From NCBI GenBank assembly GCA_025999455.1, contig AP024683.1, forward strand, positions 1,495,501 through 1,559,500: a stretch of 64,000 nt of DNA. Direction: 5' to 3'. Under the pieces are notes generated by a model. That model saw only the letters and a program-made list of their open reading frames with translations. It was not told the DNA's origin and ran no database searches. Position numbers and translations under genes: made by a program. The stretch comes from Geminicoccaceae bacterium. GTDB taxonomy: Bacteria > Pseudomonadota > Alphaproteobacteria > Geminicoccales > Geminicoccaceae. Shown here in pieces: positions 1-64,000 of this stretch (its first letter is position 1; each line of letters begins with the position of its first letter).

Positions 1-847
1 CGCCGGCTGCCGGCGGCTCGTCGTGGCCGTGCCGACCCCGGAGGCCGTGGTGAACGAGGCCGTCCTCGCCGCGGCGGCGATCGCCGGGGTCGACGAGGTC
101 TGGCGGATCGGCGGGGCGCAGGCGATCGGGGCGCTCGCCTGGGGAACCGAGACGATCGCCCCGGTCGACAAGATCGTGGGCCCGGGCAATGCCTGGGTGG
201 CGGAAGCGAAACGCCAGGTCTACGGCCGGGTCGGGATCGACATGATCGCCGGGCCCTCCGAGGTCGTCGTGGTGGCCGACGCCTCCGCCGATCCGGATTG
301 GATCGCGGCCGACCTCTTGGCCCAGGCCGAGCACGACGAACGCGCGCAGTCGATTCTCGTGACCGACAGCGCCGAGCTCGCCGATGCCGTGGAGCGAGCC
401 GTCGCGGCCCAGCTCGCCACGGCACCGCGGGATGCGATCGCGCGGGCTTCCTGGGGCGATCACGGCGCGATCCTCTTGGTCCGTGAGCTCGACGAGGCGC
501 CCGAGCTCGTCGATCGCCTGGCCCCGGAGCATCTCCAGCTCGTCACGGCCGAACCCGAGCGGCTCGCGGCGCGGATCCGCCGAGCCGGCGCGATCTTCTT
601 GGGTGCCCACACGCCGGAAGTGATCGGCGACTACGTGGGCGGGCCGAACCACGTCCTGCCCACGGGGCGGACGGCGCGCTTCGCCTCGGGGCTCTCGGTC
701 TTCGACTTCCTCACCCGCACGACGATCCTGGGTTGCGACGCCCGGGCCCTCGCCCGGCTCGGGCCGGCGGCGGTGGCGCTCGCCCGCGCCGAGGGCCTCG
801 CCGCGCACGCCCGGGCGGTCGAGCTCCGGCTCGGAGCCTCCGGGTGA
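1..847 (+). CDS. hisD: Histidinol dehydrogenase, C-terminal part (5' end outside window)
   Basis: HisD catalyses the last two steps of histidine synthesis, the NAD-dependent oxidation of L-histidinol to L-histidine. The reading frame is open to the first base, so the gene starts upstream. About 280 residues are visible, including the AGPSEV segment, the catalytic Glu-His pair in QAEHDERAQS and the C-terminal PTGRTARFASGLSVFDF signature. The stop codon overlaps the next start (GTGA), so the following UPF0262 gene is translationally coupled. This hisD-UPF0262 order is common in alphaproteobacteria. The fragment looks intact. Confidence 0.95.
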   Translation, partial: AGCRRLVVAVPTPEAVVNEAVLAAAAIAGVDEVWRIGGAQAIGALAWGTETIAPVDKIVGPGNAWVAEAKRQVYGRVGIDMIAGPSEVVVVADASADPDWIAADLLAQAEHDERAQSILVTDSAELADAVERAVAAQLATAPRDAIARASWGDHGAILLVRELDEAPELVDRLAPEHLQLVTAEPERLAARIRRAGAIFLGAHTPEVIGDYVGGPNHVLPTGRTARFASGLSVFDFLTRTTILGCDARALARLGPAAVALARAEGLAAHARAVELRLGASG

Positions 848-1320
848 AGGGCGAACGCGACATCGTCGCGATCGAACTCGACGCCAAGAGCATCGTCCGC
901 TGGTCGCCCGAGGTCGAGCACGAGCGGGCGGTGGCGGTCTTCGACCTGCTCGAGGGCAACCGCTTCCGGCTGCGCGACGGCCCGCCCGGACCCTATCGGC
1001 TGGTCCTGGGCTTGCGCGACGGCACGCTGATCTTCGCGCTCGAGCCGCAGGAGCAGGCGGCCGAGCGGCTCGAGATCGAGCTCCCGGTGCGCCCGCTGCG
1101 GCGCGTCATCAAAGACTATTTCTTGATCTGCGAGAGCTATTTCCAGGCCATCAAGACGGCCACGCCGTCCAAGATCGAGACGATCGACATGGCACGGCGC
1201 GGCGTCCACGACGAGGGCGCGGGGCTTCTGCGCGAGGCGCTCGAGGCGCGGGTCGAGATGGACCACGACACCGCCCGGCGGCTCTTCACCCTCGTCTGCG
1301 TGCTGCACATCCGTGGCTGA
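844..1320 (+). CDS. UPF0262 family protein
   Basis: A 158-residue cytosolic protein of the UPF0262 family, which has no known function and is largely restricted to alphaproteobacteria. The family signature SPEVEHERAVAVFDLLE lies near residues 23-39. A GTG start is chosen because it overlaps the hisD stop by four bases and puts the conserved IVAIELD segment directly at the N-terminus; the frame is open further upstream but only as a shadow of hisD. Its steady position between hisD and a low-molecular-weight phosphatase suggests co-expression, but no biochemical role can be assigned. Confidence 0.88.
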   Translation: MKGERDIVAIELDAKSIVRWSPEVEHERAVAVFDLLEGNRFRLRDGPPGPYRLVLGLRDGTLIFALEPQEQAAERLEIELPVRPLRRVIKDYFLICESYFQAIKTATPSKIETIDMARRGVHDEGAGLLREALEARVEMDHDTARRLFTLVCVLHIRG

Positions 1321-1334
1321 GGCCGGCCCGTGCG

Positions 1335-1778
1335 ATGGCCGAGCTCCCGGGTAGCGTGCTCTTCGCCTGCTCGATGAACGCGATCCGCTCGCCGATGGCG
1401 GAGGCGATCCTCAAATTCCTGCACGGCCGACGGATGTTCGTCGACAGCGTGGGGGTGCGGAAAGGCGAGCTCGACCCGCTCGCGGTCGAGGTGCTCGACG
1501 AGATCGGGATCGACCTCTCCCGCCACCGCCCCAAGACCTTCGAGCAGCTCGAGGACGGCTTCTTCGACCTGATCGTGACCTTCTCGCCCGAGGCCCATCA
1601 CCGCGCCCTCGAGCTCACCCGCGAGAGTGCCTGCGAGGTCGAGTTCTGGCGGGTGCCGGATCCGAGCCTGGTCGAAGGGACCCGCGAGCAGCGGCTCGAG
1701 GCCTACCGGGCGCTGCGCGATCTGTTGCTCGAGCGGATCCGCGCCCGCTTCCCGCCACCCGCCGCGCCGAGCCTATGA
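1335..1778 (+). CDS. Low-molecular-weight protein-tyrosine-phosphatase-like protein
   Basis: A 147-residue protein of the LMW phosphatase/arsenate reductase fold. The P-loop C-x5-R-S is visible at Cys12-Arg18-Ser19, and the general-acid Asp of the DP motif is at Asp109. Length fits the family. It follows the UPF0262 gene by 14 bases, as in many alphaproteobacteria. It could dephosphorylate Tyr residues or small phosphoesters, or reduce arsenate; only the phosphatase chemistry is supported by the residues. No other ars genes are nearby, so an arsenic role is unlikely. The stop overlaps the stop of the reverse-strand lipoprotein gene. Confidence 0.85.
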   Translation: MAELPGSVLFACSMNAIRSPMAEAILKFLHGRRMFVDSVGVRKGELDPLAVEVLDEIGIDLSRHRPKTFEQLEDGFFDLIVTFSPEAHHRALELTRESACEVEFWRVPDPSLVEGTREQRLEAYRALRDLLLERIRARFPPPAAPSL

Positions 1779-2315
1779 GGCGCGCACCGCCGGTCGGCCG
1801 TCGCGCCCCGGTCCCGCGGGCGGGAGATCGACCGGTCGCCCGGCGAGCCAGCGGCCGACCGTCTCGGCGACCGTGACCCCGAACAGCCGGGCGAGGTCGA
1901 TCAGCCCTTGCGCGCTGAAGGCCGCCACGCCCGGGCCGCCAGCGTAGCGCTGGCGACCGACGAAGCGCTGCAGCACCGCTCCGTCCGGGCCCACGAGCTC
2001 GAAGCGGCCGGCGATCGTCCGCGCGGGCTCGGCCGCGACCGGCACGAAGGGGTCGGCATCGTCGACGAGCTCGCCACGCAGCAGAACCGCATCCGGCGGC
2101 CGGGGCGTGGGCGCCCCGTCGAGGGCTTCGCGCACACCGGGCAGCGTCCGCAGCCGGTCGACGAGGGCGGCACGGAAGATCGGCAGGACCGGCTCGACGT
2201 TGCGGCTGCGCGCCTCGATCGGGCCGACGTGGACGCGGCGGAAGCGATCGCCCGGGCGGGGTGGGGCCGGCGGTTCGTTCGTGCAGGCGAGCGGCGGGGC
2301 GAGGAGGAGGGCCAA
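1773..2315 (-). CDS. Putative lipoprotein of unknown function (start unresolved)
   Basis: A reverse-strand frame coding for a hydrophobic stretch ending in LLLAPPLAC followed by a Pro-rich linker and about 150 folded residues, which looks like a lipoprotein signal peptide. The start is unclear. The TTG used here leaves a signal of only about 10 residues, and the basic Arg-Arg pair expected at the signal N-terminus lies just upstream without a usable ATG, GTG or TTG. The next starts in frame lie inside infA. An unusual start or a frameshift near 2350-2400 is possible. I recognise no domain. It interrupts the otherwise co-directional hisD-to-yacG block. Confidence 0.5.
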
Positions 2316-2406
2316 GACGAGCCGGCGACCGAGCGCCGCGCCGGAAGGGACCTCCGCCGCGCCCTCCCGCCTTGACCTGAGGCCCCGGCATCCCCATGAA
2401 CTGTAC

Positions 2407-2424
2407 GCCGCCCTCGTCGGCGGC
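2407..2424 (+). other. Hairpin upstream of infA
   Basis: Perfect 6-bp inverted repeat GCCGCC/GGCGGC with a 6-base loop, followed by a T-rich stretch (GTTTCTTTC) and then the infA ribosome-binding region. It resembles a short terminator or a leader attenuator. Function is inferred only; in such GC-rich DNA short GC stems arise easily. Confidence 0.35.
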
Positions 2425-2445
2425 GCGTTTCTTTCGGGAGCCCGA

Positions 2446-2664
2446 ATGGCGAAAGAGGACTTGATCGAGTTCAGTGGCACCGTGACGGAGGTCCTGCCCA
2501 ACGCGATGTTTCGCGTCAAGCTCGACAACGATCACGAGATCCTGGCGCACACCTCCGGCCGGATGCGGAAGAATCGGATCCGCGTGCTCGCCGGTGACAA
2601 GGTCACCGTCGAGATGACCCCCTACGACCTGACGCGCGGACGGATCACCTATCGCTTCAAATGA
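2446..2664 (+). CDS. infA: Translation initiation factor IF-1
   Basis: A 72-residue S1-type OB-fold protein that binds the ribosomal A site on the 30S subunit and helps IF-2 and IF-3 in initiation. The start MAKEDLIEF and the C-terminal GRITYRFK are family signatures, and the length is exactly typical. The ATG is preceded by a GGGAG ribosome-binding site about five bases upstream. The gene is followed by maf, rng and yacG in the same direction, a conserved alphaproteobacterial order. Confidence 0.97.
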
Positions 2665-2695
2665 GCCCCGCGAGCCGGGCGGCCGTCCGCCGCTG

Positions 2696-3268
2696 GTGCT
2701 CGCTTCCTCCTCCCCGCGGCGGCTCGCGCTCCTCCGTCAAGTGGGGATCGAGCCGGACCGCATCGAAGCGCCCGAGGTCGACGAGACCCCGCGCCGGCGC
2801 GAGCAGCCGCGCGCCTACGCGCAGCGCCTCGCCCGCGCGAAAGCGGAAGCGGTCCGCGACCGGCTGGGCGGCTCGCCCGCCTGGATCCTGGCCGCCGACA
2901 CGGTCGTCGCCTGCGGCCGGCGGATCCTGCCCAAGCCCGAGGACCGGGCGACCGCCGCCGCCTGCCTCGACCTCCTTTCCGGCCGGCGCCACCGGGTCCT
3001 GGGCGGGGTTTGCGTCCTCGCCCCGGACGGGCGGTCGGCGGAGCGGCTCGTGACCACGATCGTGCGGATGAAGCGGCTCTCCTCGGACGAGCGCGAGCGC
3101 TACCTCGACAGCGAGGAATGGCGCGGCAAGGCCGGCGGCTACGCGATCCAGGGCCGGGCCGCGCTTTTCGTTCCGGCGATCAACGGCTCCTACAGCAACG
3201 TCGTGGGCCTGCCGCTCGTCGAGGCGGTGGCTCTCCTCGTGGGGCTCGGCTGGCGATGGCCCGGGTGA
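2696..3268 (+). CDS. maf: Maf-like nucleotide pyrophosphatase
   Basis: A 190-residue Maf/YceF-type nucleoside triphosphate pyrophosphatase thought to hydrolyse non-canonical or modified nucleotides. The substrate loop LASSSPRR sits at the N-terminus and the metal-binding region contains AADTVV near residue 67. The assigned start is GTG, immediately before the LASSS motif; translation could begin a few codons upstream at a CTG, since Maf proteins usually have several residues before this loop. The end overlaps rng by 13 bases, consistent with a coupled operon. Confidence 0.9.
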   Translation: MLASSSPRRLALLRQVGIEPDRIEAPEVDETPRRREQPRAYAQRLARAKAEAVRDRLGGSPAWILAADTVVACGRRILPKPEDRATAAACLDLLSGRRHRVLGGVCVLAPDGRSAERLVTTIVRMKRLSSDERERYLDSEEWRGKAGGYAIQGRAALFVPAINGSYSNVVGLPLVEAVALLVGLGWRWPG

Positions 3269-4659
3269 GCCGGCTCGTCGTCGAAGCGACCGGCTTCGGG
3301 GTGCGCGGCGCGCTCCTCGACGAGGACCGGCTGCTCGAGATCCAGGACGTCGACGCGGTCGGCGAGCAGGTCGCCGAGAGCTTCTTCCTGGGCCGGGTCG
3401 ACGCCGTCGAGAAACCGCTCAATGCCGCCTTCCTCGACATCGGCCTCGACCGGCCGGCGATGCTCGCCGCCAAGGATGCCCGCTTCGCCGCCGGCTCGGT
3501 CGAGCGCCAGCCGATCGCCAAGCTCGTCCGGGTGGGCGACCGGCTCCTCGTCCAAGGCGTGCGCGAGGCGGTCGAGGACAAGGGCGCGCGGGTCACGACC
3601 GACCTCAAGCTCATGGGCTTCCACCTCCTGTGGCGGCCGCACGGCATCGTCCCCGACACCGGCCCGGCGCGGGGGGCGGAGCGCGAGGCGCTGCGGCGGC
3701 GGGGCGAGACTCTCTTCCCCGGCCGCGGCGTGACCCTGCGCCGGCACGCCCAGCGGGTCGAGGACTCCGTGCTCCGGGCCGAGCTGGAGCGGCTCGAGGC
3801 GCGTTGGCGGGCGCTCCGTGCCGAAGCCGAGGCCCGCCGCCGGCCCGGCCGGCTCGCGACCGACGAGCACCCCCTCGAGCGGCTGTTGCGCAACGTCCTG
3901 GAGCCCGAGCTGAAGCGGGTCGAGGTCGCCGACCCCGAGCTCGCGACGCGGGCGCGCGCCCTCCTGGAGGGCCCGCTCGCGCCGCACGGGATCGAGCTCG
4001 TCCGGCTCGACCCCTCGCGCAGCGCCTTCGCTCAGACCGGCGTCGAGGCCGAGCTCGAGCGCGCGCTCGCCCGCGAGATCGCGCTGCCGGGCGGTGGCCG
4101 GATCATCGTCGAGCCCACGGCGGCGCTCGTCGCGATCGACGTCGACGGCGGTGGTCTCTCGCCCCTGGAGGTCGACCTCGCCGCGGCCGCCGAGATCGCC
4201 CGGATCGTGCGGCTCCGCAATCTGGGCGGGGCGATCGTCGTCGACTTCGTGGACCTCGCCGACCGGCGCGAGCGGCAGCGGCTCGAGCAGGCGCTCGCCA
4301 AGGCTTTCCGCGACGATCCGGCACCGGTGCAGATCCATCCCCCGAGCCCCTCGGGGCTCGTCGAGATCGGCCGGGCGCGGCGCGGCCGCTCGCTCGACCA
4401 GCTGCTCTCACGGCCTTGTCCGGCCTGTGCCGGCAGCGGCCGGATCCGCTCGCTGCGTGCCGCGGCCGAGGCGCTTCTCGGCGAGCTGCGCCGGCGGCCG
4501 GTCGCACGGGTGCGGCTCGCCCCCGACCTCGCCCGCTGGCTCGAGGAGGAGGCGTCCGAGGTCTGGCAGCCGGCTGCCGCCACGCTCGCCCGCGCGGTCG
4601 ACCCCGCGCTCGGGCCCGGCGAGTTCGTGCTGGAGAGCGCCGATGGACGGATCGGCTGA
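3256..4659 (+). CDS. rng: Ribonuclease E/G family protein
   Basis: A 467-residue endoribonuclease of the short RNase G type, acting in rRNA maturation and mRNA decay. An S1-like region covers roughly residues 35-115. The catalytic DNase-I-like subdomain carries the metal-binding Asp residues Asp295 (in IDVDGG) and Asp330 (in VVDFVDL). The Zn-link CPAC (Cys388, Cys391), which joins subunits in the family, is present. The long C-terminal scaffold of RNase E is absent. The ATG lies inside the end of maf, and the stop lies inside the start of yacG. Confidence 0.93.
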   Translation: MARVSRLVVEATGFGVRGALLDEDRLLEIQDVDAVGEQVAESFFLGRVDAVEKPLNAAFLDIGLDRPAMLAAKDARFAAGSVERQPIAKLVRVGDRLLVQGVREAVEDKGARVTTDLKLMGFHLLWRPHGIVPDTGPARGAEREALRRRGETLFPGRGVTLRRHAQRVEDSVLRAELERLEARWRALRAEAEARRRPGRLATDEHPLERLLRNVLEPELKRVEVADPELATRARALLEGPLAPHGIELVRLDPSRSAFAQTGVEAELERALAREIALPGGGRIIVEPTAALVAIDVDGGGLSPLEVDLAAAAEIARIVRLRNLGGAIVVDFVDLADRRERQRLEQALAKAFRDDPAPVQIHPPSPSGLVEIGRARRGRSLDQLLSRPCPACAGSGRIRSLRAAAEALLGELRRRPVARVRLAPDLARWLEEEASEVWQPAAATLARAVDPALGPGEFVLESADGRIG

Positions 4660-4873
4660 GCCCAAGCCCGTGCGGACGCGCCCCTGTCCGCGCTGCGGCC
4701 GGCCGAGCGTCTGGCGTTACCGGCCGTTCTGCTCGAGTGCCTGCCGCGACCGCGACTTCCTGGATTGGCTCGACGAGCGCCACGCCGTGCCGGCGGTCGA
4801 GGACGATCCCGAGCTCGAGCCGCCCGAGCCGGCTCCGAGCGGCGCCGAAGCCGAGGATCGAAGCCGGCCCTAG
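4643..4873 (+). CDS. yacG: DNA gyrase inhibitor YacG (zinc-binding)
   Basis: A 76-residue protein with a single zinc site made by Cys15, Cys18, Cys30 and Cys34 (CPRC...CSSAC). YacG homologues bind GyrB and inhibit gyrase supercoiling. The acidic tail after the zinc domain is typical of alphaproteobacterial members. The ATG overlaps the rng stop by 17 bases, and rng-yacG coupling is conserved. The gene ends the forward block; the next gene converges from the other strand. Confidence 0.92.
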   Translation: MDGSAEPKPVRTRPCPRCGRPSVWRYRPFCSSACRDRDFLDWLDERHAVPAVEDDPELEPPEPAPSGAEAEDRSRP

Positions 4874-4880
4874 ATCGGGC

Positions 4881-5534
4881 TCAGGGGCGGAACGCGCCGG
4901 CGAGCGCTTGGAAATGGCGCAGCCGCTGCTCGTTCATCGTCCGCAGCGCCAAGGCCCAGCGCTCCTCGCCGTTGCGCACGAGCTGCAGCTCCAGGAGGAG
5001 GCCGAAGCCGCCGGCCGTGAAGCGGCAGCTCATGACGTGCCGGCCGTCGCGGCGGAGTTGCGGGCTTTCGCAGCCCGCGAGCGCCAGCTTGCCGAGCCGG
5101 TCGATCGCACCCAGGAGCGTTTCGACCGCAGCCCGCATCGTCTCGCCGGCGAGCGGGCTGTCCGGATCTTCGACGAGCCGGCGGAGCGCCGTGGCGAAGC
5201 CCGCGGTGTCGAGCGTCATCTGCCGCTCGAGCCAGGCGGCCGGATCGCTCCAGGCGAGCGCGTCGGCGGCCGAATCGCGGTCGAGCCGCCGCAGCGTGAG
5301 GCGGCTCAAGGCGGCGAAGCCGCTCCCTCGCGGCCGCACGACCACGCTCGCGACCTCGCCTTCGGCCGGCTCGCAGACGAGGCCGAGCTCGGCCGGGATC
5401 GACAAGGCCGCGCACAAGGCGGCCGGGTCCTGGTCCTGCTGGGCCGCGACCTCCCCCGCGGGGAGGAGCCGAGCGAGGAAGGCGAGGGCCGCGGCGGCGA
5501 GCCCCGGCCACCTACGCGCGCGCTTGGTCGCCAC
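4881..5534 (-). CDS. Exported protein of unknown function
   Basis: A 217-residue protein with a basic N-terminus (TKRARR), a hydrophobic segment ending in AGEVAAQ near residue 30, and a soluble remainder; this is a classical Sec signal peptide. I recognise no domain. The GTG start is chosen because a GAGGGAG ribosome-binding site stands seven to eight bases upstream; the frame extends further upstream only as a shadow. It lies 11 bases after the winged-helix gene and probably shares its transcript. Three Cys in the mature part could form periplasmic disulfides. Confidence 0.7.
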   Translation of the reverse strand: MATKRARRWPGLAAAALAFLARLLPAGEVAAQQDQDPAALCAALSIPAELGLVCEPAEGEVASVVVRPRGSGFAALSRLTLRRLDRDSAADALAWSDPAAWLERQMTLDTAGFATALRRLVEDPDSPLAGETMRAAVETLLGAIDRLGKLALAGCESPQLRRDGRHVMSCRFTAGGFGLLLELQLVRNGEERWALALRTMNEQRLRHFQALAGAFRP

Positions 5535-5545
5535 GACGATCTCCC

Positions 5546-6001
5546 TCAAGCCTCGACCACCGAGCCCATGAGCTGGCGCAGATATTGGCGCCCCTGTTGG
5601 GAGACACGGTAGCGGCCGCGTTGGTGGACGAACACACGCTTGGCGAGCTGCGCCTGCTTCACGCATTGCGAGGGATTGCCGACCTTGAAGCCGGCCTCGA
5701 CCAGCCGGCGGCTCGCCTCGGCCGTGGCGAAGCACTCGTCGCCGCTGCGCCGCTGGACCCAGTAGCCGGCGGCGAGCATCCGGTCGACGTCGGTCGCGGT
5801 GGTCGGGAGGTGGCGGATGAAGGCGCCGAAGCTCTCCTCCGGCGATTCGACGGGCGAGGTCGTGGCGGCGGGTGTCCCGGCGCCGAGGGCGGCGAGGAGC
5901 TTTTCCAGCCGCTCGCCGTAAGCGGCCACGAAATCGCGCGGGCCCTCGATCTCGAGCTCGCGTTGAGCGAGGTTGATCCGGATCCGCGCGCGTTCCTCCA
6001 T
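5546..6001 (-). CDS. Predicted winged-helix protein
   Basis: A 151-residue protein in two parts. Residues 1-40 hold a short basic/hydrophobic beta segment (RIRINLAQRELEIEGPRDFV) followed by a helix. Residues about 70-145 read like a winged helix-turn-helix: a leading AAGYWVQRR helix, a predicted recognition region around KVGNPSQCVKQAQLAKR and a wing-like RGRYRVSQQGRQYL. Similar two-part proteins occur in bacteria and archaea without assigned function. The ATG is preferred over a GTG six codons upstream because GGAG stands eight bases before it. It precedes the exported protein gene. DNA binding is inferred, not shown. Confidence 0.6.
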   Translation of the reverse strand: MEERARIRINLAQRELEIEGPRDFVAAYGERLEKLLAALGAGTPAATTSPVESPEESFGAFIRHLPTTATDVDRMLAAGYWVQRRSGDECFATAEASRRLVEAGFKVGNPSQCVKQAQLAKRVFVHQRGRYRVSQQGRQYLRQLMGSVVEA

Positions 6002-6060
6002 CACCCTCGCTCCGGCCACGCCTTCCGAAGGTTAGACCTCGGCCGAACGATCAGCAACCA

Positions 6061-6510
6061 TCAGCCTTCGCTCGGCGCCACGAGCAGGCGGGACAGTGCC
6101 GAGCGCAAGGGCTCGGGGATCGGGACCGGCCTTTGGCTCGCCCGGTCGACGAAGACGTGGACGAAATGGCCGTCGGCCGCCGCCGGCTCTTCGCCCGCGC
6201 GGAAGATGCCGACCTCGTAGCGGCAGGAGCTCGTGCCGAGATGGGCCACCCGGAGTCCGGCCTCGAGCCGGTCGGGGAAGGCGAGGGCGCGGTGGAAGCG
6301 GCAGCCCGTGTCGACGGCGAAGCCCACGACCGGCGAGCGCCACGGGTCGAGCCCGCCTTCGCGCATGAGGTAATGGGCGATCGCCGTGTCGAAATAGCTG
6401 TAATAGACGACGTTGTTGACGTGGCCGTAGATGTCCATGTCCATCCAACGCGTCTCGAGCGGGACGAACCAGCGATAGGCGCGGCGCTCGGGCGGCGGGC
6501 GACGGCTCAA
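6061..6510 (-). CDS. Acyl-CoA thioesterase, 4HBT hotdog fold
   Basis: A 149-residue single-hotdog thioesterase of the FadM/YbgC type, which hydrolyses acyl-CoA or hydroxybenzoyl-CoA-like thioesters in the cytosol. The signature RWMDMDIYGHVNNVVYYSY at about residues 21-39 contains the catalytic Asp and the helix-capping HVNN. A TTG start is inferred from a GGAGG ribosome-binding site eight bases upstream. It follows the M17 aminopeptidase gene on the same strand. The natural substrate cannot be read from sequence. Confidence 0.85.
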   Translation of the reverse strand: MSRRPPPERRAYRWFVPLETRWMDMDIYGHVNNVVYYSYFDTAIAHYLMREGGLDPWRSPVVGFAVDTGCRFHRALAFPDRLEAGLRVAHLGTSSCRYEVGIFRAGEEPAAADGHFVHVFVDRASQRPVPIPEPLRSALSRLLVAPSEG

Positions 6511-6541
6511 GGGCGGGGCCTCCGGAGATCGCGGGCGCGGC

Positions 6542-7921
6542 TCAGCGGGCGAAGCGCCGCTCGATCAGGGCCAAGAGCGGCCGCAGCGCGGTGGCCTCCC
6601 CACCACGCGGCCGCCCGGGACGGCTCTCGTCGTTCCAGCCGAAAATGTCGAGATGCGCCCAGGCGCGGGTCTCGACCACGAATTCCTTCAAGAACAAGGC
6701 GGCGGTGATCGCGCCGGCGAAGTTCTTCTGGCCGGCGTTGTTGATGTCGGCGACCCGGCTGTCGAGATATTTGCGGTAGGGGGCGTGAAGCGGCAGCCGC
6801 CAGAGAGGCTCGGCGGTCCGCTCGCCGGCCTCGAGGAGGTCGCGGGCGAGCCCGTCGTCGGGGGTGAAGAGGGCCGGGAGTTCGGGCCCGAGGGCGACCC
6901 TGGCCGCCCCGGTCAAAGTCGCGGCATCGATCAGGAGGTCGGGCCGCTCGCCGTCCGCCTCGGTGAGCGCGTCGGCGAGGATCAGCCGCCCCTCGGCATC
7001 GGTGTTGCCGATCTCGACCGTGAGTCCCTTGCGCGAGCGGAGCACGTCGCCCGGGCGGAAGGCGCGGCCACCCACCGCGTTCTCGACGGCCGGGATCAGG
7101 ACCCGCAGGCGCACGGGGAGCGCGAGGCGCGCCACCGCCTCGGCCAGGCCGAGCATCAGCGCCGCCCCGGCCATGTCCTTCTTCATGAGGAGCATGGAGG
7201 CGGAGGGCTTGATGTCGAGCCCGCCCGTGTCGAAGCACACACCCTTGCCGACGAGGGTGAGCTTGGGCGCACCCGGCTCGCCCCAGACGAGCTCGATCAA
7301 CCGCGGCGGCCGGGGGCTCGCGGCCCCCACGGCGTGGACGAGCGGCCAATTCTGCTCGAGCAGCGCTTCGCCCACCACGCTCGAGAAGCTCGCGCCCACC
7401 TCGAGCGCCACCCCCGCGGCGGCGGCCTCCAGCTCGGCCGGGCCGAGCTCGTTGGCGGGGGTGTTGATCAGATCCCGGGCGCGTCCGATGGCACCGGCGA
7501 TCACCTCGGCGCGCCTGCGGGCGGCCGTGTCGGGAACGGCGAGGCGGGGCGGCGGCTCGCCCGGCTTGCGGTAGCGCTCGAACCGGTAACAGGCGAGCGC
7601 CCAGCCCAAGGCCGCCTCGGCCGGCTCGAGCAGGCCTTCGGGATCCTCGAGCCGCCAGAGCCCGGCCGGGAGCGCGGACGGCCCGGCCGCCGCGTCCCAG
7701 AGCGTGGCCGGCTCGCCCACGATCAGGAGCGCGGCGCCGACCCCACCGTCGGGCCCGGCCAGGAGCGCCGTCTTGCCGGGCTCGGCCTTGAAGCCGGTCG
7801 AGTCGAGCCAGGCGCGGCGGCTGCCGGGCTGCGCCTCGAGCCAGGCCGGGTAGGTGCGGGCGGTCAGGACGTGGAGCGGGCGGCTGCCGTGCGGGTCGGC
7901 GGCGAGCGGGCTCGGGCTCAA
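6542..7921 (-). CDS. M17 family leucyl aminopeptidase
   Basis: A 459-residue cytosolic zinc/manganese aminopeptidase of the leucyl aminopeptidase family. The C-terminal catalytic domain has the metal-binding GKGVCFDTGGLDIKP motif and the family signature NTDAEGRL. The N-terminal domain is shorter and more divergent than in PepA, as in the PepB/alphaproteobacterial branch. The TTG start is supported by a CGGAG sequence eight bases upstream; a GTG three codons earlier is an alternative. It starts 19 bases after the valS stop and is probably co-transcribed with it. Confidence 0.9.
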   Translation of the reverse strand: MSPSPLAADPHGSRPLHVLTARTYPAWLEAQPGSRRAWLDSTGFKAEPGKTALLAGPDGGVGAALLIVGEPATLWDAAAGPSALPAGLWRLEDPEGLLEPAEAALGWALACYRFERYRKPGEPPPRLAVPDTAARRRAEVIAGAIGRARDLINTPANELGPAELEAAAAGVALEVGASFSSVVGEALLEQNWPLVHAVGAASPRPPRLIELVWGEPGAPKLTLVGKGVCFDTGGLDIKPSASMLLMKKDMAGAALMLGLAEAVARLALPVRLRVLIPAVENAVGGRAFRPGDVLRSRKGLTVEIGNTDAEGRLILADALTEADGERPDLLIDAATLTGAARVALGPELPALFTPDDGLARDLLEAGERTAEPLWRLPLHAPYRKYLDSRVADINNAGQKNFAGAITAALFLKEFVVETRAWAHLDIFGWNDESRPGRPRGGEATALRPLLALIERRFAR

Positions 7922-7940
7922 GGCGGGCACTCCGGGCGGC

Positions 7941-10580
<2,640 letters not shown>

Positions 10581-10685
10581 CGACAACGATCCAGACCGGG
10601 CGCCGGACCGGGCGCCGGACGCGTCACGCCCGCCCCATAGGCGACCCCCCGACCGGCGGCAAGGCGGTCACCGGCCGCGGCGGTC

Positions 10686-12260
10686 TCAGCGCCGCTGCTC
10701 GCGCCAGCGCCGGATCGTGTCGCGGACCATCTCGATGCCGACCGCATCCGCCCGCCAGGCCTCGCTGAAGGCCGGCGTGTGGCTCGCCGGCTGGGCGCCT
10801 TCCGGCAGGGGGTCGAAGCGGACCCGCATCGGCAAGGTCACACCCTCGCCGAGCACGATGGCTTCGCCGGTGGCGAGCGCCGGCAGGCTCGACAGGATCC
10901 AGTCCGAGCCCTCGGGCAGGGTGTTGCGGACGAAGGCCTGGTCGCGCTCGTTGCTCATCCGCAGCGCGATCACGGTGCCGCACTGCGACAGCGCCGAAGG
11001 CGAGAGCTCGGCCGGCCGCTGCGTCACGAGGCCGAGCGAGACGCCGTATTTGCGGCCTTCCTTGGCGATCCGGTCGATCGCCCGCCGGCTCGGCTCGAAC
11101 CCGTCGGCGCTCGAGGCCGGGACGTAGCGGTGCGCCTCCTCGCAGACGAGCAGGAGCGGCACGGCCCGCCCGCGCTCGCTCCAGAGGCCGAACTCGAAGA
11201 GCATCCGGCACAGGAGCGAGACGACGACGTCGACGATCTCGCTCGGCACGCCCGAAAGGTCGATGACCGTGACCGGCCGGTCGGCGACCGGGAAGCGCAG
11301 CAAGCGGCCGAGCACGCCGTCCATGTTGTCGCGCAGATAGAGCGACTGGAACAGGAAGGCGTAGCGGCGGTCGTTGCGGATGCTCTCGATCCGGGCGAGG
11401 AGCTGGCGGTAGGGGGCGGCACCCTCGGGCTTGTTGAGCGCGCCCATCGCCTCGTCGATCAGCTTGACGAGGTCGGAGAGCCGGTAGGGGATCGGCGTGT
11501 CGACGGTGATCGGCCCCGGCGCGCCGCCGTTGCCCGCCGCCCAGGCCTGGCGGGCGGTCAAGAGCGCTTCTTTGAGGATCGCCTGTTCGGCGTAAGCGCG
11601 GCCGTCGCGGCCGGGGGCCAAGATCGCCGCCGTCTCCTCGAAGTTCATGAGCCAATAGGGGAGCTCGAGGTCGGCGAGATCGAGGGCCTCGGCGCGTTCG
11701 CCGAAGGCCGGGGCGTACTCGCCGTGCGGGTCGAGCAGCAGCACGTGGGCGTGCGGGCACACGCGCAGGATCGCCTGGAGGATGTTGGCCACCGTCCAGG
11801 ACTTGCCCGAGCCCGTGCTGCCGAGCACCGCGAAATGCTTGCCCAAGAGCGGGTCGACCAGGAGGTGGGCCGGTACGTCGGGGACGCTCGAGAGCCGGCC
11901 CACGCGCACGCTCGTCGCGGTGGGGGGCGCGTAGACCACGGCGGCGAGATCGGGCCCGGCGCGCAGGACCGGGGTGTCGAGCGCCGGGAAGGCGGAGATG
12001 CCGCGGCGGAAGCGGGCCTCGCCGCCGGTCGCGACGACCTCGCCCACGAGCTGGACGTCGGCCACCGCGTGGTCGTCGGCCCGCCTCCCGTGCCGCAGGG
12101 CGTGGACGACGGCGATCGCCACGGCCGATCGCGTCGGGATCGCGACGAGCTCGCCCAGCGAGAGCGGGCGGACCCCGGCCGGCGGGCGGCTCAGCCCGAC
12201 GACGAGGCCGCTGCCGTTCACCGCGAGGACCGAGCCGAGTTCGGGTTCGCCGGACGCCAT
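10686..12260 (-). CDS. HerA-type ATPase (DUF87/FtsK-HerA superfamily)
   Basis: A 524-residue protein with an N-terminal HAS-barrel-like region (about 1-125) and a RecA-like ATPase core. Walker A is GSTGSGKS (147-154) and the Walker B region is LLLVCEEAHRY with Glu374-Glu375; a DPHGEY segment follows Walker A as in HerA. HerA forms hexameric DNA translocases and in archaea pairs with the nuclease NurA. No NurA, SIR2 or DUF4297 effector is adjacent. It sits between popZ and valS on the same strand, so a chromosomal housekeeping role in DNA processing or translocation is more likely than defence. The ATG start is clean. Confidence 0.82.
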   Translation of the reverse strand: MASGEPELGSVLAVNGSGLVVGLSRPPAGVRPLSLGELVAIPTRSAVAIAVVHALRHGRRADDHAVADVQLVGEVVATGGEARFRRGISAFPALDTPVLRAGPDLAAVVYAPPTATSVRVGRLSSVPDVPAHLLVDPLLGKHFAVLGSTGSGKSWTVANILQAILRVCPHAHVLLLDPHGEYAPAFGERAEALDLADLELPYWLMNFEETAAILAPGRDGRAYAEQAILKEALLTARQAWAAGNGGAPGPITVDTPIPYRLSDLVKLIDEAMGALNKPEGAAPYRQLLARIESIRNDRRYAFLFQSLYLRDNMDGVLGRLLRFPVADRPVTVIDLSGVPSEIVDVVVSLLCRMLFEFGLWSERGRAVPLLLVCEEAHRYVPASSADGFEPSRRAIDRIAKEGRKYGVSLGLVTQRPAELSPSALSQCGTVIALRMSNERDQAFVRNTLPEGSDWILSSLPALATGEAIVLGEGVTLPMRVRFDPLPEGAQPASHTPAFSEAWRADAVGIEMVRDTIRRWREQRR

Positions 12261-12367
12261 CCGCGCACCTCCGCCACGGGTGTCCGAGCGGAAGGTGCCG
12301 GAGCGCCCTTAAAGAGCCGTGAAGCCGCGCGCGGCGAGGTCGACGGCGGCGGTCGAACCCGGGCGGT

Positions 12368-12907
12368 TCAGAGGAGCTCGGCGCGGCGGGCGAGCTTCTT
12401 GATCTCCTGTTCGACCACCCGCTCGACGAGCGGGGCCAAGTTCTGGTCGAGCCAGGCCTTGAGCTGCGGCCGCAAGAGCTCGATCACGAGCTCCTCGATC
12501 GAGCGGCCGCCCGTGACCGGCGGTTTCTCCTCCGGCGCGACCGCGCGGGTGAGCCGCGCGAGGGCGCTCGTGCTCGCTTGCGCGGTCGCGGGGGAGACGA
12601 GGGAGGTGTCGTCGGCAACGGACATGCTCGGGCGCTCCGGTGGCTGGCTCGGACGGGCGAAGGCGGCCGCCGCCGGGGGCGGCGGGGCGGGCTTGGCGGG
12701 CGGCTCGGCGACGAGCTCGGTGAGCTCGAGCTCGTCCTCCTCGGGCTCGACGGCGGCGGTCGGGCGGCTCGGCTCGGCCGGACTCGCGGCGCGCGCCGGC
12801 TCGGCCGCCGGCCGGGCCGGCTCGTTCTGCTCGTCGGCGATGATCTTGCGGATGGAGGTGAGGATCTCCTCCATCGACGGCTCTTGCGCGTCCTTGCGAT
12901 CGGCCAT
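12368..12907 (-). CDS. popZ: PopZ/DUF2497 family polar organizing protein
   Basis: A 179-residue protein with the PopZ architecture: a short conserved N-terminal helix (SMEEILTSIRKIIADE, residues 11-26), a long Pro/Ala/Glu-rich disordered middle, and a C-terminal helical oligomerisation region (about 137-176). PopZ forms polar condensates that anchor the ParB-bound centromere in Caulobacter. The middle linker here is highly acidic and Pro-rich, as in the family. The order pcm-tolC-popZ-valS is a hallmark of alphaproteobacteria. The function is by homology. Confidence 0.86.
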   Translation of the reverse strand: MADRKDAQEPSMEEILTSIRKIIADEQNEPARPAAEPARAASPAEPSRPTAAVEPEEDELELTELVAEPPAKPAPPPPAAAAFARPSQPPERPSMSVADDTSLVSPATAQASTSALARLTRAVAPEEKPPVTGGRSIEELVIELLRPQLKAWLDQNLAPLVERVVEQEIKKLARRAELL

Positions 12908-12989
12908 GGTCCCAACCTCCGTCTCGGGCCCGTCCGCCCGGTCTCCCGACGATCGGACTCCCGCCTTCTGACGCCGCGCCGGCCCGCGA

Positions 12990-14342
12990 TCAAGGCCGCC
13001 CCGGCGGATCGGCGTCGCCGGTACCGAACCATTTGCCACGGACCGCTCGGTAATGCCGTTCGGGGTCGTAGGCCGCGGCCGGCACCCGCAGGCGCTCGAG
13101 GTCGAGCGTGCCGGTCGCGGCCAGGAGCGCGTGCGCGGCCAAGAGCTCCTCGCGCTGCGCCCGGGTCCGCTCGACCCGCGCCGCGAACAGCTCTTGTTCG
13201 GCGTCGAGGATGTCGAGGACGGTGCGCGCGCCGGTGAGCGCCTCGGTCCGCACGCCGTCGAGGGCGAGCTCGGCGGCGCGGATCTGGGTCGCGATCGAGG
13301 CGAGCCGGGCACGGGCGGTGCGCAAGGCCTGCCAGGCGGCGGCCACGTCGCGGGCCACCGAGCGGCGGGCGTCGTCGAGGTCGTAACGGCGCTGGAGCGC
13401 TGTCTGTCGGCTCTGCCGGACCCGCGCATGCTCCCCGCCGCCCTGGTAGAGCGGGACCTTGAGGGTGGCACCGAGGGCGAGCTCGCTCTGCCGCGAATAG
13501 GTGAGGTCGGGGTCGCTCGCCCAGGACGCCTCGCCGTGCAGCCAGAGCCGCGGCTTCAGGGCCGAGAGTGCGGCGTCCGTCTCGTCCCGGGCACCGTCGA
13601 GCGCGTAGCGGGCGGCACGCACGATCGGATGCGTCTCGACCGCTTCGAGGCCCTCCTCGAGGCTCGTGGGCAGCGGTTCGGGCAGGCCCACGGGCTCGAG
13701 CGTCCCGGGCGGCTCGCCCACGAGGCGAAGGAAGTCGGCGTCGCTCACCGCGAGCTCGCCTTCGGCGCGGAGCCGTTCGGCGATCGCCCGGGCGAGCCGG
13801 GTTTCGGCCTGGGCCACGTCGGTCCGCGTGACGGCGCCGAGGCGGAACCGGTCGCGCGCCGCCTGGAGCTGCTTCTCGAGGCTCTTCTCGTTGGCCCGGG
13901 CGAGCTCGACGATCGCCCGGTCGCGCAACACGGCGGTGTAGATCGCGACGGTCTCGAGGAAGACGTCCTGCTCGACGGCGGAAAGACGCGCCCGTTCGGC
14001 GCGGACCGCGTTCTCCGCTCGGCTCACGAGGGCGGTGGTCTCGCCGCCGGCGTAGAGCTGCTGCTCGACCGCGAGCACCTGGCGGAAGGTCGAAAGGTCG
14101 GCCTTGCCGCGGTTCGTCTCGCGCCGACTCGCGATCGCGCTCGAGCTCGCGACGAGGCGGGGGCGCGCCGTCCCGAGCGCCTGCGGCACCTCCTCGTCGA
14201 CCGCGCGCAGCCGGGCGCGGGCCGCTTCGAGCCGCGGGTTCGTCTCGTAGACCTTGGCGAGCGTCTCGGCGAGCGTCGCCGCGGCACCGGGCGCGGCGAG
14301 GAGCAGCGAGACGACGAGGCCGGGCGCGAGCGCACGCAGCAT
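12990..14342 (-). CDS. tolC: TolC family outer-membrane channel protein
   Basis: A 450-residue outer-membrane efflux/type I secretion channel with a signal peptide at residues 1-22 (cleavage near GAAA-TL). Two repeats of the OEP helical hairpin fold follow, including the typical start TLAETLAKVYETNPRLEAAR and the loop RFRLGAVTRTDVAQAE at about residues 166-181. TolC trimers span the outer membrane and periplasm and pair with inner-membrane RND, ABC or MFS pumps; no pump genes are nearby, which is usual for tolC. It lies 91 bases after pcm; that gap is unusually AT-rich and holds a small palindrome. Confidence 0.93.
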   Translation of the reverse strand: MLRALAPGLVVSLLLAAPGAAATLAETLAKVYETNPRLEAARARLRAVDEEVPQALGTARPRLVASSSAIASRRETNRGKADLSTFRQVLAVEQQLYAGGETTALVSRAENAVRAERARLSAVEQDVFLETVAIYTAVLRDRAIVELARANEKSLEKQLQAARDRFRLGAVTRTDVAQAETRLARAIAERLRAEGELAVSDADFLRLVGEPPGTLEPVGLPEPLPTSLEEGLEAVETHPIVRAARYALDGARDETDAALSALKPRLWLHGEASWASDPDLTYSRQSELALGATLKVPLYQGGGEHARVRQSRQTALQRRYDLDDARRSVARDVAAAWQALRTARARLASIATQIRAAELALDGVRTEALTGARTVLDILDAEQELFAARVERTRAQREELLAAHALLAATGTLDLERLRVPAAAYDPERHYRAVRGKWFGTGDADPPGRP

Positions 14343-14369
14343 GCTCGCTTCCTAGCACGACCTCTCGTT

Positions 14370-14384
14370 TTACGCTAGCCGTAA
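14370..14384. promoter_or_regulatory. Small palindrome upstream of tolC
   Basis: Inverted repeat TTACG-CTAGC-CGTAA with 5-bp arms in the AT-rich gap between pcm and tolC, 28 bases before the tolC ATG. Its form resembles a TetR-type operator, but no regulator gene is adjacent and the arms are short. Low-confidence regulatory candidate. Confidence 0.3.
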
Positions 14385-14433
14385 GGAGTTTCTAAAACTT
14401 TTGCGGGAAACCGGGGCGCCCCGACGGCGTCGC

Positions 14434-15087
14434 TCAGAGCGTGAAGACGGGCGGTGGCCGGAGGGCGACGAGCTCGGGCACCATGGCGTCGTCGACCGCG
14501 CGCCGGCCGATGCCGTGTGGGGTCCGCTCGAAGAGCGTGACCTCGCCGGGCCGTCCGTCGGCGAGCACGGTGACGAGCCGGCCGCCCGGGGCGAGCTGGT
14601 CGAGGAGCCCCGGCGGCACGCGGCGGACCGCGCCAACGATCAAGATCACGTCGAAGGGCGCTTGGCTCGGCAGGCCGTCGCGCGGATCGCCCACCTGGAC
14701 GACGAGATTGTCGGCGCCGACCTCGGGCACGAGCTTGTCGAGCGCGCGCGCCTCTTCGGGATCGCTCACGAGCAGGATGACCGTGGCGGCGAGCCGCGCG
14801 ACGACCGCCGCGGCGTAACCCGTGGCGTCGCCGATCACGAGCACGACGTCCTCGGGGCCGATCCGGGCCGCTTGGACGAGCTTGGCGAGCGCCAGGGGCT
14901 CGATCAAGAAGCGCCCGTCCCCGAGCGGCAAGTCCTCGTCGACATAGGCCACGTTGCGCAGGGTCGGGGGCACGAAGAGCTCGCGCGGGATCTCGCCCAT
15001 CGCCTCGAGCAACCGCCGATCGTGGATGCGGTTGGGCTTGAGCTGGTTCTCGACCATGTGGCGGCGGGCTTCGGCCGGATCGTACAT
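14434..15087 (-). CDS. pcm: Protein-L-isoaspartate O-methyltransferase
   Basis: A 217-residue SAM-dependent methyltransferase of the PCMT family, which repairs isoaspartyl residues in damaged proteins. The N-terminal helix MVENQLKPNRI is typical. The nucleotide-binding motif I reads VLVIGDATGYAAAVVA; canonical members have G-x-G-(S/T)-G-Y, so this Gly-Asp-Ala-Thr-Gly form is of the alphaproteobacterial subtype found upstream of tolC. Whether this subtype keeps isoaspartate activity is uncertain. It is the first gene of the reverse-strand run. Confidence 0.82.
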   Translation of the reverse strand: MYDPAEARRHMVENQLKPNRIHDRRLLEAMGEIPRELFVPPTLRNVAYVDEDLPLGDGRFLIEPLALAKLVQAARIGPEDVVLVIGDATGYAAAVVARLAATVILLVSDPEEARALDKLVPEVGADNLVVQVGDPRDGLPSQAPFDVILIVGAVRRVPPGLLDQLAPGGRLVTVLADGRPGEVTLFERTPHGIGRRAVDDAMVPELVALRPPPVFTL

Positions 15088-15203
15088 CGCGCACCCCGGG
15101 CTGCGGCTCGGGCGGGCTCATAGGCGCGCCGTGGGCGGACGGGCAAGCCGGCGGAAGGCCGCGGGCCGGGCCGAGGTCGACCGCTGCCCGGCCGGCCCTT
15201 CTG

Positions 15204-15232
15204 TTGACCGCTCGGCCGGCGGTTCTTAAGAA
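15204..15232 (+). promoter_or_regulatory. Sigma-70-type promoter of tRNA-Cys
   Basis: The -35 box TTGACC (15204-15209) and -10-like TAAGAA (15227-15232) are separated by 17 bases, and the mature tRNA starts 11 bases after the -10 box. The same geometry occurs before tRNA-His, which supports the call. Confidence 0.55.
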
Positions 15233-15242
15233 GCGCGCTTGC

Positions 15243-15316
15243 GGCCCGGTGGCAGAGTGGCCATGCAGCGGACTGCAAATCCGCGTACGTCGGTTCGATT
15301 CCGGCCCGGGCCTCCA
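15243..15316 (+). tRNA. tRNA-Cys (anticodon GCA)
   Basis: A 74-nt cloverleaf with acceptor stem GGCCCGG/CCGGGCC, anticodon loop CTGCAAA giving GCA, a T-loop GTTCGATTC and an encoded CCA end. It is followed 53 bases later by tRNA-Asn and may share its transcript. Confidence 0.95.
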
Positions 15317-15369
15317 AGGTCGTCGCCTCTGGCGCGTGGCGCGGCGCGCTGCTAAGAGGCCGTCCGCGT

Positions 15370-15445
15370 TCCGGCGTAGCTCAGTCGGTAGAGCAAGCGG
15401 CTGTTAACCGCTGGGTCGTAGGTTCGAGTCCTACCGCCGGAGCCA
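15370..15445 (+). tRNA. tRNA-Asn (anticodon GTT)
   Basis: A 76-nt cloverleaf with acceptor stem TCCGGCG/CGCCGGA, D-arm GCTCAGTCGGTAGAGC, anticodon loop with GTT, T-loop GTTCGAGTC and encoded CCA. No separate promoter is evident in the 53 bases after tRNA-Cys, so co-transcription is likely. Confidence 0.96.
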
Positions 15446-15490
15446 ATTTCCTTCGTCTCGGGGGCTTCGAGCCCGTCGGCGAGGTGTCGG

Positions 15491-16195
15491 GTGGCCGACC
15501 GTCCGGCGCTCGTGATCCTGACCGGGGCCGGGATTTCGGCCGAATCGGGCTTGCCGACCTTCCGCGGTGCGGGTGGGCTCTGGGAAGGCCACCGGGTCGA
15601 GGAAGTGGCGACCCCCGGCGCCTTCGCCCGCGACCCCGAGCTCGTGCTCCGCTTCTACGACGCCAGGCGGCGGGCGCTTTCGACCGTCGAGCCCAACCCC
15701 GCCCATCACGCCCTCGCCCGGCTCGAGGCCGTCTGGGACGGGCCCTTCCTGCTCGTCACCCAGAACGTCGACGATCTGCACGAGCGGGCGGGCTCGAAGC
15801 GCCTCCTGCACGTGCACGGCGAACTGTTGCGCGCCCGCTGCACGATCTGCGGCTGGGCCGATCGCTGGACCGGCGACCTGCTCGGCGTCGCCTGCCCGTC
15901 CTGCGGCCGTCGTCCGGCGCTGCGGCCCGACGTCGTCTGGTTCGAGGAGGTGCCGATCGGGCTCGAGCGGATCGAAGCGGCCCTCGCGCGCTGCACGCTG
16001 TTCGCGGCGATCGGCACTTCGGGCCAGGTCTGGCCGGCGGCCGGCTTCGTCGACCGGGCGCGGCGCGCGGGTGCGCACACGGTCGAGCTCAACCTCGAGC
16101 CCACGGACGCGAGCGACCGGTTCCACGAACACCGGTTCGGCCCGGCGAGCCGGGTCGTGGCGGCCTGGGTCGAGGAGCTCACGGCCCGCCGCTGA
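15491..16195 (+). CDS. cobB: NAD-dependent protein deacylase (sirtuin, SIRT5-like)
   Basis: A 234-residue sirtuin that removes acyl groups from lysines, using NAD. Visible motifs are GAGISAESGLPTFR (12-25), TQNVDDLHERAG (90-101), the catalytic His109 and a zinc ribbon Cys117/Cys120/Cys135/Cys138. Tyr56-x-x-Arg59 (YDAR) matches the pair that lets SIRT5-class enzymes bind succinyl- and malonyl-lysine, so desuccinylation is likely besides deacetylation. The GTG start has a GAGG ribosome-binding site. It stands alone between tRNA-Asn and the ATP synthase operon. Confidence 0.92.
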   Translation: MADRPALVILTGAGISAESGLPTFRGAGGLWEGHRVEEVATPGAFARDPELVLRFYDARRRALSTVEPNPAHHALARLEAVWDGPFLLVTQNVDDLHERAGSKRLLHVHGELLRARCTICGWADRWTGDLLGVACPSCGRRPALRPDVVWFEEVPIGLERIEAALARCTLFAAIGTSGQVWPAAGFVDRARRAGAHTVELNLEPTDASDRFHEHRFGPASRVVAAWVEELTARR

Positions 16196-16389
16196 GTCCG
16201 GGCGAGCCGGCCCGGCCCGGCGCGAGGCGGCCTTCGCACCTGCGGCAAAGCGCCGTTGCAGCCCTCTCCCGGGCTCGCTTGTCGGTGTCCGGGAAGCGTG
16301 TTAAGGCGCCCGCGCTTCTGGCGGAGCCGGAGCCGGGCCTTCGCCCCGTGCCTGCTGGCTTCCTTCGAACCGATACGGGGACGCACCGG

Positions 16390-16949
16390 GTGGCAGCCAG
16401 TTCAGCCGCGTCGTCGGGTGTGGCGCAGCGCTACGCGTCGGCCTTGTTCGACCTCGCCCGCGAGCGCGACGCGCTCGACACGGTGGCGGCGGATCTCGAC
16501 CGGCTCCAGGCGATGCTCGCCGAGAGCGCGGAGCTCGGCCGGCTGTTCTCGAGCCCGATCGTGAGCCGGGCCGAGCAGCGCCGCGCCGTCGCCACGCTCG
16601 CCGAGCGGGTCGGGCTCGCCGAGCTCACGCGCAACTTCCTGGGCGTGCTCGCCGACCGCCGCCGCCTTTCGGCTTTGTCGGCGATCGCCCGGGCCTACCG
16701 GGCGAAGCTCGCCGAGCTGCGCGGCGAGCTCACGGCCGAGATCGTCGCCGCGGCACCGCTCGGGGCGGAGGAGCTCGCGGCCCTCGAGGGCGCGATCGCC
16801 CGCTTCGCCGGTCGCAAGGTCCGCCTCGAGACGAGCGTCGATCCGGCGCTCCTCGCGGGGCTCGTGGTACGGGTGGGCTCGCACATGGTCGACGCCTCGC
16901 TCAGGCGTCGCCTGCAGCAGCTCGAGCAGGTGATGAAGGGGATCCGCTG

Positions 16950-16950
<1 letters not shown>
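16390..16950 (+). CDS. atpH: ATP synthase subunit delta
   Basis: A 186-residue F1 delta subunit forming the top of the peripheral stalk. The OSCP-type N-terminal helical domain ([15 protein letters not shown]) and the C-terminal [18 protein letters not shown] signature are clear. The GTG start, with GGGGA upstream, gives the normal length. It is the first gene of the atpHAGDC operon; as is usual in alphaproteobacteria the Fo genes (atpI, B, E, F) are elsewhere. The 194-base gap before it holds no promoter I can support. Its stop overlaps the atpA ATG (TGATG). Confidence 0.96.
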
Positions 16951-18485
<1,535 letters not shown>

Positions 18486-18503
18486 TCGCGGGGGCGAGCG
18501 CCC

Positions 18504-20853
<2,350 letters not shown>

Positions 20854-20857
20854 GCCG

Positions 20858-21274
20858 ATGGCCGCGACCTTGACCTTCGAGCTCGTCGATCCGGAACGGG
20901 TGCTGGCGAGCGAGCCCGTCGAGATGGTCGTCCTGCCGGGCGTGGAGGGCGATTTCGGCGTGCTCCCCGACCACGCCCCCCTGGTCTCGCTGCTGCGGCC
21001 GGGTGTGATCGCGGTCTACGAAGGGACCAAGGTCACCCGGCGGATCTTCGTGGCGGGCGGCTTCGCGGAAGTGAACGAGCAGGGCTGCGTCGTCCTCGCC
21101 GAGGGCGCCCAGATGGTCGACGAGCTCGACCGGGCGGCCGTCGAGCAGGCGCTCAAGGACGCCGAAGAGGACCTGGCCGACGCCAAGGAGCCGTCGGAGG
21201 AGGAGCGCGCCCGGCTGGAGCGCGCCGTCGCGATCGCCCGCGCCCGGCTCGAGGCCGTCACCGCCAAGGAGTGA
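20858..21274 (+). CDS. atpC: ATP synthase subunit epsilon
   Basis: A 138-residue F1 epsilon subunit with the N-terminal beta-sandwich (GVEGDFGVLPDHAPLVSLLRPG) and a C-terminal helical hairpin, which in other bacteria regulates ATP hydrolysis. It starts four bases after atpD. Its 3' end overlaps the convergent acetyltransferase gene by 17 bases, so no intrinsic terminator fits between them. Confidence 0.97.
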   Translation: MAATLTFELVDPERVLASEPVEMVVLPGVEGDFGVLPDHAPLVSLLRPGVIAVYEGTKVTRRIFVAGGFAEVNEQGCVVLAEGAQMVDELDRAAVEQALKDAEEDLADAKEPSEEERARLERAVAIARARLEAVTAKE

Positions 21275-21881
21275 ACGCGCCGAGCTCGGCGCCGACGGTC
21301 GTCCCCGATCGGGCGAGCGCGATCGTCCAGCGCCGCTGCAGGGCGAAGGCGCGGCTGGTGATCGCTTGCCACTGCTCGAGCCCTTCGAGCGCCCAGGTCG
21401 CGGGCGTGGCGGGCAAGAGGTCGAGGGTCCCCCGTGCTTCGCCGTCCGCGACGGTGATGCGCGCGCCGAACCGGCGGAGGAGCCCGATCAGTCGGGCATT
21501 GTCCTCGGCGCAAAAGGCGAGGAGCGAGCGGATCCCGCGGTTGCGGGCGAGGACGATCAGGCGGTCGAGGAGGATCGTGCCGAGCCCGCGCCCGTGGAAG
21601 GGTGGTTCCACGCTCGCGGCGAGCTCGGCGCGGCCGGGGTGGCCGGGAAGGTCGTAGAGCTCGGCCACGCCGCGCAATCGCCCGTCGATCCAGCAGCCGA
21701 CGGCGAACGTCGGTTCGGGCGGGCGGCTCGGGAGCCGCTCGGCGAAAAAGCGCGCCCGGCCGGCCTCGCGGCCGAGGCGGGCGAGATGGGCGAGCCGCTC
21801 GGCCCGGTCCCGGGCGTCGAGGCGCCGGAACCGGGCGCGGCCCGCGAGGGGCGGGCGGCGCATCGCAGGTCCGATCATCAT
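21258..21881 (-). CDS. GNAT family N-acetyltransferase
   Basis: A 207-residue protein with a GNAT core: the strand AVGCWIDGRLRGVAEL, the acetyl-CoA loop FHGRGLGTILLDRLI (a Q/RxxGxG/A motif, about residues 98-112) and the following AEDNARLIGLLRRFGAR. The acceptor is unknown. Three nearby ATG codons are possible starts; the first is used. A strong inverted repeat sits directly upstream. The gene converges on atpC, and apbC lies upstream on the same strand. Confidence 0.8.
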   Translation of the reverse strand: MMIGPAMRRPPLAGRARFRRLDARDRAERLAHLARLGREAGRARFFAERLPSRPPEPTFAVGCWIDGRLRGVAELYDLPGHPGRAELAASVEPPFHGRGLGTILLDRLIVLARNRGIRSLLAFCAEDNARLIGLLRRFGARITVADGEARGTLDLLPATPATWALEGLEQWQAITSRAFALQRRWTIALARSGTTVGAELGAFTPWR

Positions 21882-21907
21882 GCGCCGCAGCAATGATGCT
21901 GCGCCGC
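21882..21907. promoter_or_regulatory. Inverted repeat in front of the GNAT gene
   Basis: Two 11-base arms, GCGCCGCAGCA and TGCTGCGCCGC, separated by ATGA; ten of eleven positions pair. It touches the first ATG of the acetyltransferase gene. It may be an operator or a hairpin in the leader. The arms also contain a direct repeat of TGCGCCGCA. Confidence 0.4.
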
Positions 21908-22021
21908 ACTATGAGCATGTCGCCGGCCGCCTCGGCGGTCAAGCCGTGGGGTCCCGATGCCGGAACCGCGGGACGGCCGGGCGGCTCGGCGACGGGCGCG
22001 GCGACGCGCCGAGGCGGCGGC

Positions 22022-23143
22022 TCAGGCCCAGACGATGCGCGGGAAGCGGCGCGCCTTGCCGCCGGCGAGCTCGGCGAGCTTGTCGGCGACGCTGCGGGCG
22101 AGCTGGAGATAGGCCCGGGCCTGCGGGCTCTCGGGGCGGGCGAGCACGATCGGCCGGCCGGCGTCCGAGAGCTCGCGGATCGCGATATCGAGCGGGATCT
22201 CGGCCAAGAAGTCGACGCCGTAGCGCTTGGCGCATTCGCGCGCCCCGCCGTGCGCGAAGATCTCGGCCCGATGGCCACAATTCGGGCAGCAATAATAGGA
22301 CATGTTCTCGACGATGCCGAGGATCGGCACGTCGACCTTGCGGAACATGTTGATCGCTTTGCGGGCGTCCAAGAGGGCGATGTCCTGCGGCGTCGAGACG
22401 ATCACCGCGCCGGTGAGCGGCACGCGCTGGGCCATGGTGAGCTGGGCATCGCCCGTCCCGGGCGGCAGGTCGACGACGAGCACGTCGAGCTCGCCCCAGT
22501 CGACGTCGCCCAGCATCTGCTGGATGGCGCTCTGGACCATGGGCCCGCGCCAGATCATGGGCGCGTCTTCTTCGACCAGGAAGCCCATCGACATGACCTT
22601 GACGCCGAAGGCCTCCATCGGCCGCAGCCGCTGCCCGTCCGGGCTCGTGGGCCGACCGGTGGCGCCGGTCATGCGCGGCAAGGACGGCCCGTAGATGTCG
22701 GCGTCGAGCAGGCCGACGCGCCGGCCGAGCGCGGCGAGCCCCATGGCGAGGTTGACCGCCGTCGTCGACTTGCCGACCCCGCCTTTGCCCGAGGCCACGG
22801 CGACGATCGCCTTCACCCCCGGGACGAGCGGTTTGGCCGGGGCCCGGTTCTCGCCCGGGAGCGTGGGCGGCGGACCGGCACGACCCGCGGGAGCCCGCTC
22901 GGCCGTCAAGACGGCGGTCACCGAGGTGACGCCGGGCAGCGCCTTGACGGCCGCTTCGCAGGCCCGCCGCATGGGCTCGAGGGCCTGCGCCTCGCCCGGC
23001 TCGACCTCGATCGACAAACCGACGTTCGAGCCCTTGATCACGACCCCGGTGATCATGCCGAGGCTCACGACGTCGGCGCCCCGCTTGGGATGGCGGACGG
23101 CGCGCAGCGCGTCGAGAACCTGTTCTTTTGTTAATCCGCTCAC
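22022..23143 (-). CDS. apbC: Mrp/ApbC-type iron-sulfur cluster carrier ATPase
   Basis: A 373-residue P-loop NTPase that carries and transfers Fe-S clusters. A MIP18/DUF59 domain (residues 1-85) precedes a deviant Walker A GKGGVGKS (119-126) and the cluster-binding Cys-x-x-Cys pair Cys286/Cys289. The GTG start has GAGGGG seven bases upstream; the frame is open beyond but without family residues. It is divergent from hflK across a 104-base gap. Confidence 0.93.
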   Translation of the reverse strand: MSGLTKEQVLDALRAVRHPKRGADVVSLGMITGVVIKGSNVGLSIEVEPGEAQALEPMRRACEAAVKALPGVTSVTAVLTAERAPAGRAGPPPTLPGENRAPAKPLVPGVKAIVAVASGKGGVGKSTTAVNLAMGLAALGRRVGLLDADIYGPSLPRMTGATGRPTSPDGQRLRPMEAFGVKVMSMGFLVEEDAPMIWRGPMVQSAIQQMLGDVDWGELDVLVVDLPPGTGDAQLTMAQRVPLTGAVIVSTPQDIALLDARKAINMFRKVDVPILGIVENMSYYCCPNCGHRAEIFAHGGARECAKRYGVDFLAEIPLDIAIRELSDAGRPIVLARPESPQARAYLQLARSVADKLAELAGGKARRFPRIVWA

Positions 23144-23145
23144 GG

Positions 23146-23176
23146 TTGATCCCCTCGTCCCCGCGCGCGATATAGT
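23146..23176 (+). promoter_or_regulatory. Possible promoter of the hflK operon
   Basis: TTGATC (23146-23151) and TATAGT (23171-23176) are separated by 19 bases, about 70 bases before the hflK ATG. The -10 match is good but the spacing is long, so this is tentative. Confidence 0.3.
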
Positions 23177-23247
23177 GGCGGTGTCGCGGGTGGGCGAGAA
23201 GGCCCGCGCCGCTTTTCTTTCGACCCTCGCCGACGACGGGAAGCAGG

Positions 23248-24381
23248 ATGCCCTGGAACACGCAAGGTGGTGGCGGCTGGCAGGGTGGGCAGGGCCCGTG
23301 GGGCGGCCGTCCGGGGGGTGGCCAGCAGCCACCCGATCTCGAAGAAGTGCTGCGGCGCGGCCAGGAAAAGCTCAAGCAGCTCTTCCCCGGTGGCGGCGGC
23401 CCGGCCCGTTCCGGGAAGGCGGCGGCGATCGTCGCCCTCGCCGCGTTGGGCTTGTGGCTCGCCTCGGGCTTCTACCGGGTCGGGCCGGAAGAGCAGGGTG
23501 TGGTGCTGCGGTTCGGCAAGCTCGACCGGCTCACCGGTCCCGGCCTCAACTACGCTCTACCTTGGCCGATCGAGGAAGTGCTGACCCCGCAGGTGGCGCG
23601 GGTGAACCGGATCGAGATCGGCTTCAGCTCGGCTGGGCCCGGCGTCGGCGGCCGGGTCGGGCGCCGGGAGATCCCCGAAGAAGCCCTGATGCTGACGGGC
23701 GACGAGAACATCGTCGACATCAATTTCGTGGTGCAGTGGAAGATCGCCGACGCGGCGCAGTATCTCTTCAACATCCGCGACCCCGAGGCGACGGTGAAGG
23801 CGGCGGCCGAGAGCGTGATGCGCGAGATCATCGGCCAGACGCCGATCGTCCAGGCGACGACCGAGGGGCGGCGGTCGATCGAGTCGCGGGCCCGCACCAC
23901 GCTGCAGCAGCTGATGACCGAGTACGGCGCCGGCATCGAGATCCAGGAGGTGCAGCTCCAGAAGGCCGACCCGCCGGCCGACGTCATCGACGCCTTCCGC
24001 GACGTGCAGCGCGCCCAGGCCGACCGCGAGCGCGAGCAGAACATCGCCGAGGCCTTCGCCAACGACATCATCCCGCGCGCCCGCGGCGAGGCGGAACGGC
24101 TCTTGCAGGAGGCCGAAGCCTACCGGCAGGAGGTGGTGGCCCGCGCGACCGGTGAGGCGCAGCGCTTCAAGACGATCCTCGCCGAGTACGCCAAGGCCCG
24201 CGACGTGACCGTCCAGCGCCTCTACCTCGAGACGATGGAGGAGGTGCTCAAAGGCATGAGCAAGGTCATCGTCGAGGCGCAGGCCGGCGTCGGCTCGGTC
24301 GTGCCCTATCTACCGCTGCCGGAGCTGCAGCAGCGACGAGTGGTTGCGCCGCAACCCGGCCAGTCGGGAGGCCAGCAATGA
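23248..24381 (+). CDS. hflK: FtsH protease modulator HflK
   Basis: A 377-residue SPFH/band-7 membrane protein that forms a cage with HflC around the FtsH protease. The N-terminus is Gly/Gln/Trp-rich, followed by a transmembrane helix at about residues 55-72 (AAAIVALAALGLWLASGFY) and the SPFH domain starting at VGPEEQGVVLRFGKLDR. A helical stretch rich in Ala and Glu (about 245-310) precedes the C-terminus. It overlaps hflC by four bases (ATGA). Confidence 0.95.
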   Translation: MPWNTQGGGGWQGGQGPWGGRPGGGQQPPDLEEVLRRGQEKLKQLFPGGGGPARSGKAAAIVALAALGLWLASGFYRVGPEEQGVVLRFGKLDRLTGPGLNYALPWPIEEVLTPQVARVNRIEIGFSSAGPGVGGRVGRREIPEEALMLTGDENIVDINFVVQWKIADAAQYLFNIRDPEATVKAAAESVMREIIGQTPIVQATTEGRRSIESRARTTLQQLMTEYGAGIEIQEVQLQKADPPADVIDAFRDVQRAQADREREQNIAEAFANDIIPRARGEAERLLQEAEAYRQEVVARATGEAQRFKTILAEYAKARDVTVQRLYLETMEEVLKGMSKVIVEAQAGVGSVVPYLPLPELQQRRVVAPQPGQSGGQQ

Positions 24382-25331
24382 ACCAGCGCTTGTTGATGGC
24401 CGGCGCGGCGGTCGTGGCCCTCGCCGTCGTGCTGCTGATCGGCTCGGTCTACACCGTGCACCAGAGCCGCCAGGCCTTGATCCTGCAGTTCGGCAACCCG
24501 GTCCGGGTCGTCCAGGAGCCGGGCCTCGGCTTCAAGGTGCCGTTCATCCAGCAGGTCGAGTTCTTCGAGAAGCGCGTGCTCGACTACGACGCGCCCTCGG
24601 TCGAGCTCATTTTGGGCGACCAGAAACGGCTCGTCGTCGACGCCTTCACCCGCTATCGCATCGTCGATCCCTTGCGCTTCCGCCAGGCGGCGGGCAACGA
24701 GGCGCTGTTCCGCCAGCGGCTCGAGCCCACGGTGTTCGCCGCCTTGCGCAGCGTGCTCGGCGAGACCTCGCTCATCGACGTGCTCTCCAAGGACCGCGCG
24801 GTCCTCATGAACCGGATCCGTGACGAGGCGAACAAGGCGCTCGGCCGGTTCGGCGTCGAGATCGTCGACGTGCGGATCAAGCGCGCCGATCTGCCGGTCG
24901 AGAACAGCCAGGCGATCTTCCGCCGGATGCAGACGGAACGCGAGCGCGAGGCCAAGGAGCTGCGCGCCCAGGGTGCGGAGATCGCGCAGCGGATCCGGGC
25001 GCGGGCCGACCGCGAGCGGCGCGTGCTCATCGCCGAAGCGCAGAAGCGGGCCGAGATCCTGCGCGGCGAAGGCGACGCCGAGGCGATCCGGATCTTCGCC
25101 GAGGCGTTCGGCCAGGACGTCGAGTTCTTCAAGTTCTTCCGCACGATGCAGGCCTATCGGCAGGCCTTGGCCGACGGCAACACGAGCATCGTGATGTCGC
25201 CGGAGAGCGATTTCTTCCGCTTCTTCGGCAGCCCCGGGCTGGTCGACGGCACGCCCGGCCGGCCCGCCGGCTCGGATCTGGCCGGCCGACCGGCGGCCGC
25301 GGCCGCCGCGGAGGCCCCGGCCCCGCGGTGA
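24378..25331 (+). CDS. hflC: FtsH protease modulator HflC
   Basis: A 317-residue partner of HflK with an N-terminal transmembrane segment (about 5-25) and an SPFH domain beginning at YTVHQSRQALILQFG. The long helical region with ERERKE-like repeats is typical. An Ala/Pro-rich tail ends the protein. Start overlap with hflK indicates coupled translation and matched stoichiometry. Confidence 0.95.
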   Translation: MNQRLLMAGAAVVALAVVLLIGSVYTVHQSRQALILQFGNPVRVVQEPGLGFKVPFIQQVEFFEKRVLDYDAPSVELILGDQKRLVVDAFTRYRIVDPLRFRQAAGNEALFRQRLEPTVFAALRSVLGETSLIDVLSKDRAVLMNRIRDEANKALGRFGVEIVDVRIKRADLPVENSQAIFRRMQTEREREAKELRAQGAEIAQRIRARADRERRVLIAEAQKRAEILRGEGDAEAIRIFAEAFGQDVEFFKFFRTMQAYRQALADGNTSIVMSPESDFFRFFGSPGLVDGTPGRPAGSDLAGRPAAAAAAEAPAPR

Positions 25332-25359
25332 GTCCGGCGCGAGCGTCGACGTTCCGACC

Positions 25360-25560
25360 GTGGAACCGCTCGCCGTGCGCGATCTGGCGACCGGCTTGGG
25401 CCTGGTCCTCGTCGTCGAGGGCCTGGCCTGGGCGGTCGCCCCCGCCGCCATGAAGCGGGCGGCGCGGCGCGTGCTCGAGATCGCCGAAGGCCCGCTCCGC
25501 TTGACGGGGCTCGTCGTGGCGGCCGCGGGCGTGTTCGCCGTCTGGCTGGTCCGTGGCTGA
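25360..25560 (+). CDS. DUF2065 family small membrane protein
   Basis: A 66-residue protein with two predicted transmembrane helices (about residues 8-27 and 47-64). DUF2065 proteins are regularly found between hflC and a DegP-type protease in proteobacteria, which suggests a role in envelope quality control, but no function is known. Start is GTG. An additional 124-base gap separates it from degP. Confidence 0.85.
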   Translation: MEPLAVRDLATGLGLVLVVEGLAWAVAPAAMKRAARRVLEIAEGPLRLTGLVVAAAGVFAVWLVRG

Positions 25561-25684
25561 CGCTCGGGCCCGGGCTTGCCGGAGCGGTCGTGAGGGTGAC
25601 ATCATCGCCAACGGGGTCGGCTGCTCCCGGGGACGAACGCACGTGCCCGGGCCCGCTCGAGGCCGGCCCGCAGGAGGTCGCAGC

Positions 25685-27190
25685 ATGACGCGCTACCCAT
25701 CCCGCCGCGAGGGCTCGGCGATCGGCCGCTCGGGCACGGCGTGCCGGGTCGTCGCCCTCCTCCTGGCCCTGCTCTTCGTGCCGCTCGCGCCGGCCGCTGC
25801 GACGTCTTCGGGCCCGCCGGGCTTCGCCGATCTCGTCGCCAAGGTCGCACCGGCGGTCGTCAACATCGCCACCCGCAAGGTCGCGACGCGCGCCGAGGGG
25901 CCGAGCCTGCCGCAGGTTCCGCCGGGCTCGCCCTTCGAGGAATTCTTCAAGGAGTTCTTCAACCGCGAGCGCGAGCAGCAACAGCAACAACAGCAGCGGC
26001 GGAGCTTCTCCTTGGGGTCGGGGTTCATCATCGACCCGGAGGGCTACGTCGTCACGAACAACCACGTCATCGCCGATGCGGACGAGATCTCGGTCGTCTT
26101 CCAAGACGACAAGGAGGTCCCCGCCAAGGTCGTGGGTCGCGACACCAAGACCGACCTCGCTCTGCTAAAGATCGAGGGTGACAAGCCGTTCCCGTTCGTC
26201 GAATGGGCCGACAGCGACCAGGTGCGGGTCGGCGATTGGATGCTCGCGATCGGCAACCCGTTCGGGCTCGGCTCGACGGTGACGGCCGGGATCATCTCGG
26301 CCCGCGGGCGCGACATCCGAAGCGGCCCCTACGACGACTACATCCAGGTCGACGCCGCCATCAACCGCGGCAATTCCGGTGGCCCGTCCTTCACCATGGA
26401 CGGCAAGGTGTTCGGCGTGAACACCGCGATCTTCTCGCCCTCGGGCGGCAACATCGGTATCGGCTTCGCGATTCCCTCGAACCTCGCCCGGCCGGTGATC
26501 GAGAGCCTCAAGCGCACCGGCCGCGTGGCGCGCGGCTGGCTCGGCGTGCGCATCCAGACCGTGACCGAGGAGATCGCCGAATCGATCGGCCTCAAGGAGG
26601 TCGCGGGTGCCCTCGTGGCGAGCGTGACGCCGGGCGGGCCGGCCGCGGCCTCGGCGATCGAGCCCGGCGACGTCGTCCTCGAGTTCGACGGCAAGAAGAT
26701 CGACAAGATGCGCTCCTTGCCGCGGATCGTCGCGGAAACGCCGGTCGGCCGCGAGGTCGACGTCGTGATCTGGCGCAAGGGCGAGCGGAAGACCGTGCGG
26801 GTCAAGCTCGGCGAGCTGCCGGACGACGAGCAGGTGGCCGAGCTCGGCAAGCCGCAGACCGCACCTGCGCCCCAACCCGGGGCCGCGGCACGGATCGGCG
26901 AGTTCGGGTTGCGCGTGAGCCCGATCACCCCCGAGCTCAAGGAGAAGTTCCAGCTCCCCGAAAAGGCCCGCGGCGTGGTCGTGACCGAGGTCGATCCGGA
27001 CGGGCCGGCGGCGCAGGAGGGCATCCGCCCGGGCGATCTCATCGTCGAGGTCATGCAGGAGGAGATCAAGACGCCGAACGAGCTCGTCGCCAAGCTCGAC
27101 GCGGCGAAGCGCGCCGGCCGCAAGGCGGCCCTCCTCCTCGTCGAGCGGCAGGGCGACGTCCGCTTCGTCGCCCCCCGCTTCAAGGAGTGA
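25685..27190 (+). CDS. degP: Do/DegP-type periplasmic serine protease
   Basis: A 501-residue HtrA protease/chaperone. A signal peptide covers about residues 1-40. The catalytic triad is His127 (TNNHVI), Asp157 (KTDLAL) and Ser231 (GNSGGP). Two PDZ domains follow (about 290-385 and 405-495). A run of seven Gln (98-104) lies in the LA loop before the protease core. The ATG is preferred because it yields the signal peptide; the frame extends upstream as a shadow. It is the last gene of the hflK-hflC-DUF2065-degP block. Confidence 0.95.
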   Translation: MTRYPSRREGSAIGRSGTACRVVALLLALLFVPLAPAAATSSGPPGFADLVAKVAPAVVNIATRKVATRAEGPSLPQVPPGSPFEEFFKEFFNREREQQQQQQQRRSFSLGSGFIIDPEGYVVTNNHVIADADEISVVFQDDKEVPAKVVGRDTKTDLALLKIEGDKPFPFVEWADSDQVRVGDWMLAIGNPFGLGSTVTAGIISARGRDIRSGPYDDYIQVDAAINRGNSGGPSFTMDGKVFGVNTAIFSPSGGNIGIGFAIPSNLARPVIESLKRTGRVARGWLGVRIQTVTEEIAESIGLKEVAGALVASVTPGGPAAASAIEPGDVVLEFDGKKIDKMRSLPRIVAETPVGREVDVVIWRKGERKTVRVKLGELPDDEQVAELGKPQTAPAPQPGAAARIGEFGLRVSPITPELKEKFQLPEKARGVVVTEVDPDGPAAQEGIRPGDLIVEVMQEEIKTPNELVAKLDAAKRAGRKAALLLVERQGDVRFVAPRFKE

Positions 27191-28103
27191 GGCGGGAGAG
27201 GCTCGCGCCCGGGCCGGCGGCCCGGCCCGGAACGTGCTCGTCCGCCGGGATGCCCTGGAGGTAGAGGAGCGCGCGCAGGTCGGCGTGGACGATGCTCACG
27301 GGCGCCCGCTCGCGCACCCGCGGATGGGCGCGGAACGCCACGCCGAGCCCGGCCCGGAGGAGCATGGGCAGATCGTTGGCGCCGTCGCCCACCGCGATCG
27401 CGGCGTCGGCCGGCAAGCCCTCGCGGGCGAGGAGCTCCTCGAGCGTCGCGAGCTTGGCCGAAGCGTCCAGGATCGGCTCGGCGACCCGGCCGGTGAGCGT
27501 GCCGTCCTCGACCAGGAGCGTGTTGCCGCGTTCCTCGTCGAACCCCAAGAGCTCGGCCACGTGTCGCGTGAACTGACGGAACCCGGAGGAGACGAGGACG
27601 CTCTTGGCGCCGCGCGCCTTCATCGTCGCGAGCAACGTGGCGGCACCGGGTGTGGCCCGCACGCGCTCGGCGATGACCTCGCGGATCACGCCCTCCCTCA
27701 GGCCCTCGAGCAGAGCCACGCGGCGGCGCAGCGATTCGCGGTACTCGATCTCGCCGTTCATGGCGGCGCGCGTGATCGCCGCGACCTCGGCCTTGCAGCC
27801 CACGTAATCGGCGAGCTCGTCGAGGCATTCGACGGTGATCATCGTGCTGTCCATGTCGGCCAGGAGGAGCCGCTTCTCCCGGCCGAGCGCGGGCAGGACC
27901 GCCCGGTCGAGGGGTCGCCCGTCGAGCAGCGGCGTGGCCCGCGCGGCGATCGTCTCGGCCGGCAAATCGGTCGCGATCTCGGCCGCCTCCTCCGGCGCGA
28001 GCCAGCGGGTCCGGCCCTGGAGCGCGCGTTCGAGCTCGCGCAGGACCGCAGGGTCGAGCGGTGCCGTGGCCGGGTCGGCGATCAGGACGAGGAGGTGAGG
28101 CAT
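27180..28103 (-). CDS. serB: Phosphoserine phosphatase SerB
   Basis: A 307-residue HAD phosphatase making L-serine from phosphoserine. Catalytic Asp83 and Asp85 are in ADMDST, and the C-terminal motif GDGANDLPML is present. An N-terminal region of about 75 residues corresponds to the ACT-like domain of SerB. The end overlaps degP by 11 bases on the opposite strand. A dehydrogenase gene lies 33 bases upstream on the same strand. Confidence 0.95.
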   Translation of the reverse strand: MPHLLVLIADPATAPLDPAVLRELERALQGRTRWLAPEEAAEIATDLPAETIAARATPLLDGRPLDRAVLPALGREKRLLLADMDSTMITVECLDELADYVGCKAEVAAITRAAMNGEIEYRESLRRRVALLEGLREGVIREVIAERVRATPGAATLLATMKARGAKSVLVSSGFRQFTRHVAELLGFDEERGNTLLVEDGTLTGRVAEPILDASAKLATLEELLAREGLPADAAIAVGDGANDLPMLLRAGLGVAFRAHPRVRERAPVSIVHADLRALLYLQGIPADEHVPGRAAGPGASLSRLTP

Positions 28104-28136
28104 CGGCGGGCCGAAGGTTCGGGCGATGCCGGAAGG

Positions 28137-29243
28137 CTAGCAGCCCCGGTCGGCCCCGTTGAGCGCCCGCTCGCCGGCGCGGCGGCCGGTCGCAGCCGCG
28201 AGCCGGGCGGCGCGCAACCGTTCGGCGAGCCGCTCGGCGACCCGGAGCGGGGGGAGATCGCGGGCCCGGGCCTCGCTCAGGATCGCGTCGAGCCGCTCCT
28301 CGATCACGGCGAGCCGCGCCCGTACCCGATCGGCGTCGTAGCCGCCCGGCTCGAGCTCGTCCGTGGCGGCGATCACCCCACCGGCGTTGATGACGAAGTC
28401 GGGGGCGAAGAGGATGCCGCGGCGGTGGAGGAGGAGCGCGGTCGCGGGTGTGGCGAGCGGGTTGTTGGTGGCACCGGCGACGAGCGCGCAGCGCAGCCTG
28501 CCGACCTCGCCGGGGCCGATCACCCCGCCGAGCGCGCAGGGGGCGAAGATCTCAGCCGGCACGTCCAGGATCGCCTCGGGCGGCACGGCCCGGGCGCCGA
28601 ACCGCTCGACCGCGCGGACCACCCGCGCCGGGTCGAGATCGCTCACGACGAGCCGGGCACCGGCCGCGGCCAAGAGCTCGCAAAGGGGCATGCCGACGGC
28701 GCCCAGGCCCTGGACGGCGACCGTGACGCCGTCGAGCCGATCGCTGCCGAAGCGGTGCCGCATCGCGACGGCGAGACCGCGCCGTACCCCGAGCGCGGTC
28801 ATGGGCCCGAGATCACCGGCACCCGTGCTGCGGCCCAGCACGTAGCGCGAGCCGCGCGCGATCTCGTCCATGTCGGCGGGCGTGGTGCCGCTGTCCTCAC
28901 CGGTCCAATAACGGCCGGCGAGCCGTTCGAGGGCGCGGGCGAAGGCCGCCCAGAGCGCCGGGCTCTTGTCGGTGCGCGGATCGCCGCGGACCACCGCCTT
29001 GCCGCCGCCGAAGGGCAGCCCCGCGAGCAGGAGCTTCAGGCTCATCGCCCGAGCGAGCGCGCGGGCCTCCGCGACCGCTTCCGCCACGTCCCGGTAGGGC
29101 CGCATCCGGCAGCCGCCGACCGCCGGCCCGAGGCGGGGCGAATCGAGCGCGATCGCGGCTTCGAGACCCGATGCCGGATCGTCGATCCGCTCGACGGTGA
29201 GCGCCGCCTCCTCGGTCTCGGACACCGACCGGGCGTGCAGCAT
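28137..29243 (-). CDS. Glu/Leu/Phe/Val dehydrogenase family protein (leucine-dehydrogenase-like)
   Basis: A 368-residue amino acid dehydrogenase that would deaminate branched-chain or aromatic amino acids with NAD. The catalytic Lys lies in AGLPFGGGKAVV (about residues 73-84), and the nucleotide fold shows VAVQGLGAVGMPLCELL (about 178-194). Size and the short N-terminal domain fit leucine dehydrogenase better than glutamate dehydrogenase. The ATG has GGGAGGA ten bases upstream. It sits between serB and miaA, which are normally adjacent in alphaproteobacteria, so it is probably an insertion into that pair. Confidence 0.85.
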   Translation of the reverse strand: MLHARSVSETEEAALTVERIDDPASGLEAAIALDSPRLGPAVGGCRMRPYRDVAEAVAEARALARAMSLKLLLAGLPFGGGKAVVRGDPRTDKSPALWAAFARALERLAGRYWTGEDSGTTPADMDEIARGSRYVLGRSTGAGDLGPMTALGVRRGLAVAMRHRFGSDRLDGVTVAVQGLGAVGMPLCELLAAAGARLVVSDLDPARVVRAVERFGARAVPPEAILDVPAEIFAPCALGGVIGPGEVGRLRCALVAGATNNPLATPATALLLHRRGILFAPDFVINAGGVIAATDELEPGGYDADRVRARLAVIEERLDAILSEARARDLPPLRVAERLAERLRAARLAAATGRRAGERALNGADRGC

Positions 29244-29302
29244 GGCGACGTCCTCCCGCGTTCCTCGACCGCGACTCTCGTCGTGCGTACGGGGGAACGT
29301 CT

Positions 29303-30349
29303 GTGAGCTTTGCCACGGCGGCGGAACCGGCCGGCGCAACGGGCCCGCTCGCCACGGGGCCCCTCCTCGTGCTCGGGGGTACGACGGCGAGCGGCAAGTC
29401 GGCGCTCGCCCTCGCCCTCGCCGAGCGGCTCGGCGGTGTCGTCGTGAATGCCGACAGCCAGCAGCTCTTCGCCGATCTCCCGATCCTGACCGCCCGCCCG
29501 ACGGCCGCCGAGGAGGCACGCGTACCGCATCGCCTCTACGGGCTCCTCGGCCCGCGCGCCCAGCCCTCGCTCGGCCGCTGGCTGTCACTCCTCCTGCCTG
29601 TTCTGGCCGAGCACGACCGGGACGCGAGGCCCGCGATCCTCGTGGGTGGCACCGGGCTCTATTTGCACGGCCTCCTGCACGGGCTCTCGCCCGTGCCCGA
29701 GGTCCCGCCCCCGCTACGTGCCCGCCTCCTGGAGGAAACCCGAGAGGTTCCGACCGCCGTGCTCCACGCCCGGCTCGCGGCGCGCGATCCTGTGACCGCC
29801 GCGAAACTCCGGCCGAGCGATCGGCAGCGCATCCTCCGCGCCCTCGAGGTGCTCGAAGCCACGGGCCGGCCGCTCGCGCTCTGGCAGGCCGAGCCGCGTC
29901 GGCCGCTCGTGCGCCCCGCTTCGCTTCTCGCGCTCGCCCTCCTCCCGCCGGCCGAGGTCACGAGCCCGCGGATCGCGACGCGCCTCGCCCGCCAGCTCGC
30001 GGCAGGTGCCCTCGAAGAGGTCGAGGCGCTGGCGGCCCGCGAAGCCGAACTCCACGACGCCGCGCGCGCCGGGCGGACCGACCTCTTCCCGATCCTCAAG
30101 GTGCACGGCTGCCGCGAGCTCCTCGCGGTCCTCGACGGGCGATCGAGCCTCCAGGCGGCGGAAGCCGAGATCGCCCGCCAGGTCCGGGCGTACGCCAAGC
30201 GGCAGCGGACCTGGTTCCGCCATCAATTGCCCGAGCTCGAAGCGCTGCCCGTCACGGGCGAGGCCGAAGGGCTCGCGGACGAGCTCGCCCGCCGCTTCGC
30301 GCCGCGTCTTTCGGCCGGCGCGGAGGGCCCGGCTCAGAGATCGGCGTAG
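29303..30349 (+). CDS. miaA: tRNA dimethylallyltransferase MiaA
   Basis: A 348-residue enzyme that adds a dimethylallyl group to A37 of tRNAs reading UNN codons. The P-loop is GTTASGKS (26-33), DSQQ (51-54) is the catalytic region, and GGTGLYL binds the substrate diphosphate. About 20 extra residues precede the P-loop. Start is GTG. The 3' end overlaps ilvD by 16 bases on the opposite strand. Confidence 0.95.
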
Positions 30350-32058
30350 CAGACGACCTCGGCCTTGGCCCCGGGGTGGGTGACCGCACCCTTGACCGCG
30401 GGACCCACGAGCTGGGCGTATTTGTAGAGGGCGCCGCTCGTGTAGATGGTCGAGGGCGCCTTCCACTCGGCGCGGCGGCGGGCCAGCTCTTCTTCCGAAA
30501 GCTCGACGTCGAGCGTGCCCTTCTCGGCGTCGATCGCGATGATGTCGCCGTCGCGCAGGAGCCCGATCGGCCCGCCGACCGCCGCTTCGGGCCCGACATG
30601 GCCGATGCAGAAGCCGCGTGTGCCGCCCGAGAACCGGCCGTCGGTGACGAGGGCCACCTTCTCACCCATGCCCTGGCCGTAGAGGGCGGAGGTGACGGAG
30701 AGCATCTCGCGCATGCCCGGCCCGCCTTTCGGGCCCTCGTAGCGGATCACGAGGACCTCGCCTTCGTTGTAGGCGCGGCTCTGGACCGCCTTCATGCAGT
30801 CCTCCTCGCAATCGAAGACGCGCGCCGGTCCGCGGAACTTGAGGGTCTTGAGGCCGGCGATCTTGACGATCGCGCCTTCCGGCGCGAGCGAGCCTTTGAG
30901 CCCCACCACACCACCATAGGGGGTGATCGGGTTCGTGATCGGCCGGACCACGTCCTGGTCCGGGTTCCAGCGCACCTCGGCCAGGTTCTCGGCGACCGTC
31001 TTGCCGGTCACCGTGATGCAGTCGCCGTGCAGATAGCCGCCGTCGAGGAGCGCCTTCATGAGGAGCGGCACGCCCCCGGCCTGGGCGAGGTCGGCCATCA
31101 CGTAGCGGCCACCGGGCTTGAGGTCGCCGATGTAGGGTGTGGAGCGGAAGATCTCGGCGACCGCGTGGAGGTCGAAGTCGATGCCCGCCTCGTGGGCGAT
31201 CGCCGGCAGATGGAGGGCCGCGTTGGTCGAACCGCCCGAGCAGGCGACGATGCGGGCGGCGTTCTCGAGGCTCTTCCTCGTCACGATGTCGCGCGGCCGG
31301 ATGCCGAGCTCGAGGCAGCGCATGACCGCCTCGCCCGAGAGTTCGGCGTAGCGGTCGCGCGCCTCGAGCGGGGCGGGCAGGCCGGCCGAGTAGGGCAGGG
31401 CGAGCCCGATCGCCTCGGAGACGCAGGCCATCGTGTTGGCGGTGAACTGGCCGCCGCAGGAGCCGGCCGAGGGGCAGGCGACCTGCTCGAGCTCCTCGAG
31501 CTCGGCGTCGCTCAGCTTGCCGACCGCGTGCTGACCCACGGCCTCGAACACGTCGACGACGGTGACGTCGCGGCCGCGCCATTTGCCGGGCAGGATCGAG
31601 CCGCCGTACATGAAGACCGAGGGCACGTTGAGCCGGACCATGGCCATCATCACGCCGGGCAGGCTCTTGTCGCAGCCGGCGAAGCCCACGAGCGCGTCGT
31701 AGCCGTGGCCGCGCACGGTGAGCTCGATCGAATCGGCGATGACCTCGCGCGAGACGAGCGAGCTCTTCATGCCCTGGTGACCCATGGCGATGCCGTCGGT
31801 CACGGTGATCGTCGTGAACTCGCGCGGCGTGCCGCCGGCTCGGCTCACCCCGATCTTGGCCGCCTGGGCTTGGCGGTGGAGGGCGATGTTGCAGGGCGCC
31901 GCCTCGTTCCAGGTCGTGACGACGCCGACGAAGGGCCGGGCGATGTCTTCCTTCCGCAGGCCCATCGCATAGTAGTAGGACCGGTGCGGCGCCCGCTCCG
32001 GCCCCACCGTGCTGTGCCGGCTCGGCAGCTTCGATTTGTCGAACAAGGTGATCGCCAT
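30334..32058 (-). CDS. ilvD: Dihydroxy-acid dehydratase
   Basis: A 574-residue Fe-S dehydratase of isoleucine, valine and pantothenate synthesis. Cluster-ligand cysteines are seen in PCNIAL, AGCDKS and SAGSCGG; the C-terminal [10 protein letters not shown] block is present. The ATG is preceded by GGAGGAGGAAG. Its start codon lies on the same CATG palindrome as the start proposed for the divergent CDF transporter, so the two genes are back-to-back with no gap. Confidence 0.97.
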
Positions 32059-32827
32059 GGCCCTTCCTCCTCCTGCCCGCGCGGCGGCGGGGACCTTAGC
32101 CAGCGCTCCCCGGGCTGACCAGTGCGCGGAAACGGGGGTACCGGGCGGCTGCGGCGTCGCCGGCGATCGGTGCGAGCCGGTCGGCTGCGGTTGCGAGGCC
32201 GCCGCGGCGAGCTTCACGGGCGAGGACCCGCGCTACCGGGCGGTGCTCGTGGCGGTCGTGGCGATCAACGCCACGATGTTCCTCGTCGAGACGCTCGGCG
32301 GTCGGCTCGCCGGCTCGCGGGCCCTCGAAGCCGATGCGCTCGACTTCCTGGGCGACAGTTTGACTTACGGGCTCACGCTCTGGGCGGTCGGGCGGTCGAA
32401 CCGGACCCGCGCCGGCGCTGCCCTTCTGAAAGGCGTGAGCCTCTTGGTCATGGCACTTTGGGTCCTGGGCTCGACGCTCTGGAGCGTGTTCGTCCTCGGC
32501 GCGCCGCGGGCCGGGCTCATGGGTGGGGTCGGGTTCCTGGCGCTCGCCGCCAATCTCGCCTCGGTCCTGCTCTTGCTGCGCTGGCGGGAGGGCGACGCCA
32601 ATGTGCGCTCGGTGTGGCTCTGCTCGCGCAACGACGCGATCGGCAATCTCGCGGTGATCGTCGCGGCGGGGGCGGTCGCCGCCACGGGCAGCGCCTGGCC
32701 GGATCTCCTGGTCGCGGCGGCGATGGCCGGCTTGTTCTTGCACAGCTCGATCCGCATCTTGCGGCGGGCGAGAAGCGAGCTGCGCGATGCCGGATCCTGT
32801 TGCGCCGCGATCCGTTCCGCCGGATGA
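32057..32827 (+). CDS. Cation transporter of the CDF superfamily with Cys-rich N-terminus
   Basis: A 256-residue inner-membrane protein with five to six transmembrane helices and an N-terminal tail carrying Cys23, Cys32, Cys39, Cys44 and Cys46, a likely metal-binding patch. The membrane part has [11 protein letters not shown], matching the Asp-rich metal site of cation diffusion facilitators, and [16 protein letters not shown]. Exported metal is unknown. The ATG used shares the CATG palindrome with the ilvD start and has no clear ribosome-binding site, so a downstream non-ATG start is possible. It overlaps the BrkB-like gene by 41 bases. Confidence 0.78.
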
Positions 32828-33746
32828 GGAAGCGGAGCCGGCGTCGGGGCCGGCCGCCACCCTCCCGCTCGCCCGCACGCTCACCGGGCTCGGCCGGGTC
32901 GCACGCGCGCTCTGGCTCGCGCTCCGCCACCTCCTCTTGGAAGACGGCCTGGTCGTCGCGGGCTACGTGGCTTTCGCCGCGCTCTTCGCGATCTTCCCTT
33001 TCCTGATCGTGCTCTTGGCTTTGGCCGGCTTCTTCGGCCAGGGCGAGGCGGCGCAGGAATCGATCGCGCTCGCCCTCGACCTCGTGCCGGCCGAGGTCGC
33101 GGCCGTGCTCCGCCCGGTCGTGGCCGAGATCATGGGCGGGGCGCCGCGCGGCCTTCTGGGCGTGGGCATCCTCGTCTCGCTCTGGTTCGCCTCCTCCGGC
33201 ATGGAAGCGATCCGCCACGTCCTCGACCGCGCCTACGGCAGCCACGGGACCCACAATTTCCTCCTCGCCCGCCTGCAGAGCCTCGTCCTCGTCCTGCTCG
33301 TGGCGGTGGCGATCCTCCTCGCCATGGCGGCCCTCGTGGGCGTGCCGCTCGTCCGCCGGTTCGTGGCCTGGCTCGCCAAGCGGGAGGTGCTCGACCCCGG
33401 CACCTACCTCCTGCTGCGCTACGGGCTCGGGCTCACCCTGCTCACGGCGCTCACCTTGACGCTCCATCTCGTCCTGCCCGCCGCACCCGTCCGCTTCACC
33501 GAGGTGCTGCCCGGTACGCTTCTCTCGGTCCTGCTCTGGGCCTGGGCGGCCGAGCTCTACTCCGCCTATCTGGCCTCGCTGCCACAGTCCTACTCGGTGA
33601 CCTACGGCAGCCTGGCGGGGATCATCGTGACGCTCTTCTTCTTCTACATTTCGGCGGCGATTTTCATCTTCGGCGCCCAGCTCAACGGTGCCTTGCGCGA
33701 GCTGCGGGCCGAACGGTCGATCGTCGAACGCGACCGGCCGTGCTAG
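32787..33746 (+). CDS. YihY/BrkB family inner-membrane protein
   Basis: A 319-residue protein with six predicted transmembrane helices, typical of the YihY/BrkB (formerly RNase BN) family. Characteristic blocks are the AGYVAFAALFAIFPFLI first helix and the YGSLAGIIVTLFFFYISAAIFIFGAQLN near the end. The molecular function is unsettled; the old RNase assignment was withdrawn. It overlaps the CDF gene and precedes a metallophosphoesterase gene by 22 bases. Confidence 0.87.
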   Translation: MPDPVAPRSVPPDEEAEPASGPAATLPLARTLTGLGRVARALWLALRHLLLEDGLVVAGYVAFAALFAIFPFLIVLLALAGFFGQGEAAQESIALALDLVPAEVAAVLRPVVAEIMGGAPRGLLGVGILVSLWFASSGMEAIRHVLDRAYGSHGTHNFLLARLQSLVLVLLVAVAILLAMAALVGVPLVRRFVAWLAKREVLDPGTYLLLRYGLGLTLLTALTLTLHLVLPAAPVRFTEVLPGTLLSVLLWAWAAELYSAYLASLPQSYSVTYGSLAGIIVTLFFFYISAAIFIFGAQLNGALRELRAERSIVERDRPC

Positions 33747-33768
33747 AAGGCGGCCGGTCGGAGCGGGC

Positions 33769-34659
33769 GTGGCGGGCATGATCGAAGCGCTCTTCCTGGG
33801 CGGCGCTGGGGCCGCGGCGATCGCCGGCTGGGCGGCGCTCGTCGAGCCGCGCCGCTTCCGGCTGGTCCGCTACGAGGTCGCGAGCGCCGGCTGGCCCCCG
33901 AGCTGGCCGCCGCTCCGCTTGGCCGTGCTCGGCGATCTCCACGCCGCTCGGCCGCATCTCGGCGAGCGACGGCTCGCGCGGATCGTCGATCGCCTGCTCG
34001 CCGAACGGCCCGAGCTCGTCCTCTTCCCGGGCGATTTCCTCGCCAACCGCACGGCCTTCGTCCGCCCGCTTCCGGCCGAGCGGATCGCCGCGGCCCTCGC
34101 CCCGCTCGCGGAAGCCGCGCCGACCTTCGCGGTGCTCGGCAACCACGACCTCCACGAGGCGGGTGGCCGGCCGATCCGCGCCGCCCTCGAGTCCGCGGGG
34201 ATCGCCGTGCTCGAGAACGAGGTCGTCGAGCTCGACCTCGCCGGCCGGCCGCTGCAGCTCGCCGGGCTCGGCTGCGCGGTGAGCCGGCGCGCCGATCTCC
34301 CGGCGGTCCTCGCGGCCCTCGATCCGGACCGGCCCGCGATCCTCTTGAGCCACGTGCCCGACGCCGTGGCCTATCTTTCCGATCGGGTGCTCTTGACCGT
34401 GGCCGGCCACACCCACGGCGGCCAGGTCCGGCTGCCGGGCTTGGGGCCGCTCTTCACGATGAGTGCTTTGCCGCGCCGCTTCGCCCGTGGCCACCACCGG
34501 ATCGGCCGCCGCCACCTGCTCGTGACCTCGGGGGTCGGCACGAGCCTCTTGCCGATCCGCTTGGGCGTGCCACCCGAAGCCGTCCTCGCGACCGTCCGCG
34601 CCGCGCCCGAAGCGGTGACGGAACCGGCCGATCGATTGCCGGCCCGCGTGCCGGCCTGA
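33769..34659 (+). CDS. Calcineurin-like metallophosphoesterase
   Basis: A 296-residue protein with the five metallophosphatase blocks: GDLHAAR, PGDFLANR, GNHDLH, LLSHVPD and GHTHGGQ. A hydrophobic N-terminus (ALFLGGAGAAAIAGWAAL) suggests membrane attachment, as in YaeI/LpxH-like phosphodiesterases. The GTG start has GGAG five bases upstream; an ATG three codons later is the alternative. The substrate is unknown. Confidence 0.87.
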   Translation: MAGMIEALFLGGAGAAAIAGWAALVEPRRFRLVRYEVASAGWPPSWPPLRLAVLGDLHAARPHLGERRLARIVDRLLAERPELVLFPGDFLANRTAFVRPLPAERIAAALAPLAEAAPTFAVLGNHDLHEAGGRPIRAALESAGIAVLENEVVELDLAGRPLQLAGLGCAVSRRADLPAVLAALDPDRPAILLSHVPDAVAYLSDRVLLTVAGHTHGGQVRLPGLGPLFTMSALPRRFARGHHRIGRRHLLVTSGVGTSLLPIRLGVPPEAVLATVRAAPEAVTEPADRLPARVPA

Positions 34660-34682
34660 ACGAGAAACGGGAGGGAACATCC

Positions 34683-35066
34683 GTGCGTCGCCATTGGAAT
34701 CCGTCGGGAATTGCCGCACCCGTCGCCAAATACAGCCACGCCGTCCTGGTGACCGGCCACCACAAGCTCCTCGCCGTCTCGGGCCAGCTCGGCATCGCCC
34801 CGGACGGCTCGATGCCCGAGGGCTGCGAGGCGCAGGCGAAGCTCATCTTCGCCGCCCTCGACCGCTGCCTCGCCGAGGCCGGGATGGGCCGCCGGCACGT
34901 GATCCGCCTCAACACCTATCTCGTCGACCTGGCCGACCGGCCGGCCTTCATGGCGGTGCGCGACGCCTGGGTGGCCGACCCGCCGCCCGCCTCCACGCTC
35001 GTCGTGGTCAAGGAGCTCGTCCGCCCCGAAGCCCGGGTCGAGGTCGAGATCCTGGCCGCGGCTTGA
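34683..35066 (+). CDS. RidA-like (Rid family) protein lacking the catalytic Arg
   Basis: A 127-residue Rid/YjgF-fold protein. Canonical RidA deaminates reactive enamines using an Arg in a P-A-R-S/T motif; here the matching segment at residues 101-105 is PPAST, so that Arg is replaced. This places it with Rid subfamilies of unknown or different activity. The GTG start has a GGGAGGGAAC ribosome-binding site. Its stop overlaps the next TTG start. Confidence 0.85.
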   Translation: MRRHWNPSGIAAPVAKYSHAVLVTGHHKLLAVSGQLGIAPDGSMPEGCEAQAKLIFAALDRCLAEAGMGRRHVIRLNTYLVDLADRPAFMAVRDAWVADPPPASTLVVVKELVRPEARVEVEILAAA

Positions 35067-35657
35067 ACCCGGTGCGGGTCCTCCACCTTTACTGTCACCC
35101 GCTCGCCGACAGCTACCACGCGGCGCTGCGCGAGGCGGCGGCGGAGGGGCTGGCGCGCGCCGGCCACACGGTCGACCTGCTCGACCTCTACGCCGAGGGG
35201 TTCGACCCCGTGCTCTCGGCCGAGGCGCGCCGCCGCTACCACGACACGAGCCGCAACCGGGCCGGGCTCGAGACTTACGTCGACCGGCTGTTGCGGGCCG
35301 AGGCCCTGGTCGTGCAGTTCCCGACCTGGTGCTTCGGCCCGCCCGCCATGCTCAAGGGCTTCCTCGACCGCGTGCTGATGCCCGGGGTGGCCTTCGACCT
35401 TTCCGATCCGGCCCGGGTGCGGCCGCTTCTGGGTTGGGATCCGCAGCCTCACGGGCATCGTCACCTACGGGCGCGACCGGCTCACCGCGCTGTGGATGGG
35501 CGATCCGCCGCGCAAGATCGTCACCCGCTACCTGCGCTGGTTCGTCGCCCCGGGCGCGCGCGTCCGCTACCTCGCCCTCTACCACATGAACATGGCCGAC
35601 GAGCGGCGCCGGGCGGGCTTCCTCGCCCGCGTGCGCGACGAGCTCGCCCGGCTGTGA
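35063..35657 (+). pseudogene. NAD(P)H-quinone oxidoreductase, flavodoxin fold, frameshifted
   Basis: The first about 120 codons encode a flavodoxin-fold quinone reductase (VLHLYCHPLADSYHAALRE at the start and the VVQFPTWCFGPPAMLKGFLDRV block). Between about 35425 and 35444 the homology moves to the next frame (a one-base gain or two-base loss) and continues as SLTGIVTYGRDRLTALWMGD ... FLARVRDELARL to a TGA at 35655. Joined, the two parts give a normal length of about 197 residues. This is either a recent inactivating mutation or a sequence error; no slippery heptamer was seen. Start is a TTG overlapping the Rid gene or a GTG three codons on. Confidence 0.75.
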
Positions 35658-35666
35658 AGGGCGCGC

Positions 35667-36173
35667 TCAGCGCTTGGGCCGGCAATAGCTCGGCAGCAGG
35701 TAGAGTTTGCCGATCGGCGCCCCGCGCGCCGCGGCCGCCCGCTCGAGGTCGGCGTAGCGCCCGCCCGAGAAGCGCGGGCAGTCGCGGGCGAGTCCGGCGG
35801 CCACCAGCGCAGCCCCGAGGTCGCGGCCGTCGACCGTGCAGCGGGCGACGAGCCGGCCGTGCGTGCGGGCCCCGTCCGGCACGCAGGCGACGGTCCGGCC
35901 GAGCACGAGGTCGCGGAGCGCCGCCCGCGCCTCTTCGCCCAGGGGTTCGTGCAGCTCCGGTGCCGCCACGCCTTGCAGGCGGATCGCCCGGCCTTCGAGT
36001 TCGATCGTGTCGCCGTCGCGGACCCGCTCGACCGGTCCGCGCAGCGCGGCGAGCGCGACCGACCGCGAGCCGGGTTCGGCCGCGGCGACCTCCGACGAGG
36101 GAGCCCCGATCGCGACCGCCGCGGCGACGATCGCGACCAAGAGCTTCCGGCGCTTTCCCCCGGGTCCCGACAA
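35667..36173 (-). CDS. Secreted thermonuclease-like (SNase) protein
   Basis: A 168-residue protein with an N-terminal signal segment (KRRKLLVAIVAAAVAIGA) and a staphylococcal-nuclease OB-fold. DGDTIELEGRAIRLQGVAAPE (about 54-74) carries the substrate-binding Asp and Arg, and GEEARAAL and THGRLVARC follow as in the family. Likely a periplasmic or secreted nuclease; a non-catalytic relative cannot be excluded. A TTG start is supported by CGAGGAG seven bases upstream. It converges on the frameshifted oxidoreductase. Confidence 0.8.
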   Translation of the reverse strand: MSGPGGKRRKLLVAIVAAAVAIGAPSSEVAAAEPGSRSVALAALRGPVERVRDGDTIELEGRAIRLQGVAAPELHEPLGEEARAALRDLVLGRTVACVPDGARTHGRLVARCTVDGRDLGAALVAAGLARDCPRFSGGRYADLERAAAARGAPIGKLYLLPSYCRPKR

Positions 36174-36367
36174 GGCGATGCTCCTCGCGCCCCATCCTGC
36201 CGGGATCCGACACGGCGCGGGAGTTCTTTCGGCGGCGGGCGTAGCCGGCTATCGCGCGAGGTCGAATTTTCCGACGCGGCGGACGGGAGCGGGGGTGAGC
36301 GGCCGTGCCCTCTGGGCGTTCCACGGTCGAGCTGGGTGGCGGTCGACGGTCGCCCGGATGTCGTTCG

Positions 36368-37642
36368 TCAAGGCTTCGGCGGGGCGAGGTCGATCGGCGG
36401 GCCGGGGGTGCGGAGCGGCGGCAGGCAGGCGTCGCCCGCCACGTAGTCGATCCCGGCGGCACGCGCCCGTTCGGCGACGGTCGCGTCGGCCACCGGCACG
36501 AGCAGACTGCGCAGCCCGGCGGTCCGGCAGGCCTCGGCGAGCTCGGTGAGCCGCGGGCTCGTGGCCGGGTCGGCCGGATCGAGGCTCGAGGCGTCGATCG
36601 AGGCGACCCGTGCCCCGCGCCCGGCGAGGGCCGCGATCGCCTCGGGCTCGGGCGGGACCCGGACGATCGTGAAGGCGACCCGGCGCTCGAGCGGGGCGAT
36701 CAGCGCGCGCAGATCGGGGCGCGGCCGTTTCGGCACGCGTTCGACGATCTCGAGGATCAGCCGGTTGATCATGACCGCGGGCAGCTCGGCGAGGATCGCC
36801 TCCCAAGCCCGGCGGAAGCCCGGGGTGGCGAGCGTCGTGCGATGAACCGGCACGGCGAGGACCGGCAACTCGGCGCGCGGTCGACCGGGCGTGAGATGCG
36901 CCAAGGCGCGGTCGAGCAACCAGCGGTCGAGCTCGGCGTCGAAGGCGCCGGTCGCCGGGTCCGGGCAGAGCACGGTCGGCACGATCAGCGCGCCGCCCGG
37001 ACCCACGAGCCGCGCGAAGGCCCGATAGCCCACGATCCGCGCGAGCCTGAGCGCCAGGACCGGCCGGTAGAGCGCCACGAGCTCGCTCGCGTGATCGCGC
37101 AAGCGCGCAGCCTCGAGCTCGGCGAGCCGCCGTTCGGCTCGTCGCACCCGCTCGCGCAAGCCGAGCATGCCGGCGAGCGTCGCGAGCTCGGTCTCGTAAT
37201 CGAAGGGCAGGATGCGGACCACAGGCGCGGCGTCGCCCGGGGCCACACCCAACAGCCGCGCCGAGATCTCACCGGCCATCAAAGCCACCCGCCGCTCGAC
37301 CTCGGCGCGTTCCGGGGCGAGGGTGAGGATCCAGACCGTGGTCTCGTCGGCGGCGACGTAGGCCTCCGCCCCTTGGAGACCGCGGCCCAAGCAGGCTTCC
37401 ACCTGGGCCCAGACGAACGGGCGGGCGGTCTGCCAACGGGCGCCGAGCCGCTCCCGGATCGGCGTCAGGTCGACGACCGCGAGGGCGCCGTCGTCGCGCC
37501 GGCCGGGGAGCTCGCGACGGGCCTGGCGCAACCGATGCAGCCGGGCCGCGAACTCGCCGGGCAGGCCCGGGTCGAGCCCGGCCCGGCTGCGCGGCGGATA
37601 GAGTTCGAACGGGCGCTCGCGGACCTCGACCAAGCCGATCAC
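36368..37642 (-). CDS. Degenerate EAL-domain protein
   Basis: A 424-residue protein whose C-terminal half (about 185-415) follows the EAL fold: YRPVLALRLARIVGYRAFARL corresponds to the usual Y-Q-P-I...G-Y-E-A-L-x-R, LILEIVERVP to the E-x-T-E strand, and GIDYVAGDACLPPL to the G-x-x-x-Q-G-Y-x-x-x-x-P end. The EAL triplet itself, the DDFG loop and the catalytic Lys are missing, so c-di-GMP hydrolysis is unlikely; it may bind nucleotide or protein. The N-terminal part (about 40-140) may be a worn GGDEF-like domain. Start is GTG with a weak ribosome-binding site. Confidence 0.6.
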   Translation of the reverse strand: MIGLVEVRERPFELYPPRSRAGLDPGLPGEFAARLHRLRQARRELPGRRDDGALAVVDLTPIRERLGARWQTARPFVWAQVEACLGRGLQGAEAYVAADETTVWILTLAPERAEVERRVALMAGEISARLLGVAPGDAAPVVRILPFDYETELATLAGMLGLRERVRRAERRLAELEAARLRDHASELVALYRPVLALRLARIVGYRAFARLVGPGGALIVPTVLCPDPATGAFDAELDRWLLDRALAHLTPGRPRAELPVLAVPVHRTTLATPGFRRAWEAILAELPAVMINRLILEIVERVPKRPRPDLRALIAPLERRVAFTIVRVPPEPEAIAALAGRGARVASIDASSLDPADPATSPRLTELAEACRTAGLRSLLVPVADATVAERARAAGIDYVAGDACLPPLRTPGPPIDLAPPKP

Positions 37643-37781
37643 CCCGTGTCACGGGCCCCGACCGGCGTCGCCGCCGGCCGCCGCACCGCGGCATCGGCCC
37701 GCAGCTTGGCAGCCGAAGGTTGACGAACCGTGAAGAGTGGGCGAGCCACGGCAGCGCATCCCCGCCCCCGAGAGCGCCCCC

Positions 37782-38546
37782 ATGTTCGACCCCGACCGCC
37801 TTCTGCCGGCGCTCCTCGAGCTCGTCGGCCGGGCCGCCGCCCTCGTCCTCGAGCATTACGCCCGGCCGGCCGTGGCGTCGAGCAAGGCCGACCGCTCGCC
37901 CGTGACCGAGGCCGACCGCGCCGCGGAAGCGTTGATCGAGGCGGGTCTCCGGGTACTCGATCCGACCTTGCCGATCGTCGCCGAGGAGGCGGTGGCCGAG
38001 GGCCGCGTCCCGACCTTGGCACCGGGTGCGCCCTTCTGGCTCGTCGACCCGCTCGACGGCACCCGCGAGTTCCTCTCGAGGAACGGCGAGTTCACGGTCA
38101 ACGTGGCGCTCGTCGCCCGCGCCGAGCCGCTCCTGGGCGTGGTCGCCGCACCGGCCGTCGATCGGCTCTGGTGGGGAAGGGTGGGGCAGGGGGCCTTCAC
38201 CCGCGACGCGGGCGGGGAGCGGCCGATCCGGGTGCGGCCGCGGCCCGCGAGCGGGCTCGTCGCGGTCGCGAGCCGCTCGCACCGCGACCCCGAGACGGAT
38301 GCCTGGCTCGCCGCCCACGATGTCGCCGAGACGATCTCGGCCGGCAGCTCCTTGAAGCTCTGCCTCGTGGCCGAGGGCCGGGCCGACGTCTATCCGCGCT
38401 TCGGTCGGACCATGGAATGGGACATCGCGGCCGGCCACGCGGTCCTGGCCGCGGCGGGCGGGCGGGTGCTCACGCTCGACGGCCGACCCCTCGGCTACGG
38501 CAAGCCCGGCTTCGAGAACCCGCCCTTCGTCGCCTGGGGTGGCTGA
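37782..38546 (+). CDS. cysQ: 3'(2'),5'-bisphosphate nucleotidase / inositol-phosphatase family
   Basis: A 254-residue lithium-sensitive-type phosphatase, most like CysQ, which removes the 3'-phosphate of PAP during sulfate assimilation. Metal-binding motifs are AEEA and DPLDGTREF, and the C-terminal WDIAAGHAVLAAAGG is present. An inositol-1-phosphatase or HisN role is possible. The ATG has weak upstream pairing. pyrD follows after 11 bases. Confidence 0.88.
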   Translation: MFDPDRLLPALLELVGRAAALVLEHYARPAVASSKADRSPVTEADRAAEALIEAGLRVLDPTLPIVAEEAVAEGRVPTLAPGAPFWLVDPLDGTREFLSRNGEFTVNVALVARAEPLLGVVAAPAVDRLWWGRVGQGAFTRDAGGERPIRVRPRPASGLVAVASRSHRDPETDAWLAAHDVAETISAGSSLKLCLVAEGRADVYPRFGRTMEWDIAAGHAVLAAAGGRVLTLDGRPLGYGKPGFENPPFVAWGG

Positions 38547-38557
38547 GCTCGGCGCCG

Positions 38558-39604
38558 ATGCGGTTCCTCCGCCTCCTGCCGCCCGAACCGGCCCACGCCG
38601 CGGCCCTCGCCCTCGCCCGTCTGACGCCGCCGCTACCCCCTCGCGAGCGGCCCCGCCTCGCCACCCGGCTCGCGGGGCTCGCTCTGCCGCACCCCGTGGG
38701 TCTCGCCGCCGGCTTCGACAAGAACGCCGAAGCCTTCGCCGGGCTCTTGCGGCTCGGCTTCGCCTTCGTCGAGGTCGGCACCGTCACCCCGCGGCCGCAG
38801 CCGGGCAACCCGCCGCCGCGGCTCTTCCGGCTCGTCGAGGACCGGGCGCTGATCAACCGGATGGGCTTCAACAACGAGGGGCTCGAGGTCGTGGCGGCCC
38901 GGCTCGCCCGCCGCGACCGCCGCCGCGGCATCGTCGGCGCCAACATCGGCGTCAACCGCGACAGCGCCGAGCCGATCGCCGATTACCTCGCCGGCATCGA
39001 ACGGCTCGGCCCGCTCGCCGACTATCTGGTCGTCAACGTCTCCTCGCCGAACACGCCGGGGCTCAGGGAGTGGCAGCGGCCCGAACGGCTCGGAACACTT
39101 CTCGCGGCCCTGCGTCGCGCGCGCGACGGCCTCGCCGCGACGGGGGCGAAGCCGCCGCTCTTCTTGAAGATCGCCCCGGACCTCGAGGAGAAGGACGCGG
39201 CGGCGATCGTCGAGCTCGCCCTCGAGGCCGGGCTCGACGGGCTCGTCGTCGCCAACACGACGACCGCGCGCCCCACCTCGCTCCGCTCGAAACACCGCGA
39301 CGAACCCGGGGGGCTGAGTGGCGCGCCGCTCTTCGAGCCCTCGACGGCGCTCCTGCGGCAGGTCGCGGCACGGGCCCGCGGCCGGCTCGCGCTCGTGGGC
39401 GTGGGCGGCATCGACTCGGCCGAGCGCGCCTACGCCAAGATCCGGGCCGGGGCGTCGGCGGTCCAGCTCTACACGGGGCTCGTCTACGAGGGCCCGGGCC
39501 TTTTGCGGCGGATCCTCGACGGGCTCGAGCGGCTCTTGGACCGCGACCGGCTCGACCGGCTCGCCGATGCGGTGGGCCGCGATCTCGAGGCCGGAGCCGG
39601 TTGA
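38558..39604 (+). CDS. pyrD: Dihydroorotate dehydrogenase (quinone), class 2
   Basis: A 348-residue membrane-associated flavoenzyme oxidising dihydroorotate to orotate with quinone. The N-terminal helix (residues 1-30) is the quinone-tunnel extension of class 2 enzymes. Family blocks include GLAAGFDKNAEAF, NRMGFNNEG, VVNVSSPNTPGLR with the catalytic Ser, and GVGGIDSAERAYAKIRAGAS. A SAM-II riboswitch begins about 30 bases after its stop. Confidence 0.96.
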   Translation: MRFLRLLPPEPAHAAALALARLTPPLPPRERPRLATRLAGLALPHPVGLAAGFDKNAEAFAGLLRLGFAFVEVGTVTPRPQPGNPPPRLFRLVEDRALINRMGFNNEGLEVVAARLARRDRRRGIVGANIGVNRDSAEPIADYLAGIERLGPLADYLVVNVSSPNTPGLREWQRPERLGTLLAALRRARDGLAATGAKPPLFLKIAPDLEEKDAAAIVELALEAGLDGLVVANTTTARPTSLRSKHRDEPGGLSGAPLFEPSTALLRQVAARARGRLALVGVGGIDSAERAYAKIRAGASAVQLYTGLVYEGPGLLRRILDGLERLLDRDRLDRLADAVGRDLEAGAG

Positions 39605-39633
39605 CAGCGCAGGGCGCGGCGGGCAAGCGGGGC

Positions 39634-39690
39634 GCGCGTGGCGATTTGGGCCGGCCGGCTTGCGGGCCACGTTAAAGAAGCCGCTAAAAG
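39634..39690 (+). promoter_or_regulatory. SAM-II riboswitch upstream of metZ
   Basis: The segment matches the SAM-II aptamer. P1 is CGTGG (39637-39641) with CCACG (39667-39671); the loop contains GATTTG; P2 is GGCTT (39657-39661) with AAGCC (39678-39682), forming the H-type pseudoknot; the conserved GCTAAAA tail follows at 39683-39689. It lies 54 bases before the metZ ATG. Known SAM-II elements sit before alphaproteobacterial methionine genes and block translation when SAM binds. Confidence 0.9.
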
Positions 39691-39743
39691 GTCGGATCGC
39701 CGCGTGCGGTGCCGACCGCCGGCCGCCGCGGCGGGGAACGACC

Positions 39744-40919
39744 ATGAGCGACAGCTGGCGGATGCGGACCCGGCTCGTCCATGCGGGGGCCGCACGCTCG
39801 GGCTTCGGCGAGACCTCCGAAGCCATCTACGCGACCTCGGGCTTCGTCTACGCGAGTGCGGAGGAAGCCGAGGCGCGGGTCGCCGACCGCGCCCCGGGCT
39901 ACCAGTACAGCCGGATCGCCAACCCCACCGTGCGCATGCTCGAGGAGCGCTTCGCCGCCCTCGAAGGCGCCGAGGATTGCGCAGCCGTGGCGACCGGCAT
40001 GGCCGCCGTCCACGCCGCCCTCTTCTCTCAGCTGAAGGCGGGCGCACGGATCGTCGCGTCGGCACCCCTGTTCGGCGCCTGCCAGTGGATCGTGACCGAC
40101 CTCTTGCCCCGCTTCGGCGTCGAGAGCGAGCTCGTGCCGGCGGCCGACCTCGAGGCCTGGCGGCGGGCGCTCTCCCGACCGGCCGATCTCGTGCTCGTCG
40201 AGACGCCGGCCAACCCCACGCTCGAGCTCGTCGATCTGGCCGCGGTGGCGGGCCTCGCGAAGCGAGCGGGGGCGCGGCTCGTGGTCGACAACGCCTTCGC
40301 CACGCCTTGGCTGCAGCGGCCGCTCGAGCTCGGCGCCGACCTTTCCGTCTATTCCGCGACCAAGCTCGTCGACGGTCAGGGCCGCTGCCTCGGCGGCTTG
40401 CTCGCCGGTTCGGCCGATTTCCTCAAAGACACGCTCCGGCCCTATCTGCGCAACACCGGCCCCTCGCTCTCGCCCTTCAACGCCTGGGTGCTCTTGAAAG
40501 GGCTCGAGACCCTGGGCCTGCGCGTCGAGGCGCAGCAGGCGACCGCACGGCGCCTCGCCGAGTGGCTCGAGGGCCATCCGGGCGTGCGCGCGGTCCGCTA
40601 TCCGGGCCTCGCCTCGCACCCCCAGGCCGAGCTCGCCGCACGGCAGATGAAGGGGCCGGGGACGATGATCGCGCTCTTCGTGGGCGGCGGGCGGGAGCGC
40701 GCCTTCGCCGTGTTGAACCGGTTGCGGCTCGTCAAGATCTCGAACAATCTGGGCGACACCCGCTCGCTCGCGACGCATCCGGCGACCACCACCCACGCCA
40801 AGGTCCCGGCCGAACTCCGCGAGCGGCTCGGGGTGCACGAGGACCTGATCCGCCTCTCGGTCGGGCTCGAGGACGCGGAGGATCTCATGGACGATCTCGA
40901 CCGGGCGCTCCGGCCTTGA
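39744..40919 (+). CDS. metZ: O-succinylhomoserine sulfhydrylase
   Basis: A 391-residue PLP enzyme making homocysteine from O-succinylhomoserine and sulfide. The PLP Lys is Lys207 in SVYSATKLVDG, and the signature DLxLVETPANPTLELVD is present. The SAM-II riboswitch upstream indicates feedback control by S-adenosylmethionine. The stop overlaps the start of the dehydratase-like gene by four bases. Confidence 0.95.
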   Translation: MSDSWRMRTRLVHAGAARSGFGETSEAIYATSGFVYASAEEAEARVADRAPGYQYSRIANPTVRMLEERFAALEGAEDCAAVATGMAAVHAALFSQLKAGARIVASAPLFGACQWIVTDLLPRFGVESELVPAADLEAWRRALSRPADLVLVETPANPTLELVDLAAVAGLAKRAGARLVVDNAFATPWLQRPLELGADLSVYSATKLVDGQGRCLGGLLAGSADFLKDTLRPYLRNTGPSLSPFNAWVLLKGLETLGLRVEAQQATARRLAEWLEGHPGVRAVRYPGLASHPQAELAARQMKGPGTMIALFVGGGRERAFAVLNRLRLVKISNNLGDTRSLATHPATTTHAKVPAELRERLGVHEDLIRLSVGLEDAEDLMDDLDRALRP

Positions 40920-41776
40920 GCGGGCTCGACCTCGACCGGCTGCGCGCCTGGATCGGGCGGACCGAACGGCGGATCGACACGCTCGATCCCTGGCCCGCCG
41001 CCGCTTTGACCGCGGCCCTCGACCGCGACGATCCGCCGGGACCGGGCGAGCCCTTGCCGCCCTTCTGGCACCATCTCTACTTCCTGCCGACCGTCGCCGC
41101 TTCGGAGACCGGGCCGGACGGGCACCCCCGCCGCGGCGGCTTCCTGCCGCCCGTGCCCTTGCCGCGGCGGATGTGGGCCGGCGGCCGGCTCGCTTGGACC
41201 CGGCCGCTTCGGATCGGCGAGACGCTCGAGCGGATCTCGACCGTGCGCGCGGTCGAGCTCAAGCGGGGCCGGAGCGGGCCGCTCGTCTTCGTCCTGGTCG
41301 AGCACCGCTTCCTTTCCGCCGACGAGACCGTCCTCGTCGAGGAGCACGACATCGTCTACCGCGAGCCGCCCAAGCCCGAGGACGCGGTGCCGCCGCCGCT
41401 CGCCCCCGCCCCGGGTCCCTGGCGGCGGAGCTGGCGGCCCGATCCCGTGCTCCTCTTCCGCTACAGCGCGCTCACCTACAACGGCCACCGGATCCACTAC
41501 GACCATCCCTACGTGACCGGGGTCGAGGGCTATCCCGGGCTGATCGTCCACGGGCCGCTGCTCGCCACCTTCATGCTCGACCTGCTGCGTCGCGAGCGGC
41601 CGGGAGCGTTCCTGCGCCGCTTCGATTTCCGCGCCACGGCTCCGCTCTTCGCCGACCGCGAGCTCACCGTGCACGGTGACCCCGAGGGTGCGAACGGCGC
41701 GGTACGCCTCTGGATCACGGGGCCCGAGGGCGGGCTCGCCATGCTCGGGACGGCGGAGCTCGGCCGAACGCCCTAA
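40916..41776 (+). CDS. MaoC/HTD2-like hotdog acyl-CoA dehydratase (mesaconyl-C4-CoA hydratase-like)
   Basis: A 286-residue double-hotdog protein. The C-terminal half has the hydratase motif NGHRIHYDHPYVTGVEGYPGLIVHGPL (around residues 189-214), typical of MaoC/HTD2 enzymes. The N-terminal half is the FAS1-like dehydratase lobe. Related proteins are annotated mesaconyl-C4-CoA hydratase or 3-hydroxyacyl-thioester dehydratase. A TTG start overlaps the metZ stop, so it should fall under the same SAM-II control, an unexplained partner. Its stop overlaps the convergent rtcA stop. Confidence 0.82.
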   Translation: MSGLDLDRLRAWIGRTERRIDTLDPWPAAALTAALDRDDPPGPGEPLPPFWHHLYFLPTVAASETGPDGHPRRGGFLPPVPLPRRMWAGGRLAWTRPLRIGETLERISTVRAVELKRGRSGPLVFVLVEHRFLSADETVLVEEHDIVYREPPKPEDAVPPPLAPAPGPWRRSWRPDPVLLFRYSALTYNGHRIHYDHPYVTGVEGYPGLIVHGPLLATFMLDLLRRERPGAFLRRFDFRATAPLFADRELTVHGDPEGANGAVRLWITGPEGGLAMLGTAELGRTP

Positions 41777-43473
41777 TCGAGCCGCAGGAACGGGAACCGC
41801 GCCCGCTCGGCCCGCTCGAAGGCGGCGATCCCGGCCCGCTCGTCGACGATCTCGACGACCAGGATGAAATCCGGATCGTCGAAGCTCGGCCGGCCGGGCG
41901 TGCCGCGTTGCGCGAGCTCGGCCAGGATCCGCTCGCCGAGCGCCCGCTCGAGGGCGTTGGCCGAGAGGGCCTTGCCCGGGCCGCGCTTGTGCACCCGGAC
42001 GTGGAAGCTCTTGCCGGCGAGGCGCGGCAGCAGCGGTGCGAAGGCGTCGGCGAGCCGATCGGCCGCCTGCTCGAGCGGGCCGAGCGCGAAGGCGCTCTCG
42101 AGCGGCACGACGCGGGAGAGGAAGTTCATGAGCCCGGGCTCGGCCGCGATCCGCCGGGCGAGGTCCTCGGCGACCGCGCGCGGGTCCTCGACCGCCATGA
42201 CCACGACATTGTGGTAGCCCGTCCGGTGGACCTTGCCGTAGCGGCCGAGGATCCCGAGCGCCTCGCGCCAGCCCTCGCTGTGAGTGGTCGCGACCAGGTT
42301 CCAGTCGATCGGCGGCGGGGCTTTCTTCTCGCGCTCGGCCGCCGGCTCGGCCGGCACGAGCCGGACCGGCTCGGTGCGCGGCTCGGCGAGCCGCGGCGCG
42401 AAGCCTCGGGGCTCGACCGTGACGAGCGCCGAACCGTCCGGCCGTCGCTCGATCGCGATCCGGGCGAAACCGAGCTCCTCGACGAGCGCGGCCGAGGTTT
42501 CGAGATGACCCGTCACGGCCTCGGCGGTGAAGCGCGAGGGGCCGGAAGCGAGGGCGAGCGGCAACAAGAGCTGGTCGGCCAGGTGCCGCTCGATGCAGGC
42601 CGTGCCGGCCTCGAAATCGAGGAGTGCCCGGGCCGCCTCTTCGGCCACGACCTCGGACGCCTTGCCGGGCGCGCCGAGGGCTTGGAACCCGGCCGGCCGG
42701 CGCCCGTGGCAGGCCACGAGCTGGAGGGCGGCGCCCGGCGAAGCGGCCTTGACCCGCTCCGGGCGGATCGAAAGCGGCACGCCCAGGGATTCGAGGAGCT
42801 TGCGGGCGCGGTCGGCGATCCGCTGCGGGATCTTGGCCGGGAGTTCGGCCGCGAGCGCCCGCCCGGCGACCCCCTCGAGCGGCGGCCGCTCGACCGCCTC
42901 GAGCGGGGCGGGGAGCTTCCCGGCGCTGCCGTGGATCCGGGCGCGCAGCACACCCTTGCCGACCGGGAACCAGCCCGTGCGTTCGACCTCGAGCTCGAGG
43001 GCGATGCCGAGCTCCGCGAGCACGGGCTGCCAGACCTCGAGCAGGAAGTCGGCGCTCGGGCTCCAGGGCACGTGCGTGCCGCCCACGAGGCGGAGGTCGG
43101 ACTCGCCGCGGGCGAGCGCGAGCGGCACCGCCACGGCCTGGAGGACGAGGCTCACCGCCCCGGCACTGCCGCCCTCCCGCGCCGCTTCGACGTCGATCTC
43201 GTAGGTCCCGGCGCGGACCGGACCACCCGGCTCGAAGAGGAGCTCGCGCGAGCCGAGCGCGTCGCCCTCGAGCCGCGCGTCGCACAAGGCCGCGAGGGCG
43301 CGGACCGCGCTCAGATGCTGGGCGGCGAGGCCGGGGTTCGGCCGTTTCTCGCGGATCTTCTCGATCCGCACCGGCCGGCCGGCGATCGCCGCGAGCGCGA
43401 GGGCGGTGCGCAGGACCTGCCCGCCACCCTCGCCCCGGCTGCCGTCGATCCGGGTGATGCCGGCCTCCGTCAA
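41773..43473 (-). CDS. rtcA: RNA 3'-terminal phosphate cyclase fused to a THUMP domain
   Basis: A 566-residue protein. Residues 1-345 form a full RtcA: IDGSRGEGGGQVLRTALALA at the N-terminus, KIREKRPNPGLAAQHLSAVRA, GGTHVPWSPS, and the catalytic His297 in ERHLADQLLLPLAL. RtcA converts RNA 3'-phosphate to a 2',3'-cyclic phosphate through an AMP intermediate. A linker (about 355-387) leads to residues 388-555, which resemble a Tan1-type THUMP domain: NLVATTHSEG, RTGYHNVVVM, FLSRVVPLES, SFHVRVHKRGPGKALSANALERALG. THUMP domains bind tRNA ends. Standard RtcA is about 340 residues, so the extension is notable. No RtcB or RtcR gene is nearby. A TTG start has GGAGGGG seven bases upstream. Confidence 0.85.
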   Translation of the reverse strand: MTEAGITRIDGSRGEGGGQVLRTALALAAIAGRPVRIEKIREKRPNPGLAAQHLSAVRALAALCDARLEGDALGSRELLFEPGGPVRAGTYEIDVEAAREGGSAGAVSLVLQAVAVPLALARGESDLRLVGGTHVPWSPSADFLLEVWQPVLAELGIALELEVERTGWFPVGKGVLRARIHGSAGKLPAPLEAVERPPLEGVAGRALAAELPAKIPQRIADRARKLLESLGVPLSIRPERVKAASPGAALQLVACHGRRPAGFQALGAPGKASEVVAEEAARALLDFEAGTACIERHLADQLLLPLALASGPSRFTAEAVTGHLETSAALVEELGFARIAIERRPDGSALVTVEPRGFAPRLAEPRTEPVRLVPAEPAAEREKKAPPPIDWNLVATTHSEGWREALGILGRYGKVHRTGYHNVVVMAVEDPRAVAEDLARRIAAEPGLMNFLSRVVPLESAFALGPLEQAADRLADAFAPLLPRLAGKSFHVRVHKRGPGKALSANALERALGERILAELAQRGTPGRPSFDDPDFILVVEIVDERAGIAAFERAERARFPFLRLD

Positions 43474-43601
43474 AGCTCACCCCTCCGTCCGCCCGGCCGT
43501 CCGACCGCTCCGGCCGGGTCGTGCGAGAGGGTGGCATGGCCGGACCGTCCGGAAAAGGGTCGGGGCCCCGTCCCGGGCATGCGCGCCCTCGCCCGTCCCG
43601 G

Positions 43602-43611
43602 GTTGCGCAAC
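43602..43611. promoter_or_regulatory. Palindrome upstream of the ABC permease genes
   Basis: GTTGCGCAAC is a perfect 10-base palindrome about 100 bases before the first permease gene, in the 236-base divergent gap with rtcA. LacI-type sugar regulators use palindromes of this size and CG centre. No regulator gene is adjacent, so this is only a candidate operator. Confidence 0.3.
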
Positions 43612-43709
43612 GGGCCGTCCTGCGCTCTACCCGCGCCCGGCGGCTTCCGCTAGCGTGCGACGAGCCGTCCGGACGGGACCCGCGGACGGCAGAGAGAGGG
43701 AGGAGCCCG

Positions 43710-44663
43710 GTGGCGACCACGAGCCAGAGGGTGGCTCTACCGCCGGTCGAGCAGAGCTGGCTCGCCCGGCTGTTCGACTGGAAGCCGTTCCTCGTCGTCC
43801 TGTGCATGGCGCCCTGCGTGGGGCTGCTCGTCGTCTTCTTGACCTACCCGCTCGGCCTCGGGATCTGGCTCGGCTTCACCGACACCCGGATCGGCCGGCC
43901 GGGCGAGTGGATCGGCCTCGAGAACTATATTTCGCTCCTCCAGGACGACACCTATCTCATGGCGGTCTGGTGGACGTTCTTCTACACGTTCGTCGCCACG
44001 ATCTTGAAGTTCGTCCTCGGGCTCTGGCTCGCCCTCCTCTTGAACCATCACCTGCCCTTCAAATCCTTCATCCGCGCCATCATCCTGATCCCTTGGATCG
44101 TCCCCACCGTCCTCTCGGCGATCGCCTTCTGGTGGATCTACGACCCGCAGTTCTCGATCATCTCCTACGTCCTCGTCGACAAGCTCGGGCTCTTCGACCA
44201 GTACATCGACTTCCTGGGCGACACCTGGAACGCCCGCTGGTCCTTGATCGCCGCCAACGTCTGGCGCGGGATCCCGTTCGTCGCGATCTGCCTCCTGGCC
44301 GGGCTGCAGACCATCTCGCCCTCGCTCTACGAGGCGGCGATGATCGACGGCGCGAGCTCCTGGCAGCGCTTCTGGCACATCACCTTGCCGATGCTGATGC
44401 CGATCCTCGCGGTCGTCTTGACCTTCTCGGTGATCTTCACCTTCACCGACTTCCAGCTCGTCTATGCGATCACCCGCGGCGGGCCGGCCAATTCGACCCA
44501 TCTCATGGCCACGCTCGCCTTCCAGCGGGCGATCCCGGGCGGTCAGCTCGGCGAGGGGGCGGCGATCGCCGTCTCGATGATCCCGTTCCTGGTCTTCGCC
44601 ACCGTCTTCTCTTATTTCGCCCTCGCCCGGCGCAAGTGGCAGCAGGGAGGCAAGGATGACTGA
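43710..44663 (+). CDS. Carbohydrate ABC transporter permease (MalF-like)
   Basis: A 317-residue inner-membrane permease with six predicted helices. The EAA loop reads YEAAMIDGASSWQRFWHITLP at about residues 210-230, the site contacting the ATPase. It belongs to the carbohydrate-uptake CUT1 class. The GTG start has a GGGAGGAG ribosome-binding site. It overlaps the second permease gene by eight bases. No binding protein or ATPase is found beside it. Confidence 0.92.
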   Translation: MATTSQRVALPPVEQSWLARLFDWKPFLVVLCMAPCVGLLVVFLTYPLGLGIWLGFTDTRIGRPGEWIGLENYISLLQDDTYLMAVWWTFFYTFVATILKFVLGLWLALLLNHHLPFKSFIRAIILIPWIVPTVLSAIAFWWIYDPQFSIISYVLVDKLGLFDQYIDFLGDTWNARWSLIAANVWRGIPFVAICLLAGLQTISPSLYEAAMIDGASSWQRFWHITLPMLMPILAVVLTFSVIFTFTDFQLVYAITRGGPANSTHLMATLAFQRAIPGGQLGEGAAIAVSMIPFLVFATVFSYFALARRKWQQGGKDD

Positions 44664-45555
44664 GGCCGCCGCGACCACCGCGCCCACGAGCGTCACCGAG
44701 CGCAGCGGGCCCATCGAATGGGCCAGCCTGCCGCGCCGCATGGTGACGGTCTACCTGCCGCTCGCCTGTTTCGTCGTCGTCCTGCTCTTCCCCTTCTATT
44801 GGATGACGATCACGACCTTCAAATCCAACGAGGAGCTCTACGACTACAAGAACTACAACCCGTTCTGGGTGAGCTCGCCGACGCTCGCCAACATCAACAA
44901 GCTCCTCTTCCAGACCGACTATCCGAGCTGGCTCGTCACGACCATGACCGTGGCGGTGGTGTCCACGGCCCTTTCGATCTTCGCGAGCGTGCTGGCGGCT
45001 TATGCGATCCAGCGCCTGCGCTTCAAAGGCTCGCAGTGGGTCGGGCTCGCCATCTACCTGGCCTATCTCGTACCGCCCTCGATCCTCTTCATCCCGCTCG
45101 CGACCATGGTCTTCCAGCTCGGGCTGTTCGACAGCCCGATGGCGCTGATCTTGACCTACCCGACCTTCCTCGTGCCGTTCTGCACCTGGCTCTTGATCGG
45201 CTATTTCAAGTCGATCCCCTACGAGCTCGAGGAATGCGCGCTGATCGACGGCGCCACGCGGCTGCAGATCCTCTGGAAGATCACGCTGCCCCTGGCCGTG
45301 CCCGGGTTGATCTCGGCCGGGATCTTCGCCTTCACGCTCTCCTGGAACGAGTTCATCTACGCCTTGGCCTTCATCCAGTCGGCCGAGAAGAAGACCGTGC
45401 CGGTCGCCGTCCTGACCCAGCTCGTCGAGGGCGACGTCTACCATTGGGGCTCTTTGATGGCCGGCGCGCTCTTGGGCTCGATCCCGGTCGCGATCTTCTA
45501 CAGCTTTTTCGTCGAGTACTACGTCTCGAGCCTCACGGGCGCGGTCAAGGAGTGA
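44656..45555 (+). CDS. Carbohydrate ABC transporter permease (MalG-like)
   Basis: A 299-residue inner-membrane permease, partner of the preceding gene. The EAA loop is EECALIDGATRLQILWKITLP (around residues 194-214). Six predicted helices. The pair should form the heterodimeric channel of a sugar or polyol importer; its ATPase and binding protein must be encoded elsewhere or are shared. A GC-rich hairpin-forming segment follows the stop. Confidence 0.92.
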   Translation: MTEAAATTAPTSVTERSGPIEWASLPRRMVTVYLPLACFVVVLLFPFYWMTITTFKSNEELYDYKNYNPFWVSSPTLANINKLLFQTDYPSWLVTTMTVAVVSTALSIFASVLAAYAIQRLRFKGSQWVGLAIYLAYLVPPSILFIPLATMVFQLGLFDSPMALILTYPTFLVPFCTWLLIGYFKSIPYELEECALIDGATRLQILWKITLPLAVPGLISAGIFAFTLSWNEFIYALAFIQSAEKKTVPVAVLTQLVEGDVYHWGSLMAGALLGSIPVAIFYSFFVEYYVSSLTGAVKE

Positions 45556-45711
45556 GCCCGGGCCGAGGAGCGGGGCGGCCCGGGCGGGCCGTCCCGGCCC
45601 GTCCGCGCCTCGGCCCGTCTCTCGCGTAAAAGTTGATTTTTCTCACGGACCTCGCCAAAGAGTCGTGCGACCCGGAAGGCGTCTCGGCAGCGGGACGCGC
45701 GGGAGACGGGG

Positions 45712-47361
45712 ATGTACGCGGCAGGCGGGTTCGGGAGCCGTCGGTCGCCGGCGGGCCGCCGGGCGCGGCTCGAGCGGCTTCGGCTGCGGCGCCGGGCTCG
45801 GCGGGGCGAGGCCGCGGCGCGGGCCCGCGCCGCCTTCCTCGCGACGATGAGCCACGAGATGCGCGAGCCGCTGAACGGCGTGCTCGGCATGGCGCGGCTC
45901 CTCGAGGACACGCCCTTGGCACCCGACCAGGCGGCGCACGTCGCGGCGATCCTCGAGGCGGGTGAGGCGCTCCTCACCCTCGTCAACGACATCCTCGATC
46001 TGTCGCGGATCGACGCTGGCAAGCTCGAGCTCGCCCCGGTCGATCTGGCGCTGCGGCCCTTCCTCGATCGCGTCGTCGGGCTCGTGGCGCCGCGTGCGCG
46101 AGCAAAGGACCTCGCCCTCGAGCTTTCGATCGACCCGGCCGTACCGGAGACCGTCCGCGCGGACCCGGCCCGGCTCCGCCAGGTCCTCCTCAACCTCCTG
46201 GGTAACGCGGTCAAGTTCACCGAGCGCGGCCGCATCCGCCTCGCCGTCACGAGCCGCCGGCAGGAGGACGGCAAAGCCCTCCTCGCCTTCGAGCTCGAGG
46301 ATACCGGGATCGGCATCGAGGCAGGCGACCTCGCCCGGCTGTTCCGGCCCTGGGAGCAGGCCAAGGCGGCGACCGGGCGGCTCTACGGCGGCAGCGGGCT
46401 CGGCCTCGTCGTCGCCCGGCAGATCGTCGAGGCGATGGGCGGCGTGCTCGGCTGCACGAGCCGGCCGGGCGAGGGGACGACCTTCCGCCTGGTCCTGCCG
46501 GTGCCGGTCGTCGAGGGCACGCTGGTCGCCCGCGGTCCGGCCCCGGCGCTCGCCGGCGCCCAGCTCTTGATCGCCGATCCGGTCGAGCGCAGCCGGACCC
46601 AGCTCCGCGACCTCGCGACCTTGTGGGGCATGACCGTGCGGACCGCCGCGACCGGCCGCGAAGCGCTCCAGCTCCTGCGCGAAGCCGCCGATCGAGGTGC
46701 CCCCTTCGAGCTCGCGATCCTCGCCGGCCGGCTCGCCGATCCCGACCCGGTCGGCCTCGCCGAGCGGTTGCGCTTCGAGCCGCGCCTCGCCGGCACGCGG
46801 CTCGTCCTCCTCACCCCGGCCGGGCTCCGCGGCGACGCCCGGCGGGCCGAGGCGGCGGGCTTCGCCGCCTATCTCGCCGAGCCGGTCACCGCCGAGACCT
46901 TGATGGCCTGCCTCAGGACCCTGCGGGCCGGGCCGGGCGCCGGCATCCTCACCCGCTACAGCCTCGCCGAGCGCCGCGGCGGCCCGCTCGCGATCCTGGT
47001 GGTCGACGACAACGCCTTGAATTGCCGGTTGCTGGCGATCCTGCTCGAGCGCGCCGGCCACCGCGTCGTGACGGTCGGGAGTGGCGAGGCCGCCCTCGAG
47101 CGGCTGGCTGCGGAGCCCTTCGACCTCGTGCTCATGGACATGCAAATGCCCGGGCTCGACGGGCTCGAGACCACTCGGCGGATCCGCGCGCTCCCCGATC
47201 CGGTGCGGGCCGCCACCCCTGTCGTGGCGGTCACCGCCAACGCCATGGCCGGCGACGAAGGGCGCTGCCGAGAAGCCGGCATGGACGGCTATCTCACCAA
47301 GCCGGTCGACGGGGCGACCTTGCTCGCCACGGTCGAACGCCACGCCCGTACCGCGTCATAG
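45712..47361 (+). CDS. Sensorless hybrid histidine kinase with pseudo-receiver and receiver
   Basis: A 549-residue protein. After a short basic N-terminus comes HisKA with the phosphorylated His48 (MSHEMREPL), then an HATPase domain (NLLGNAVKFTE, DTGIGIE, GSGLGLVVARQI; about 110-270). The first receiver-like domain (about 283-400) has lost its phospho-Asp (LAILAGRL) and its Lys (YLAEPV). The second (about 425-545) is canonical with Asp476 in LMDMQMPGLDG and the LTKPV Lys. There is no sensor or membrane segment, so input probably comes from a partner protein. It stands directly before the pilus cluster. Confidence 0.9.
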   Translation: MYAAGGFGSRRSPAGRRARLERLRLRRRARRGEAAARARAAFLATMSHEMREPLNGVLGMARLLEDTPLAPDQAAHVAAILEAGEALLTLVNDILDLSRIDAGKLELAPVDLALRPFLDRVVGLVAPRARAKDLALELSIDPAVPETVRADPARLRQVLLNLLGNAVKFTERGRIRLAVTSRRQEDGKALLAFELEDTGIGIEAGDLARLFRPWEQAKAATGRLYGGSGLGLVVARQIVEAMGGVLGCTSRPGEGTTFRLVLPVPVVEGTLVARGPAPALAGAQLLIADPVERSRTQLRDLATLWGMTVRTAATGREALQLLREAADRGAPFELAILAGRLADPDPVGLAERLRFEPRLAGTRLVLLTPAGLRGDARRAEAAGFAAYLAEPVTAETLMACLRTLRAGPGAGILTRYSLAERRGGPLAILVVDDNALNCRLLAILLERAGHRVVTVGSGEAALERLAAEPFDLVLMDMQMPGLDGLETTRRIRALPDPVRAATPVVAVTANAMAGDEGRCREAGMDGYLTKPVDGATLLATVERHARTAS

Positions 47362-47371
47362 GAGAGTGGCA

Positions 47372-47400
47372 TTGCCTTTTCTCAACCAAAAATATATATG
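47372..47400 (+). promoter_or_regulatory. Putative promoter of the pilus cluster
   Basis: TTGCCT (47372-47377) and TATATG (47395-47400) are 17 bases apart, inside a striking AT-rich island (CAACCAAAAATATATATG) in otherwise GC-rich DNA. The major subunit gene starts about 70 bases downstream. Confidence 0.45.
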
Positions 47401-47433
47401 CCGTTCCGTCGCACGCTGCGACCAAGGAATGGC
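47400..47433 (+). other. Leader stem-loop before the pilus genes
   Basis: GCCGTTCC pairs with GGAATGGC (one G-U) and GTCGCA with TGCGAC, with a three-base bulge (CAA) and a CGC loop, giving a 14-bp hairpin. It lies in the 5' leader of the pilus operon or across its transcription start. No T-run follows, so it is not a standard terminator; an mRNA-stabilising or regulatory role is possible. Confidence 0.5.
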
Positions 47434-47472
47434 CAAGCCCTCGCCACGGCACCTGCGAAGGGAGATCGCGCC

Positions 47473-47961
47473 ATGGCTCGGAGGAGAATCGGGAGCGCTG
47501 CGGTGCTCCTCGCCGCCGCCTTCTTCGCGGACCGGCCGGCCGAGGCCGGGACGGACACGGGAACGTTGAGCGTCACCGCAACGGTCACGTCCAACTGCTC
47601 CCTCTCGGGCGGCACCCTCGCCTTCGGCACCTACGTGTCCGGCCAGACCACGAACCTCGACGTCCAAGGCTCGATCAATTACGTCAATTGCGCTCCGGGC
47701 AATATCACTTTCGAGCTCGACAACGGCGCCAACGCCAACGGCACCCAGCGTCGCATGAAGTCGGGCAACAACTTCCTGAACTACGAGATTTACCGCACCA
47801 GCGCTCGTAACTCACGCTGGGGGACCGGACAAGACGCGGTCCAGCTCCAGCTCCTGCAGGGCGGCAACGGCTCCGTCGCGGTCTATGGGCGGATCCCAGC
47901 CGGGCAGACCGTCCCGGCCGGCAGCTACAGCGACACCGTCACCGTGACGATGACCTTCTGA
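47473..47961 (+). CDS. Spore-coat-protein-U domain pilin (Csu-type major subunit)
   Basis: A 162-residue secreted protein with a signal peptide (about 1-25) and one SCPU domain. The two Cys in TSNCSLSGG and NYVNCAPG probably form the conserved disulfide. C-terminal VPAGSYSDTVTVTMTF is the typical donor-accepting strand end. In Csu (archaic chaperone-usher) pili this protein is the major subunit. The ATG, with GGGAG upstream, is chosen so the signal peptide is intact. First of four genes. Confidence 0.87.
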   Translation: MARRRIGSAAVLLAAAFFADRPAEAGTDTGTLSVTATVTSNCSLSGGTLAFGTYVSGQTTNLDVQGSINYVNCAPGNITFELDNGANANGTQRRMKSGNNFLNYEIYRTSARNSRWGTGQDAVQLQLLQGGNGSVAVYGRIPAGQTVPAGSYSDTVTVTMTF

Positions 47962-47974
47962 AGGCCGCTCGCCC

Positions 47975-48685
47975 GTGCCCGCCTGGCGGTTCGCTCTTCT
48001 CCTCCTCGCGGTCCTTTTGTGGCCCGCGAGCGCGGCCGCCGCCGCGACGCTCGGCGTCTCGCCCACCCGGCTCGAACTCGCCCCGGGCAAGCCGGCCGCC
48101 GCGTTGACGGTCACGAACAGCGGCGAGGCCCCCCTTCTCTTGCAGGTCGAAACCTTCGCCTGGCGGGCGGGGACCGCCACCTCCGAGCTCGAGCCCACCC
48201 GGGCGATCCTCGCCGTCCCGCCGATGCTGGAACTCGCGCCGGGCGAGCGGGCGGTGATCCGGGTCGCTCGGCGGGCGAGCACGACGCCCGAGGTCGAGGA
48301 GACCTACCGGGTACTCGTGAGCGAAGTGCCGCGCGAGGAGCCGGGGGTGGGTGGTGTTCGGCTCGCGCTCCGGATGAGCTTGCCGGTCTTCGTGACCCCG
48401 CCCGGGGCGCGTGCCGAGCCGCGTTGGTCGGTCGAACGGGGTCCCGGCGGGCCGAGCCTCGTCGTCGTCAACGAGGGCCGCGCGCATCTCCACGTGCGTC
48501 GCCTCGAGCTCGTCGGCCCGGGCCGGCCGATCCCGCTCGGCGACGGGCCGGTCTACGTGCTGGCCGGCCGCGAACATCGCTGGTCCTTGGCCGGGGCCCG
48601 GCTGGAGGGAGTCCGTGCCCTGTCCGTCCGCGCCGAGACCAACCTCGGTGAGCTCGACCTCGAGATCCCTGCTCGGGGCGGCTAG
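47975..48685 (+). CDS. Periplasmic pilus chaperone (PapD/CsuC-like)
   Basis: A 236-residue chaperone with a signal peptide (about 1-24) and two Ig-like domains. The first begins LGVSPTRLELAPGKPAAALTVTN, and the edge strand EETYRVLVSEVP and LALRMSLPVFV are family features. It escorts pilin subunits to the usher by donor-strand complementation. Start is GTG, 13 bases after the pilin gene. Its end overlaps the usher gene by about 38 bases. Confidence 0.88.
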   Translation: MPAWRFALLLLAVLLWPASAAAAATLGVSPTRLELAPGKPAAALTVTNSGEAPLLLQVETFAWRAGTATSELEPTRAILAVPPMLELAPGERAVIRVARRASTTPEVEETYRVLVSEVPREEPGVGGVRLALRMSLPVFVTPPGARAEPRWSVERGPGGPSLVVVNEGRAHLHVRRLELVGPGRPIPLGDGPVYVLAGREHRWSLAGARLEGVRALSVRAETNLGELDLEIPARGG

Positions 48686-51356
48686 CCTGGGCGGTGCGGT
48701 GAGCCTGCTCGCCGTCTGGTCCGGCCTCACGGCCGCCGGGCCCGAACAGGGGCTTTCGCTGCTCACGGGTGATCCGGCCGGCGCCGACGCCCGGCTCCTG
48801 CGCCTGTTGGTCGCGAGCCGACAGACCGGCGCGAACCTACCCCTGCCGGGGCGGGCCAAGCTACCGTCCGAGCCGGCACCCGCGGTACCCGCCGAGCTCG
48901 CCCCCGCGCCGCCGGCCGAGCCGGCCGCCCCACCGTCCGAGCCCGAGCCGAGCGCGCCCCCACCATCGGAAGCCTCCTCGGCCGGGGCGGCGGGATCGGC
49001 CGGGGGGAACCGGCCCGGGCGGCCCGCCCGTCAGCCGGGGCCCACCCGCGTCGTGCCGCCGACCTTCGAGCCGGGGCCGGTCGAGCCGCCCAGGCGTGCC
49101 TTGCGCCGGGATCCGATCGAGCCGCCGATCGGACCGGACGGCTGGCGGGAATGGGTGTTCGCCGTCGTCTTGAACGGCGAGGAGGTCTCGAAAGGAAGCC
49201 TCGTCGCCGAAGAGCCGGGGAGTGGGCGGCTGGCGCTCGCCGTGGCCCAGCTCCGGCTCTGGCGGATCCGGATCGACCCGGCTGCTGTCGTCACCCTCCA
49301 AGGCGAGCCCTTCCTGCCGGTCGAGGCACTCCGGCCGCGGCGGCTCGAGGTCGACCGCGAGAACCTCACGCTCACCCTCGACCTCCCGCCCGAGGCCTTC
49401 GAGACCGCTGCCTTCGAAGAGGGGCCCGAACCCGGCCCGCCGCCCTCCGCCGGCACCGGCGCCTTCCTCGATTACGACTTCCTCGCGACCGCCGGGCAGG
49501 GGGTCGCCGAGCGGGTCGACGGGCTGGTCGAAGCCGGCCTGTTCGGCGAGCCCGGGGTGCTCACGACGAGCGCGCTTCTCGAGGATCTGACCGGCGGGCC
49601 GGAGGTCGTCCGCCTCGAGACCCGCTTCTTCCGCGACGTCCCGGAGCGGCGGGCGAGCCTGCGGATCGGCGACAGCCTCACGGGCGCCGGCTCCTTCGCA
49701 CCCTCGATCCGCTTCGGCGGGTTGCAGTGGGCGACGAACTTCGCGACCGATCCGAGCTTCGTGACCTTCCCCTTGCCGGCGATCGGCGGGCTCGCCGAGC
49801 AGCCCTCCGTGGTCGACGTCTTCATCGACAATCTCAAGCGGTCGACCGGCCAGGTGCCCTCGGGCCCGTTCCGCTTCGCCAACCTGCCGGTCGTCACCGG
49901 CGCGGGCGAGGTCCAGCTCCGCGTCACCGACCTCTTGGGCCGCGAGCGGATCGTGACCCAGCCCTATTACGTGAGCGCCCGCAATCTCAAAGCCGGGCTC
50001 CACGACTACTCCTACGAGGCGGGCTTCGAGCGGCGGCGCTACGGCGAGGCGAGCTTCTCCTACGGCGACGCGCTCCTGGTCGGCACCCATCGCTACGGCT
50101 TCACCGACAGCTTCACCGGTGAGGTGCACGCCGAGCTCCAGCTCGACCGCCAGCAGCTCGTCCTGGGCGGCACGCTCCAGCTCGGCCTCCTGGGCACGGT
50201 CACGGCCGGCCTCGGGTCGAGCCGCGAGGACGGGGAGGGTGTGGGCCTCATGGGCCAGCTCGCCTACGAGTACCAGGCGCGGCAGTGGAGCTTCGGCGCG
50301 CGGACCCGCTTCACGAGCGAGGATTGGAGCGAGCTCGGCGGACGCGGCGGCGGCCGGCGGGTCGACCAGCTCGACCTCGGCTTCGATCTCGGCAGCTTCG
50401 GCCGGCTCGGCCTGTTCCTCGCCAACGAGGACCGCGAGCGCGGCGAGGATCGGACCGTGGCCGCGGCGTCCTGGTCCCTCCCGGTCGGGCCCGGCCATTT
50501 GTTCCTTTCGGCCGGGCAGAGCCTCAGGCCCGATCGCGACCTCGTCGTCACCGCTGCCTACACCTTGCCGCTCGGCGAGCGGACGACGGTGAGCGGCGAG
50601 GTGCGGGCGGGCGACGGGCGGACGGGCGCCCGGCTGCAGGCCCGCGGCACCCGCGGCGCGTCCGACCTCGGCCTCGATTGGCGAGTCGGGGCCGAGCTCC
50701 TCGAGGGCGACGGCGGGGTCGACGCGCGGCTCTCCTGGCAGGGTGCCACGGGCGCGCTCGAGCTCGAGGCCGAGCGCTTCGCCGGCGACCACCGGGCTCG
50801 CCTCGGGGTCGAGGGGAGCCTCGCCTGGCTCGAGGGTGAGCTGCGCGCCTCGCGCCGGCTCGGCCAAGCCTTCGGCCTCGTCGACCTGCCGGGTTTCCCG
50901 AACGTGCGGGTCTATCTCGACAATCGCGAGGCCGGTCGGACCGACGCCGAGGGCAAGCTGCTCCTGCCCGGGCTGCGGCCTTGGGAGGCCAACCGGGTCC
51001 GGCTCGAGCTCGAGGATCTGCCGCTCGATGCGGACCTCGTGCGGACCGAGACGGTGGCCGTGCCGCGCGACCGGACGGGGGTGCGGATCGGCTTCCCGAT
51101 CGACCGCCGCCGCCAGGCGACCGCGATCTTGCGGACCACGTCCGGCGTGGCACTGCCCGCCGGGCTCGAGCTCGCCTCGGCCGACGGTTCGGTCCGGGTC
51201 GTGGTCGGGCGCGACGGCTTCGCCCAGATCACGGGCGCGCTCGACGCGCCGGTCGAGGTCGTGGGCGAACGGTCCGGCAAGCGCTTCACCTGCAGCCTGC
51301 CGGCCGCCGCGGCCGACGAACTCCTGCCCGATCTCGGGACCCCGCCTTGCCGTTGA
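48648..51356 (+). CDS. Outer-membrane usher (Csu-type) with Pro-rich N-terminal insert
   Basis: A 902-residue usher protein. A signal segment is at about 12-30. Residues 64-165 are Pro/Ala/Glu-rich and low complexity, an unusual insert before the usher N-domain (from about 166, WREWVFAVVLNGEEV). The barrel region has VVDVFIDN and LREYVS-like blocks (TGQVPSGPFRFANLPVVTGAGEVQLRVTD), and C-terminal plug-like domains follow. The GTG start overlaps the chaperone gene. Confidence 0.87.
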   Translation: MSSTSRSLLGAASLGGAVSLLAVWSGLTAAGPEQGLSLLTGDPAGADARLLRLLVASRQTGANLPLPGRAKLPSEPAPAVPAELAPAPPAEPAAPPSEPEPSAPPPSEASSAGAAGSAGGNRPGRPARQPGPTRVVPPTFEPGPVEPPRRALRRDPIEPPIGPDGWREWVFAVVLNGEEVSKGSLVAEEPGSGRLALAVAQLRLWRIRIDPAAVVTLQGEPFLPVEALRPRRLEVDRENLTLTLDLPPEAFETAAFEEGPEPGPPPSAGTGAFLDYDFLATAGQGVAERVDGLVEAGLFGEPGVLTTSALLEDLTGGPEVVRLETRFFRDVPERRASLRIGDSLTGAGSFAPSIRFGGLQWATNFATDPSFVTFPLPAIGGLAEQPSVVDVFIDNLKRSTGQVPSGPFRFANLPVVTGAGEVQLRVTDLLGRERIVTQPYYVSARNLKAGLHDYSYEAGFERRRYGEASFSYGDALLVGTHRYGFTDSFTGEVHAELQLDRQQLVLGGTLQLGLLGTVTAGLGSSREDGEGVGLMGQLAYEYQARQWSFGARTRFTSEDWSELGGRGGGRRVDQLDLGFDLGSFGRLGLFLANEDRERGEDRTVAAASWSLPVGPGHLFLSAGQSLRPDRDLVVTAAYTLPLGERTTVSGEVRAGDGRTGARLQARGTRGASDLGLDWRVGAELLEGDGGVDARLSWQGATGALELEAERFAGDHRARLGVEGSLAWLEGELRASRRLGQAFGLVDLPGFPNVRVYLDNREAGRTDAEGKLLLPGLRPWEANRVRLELEDLPLDADLVRTETVAVPRDRTGVRIGFPIDRRRQATAILRTTSGVALPAGLELASADGSVRVVVGRDGFAQITGALDAPVEVVGERSGKRFTCSLPAAAADELLPDLGTPPCR

Positions 51357-51778
51357 GCCGCACTCTGGCCGGGCTCTCGGCGCTCGCGGCGCTCCTCGCC
51401 GCGGCACCGGCCGCCGCGACCTGCCGGGTCGAAGTGCGGCCCGTCGCGTTCGGCACGATCGATCTCGGCCGCAAGAGCTACGGCAAGGGCGAAATCCTCG
51501 TCCGTTGCGAGCGGCCGACCCGCTTCGAGGTCGCGATCCTGGGCGGGGCGGAGCGCGAGCTCGTCGCGCCATCGGGCGCCCGGTTGCGCTACCGGCTCTT
51601 CGCCGATCCGGGCCACCGCCGGCCCTGGGGCGACGGTGGCCGGAGCGGGGCCACGGTCACGGCCGAAAGCGACGGCAAGCGGCCGGTTCGCCTCACGGTC
51701 TACGGAGTGATCCCGCGCCAGAGCGGCCGGGCCGAGGGCCACTACGTCGATCAGCTCGCGGTCGTCCTCCGCTATTGA
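51347..51778 (+). CDS. Small SCPU-domain protein, probable tip or minor pilin
   Basis: A 143-residue secreted protein with a signal peptide (about 1-22) and a single SCPU-like domain starting CRVEVRPVAFGTIDL, with a second Cys in LVRCERP. It ends GHYVDQLAVVLRY, like the final strand of SCPU pilins. In Csu systems the last gene encodes the tip adhesin, usually with two domains; here only one domain is present. A TTG start overlaps the usher stop, with GGGA upstream. Confidence 0.8.
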   Translation: MPLSRTLAGLSALAALLAAAPAAATCRVEVRPVAFGTIDLGRKSYGKGEILVRCERPTRFEVAILGGAERELVAPSGARLRYRLFADPGHRRPWGDGGRSGATVTAESDGKRPVRLTVYGVIPRQSGRAEGHYVDQLAVVLRY

Positions 51779-51791
51779 GCCCCCGACGGAA

Positions 51792-51813
51792 ACGGGGCCC
51801 CGAAGGGCCCCGT
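51792..51813. terminator. Hairpin terminator between the pilus cluster and glnA
   Basis: A 9-bp perfect stem ACGGGGCCC/GGGCCCCGT with loop CGAA lies between the convergent stops of the last pilus gene and glnA. No T-run is present, so termination may be partly Rho-dependent; the placement supports a bidirectional terminator. Confidence 0.6.
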
Positions 51814-51855
51814 CCCGCCGATCGTCGAGGGGAGAGCGAACGCTCGACGGTCCCG

Positions 51856-53286
51856 TCAGCAGTCGTAATAGAGGAAGAACTCGTAGGGATGCGGCCGCAA
51901 GCGGATCGCGTCCACCTCCGTCGCTTTCTTGTAGTCGATGTAGGTGGCGATGAGATCCGGCGTGAACACGCCACCCTCGAGCAGGAACTCGTGGTCTTCC
52001 TCGAGCGCGGCGAGGGCGGCATCGAGCGACCCCGGCACCTGCTTGATCGCGGCGGCCTCTTCGGGCGGCAGGTCGTAGATGTTCTTGTCGACCGGGTCAC
52101 CCGGATCGATCTTGTTCTTGATCCCGTCGAGACCGGCCATGAGCATGGCGGCGAAGGCGAGATAGGGGTTGCAGGACGGATCCGGGCAGCGGAACTCGAT
52201 CCGCTTGGCCTTCGGGCTGTCGCTGTACATCGGGATCCGGCAGGCGGCCGAGCGGTTCCGCATCGACCAGGCGAGGTTGACCGGCGCCTCGTAGCCCGGG
52301 ACCAGACGGCGATAGCTGTTGGTCGTGGGCGCCGCGAAGGCCAAGAGCGCCGGGGCGTGCTTCAAGAGCCCGCCGATGTACCATTTGCAGATCTGGCTCA
52401 GCCCGGCATAGCCCGCCGGATCGGCGAACAAGGGCTTGCCGTCCTTCCAGATCGACTGGTGGCAGTGCATGCCCGAGCCGTTGTCGCCGTAGAGCGGCTT
52501 GGGCATGAAGGTCGCGGTCTTGCCGTGCTTGCGCGCCACGTTCTTGACCACGTACTTGTACTTCATCAAGTGGTCGGCCATGGCGAGCAGCGTGTCGAAC
52601 TTCATGTCGATTTCACACTGCCCGGCGGTCGCGACCTCGTGGTGCTGGCACTCCACCGTGAGGCCGATCCGCATCATGGTGAGCGCCATCTCGGCGCGCA
52701 GGTCCTGCAAGGTGTCGTTCGGCGGGCAGGGGAAATAGCCCTCCTTGGGCCGCACCTTGTAGCCGAGGTTCGGGCCCTCGGCGCGGTTCGTGTTCCAGTG
52801 ACCCTCACCGGAGTCGACCGCGTAGGACGAATAGTACTGACCCGTCCCGTAGCGCACGTCGTCGAAGACGAAGAACTCGGCCTCGGGACCGAAATAGGCG
52901 GTGTCGGCGATCCCCGAGCTCTTCAGATAGGCTTCGGCCTTCTTCGCCACACCACGCGGATCACGCGAATAATATTCCTTAGTCACCGGATCCTTGACGT
53001 CGGCGATCATCACCAACGTCTTGTGCTGGAAGAAGGGGTCGATGAAGGCCGTGGTCGGGTCCGGCATCAAGAGCATGTCGGACTCGTTGATGACCTTGAA
53101 GCCACGGATCGAGGAGCCGTCGAAGCCGAGCCCTTCGTCGATGGCATCCTGGTCGAAGGCGGCTGCCGGGTAGGAGGTGTGCTGCCACATGCCCGGCATG
53201 TCGGTGAACCGGATGTCCACCATCTCGACGCCGTGCTCGCGAATCGCCTTCATGACGTCCGCGGACGTCTTACAACCCAACGTCAT
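51856..53286 (-). CDS. glnA: Glutamine synthetase type I
   Basis: A 476-residue dodecameric enzyme forming glutamine from glutamate and ammonia. Family motifs are [10 protein letters not shown] (54-63), [22 protein letters not shown] and [16 protein letters not shown]. The adenylylation site is Tyr404 in NIYDLPPE, so activity should be switched by GlnE. The ATG follows GGGGAAAGAAG. It is transcribed after glnB. Confidence 0.98.
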
Positions 53287-53317
53287 CGACTTCTTTCCCC
53301 GTTGCTCGGTTGATCGG

Positions 53318-53361
53318 GCTCCCGAAGGAGCAGCGGCCCGTCCGGCGGCACCCGCCGCCGG
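53318..53361 (-). other. Two hairpins between glnB and glnA
   Basis: On the transcribed strand an 8-bp stem CCGGCGGC/GCCGCCGG (53342-53361, loop GGGT) and then a 5-bp stem GCTCC/GGAGC with a UUCG loop (53318-53331) stand between the two genes. Such structures may act as partial terminators or protect the processed glnA message. No T-run follows either stem. Confidence 0.5.
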
Positions 53362-53378
53362 TTCTCGGAAAAAAACGT

Positions 53379-54023
<645 letters not shown>

Positions 54024-54088
54024 TCCGCCGCCGGCTCCGAAGCGGCACGGTCCTCCGCCCCTCAGGCGAGCAATGTCGGCTCGTCGCC

Positions 54089-55180
54089 TCACGCTGCTTT
54101 CGCGACCGGTCGGTCTGCGCTCTCGGCCGCGCGGGCGGCGGCTTCGCGCATCAGGGGCAAAAGGTGCTGGTGGGCGAGCCACTGGTCGGGCGGGAGGTGC
54201 GGCACGCGGCGATAGGGCCCCTGGCCGGCGATCGGCAGGCCCCGCGGATCGGCCTTGGCTTGCGCCCAGGGCCAGGCTTCGGGAGGCAGGCCCGGGACCG
54301 GGAGGACGAGCTCGGGGTCGCGGCCGAGGGCGCGTAAGAGAGGCTGATCGAGCGGGTTGCGGGCGGCGCGCACGGCGTCGCGGAGCGCGAGCCTGCCGGG
54401 CCCGGCTTCGGCCTCGGGGAGGGGGTCCGGGGCGGCGGGCATCCGGGTCGGGTGGTCCGGCCGGGCGGCCTCCGACCCATCGTTCGTGACGAGTGCGGCG
54501 CGCCCGTCGCGGGCGGCCGCCGGCGCGCGATCCGGCGTGGGCGGGACGGCCTTCGCGATTTCGTTCGTGGTTTCCGACGGCGCCGCCGGTTCGCCGGCCG
54601 AGCGGTCGGCGGCGGGCGCTACCCGGAATTCGTTCGTGCACTCTCGCTGCGCGGCCACGGGCTCGGCCTCGGGGTTCGGGCGATCCTCGGCGAGGAGAGC
54701 CGGGCGGGCGCCGGCCACGAGCTTTCGGTGCCGGACGAGCGCCTCCTGGGCCCGGCGGACCGCCCCGGCGGCCTGCGCCCGGTAGCGGAGGAGCAGGGAG
54801 AAACTCGCCCGGTGGCGCTCGTCCAAAAGATCGCTGCCGCAGCTCCGCGAATCGTCCGCGGGCGGGATGTCGGCCAGGATCTCGGCCTCGAGCCGGTCGG
54901 CGCGGATCTCCCGCCAGAGCGCCACGGCCAACGCCTCGACGAGCTCGCGCTCGACCGGGCAGGCGGGCCGGTAGGCTTGCCGGGTGGCGGCGGCGAGGGC
55001 CTCGAACTCGGCCGGATCCTCGTGCGGCAGGAGCGTGAAGCGGCGGGCGCGGAGGCCGTGGCGGAGGGCGTTGAGGGCGCTTCGGGCCTTGCCCTCGGGG
55101 GTGGCGGGCCCGCGCTTGCGGGGGGTCGGGGAAGCGGTCACGGGCGCGGCTCCGGGGTTCGGGATGCCGAGCGGATCCAT
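54089..55180 (-). CDS. Protein of unknown function with a [22 protein letters not shown]-like N-terminus
   Basis: A 363-residue protein. Residues 20-45 carry the motif [20 protein letters not shown] followed by RHGL, a block seen at the N-terminus of many uncharacterised, often multi-copy proteobacterial proteins. The next about 140 residues are helical; the rest is low complexity, rich in Ala, Pro, Glu and Arg. I know of no function. It lies 65 bases beyond tRNA-His on the opposite strand. The ATG is chosen because the motif follows closely; an earlier start is possible. Confidence 0.6.
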
Positions 55181-55268
55181 CGCCCGATTTAGGAAAATTG
55201 TCAAGAAGCGAGCGAAGACGATCGGCCGGTCGGGCCGTGGGTCGTCGCCCGACCGGGCGTCGCGACGA

Positions 55269-56171
55269 TCAGCCGACCGACGCTTCCCGGAGCGGCGCGG
55301 TTCCGTCGCGGGGGGTCGCGGGGACGTTCGAACGGTCGTGCGCGCGGGCCCGCCCCGTCGGCCACTTCCAGGCGCGGGGCGCGACGGCACCGGACCAGCG
55401 GCCGAGGCGGCGGGTGTCGGCCAGCAGCGGGCGGAGATGGTCGGCGAGCCGCTCGGCCCAGGCCTCGGCGCGCGGCGCGCTCGCGATCTCGTCCTGGCGG
55501 ATCTCCAGCATGAGATGCGGCAGGCGGGTGCGCTGGGCGTGGAACTCGATCGTGTAGCCGAAGGCGTCGAAGCCCGAATAGGGCTCGTTGTCGCCGACCA
55601 CGAGATCGCCGCGGGCGCGGAGTGCCGCCAGCATCGGCGCGGCCAGGCGGTCGTCGTCGCGCCAGAGGACGCCCACCTGCCACGGGCGCGGGGGCCCGCC
55701 CGAAAGGCGCGGGGTGAAGCTGTGCAGGGCGAGGAGGACCGGGGTGATACCGGCCCGGCGGCAGCGCGCGAGGTGCCGCGCGATCGCCCGGTGCCAGGGG
55801 AGGAAGAAGCGGCGGACCCGCTCGGCCCGGGCGGCCGGAGCGAGGCCCCGGTTGCCCGGCACGGGCGTGCCGTCGCTTTCCTCCGGGATCGAGGAGGGCT
55901 CGCCCGGGCGGCGGTTCGGGTCGATCACGAGACGCGAGCAATGGTTCAGAAGGGCCGGGGCGTCGAGCAGGACGGCGAGCCGCCGGGCGAGCGGAGCGAT
56001 GCCGATGTCGAAGCCGATGTGGCGGGCGAGCTCGTCCGCCGGCAGGCCGAGGTCGGCGAGCTCCTCGGGCACCCGGTTGCCGGCATGGTCGGCGAGCAAC
56101 AAAAGGTCGGCTCGGCCGTTCGGGTGGACGAGCTCGACAAAGGGCGCGAGCCGCAGCGAACCGCAGGTCAC
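55269..56171 (-). CDS. N-formylglutamate amidohydrolase family protein
   Basis: A 300-residue hydrolase releasing formate from N-formylglutamate, the last step of one histidine degradation route. Family residues include LLADHAGNRVPEEL, CSRLVIDPNRRP, LALHSFTPRLSG and GYTIEFHAQRTRLPHLMLEIRQD. A GTG start is chosen next to the beginning of similarity. No other hut genes are nearby, so the enzyme may act on other N-acyl amino acids. Confidence 0.85.
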   Translation of the reverse strand: MTCGSLRLAPFVELVHPNGRADLLLLADHAGNRVPEELADLGLPADELARHIGFDIGIAPLARRLAVLLDAPALLNHCSRLVIDPNRRPGEPSSIPEESDGTPVPGNRGLAPAARAERVRRFFLPWHRAIARHLARCRRAGITPVLLALHSFTPRLSGGPPRPWQVGVLWRDDDRLAAPMLAALRARGDLVVGDNEPYSGFDAFGYTIEFHAQRTRLPHLMLEIRQDEIASAPRAEAWAERLADHLRPLLADTRRLGRWSGAVAPRAWKWPTGRARAHDRSNVPATPRDGTAPLREASVG

Positions 56172-56396
56172 GGACCCGGCTTCTAGGGACCGCGCGCGGT
56201 GAAGGGGAGGGGCGTCGGAGCAGCCGGGTCGGCGATCCGCGAGCCCGTGGCCTCGCTGCAACAAGTGCGGGCCCTCGGTCCCCACGGCACCGCTGCGTCC
56301 GGCCCGCGCCGCACGTTCAACCGCTTGCAGGATCGCTCACGCTCCCTATCCTCAAGGACGCACCGGACCTGCTCTCTCGGGACCGAATAGTCGACC

Positions 56397-56909
56397 ATGC
56401 CGACCCGCCGGGGTGTGGTGCCCCTGCTCGTGAGTGGTCTTCTGCTGCCCTGCCCCGGGCGCGCTCAACCGCTCGCCGGCTTGCTCGCCGATCGGGTCGA
56501 GGTGCGGAAGCGCGAGCGGGTGATGGAGCTCTGGAACGGCGAGCTCTTGCTGCACCGCTTCCGGGTGGCCCTCGGCCGCCGTCCCGAGGGGCACAAGGTC
56601 GAAGAAGGCGACGGGCGGACGCCCGAGGGTCGCTACGAGCTCACCGAGTTCCTGCCCAAGAGCTACTTTTACCGGGCGATCCGGATCTCCTACCCGAACG
56701 AGGAGGACCGCCGGCGGGCCCGCGAGCTCGGCGTGCGCCCGGGCGGGGACATCTTGATCCACGGGCTCGATCCCCTGATCGCGCGACGGTTCCGCCGAGA
56801 TCACTGGTTGTTCAATTGGACGCGGGGCTGTATCGCGGTCACGGACGAGGAAATGGACATCGTCTGGGCGAGCGTCACCCCCGGAACGCCGATCGAGATC
56901 AAGCCCTGA
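56397..56909 (+). CDS. L,D-transpeptidase (YkuD domain), exported
   Basis: A 170-residue secreted enzyme with a signal peptide (about 1-23) and a YkuD catalytic domain with His122 (ILIHGLD) and nucleophile Cys145 (WTRGCIAVTDEEMD). It makes 3-3 peptidoglycan crosslinks or joins proteins to meso-diaminopimelate. It is followed by a lipoprotein gene and a second L,D-transpeptidase gene, suggesting a cell-wall anchoring unit. Confidence 0.9.
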   Translation: MPTRRGVVPLLVSGLLLPCPGRAQPLAGLLADRVEVRKRERVMELWNGELLLHRFRVALGRRPEGHKVEEGDGRTPEGRYELTEFLPKSYFYRAIRISYPNEEDRRRARELGVRPGGDILIHGLDPLIARRFRRDHWLFNWTRGCIAVTDEEMDIVWASVTPGTPIEIKP

Positions 56910-56966
56910 GGGGAGCGGGTGACCGAGCCGGCACCCGGCCCCGTTCGCCAGCGAGGAGGAGAAGCG

Positions 56967-57221
56967 ATGAAGAAGCTTTCGACGATCGCGGCCGTGGCGC
57001 CGCTGCTGTTCTTGGGTGCCTGCGCGACCAAGGGCGACATCGAGTCGCTCCGCCAGGAGATCGCCGGTGTGCGGGCGATCGCCCAGAGCGCCGAGCAGAA
57101 GGCCGCCGCGGCCGAAGCCGCCTCCCGCCAGGCCGCGGCCGACGCCCAGCGGGCGGCCCAGGACGCGGCGATCGCGGGCGAGAAGGCCGACCGCATCTTC
57201 CGCGCCGGCCTGCGCAAGTGA
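56967..57221 (+). CDS. Lpp-like alanine-zipper lipoprotein ending in Lys
   Basis: An 84-residue lipoprotein. The signal ends with the lipobox LGAC (Cys19). The mature part is a continuous Ala-rich helix, like the trimeric coiled coil of Braun lipoprotein, and the last residue is Lys84 (GLRK). In enterobacteria the terminal Lys of Lpp is joined to peptidoglycan by L,D-transpeptidases. The gene sits between two such enzymes and overlaps the second by four bases. Homology to Lpp is by architecture, not clear sequence identity. Confidence 0.75.
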   Translation: MKKLSTIAAVAPLLFLGACATKGDIESLRQEIAGVRAIAQSAEQKAAAAEAASRQAAADAQRAAQDAAIAGEKADRIFRAGLRK

Positions 57222-58294
57222 GACCCGCGGGCACTTCCGCCCGGGGCGCGGGCACCGGTGCGCCGGACCCTCGTCGCCCGGTCGGGAGTGCCCCGCTCGC
57301 GCGCCGGCGGTTCCTCGCCGGCGTTGCGGCGCTGCCGTTCGGGGCGTGCGCGGCCCTCGCCGCGGTGCCGCGAACCGGCGATCTGATCGGGGCGCTCCGC
57401 TTCCATCTCACCCGGCCGGAGGACACGCTCCTCGACGTCGCGGTCGCCAACGACGTCGGCATCCTCGCGATCTCGGCGGCCAATCCGGGGATCGACCCCT
57501 GGGTCCCGGGTGCCGACCAGCTGATCCTGCTCCCGACCGCGCATCTTTTGCCCGACGCGCCGCGCGAGGGCATCGTCATCAACAAGGCCGAGCTCGGCCT
57601 CTATTGGTTCCCCAAGCGCGGCGAGATCCGCCGTCACGCGATCGGGGTGGGGCGCGAAGGCTTCGACACGCCCGTGGGCGAGACCCGGATCGTCCGCAAG
57701 CAGAAGGATCCGACCTGGTACCCGACGGCGAGCACCCGGGCCGACCGACCGGAACTCCCGCCCGTGGTCCCGCCCGGGCCCGACAACCCGCTCGGCCGCC
57801 ACGCCCTCTATCTCGGCTGGCCCACCTACCTGATCCACGGCACGAACAAGCCCTACGGCGTCGGTCGGCGGGTGAGCCGCGGCTGCATCCGCATGTATCC
57901 GGCCGCGGTCGAGCGGCTCTACGAGGAGGTGCCGATCGGGACGCGGGTCACGGTCGTCGACCAGCAAGTCAAGGCCGGCTGGCACGAGGGCGAGCTCTAT
58001 CTCGAGGCGCACCCCGACCTCGGCCAGCTCGAGGAGCTCGAAGAGAGCTACGCTTTCACCCCGCGCCCGGGTGCGATCGACGAGGCGGCGCTCGCCCTCG
58101 TCCGGCGCAAGGCGGGGGAGGAGATCGCGCGGGTGGACTGGGACCGGGTCGAGGCCGAGCTCGTCGCCCGGCGGGGTATCCCGGTCCGGATCACGCGGCC
58201 GTTGCCGCCCACCCTCGCCGCGGACGATCCGCTGTCCGAGCCGGTCGAGGAGAGCGGCGACTACCTCGGCGGCGGGCTGCGCGGGATCTATTGA
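57218..58294 (+). CDS. L,D-transpeptidase with LysM-like domain and Tat-like signal
   Basis: A 358-residue secreted enzyme. ARRRFLAGVAAL at 28-39 is a twin-arginine-type signal. A LysM-like peptidoglycan-binding segment covers about 64-107. The YkuD domain (about 118-250) has His207 (YLIHGTN) and Cys223 (SRGCIRMYP). About 100 C-terminal residues are of unknown fold. A GTG start overlaps the lipoprotein stop. This is the usual ErfK/YbiS-type architecture. Confidence 0.9.
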   Translation: MRPAGTSARGAGTGAPDPRRPVGSAPLARRRFLAGVAALPFGACAALAAVPRTGDLIGALRFHLTRPEDTLLDVAVANDVGILAISAANPGIDPWVPGADQLILLPTAHLLPDAPREGIVINKAELGLYWFPKRGEIRRHAIGVGREGFDTPVGETRIVRKQKDPTWYPTASTRADRPELPPVVPPGPDNPLGRHALYLGWPTYLIHGTNKPYGVGRRVSRGCIRMYPAAVERLYEEVPIGTRVTVVDQQVKAGWHEGELYLEAHPDLGQLEELEESYAFTPRPGAIDEAALALVRRKAGEEIARVDWDRVEAELVARRGIPVRITRPLPPTLAADDPLSEPVEESGDYLGGGLRGIY

Positions 58295-58362
58295 GCGGGC
58301 CGAGCGGCGACGGTTGACCCTCGACCGGCCGTCGCCGAACATGCGGGCGGCGGATCCTCGCC

Positions 58363-58809
58363 GTGGAGGGGCAGACGGGCTTGGCCCTCGACACGCTCAA
58401 GATCGTCAAGCGGCTCAAGGAAGCCGGGCTCGAGGAGCGTCAGGCCGAGGCGATCGGCGAGGTGCTGTTCGAGACCCGCGAGTTCGACCTCGCCCAGCTC
58501 GCGACCAAGGCCGATCTCGCGCTGTTGCGGGCGGAGATGCGGTCGGAGATGCACGCACTCCGCACCGAGCTCCTGGGCGAGATGGACCGCCGGTTCGCGG
58601 CGGTCGAGGGCGAGATGCACCGCCGGTTCGCCGCGGTCGACGCGCGGTTCGCGGCGCTCGAAGCGGAGATGGACCGCCGGTTCGCGGCGGTCGACGCCAA
58701 GCTCGCGGTGGTCCAGACCGAGCTTTCCATGCTCAAATGGATGATCGGCGGGGTGGGGTTCGGCCTCCTCCTCCTGATCGTCCGCTCCTTCTGGCCCGGC
58801 GCGCCCTGA
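58363..58809 (+). CDS. DUF1640-type coiled-coil protein with C-terminal membrane anchor
   Basis: A 148-residue protein with a short helical head (about 5-50), a coiled coil built from repeats of the form E-M-x-R-R-F-A-A-V (about 70-115) and one C-terminal transmembrane helix (about 123-142). It resembles DUF1640/CCDC90 proteins, relatives of the mitochondrial calcium uniporter regulator MCUR1. It is followed closely by the convergent M20 gene. GTG start. Confidence 0.75.
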   Translation: MEGQTGLALDTLKIVKRLKEAGLEERQAEAIGEVLFETREFDLAQLATKADLALLRAEMRSEMHALRTELLGEMDRRFAAVEGEMHRRFAAVDARFAALEAEMDRRFAAVDAKLAVVQTELSMLKWMIGGVGFGLLLLIVRSFWPGAP

Positions 58810-58812
58810 GCG

Positions 58813-59970
58813 CTAGCCCGTAGCACCGTCGGCGAGCGCGAGGATCGTGCGGGCCGCGGCGCGGGCTCGTGGCACGATCGTCGCGATCTCGACGTACTCC
58901 TCGGGCGTGTGGCCCTTGCCGCCCACGGGGCCGGTCGAACAGAGCGTCGGCACGCCGAGGGCCGCGGTGAAGCCCGAGTCGGCACAGCCGCCCGAAAATT
59001 CGCCCTCGACCGAAAGGCCGATCTCCCGCGCACAGCGGCGGTAGGTCTCGAACAGCGCCTGCGAGGCGGGCGTGGGCTCGAGCGGCAGGAACTCGCCCGC
59101 GATTTCGAGCTCGGCCCGAGTGTCGGGCACGTGCGGGGTGGCGACGATCGCCTCGATCGCGGCGAGCATGCGCTCACGGTCGGCACCCTTGACGTAGCGC
59201 AGGTCGATCTCCGCCCAGGCCTCGGGGGCGACCGTGTTGACCGACTGGCCGCCGCCGGCCTTGCCCACGTTGACCGTGATGCCGGCTTCGAGGTCGGTGA
59301 GACCCATGAGCGCCACGGTCTTGTGGGCGAGCGCCAGGATGGCACTGCGGCCCTCGGCGTAGGCCCCACCCGAATGGGCGGCGCGCCCGAAAACCTTCGT
59401 CCGCAGGAACACGCCACCCTTCCGCCCCGTGCACACGTTGCCCGAGGGCCGGCCCGGCTCGGCGTTCAAGACCGCGCGGCAGCCTCTGGCGGTCGCTTCG
59501 ATGACCGGTCGGCTCACGGGGCTGCCGATCTCCTCGTCGCTCGTGAAGAGGCCGACGAGCGGGCAGGGGGCGCCGCCCGTCCGCGCGAAGGCGGCGAGCA
59601 CGAAGGCGTTCATGACGAGGCCCGCCTTCATGTCCGACACGCCCGGCCCGTAGCCTCGACCGCCTTCGACCCGGAAGGGCCGGCGCGCCGCTTCGCCCTT
59701 CGGGAACACCGTGTCGCAATGGCCCAAGAGCAACACGGGGCCGTCGCCGGGTCCCTCGACCCGGGCGCGCAGGATGTGGCCGGACTTCTCTTGGGGGAGC
59801 CACTCGCAGGCGACCCCCTCCCGTTCGAGGAAGGCGGCCACGGCCTCGGCCACCGCCGTGACCCCGGCATGGTCGTAGGAGCCGCTGTCGATGTTCACGA
59901 GCCGGCCGAGGAGGTCGAGCATCGCTCCCTCCTGCGCGGTGAGCCAGGTCTCGGCGGGATGCGCGCTCAT
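58813..59970 (-). CDS. M20 family metallopeptidase (carboxypeptidase G2-like)
   Basis: A 385-residue zinc peptidase. Metal ligands lie in LGHCDTVFPKG, GVSDMKAGL and TSDEEIGS, with the dimerisation lobe in between. It resembles glutamate carboxypeptidase CPG2 in family layout. It is the second gene of a reverse-strand pair; the start overlaps the stop of the dehydrogenase gene (ATGA). Confidence 0.88.
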   Translation of the reverse strand: MSAHPAETWLTAQEGAMLDLLGRLVNIDSGSYDHAGVTAVAEAVAAFLEREGVACEWLPQEKSGHILRARVEGPGDGPVLLLGHCDTVFPKGEAARRPFRVEGGRGYGPGVSDMKAGLVMNAFVLAAFARTGGAPCPLVGLFTSDEEIGSPVSRPVIEATARGCRAVLNAEPGRPSGNVCTGRKGGVFLRTKVFGRAAHSGGAYAEGRSAILALAHKTVALMGLTDLEAGITVNVGKAGGGQSVNTVAPEAWAEIDLRYVKGADRERMLAAIEAIVATPHVPDTRAELEIAGEFLPLEPTPASQALFETYRRCAREIGLSVEGEFSGGCADSGFTAALGVPTLCSTGPVGGKGHTPEEYVEIATIVPRARAAARTILALADGATG

Positions 59971-61022
59971 GCGGGACGCTCCGGGCGGGCTCGCGCTGCC
60001 GCGGCGGCGGCATCGAGCGAAGTGGCGTTGACGAGATCGCGCGAACGGCCGGTTTCGAGGAAGGTCCGGGTCGCCCGCGCCGATTTGCGGCGCACGTCGA
60101 CCACACCCGACGGCGTGTACCAGGCGGCGTGTGGCGTCAGGATCAGCCGGTGGCGCAAGGGCGAGCCGGGCTCGCGCCAGGCGCGGATCAAGGGATGCTC
60201 GACCGAGGGCGGCTCGTCCGGCAGCACGTCGAGCCCGGCGCCGCCGAGCCTCCCGTCGCGGAGGGCTTCGTGGACCGCATCGAGGTCGACGATCGGCCCC
60301 CGCGCGGTGTTGATCAAGATCGCCCCGGGCTTGATGGCAGCCAGCGCGCTCGCGCCGATCAGGCCCCGGGTCTCGGAGGTCAGGGGCGTGTGGATCGACA
60401 CGACGTCGGCTTCGCCCAAGAGCGCCTCGAGGCTCTCGCGCCGTTCGATGCCGAGGGCGAGCTCGGTGCCGGTCGGCCGATAGGGATCGAAGAAGCTCAC
60501 GCGCATGCCGAGGGCCTTGGCCCGCAGGGCCGCGGCCGTCCCGATCCGGCCGAGGCCCACGACCGCGAAGGTGAGCGTCGAAAGCCGGCGGACCGTGGGC
60601 GCGGCGGCGAACTTCCAGTTCCCCACCGGATCCTCGTGGAGCGCCGTCGTGTAGAAGGGGATGCCGCGCAGAAAGGAAAGGGCCAGGGCGATCGCGTGGT
60701 CGGCGATGTCCATCGTGCCGTAGTCGGGCACGTTGAGGACCGCGATGCCGCGCCGGCCGGCCGCCTCGACGTCGATGTTGTCGTAGCCCACCCCGCAGCG
60801 GGTGACGACCCGGAGCCGCGGCATGCGGTCGAGAAGCGCACCGTCCACCCGCACGGCGTAGTTGCAAAGTAGCGCGCGGGCTCGGGCGAGCGTCTCGGCG
60901 GGCACGCGGTCGTGCTCGGCCCAGCGGAACACTTCGAGCCGATAGGCCTCGCCCAATTCCTCGCGCTCGAGATCGGGTGGCCCGTCGAGGTGCCAGTCGA
61001 GACAGAGGACGAGTTCACTCAC
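59967..61022 (-). CDS. D-2-hydroxyacid dehydrogenase, CtBP-like
   Basis: A 351-residue NAD-dependent dehydrogenase of the C-terminal-binding-protein branch. The NAD motif is VVGLGRIGTAAALRAKALG, and the catalytic block INTARGPIVDLDAV, the Glu in DEPPSVEHP and the His in LTPHAAWYTP are visible. The last 25 residues are Ala-rich. A GTG start with GAGGAG six bases upstream. Coupled with the M20 peptidase gene; the substrate is unknown. Confidence 0.88.
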   Translation of the reverse strand: MSELVLCLDWHLDGPPDLEREELGEAYRLEVFRWAEHDRVPAETLARARALLCNYAVRVDGALLDRMPRLRVVTRCGVGYDNIDVEAAGRRGIAVLNVPDYGTMDIADHAIALALSFLRGIPFYTTALHEDPVGNWKFAAAPTVRRLSTLTFAVVGLGRIGTAAALRAKALGMRVSFFDPYRPTGTELALGIERRESLEALLGEADVVSIHTPLTSETRGLIGASALAAIKPGAILINTARGPIVDLDAVHEALRDGRLGGAGLDVLPDEPPSVEHPLIRAWREPGSPLRHRLILTPHAAWYTPSGVVDVRRKSARATRTFLETGRSRDLVNATSLDAAAAAARARPERPA

Positions 61023-61186
61023 GCGCGGCTCCTCGCTTCTCGGCGCCGGCGCGGGCTTAGACCAGCCGGCTGCGACCGTCGACCGGCCGCGGTGCAGAGC
61101 TGCGCCGACCGGCCTTGCGCGGCCGAGCCTGGCGTGCGGCACCGAGCGGCCGCAAGCTCTCGGTCGCGACGGAGGGGAGGCGGGGG

Positions 61187-62356
61187 ATGCGGATCGCGCG
61201 GATCGAGGACCTGCACTGCGACGCCGGCTGGCGGGTCTGGTCGTTCCTCAAGATCACGGCCGACGACGGCACGGTCGGTTGGTCGGAATACAACGAGAGC
61301 TACGGTGCGAAAGGCCTCACCGCGGTGATCCGCGGCCTGGCCGAAAAGCTGCTGGGCCAGGACCCGCGCCCGGTCGAGCGGATCACGGCCCATCTGCACG
61401 CGCTCACCCGGGCGCATCCCGGCGGGATCGCCCAGATGGCGATCGCGGCGATCGAGAACGCCCTCGTGGACTTGAAGGCCCGATCGCTCGGCCTGCCGGT
61501 CGCCGCCCTGCTGGGCGGGCCCGTGCGCGAACGGCTGCGGCTCTATTGGAGCCACGCCGGATCCTATCGGCTGCGCTTCCACGAACTCGTGGGCACCCCG
61601 CCCTTGCGCGACCTCGAGGGCTGCCGGGCGCTCGCGGCCGAAATCCGCGAACGCGGCTTCACGGCGATGAAGACGAACATCTTCCTCTTCGACCGCGATC
61701 CGCCCGAAATGTGGCAACCCGGCTTCGCGCACCAGCCCGGGTGGCCCGAACTCAACGTCGATCGGGCGACGCTGCGCCGGATCGAACGGCAGATGGCGGC
61801 CTTCCGCGAAGGGGCGGGCGAGGAGGTCGATCTCCTGCTCGACCTCAACTTCAATTTCAAAACCGAGGGCTATCTCGAGGTCCTGCGCGCGGTCGAACCG
61901 TTCGATCTCTTCTGGCTCGAGATCGACCTCCTGGACCCCGAGGCGCTCGCTTGGATCCGCCGCCAGGCGCGCACCCCGATCGCCTCTTGCGAATCCCTTT
62001 TCCACCGCCGCCAGTTCCGCCCGTTCCTCGAGCGGCAATCCGTCGACGTCGCGATCGTCGACGTGCCGTGGAACGGGATCCTCGAATCCGTCAAGATCGC
62101 CGCCTTGTGCGAGACCTTTTCGGTCAATTGTGCGCCGCACAATTTCTACGGCAATCTCTCGACGGCGATGAGCGCGCATTTCTGTGCGGCGATCCCGAAC
62201 TTCCGGATCATGGAGATCGACATCGACGACGTGCCGTGGAAGGACGAGGTCGTGACACCACCGCGCATCGAGAACGGCCATCTCCTGCTCGGCGACGCGC
62301 CGGGTTGGGGGGTGGAGGTGAACGAGGCCGCCATCCGCCGCCACGCTCCCCGCTGA
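61187..62356 (+). CDS. Mandelate racemase/muconate lactonizing enzyme family protein
   Basis: A 389-residue enolase-superfamily enzyme. Metal ligands Asp219 (LLLDLNFNF), Glu245 (FWLEIDL) and Glu269 (ASCESLF) are in place; a candidate catalytic Lys is Lys162 (MKTN) and a His occurs in APHNFYG. The reaction probably begins with proton abstraction next to a carboxylate, likely dehydrating or racemising a sugar acid. It is near the dehydrogenase and RraA genes, which suggests a catabolic module. GGAGGGGAGG precedes the ATG. Confidence 0.87.
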   Translation: MRIARIEDLHCDAGWRVWSFLKITADDGTVGWSEYNESYGAKGLTAVIRGLAEKLLGQDPRPVERITAHLHALTRAHPGGIAQMAIAAIENALVDLKARSLGLPVAALLGGPVRERLRLYWSHAGSYRLRFHELVGTPPLRDLEGCRALAAEIRERGFTAMKTNIFLFDRDPPEMWQPGFAHQPGWPELNVDRATLRRIERQMAAFREGAGEEVDLLLDLNFNFKTEGYLEVLRAVEPFDLFWLEIDLLDPEALAWIRRQARTPIASCESLFHRRQFRPFLERQSVDVAIVDVPWNGILESVKIAALCETFSVNCAPHNFYGNLSTAMSAHFCAAIPNFRIMEIDIDDVPWKDEVVTPPRIENGHLLLGDAPGWGVEVNEAAIRRHAPR

Positions 62357-62410
62357 AGCGACCGGCCGGGCGTGCTAGAGTAGCGTCGGTCGTGGCTCGG
62401 AGGGCGGCCT

Positions 62411-62956
62411 TTGGGCGAGGCGGCGGAGCAGCTCTGGACGGTCGAAGCCTTCTTGGCGCGCGGTGAGCGGCCGGGGGTTCGCGAGGAGCTCGTCGACGGG
62501 CGGATCGTCGCGATGGCCCCGCCGCGCCCGGTCCACGGCGTCGTCGTCCAGAACACCGCCTTCGCGATCCGCAGGCGGCTCCGCCCGCCCTGTCGCCTGA
62601 TCGGCGAGGCGGCGATCCGGATCGACGACCGGACACTTTTCGAAGCCGATCTCGCGGTCGCCTGCGGACGACCCGATCCGCGCGCCGAGACCGTCGATCC
62701 GGTCCTCGTGGTCGAGGTGCTCTCGCCTTCGACCCGAGAGTTCGATCTCGGCCGCAAGGCTTACGCCTACAGCGAGCTGCCCTCCTGCCGCGAGATCTGG
62801 CTCGTCGACAGCGAGCAGCGTTGGGTCAGGGTCTGGCGGCGGCTCGCCGAGGGCTGGAGCGTGAGCTTGCCGATGCGGGGCTCGGTCCGGTTCGAGAGTG
62901 CCGTGCTCGGCGATTCGATCGAGCTCGACGCGTTCTACGAGGAGAGCGGGCTCTAG
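62411..62956 (+). CDS. Uma2 family (PD-(D/E)XK-like) protein, copy 1
   Basis: A 181-residue protein of the Uma2/DUF820 family, related to restriction-endonuclease-like folds. The core has FEADLAVACG, PVLVVEVLSPSTREFDLGRKAYAY and REIWLVD, which fit a D...E-x-V nuclease centre. Family members are often multi-copy and have no proven role. A TTG start has GGAGGGC six bases upstream. First of two tandem paralogues. Confidence 0.85.
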   Translation: MGEAAEQLWTVEAFLARGERPGVREELVDGRIVAMAPPRPVHGVVVQNTAFAIRRRLRPPCRLIGEAAIRIDDRTLFEADLAVACGRPDPRAETVDPVLVVEVLSPSTREFDLGRKAYAYSELPSCREIWLVDSEQRWVRVWRRLAEGWSVSLPMRGSVRFESAVLGDSIELDAFYEESGL

Positions 62957-63016
62957 GGACCGCGGGTCGGCGGTTGCGGAGAGGGCGACGAGCGGAGTTT
63001 CTTCGGAGGAGAGCCT

Positions 63017-63562
63017 TTGGGCGAGGCGGCGGAGCGGTTCTGGACGGTCGAAGCCTTCTTGGCGCGCGGTGAGCGGCCGGAGGTGCGCGAGGAGCTCGTC
63101 GACGGGCGGATCGTCGCGATGGCCCCGCCGCGCGACCAGCACGGCACGATCGTCGCCAATGCGAGCTACGAGATCCGCCGTCGCCTGCGGCGACCCTGCC
63201 GGGTGGTCGCGGACACGGGCGTGCGGATCGACGAGACGAGCTTGTTCGTGCCGGATCTCGTCGTCTCCTGCTCGCCACGGGACGCCGACGGGCGGACGGT
63301 CGATCCGGTCCTCGTGGTCGAGGTGTTGTCGCCGTCGACGCGGGATTTCGATCTCGGCCGCAAGGCTTACGCCTACAGCGAGCTGCCCTCCTGCCGGGAG
63401 ATCTGGCTCGTCGACAGCGAGCAGCGCTGGGTCAGGGTCTGGCGGCGGCTCGCCGAGGGTTGGAGCGTGAGCTTGCCGATGCGGGGCTCGGTCCGGTTCG
63501 AGAGTGCCGTGCTCGGCGATTCGATCGAGCTCGACGCGCTCTACGAGGAGAGCGGGCTCTGA
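63017..63562 (+). CDS. Uma2 family (PD-(D/E)XK-like) protein, copy 2
   Basis: A 181-residue paralogue of the preceding gene. It is nearly identical in residues 1-40 and about 110-181 but diverges in the middle (HGTIVANASYEIRRRL versus HGVVVQNTAFAIRRRL and onward). The candidate active-site residues VPDLVV and VVEVLSPSTRDFD are kept. TTG start with GGAGGA upstream. Confidence 0.85.
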   Translation: MGEAAERFWTVEAFLARGERPEVREELVDGRIVAMAPPRDQHGTIVANASYEIRRRLRRPCRVVADTGVRIDETSLFVPDLVVSCSPRDADGRTVDPVLVVEVLSPSTRDFDLGRKAYAYSELPSCREIWLVDSEQRWVRVWRRLAEGWSVSLPMRGSVRFESAVLGDSIELDALYEESGL

Positions 63563-63580
63563 GGGACGCGCATCGGCGGC

Positions 63581-64000
63581 TCAGAGCACGCCGTATTTCG
63601 CGAAGACCTCGGCGAGCTTCGCACCCTTGGCGAGCTCTTCGCGGGTGTGGTTCTCGCCGCCGATCTTGGCGAGGGCCGCCGTGATCACCTCCTCCTCGCG
63701 CTCGCGAGGGATCACCACGACACCGTCCACGTCGCCGAAGACGAGATCACCCGGGCGGACGAGCACGCCGCCGCAATTCACCGTGACGTCGCGTTCCATC
63801 ATCTTGCCGCGGCCCTTCGAATCGAGCGGGCCGATGCCGCCCGCGAAGACCGGGAAGCTCGCCTGGCGGATGTGGCGGACGTCGCGGACGAGCCCGTCGG
63901 TCACGCAGCCCACGGCACCTCTGGCCTTGGCGGCGGTGGTCAAGAGCTCGCCCCAGGGCGCGATCCGCTCGGTCGGGCCGCCACAAGCGAGGACCGCGAC
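63581..64000 (-). CDS. RraA family protein / oxaloacetate decarboxylase-like, C-terminal part
   Basis: The frame is open to the last base of the window, so its N-terminus is outside. About 139 residues are visible, including AVGCVTDGLVRDVRHIR, which carries the family Arg/Asp residues, and NCGGVLVRPGDLVFGDVDGVVVIP. RraA-fold proteins include 4-hydroxy-4-methyl-2-oxoglutarate aldolases, oxaloacetate decarboxylases and RNase E inhibitors; next to catabolic genes an aldolase/decarboxylase role is more likely. Confidence 0.85.
   Translation of the reverse strand, partial: VAVLACGGPTERIAPWGELLTTAAKARGAVGCVTDGLVRDVRHIRQASFPVFAGGIGPLDSKGRGKMMERDVTVNCGGVLVRPGDLVFGDVDGVVVIPREREEEVITAALAKIGGENHTREELAKGAKLAEVFAKYGVL

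Follow-up and report, generated by a model that had tools for sequence, protein, structure and literature searches.

Within the window, a stretch of 64,000 nucleotides from a bacterium of the family Geminicoccaceae (order Geminicoccales, class Alphaproteobacteria), three genes on one strand encode an upstream YkuD enzyme (Ldt1), a small lipoprotein (Lpp) and a downstream YkuD enzyme (Ldt2). A preliminary description of this DNA had placed an 84-residue lipoprotein ending in Lys between two YkuD genes, and this arrangement was confirmed by translation and by the Pfam and NCBIfam scores given below. The overlap reported there between lpp and the second enzyme gene is indeed found in the window, where the start of ldt2 and the stop of lpp share four bases (GTGA), but it is not conserved, the median gap between the two genes in Geminicoccaceae being 11 bases. 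The 5′ neighbor of ldt1 lies on the opposite strand and is N-formylglutamate amidohydrolase-like; the closest named loci belong mostly to metagenome-assembled genomes of Geminicoccaceae. Scanning the locus for sigma-70-like promoters found none, a scan that says little at such a G+C content, and the three genes are predicted to be co-transcribed. Downstream of ldt2 lies a coiled-coil ORF that is CCDC90-like and whose C-terminal segment is hydrophobic.

Table 1. Coordinates of the genes and features at the locus (positions of the window) and of related loci in other genomes (positions after the locus label).
Feature	Position	Strand	Basis
ldt1, YkuD gene, 170 aa	56397..56909	+	translation
Probable strong ribosome-binding site, gaggaggag, ahead of lpp	56954..56962	+	sequence inspection, inference
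lpp, lipoprotein gene, 84 aa	56967..57221	+	translation
Lipobox Cys codon (Cys19 of LGAC)	57021..57023	+	sequence
Lys84 codon, C-terminal, predicted attachment residue	57216..57218	+	conservation in ldt2 neighbors
ldt2, YkuD gene, 358 aa, GTG start	57218..58294	+	translation
CCDC90-like coiled-coil ORF	58363-58809		
lpp of G008 (Geminicoccaceae)	L025:1489-1734		
Alanine-zipper lipoprotein gene, Azospirillum brasilense Sp7 plasmid p3	L216:2127-2390		
Three-gene locus, Thermohalobaculum (Limibaculum) sediminis	L061:3722-5819		
Interrupted lipoprotein frame of G172	L148:1092-1448		
Micavibrio-type lipoproteins	L051:5223-5414, L160:3036-3263, L162:784-1002, L188:3471-3743, L189:3368-3565		

The Lpp protein sequence, MKKLSTIAAVAPLLFLGACATKGDIES...KADRIFRAGLRK (84 aa), scored above the cut-offs of both NCBIfam NF040598 (Lpp/OprI family alanine-zipper lipoprotein; 44.6 vs 43) and Pfam PF11839 (Alanine_zipper; 29.8 vs 23.1 bits), so that automatic annotation would already assign it the Lpp/OprI name. 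NF040598 was matched by all 23 Lpp homologues, PRK15396 (major outer membrane lipoprotein) was matched weakly by two relatives, and for Pfam LPP (PF04728) no match to Lpp was listed at E values up to 10, weak matches being dropped by the HMMER filters. The protein begins with a signal peptide and a lipobox, LGAC, whose Cys19 shows 90% or more conservation in the family alignment, and the residue at +2 of this Cys is Ala, which by the general sorting rule is compatible with sorting to the outer membrane. The mature helix of 66 residues, with the C-terminus IFRAGLRK, has a heptad pattern: in the best register, 83% of the core positions are apolar compared with 35% of the other positions, and 9 of 5000 shuffled sequences were equally strong. 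Most members in Geminicoccaceae share the mature length of 66 residues, and two have 59, that is, exactly one heptad less. A search of the source genome returned lpp as the lone Lpp/OprI match above noise, so a second Lpp above noise was not found there, and a plasmid collection searched with Lpp yielded no match to the lipoprotein itself. In the same genome, 16 OmpA-type domains scored above the cut-off, and other tethers thus exist besides lpp.

The downstream enzyme, Ldt2, has a YkuD domain scoring 81.5 bits (Pfam cut-off 23.4) and the catalytic motif SRGC(223)IR(225), which equals the transpeptidase signature SxGCxR; the Arg at position Cys+2 was found in 124 of approximately 128 Ldt2 homologues. 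Its N-terminal part comprises a twin-Arg (Tat-like) leader, RRRFLAG, with the twin Arg conserved across the family alignment, and then a LysM-like region. Ldt2 matched the NCBIfam L,D-transpeptidase models LdtE, PRK10260 and PRK10190 with E values of 1e-48 to 1e-52, all below the equivalog cut-offs, and its profile match to the structure 4lzh (E 4e-63) extends over nearly the whole chain. By these sequence matches, Ldt2 belongs with the ErfK/YbiS/YcfS/YnhG lineage, which includes the enzymes anchoring Lpp and OprI in E. coli and Pseudomonas. In this lineage, LdtPae2 is the sole enzyme anchoring OprI and gives the product Tri-KR (PMC10434034). Both anchoring and cross-linking (LdtE) activities occur in the lineage, and the adjacency of the genes favors anchoring as the predicted activity of Ldt2.

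The family sample consisted of 31 Geminicoccaceae genomes and the class sample of 387 evenly drawn alphaproteobacterial genomes. In the family, ldt2 was present in 23 of the 31 genomes, and some members were without the cassette genes. The neighborhood reported in the preliminary description is retained in these relatives, as lpp adjoined ldt2 at 22 of the 23 loci and ldt1 lay within 1.5 kb of it at all 23, as well as at nine other loci. In the class sample, ldt2 was found in 46 genomes and lpp, which was searched independently, in 20, with 19 of the 20 adjoining ldt2; the one lpp match without ldt2 (G067, L187) proved to be an OmpA-type protein and was discarded as false. A closer look at the flanks revealed a lipoprotein at 30 of the 37 ldt2 loci outside Geminicoccaceae, which represent 17 further families and hence 18 in total, counted over the listed family codes. 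The gene order varies: lpp and ldt2 may be codirectional, with lpp first, or convergent, ldt1 may lie between them or diverge, and in one genome (G116) lpp adjoins ldt1 with ldt2 located elsewhere. Thermohalobaculum (Limibaculum) sediminis of the Rhodobacterales has all three genes in a rearranged form of the cassette, in which lpp and ldt1 lie on the strand opposite to ldt2 and face it; in Pseudomonas, oprI adjoins an ldt2-family gene. The linkage of lpp and ldt2 is thus reciprocal, and its recurrence in several gene orders and strands indicates more than mere inherited synteny, and the lone lpp match in the genome together with the linkage counts in family and class indicates that the arrangement is not due to chance. 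Judged from the gene content of the sampled genomes, a Braun-lipoprotein-type system thus recurs patchily across Alphaproteobacteria. In G172, the lipoprotein frame adjoining ldt2 is interrupted by an in-frame stop, due to either an assembly error or a pseudogene.

The terminal Lys was found to be conserved, so that the refuting condition set in the preliminary description, a Lys that varies among orthologues, did not hold. Leu82 and Arg83 are invariant in the Geminicoccaceae Lpp alignment and Lys84 is present in 22 of 23 members; all 22 Lpp proteins encoded beside ldt2 in this family end in LRK, and Lys is the last residue of all 30 encoded beside ldt2 in the 17 other alphaproteobacterial families. 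It is likewise last in 74 of 74 lipoproteins found at 80 named alpha- and gammaproteobacterial loci, Pseudomonas OprI included, and a Lys ending was not a requirement of the lipoprotein searches. More than 20% of the periplasmic proteins and lipoproteins of E. coli have a C-terminal Lys (PMC12274547), so Lys alone proves little; such a background, however, does not explain a near-invariant Lys across many families, always in a protein whose gene adjoins that of the enzyme. These counts bear on the alternative that Lpp is a free coiled-coil spacer or scaffold without covalent attachment, next to an Ldt that merely cross-links peptidoglycan. This we regard as improbable: the cross-linking LdtE of E. 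coli does fall in the LdtA-C lineage (PMC10434034) and gives Ldt2 its best NCBIfam match, and an Azospirillum lipoprotein ends in RKTRS, but all 52 tallied alphaproteobacterial ldt2 neighbors have Lys as the last residue, and the sole family member that has lpp without ldt2, G008, has lost it. The Lpp of G008 ends in LRQ, with Gln in place of Lys84, and its genome has neither ldt2 nor ldt1, which suggests decay of the attachment system. The other exception is located on plasmid p3 of Azospirillum brasilense Sp7, where the alanine-zipper lipoprotein ending in RKTRS does not have Lys as its last residue and its annotated gene is followed after 17 bases by an L,D-transpeptidase gene. Lpp as the equivalent of Braun's lipoprotein with its own linking enzyme, as first proposed, is thus supported by family membership, the lipobox, the heptads, the near-invariant Lys and the adjoining transpeptidase of the Lpp/OprI lineage.

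The upstream enzyme differs at the active site. Ldt1 consists of a short N-terminal leader and a single YkuD domain (61.9 bits; Pfam cut-off 23.4) with the catalytic motif NWTRGC(145)IA(147)VT, and Ala, not Arg, occupies Cys+2 in all 33 Ldt1 homologues. YkuD transpeptidases have Arg at this position and DpaA-like hydrolases Ala or Asn (PMC8263019, PMC10434034); DpaA is an amidase that detaches Lpp, and Ala at Cys+2 is the DpaA-type signature (PMC8263019). The earlier claim that both YkuD enzymes link therefore stands for Ldt2, with its SxGCxR motif and its Lpp/OprI-anchoring lineage, and is not supported for Ldt1, whose Ala at Cys+2 and best profile match, DpaA, point elsewhere; two equal linking enzymes were rejected on this residue. 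A related alternative, in which both are transpeptidases, one linking the lipoprotein and the other making 3-3 or 1-3 cross-links, could appeal to two YkuD domains over the Pfam cut-off and to the 1-3 cross-linking YkuD enzymes of Alphaproteobacteria (PMC10864386). We consider it very improbable, since no Ldt1 homologue has the Cys+2 Arg, whereas the 1,3-cross-linker LdtGo has Cys264 and Arg266 (PMC10864386), and an LdtGo-type function was rejected for Ldt1 on this residue; in addition, two of the four YkuD proteins of the source genome, other than Ldt1 and Ldt2, carry the Arg-type motif SHGC[VM]R and are available for cross-linking.

Absence of the Cys+2 Arg is shared by the L,D-carboxypeptidases Csd6, Pgp2 and Bd1075 (PMC8263019), and this raises a further alternative, which keeps Lpp and Ldt2 as the tether and makes Ldt1 an L,D-carboxypeptidase of the Csd6/Pgp2 type that trims D-Ala from tetrapeptides and so tunes the stem peptides. 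In an AlphaFold prediction with a mean pLDDT of 84, the Ldt1 fold is indeed nearest to Csd6 (Z 16.7), Pgp2 and Bd1075, and DpaA (8ikr) was absent among the fold matches listed, an absence that counts neither way. Moreover, Ldt1 scored far below the DpaA equivalog cut-off of NF040599 (38.8 vs 365) and is therefore filed as DpaA-like, not as DpaA; this LdtF/DpaA/YafK model was, at scores below the equivalog cut-off, the sole NCBIfam match for 10 of 10 Ldt1 homologues. Against a carboxypeptidase, the sequence profile clearly favors DpaA, with 8ikr as the top PDB match at 53.5 bits and Pgp2 and Bd1075 at 24 bits. The D-Ala pocket of the carboxypeptidases contains a Trp (Csd6 Trp158; PMC10653827), and at this position, aligned by sequence motif, the 33 Ldt1 homologues have Met (25), Leu (5), Val, Glu or Phe (1 each) and in no case Trp; the window Ldt1 has Leu, and DpaA has Met (Met133), as do most Ldt1 homologues. 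Lys83 and the aromatic Tyr109 have been implicated in the activity of DpaA (PMC10653827), and their equivalents in Ldt1 are Lys67 and Phe91, the former kept in all 33 homologues. With the recurrent linkage of ldt1 to the lipoprotein gene also speaking against it, we hold the carboxypeptidase reading to be rather unlikely. Ldt1 shares with DpaA (LdtF, YafK) of E. coli the YkuD fold, the Cys+2 Ala, the Lys83 equivalent and an aromatic residue at the Tyr109 position, but is shorter and has no DpaA C-terminal tail. From these sequence features, Ldt1 is a predicted DpaA-like YkuD hydrolase that probably detaches the lipoprotein.

The locus is thus very probably a cassette for a covalent outer-membrane-to-peptidoglycan tether of the Lpp/OprI type, with Ldt1 probably cutting the link, and is best read as detach, tether and attach rather than as two linkers. 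After export, Lpp would receive its lipid at Cys19 and be sorted to the outer membrane, where it would form an alanine-zipper coiled coil, a trimer by analogy with E. coli Lpp. With the meso-DAP of a stem peptide, Ldt2 would form an acyl-enzyme, from which the stem peptide would be transferred to the side-chain amine of Lys84 to generate a Tripeptide-Lys-Arg link; this attachment step we predict with high confidence. The same Lys84 link would probably be cut by Ldt1, a step to which we attach moderate confidence, and the three genes would in this way provide attachment, tether and detachment.

Besides DpaA, four known systems resemble parts of this cassette. The OprI/LdtPae2 pair of Pseudomonas aeruginosa is similar in its alanine-zipper lipoprotein ending in Arg-Lys that LdtPae2 anchors (PMC10434034), and an ldt2 homologue adjoins oprI in Pseudomonas genomes; there, however, the two genes converge, and their surroundings showed no gene of the ldt1 type, whereas the window locus comprises three genes on one strand. 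With E. coli Lpp and LdtA/LdtB/LdtC, the locus shares a lipid anchor, a heptad coiled coil, a C-terminal Arg-Lys and a YkuD linker; the mature E. coli Lpp has 58 residues compared with 66 here, and the window Lpp matches the Alanine_zipper model with no LPP (PF04728) match listed, weak matches being filtered. The E. coli lpp and LdtA/B/C genes are not clustered. The beta-barrel tethers of Brucella and Agrobacterium also involve a covalent link between outer membrane and peptidoglycan made by YkuD enzymes in Alphaproteobacteria, as predicted for the window, but their link is formed at the Ala-Asp N-terminus of a barrel and not at the C-terminal Lys of a lipoprotein. In Rhodobacter sphaeroides, the outer-membrane lipoprotein gene dalA similarly adjoins predicted Ldt genes (locus RSP_1199, dalA, RSP_1201); DalA, of approximately 18 kDa, is bound to peptidoglycan non-covalently (PMC10470522), unlike the predicted covalent Lpp of the window.

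Peptidoglycan-linked lipoproteins in Rhodobacter and Brucella have been described in older biochemical reports. In surveys, Lpp is confined to part of the Gammaproteobacteria, described as a subset or a subclade (PMC8263019, PMC12274547), its homologues were reported absent from most Alphaproteobacteria (PMC10470522), and those Alphaproteobacteria that have been studied use beta-barrel tethers (PMC11527210, PMC10787603). The earlier statement that members of this class largely use beta-barrels accordingly holds for those studied, but the Lpp type is no one-off, being found in 18 sampled families. Each part of the cassette is of a known kind, and the new elements are the combination of three genes in a cassette and its distribution in a class from which Lpp was reported to be missing; a partial literature search found no paper on such a cassette in Geminicoccaceae.

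With regard to origin, a recently acquired oprI-ldt module, transferred horizontally from Gammaproteobacteria, would be compatible with the tether mechanism, and the oprI-ldt pair is common in Gammaproteobacteria; Ldt2 of Nevskiaceae even groups with the alphaproteobacterial sequences, implying that transfer between the classes probably occurred. Nevertheless, in a quick tree of 87 Ldt2 sequences, whose root was not inferred and which bears on recent rather than ancient transfer, the main gammaproteobacterial clade, of 19 rows (SH-aLRT 99), excludes most alphaproteobacterial Ldt2 sequences, and 14 rows from Geminicoccaceae are united in one group with a support of 98. Presence in 18 families also speaks against a single recent event, and we judge such an origin to be highly unlikely. 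We tentatively raise the possibility, somewhat less likely than not, that Lpp-type tethering is an old alphaproteobacterial trait rather than a speciality of a gammaproteobacterial subclade, existing partly as a compact cassette for attachment, tether and detachment in which making and breaking of the link are genetically coupled and the link is dynamically regulated.

If this is true, the cassette would offer a candidate source protein for Tri-Lys-Arg muropeptides that were reported in Rhodobacter sphaeroides with no protein assigned to them (PMC10470522), since Lpp-type proteins mostly end in Arg-Lys and would yield a Tri-Lys-Arg product. The joint presence of lpp and ldt2 in the 18 families bears on the age of the envelope link, and the locus provides a ready genetic system in which a predicted linker, the linked protein and a probable unlinker lie side by side. 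Azospirillum brasilense Sp7, which is cultured, has the lipoprotein-transpeptidase pair with a changed C-terminus and offers a natural experiment on the requirement for Lys as the last residue. In Micavibrio-type genomes, a set defined by one family code and one named Micavibrio MAG, no alanine-zipper lipoprotein was found; instead, a short lipoprotein that contains Pro, has no coiled coil and ends in Lys is encoded tail to tail with an ldt2 homologue, and possibly represents another kind of tether.
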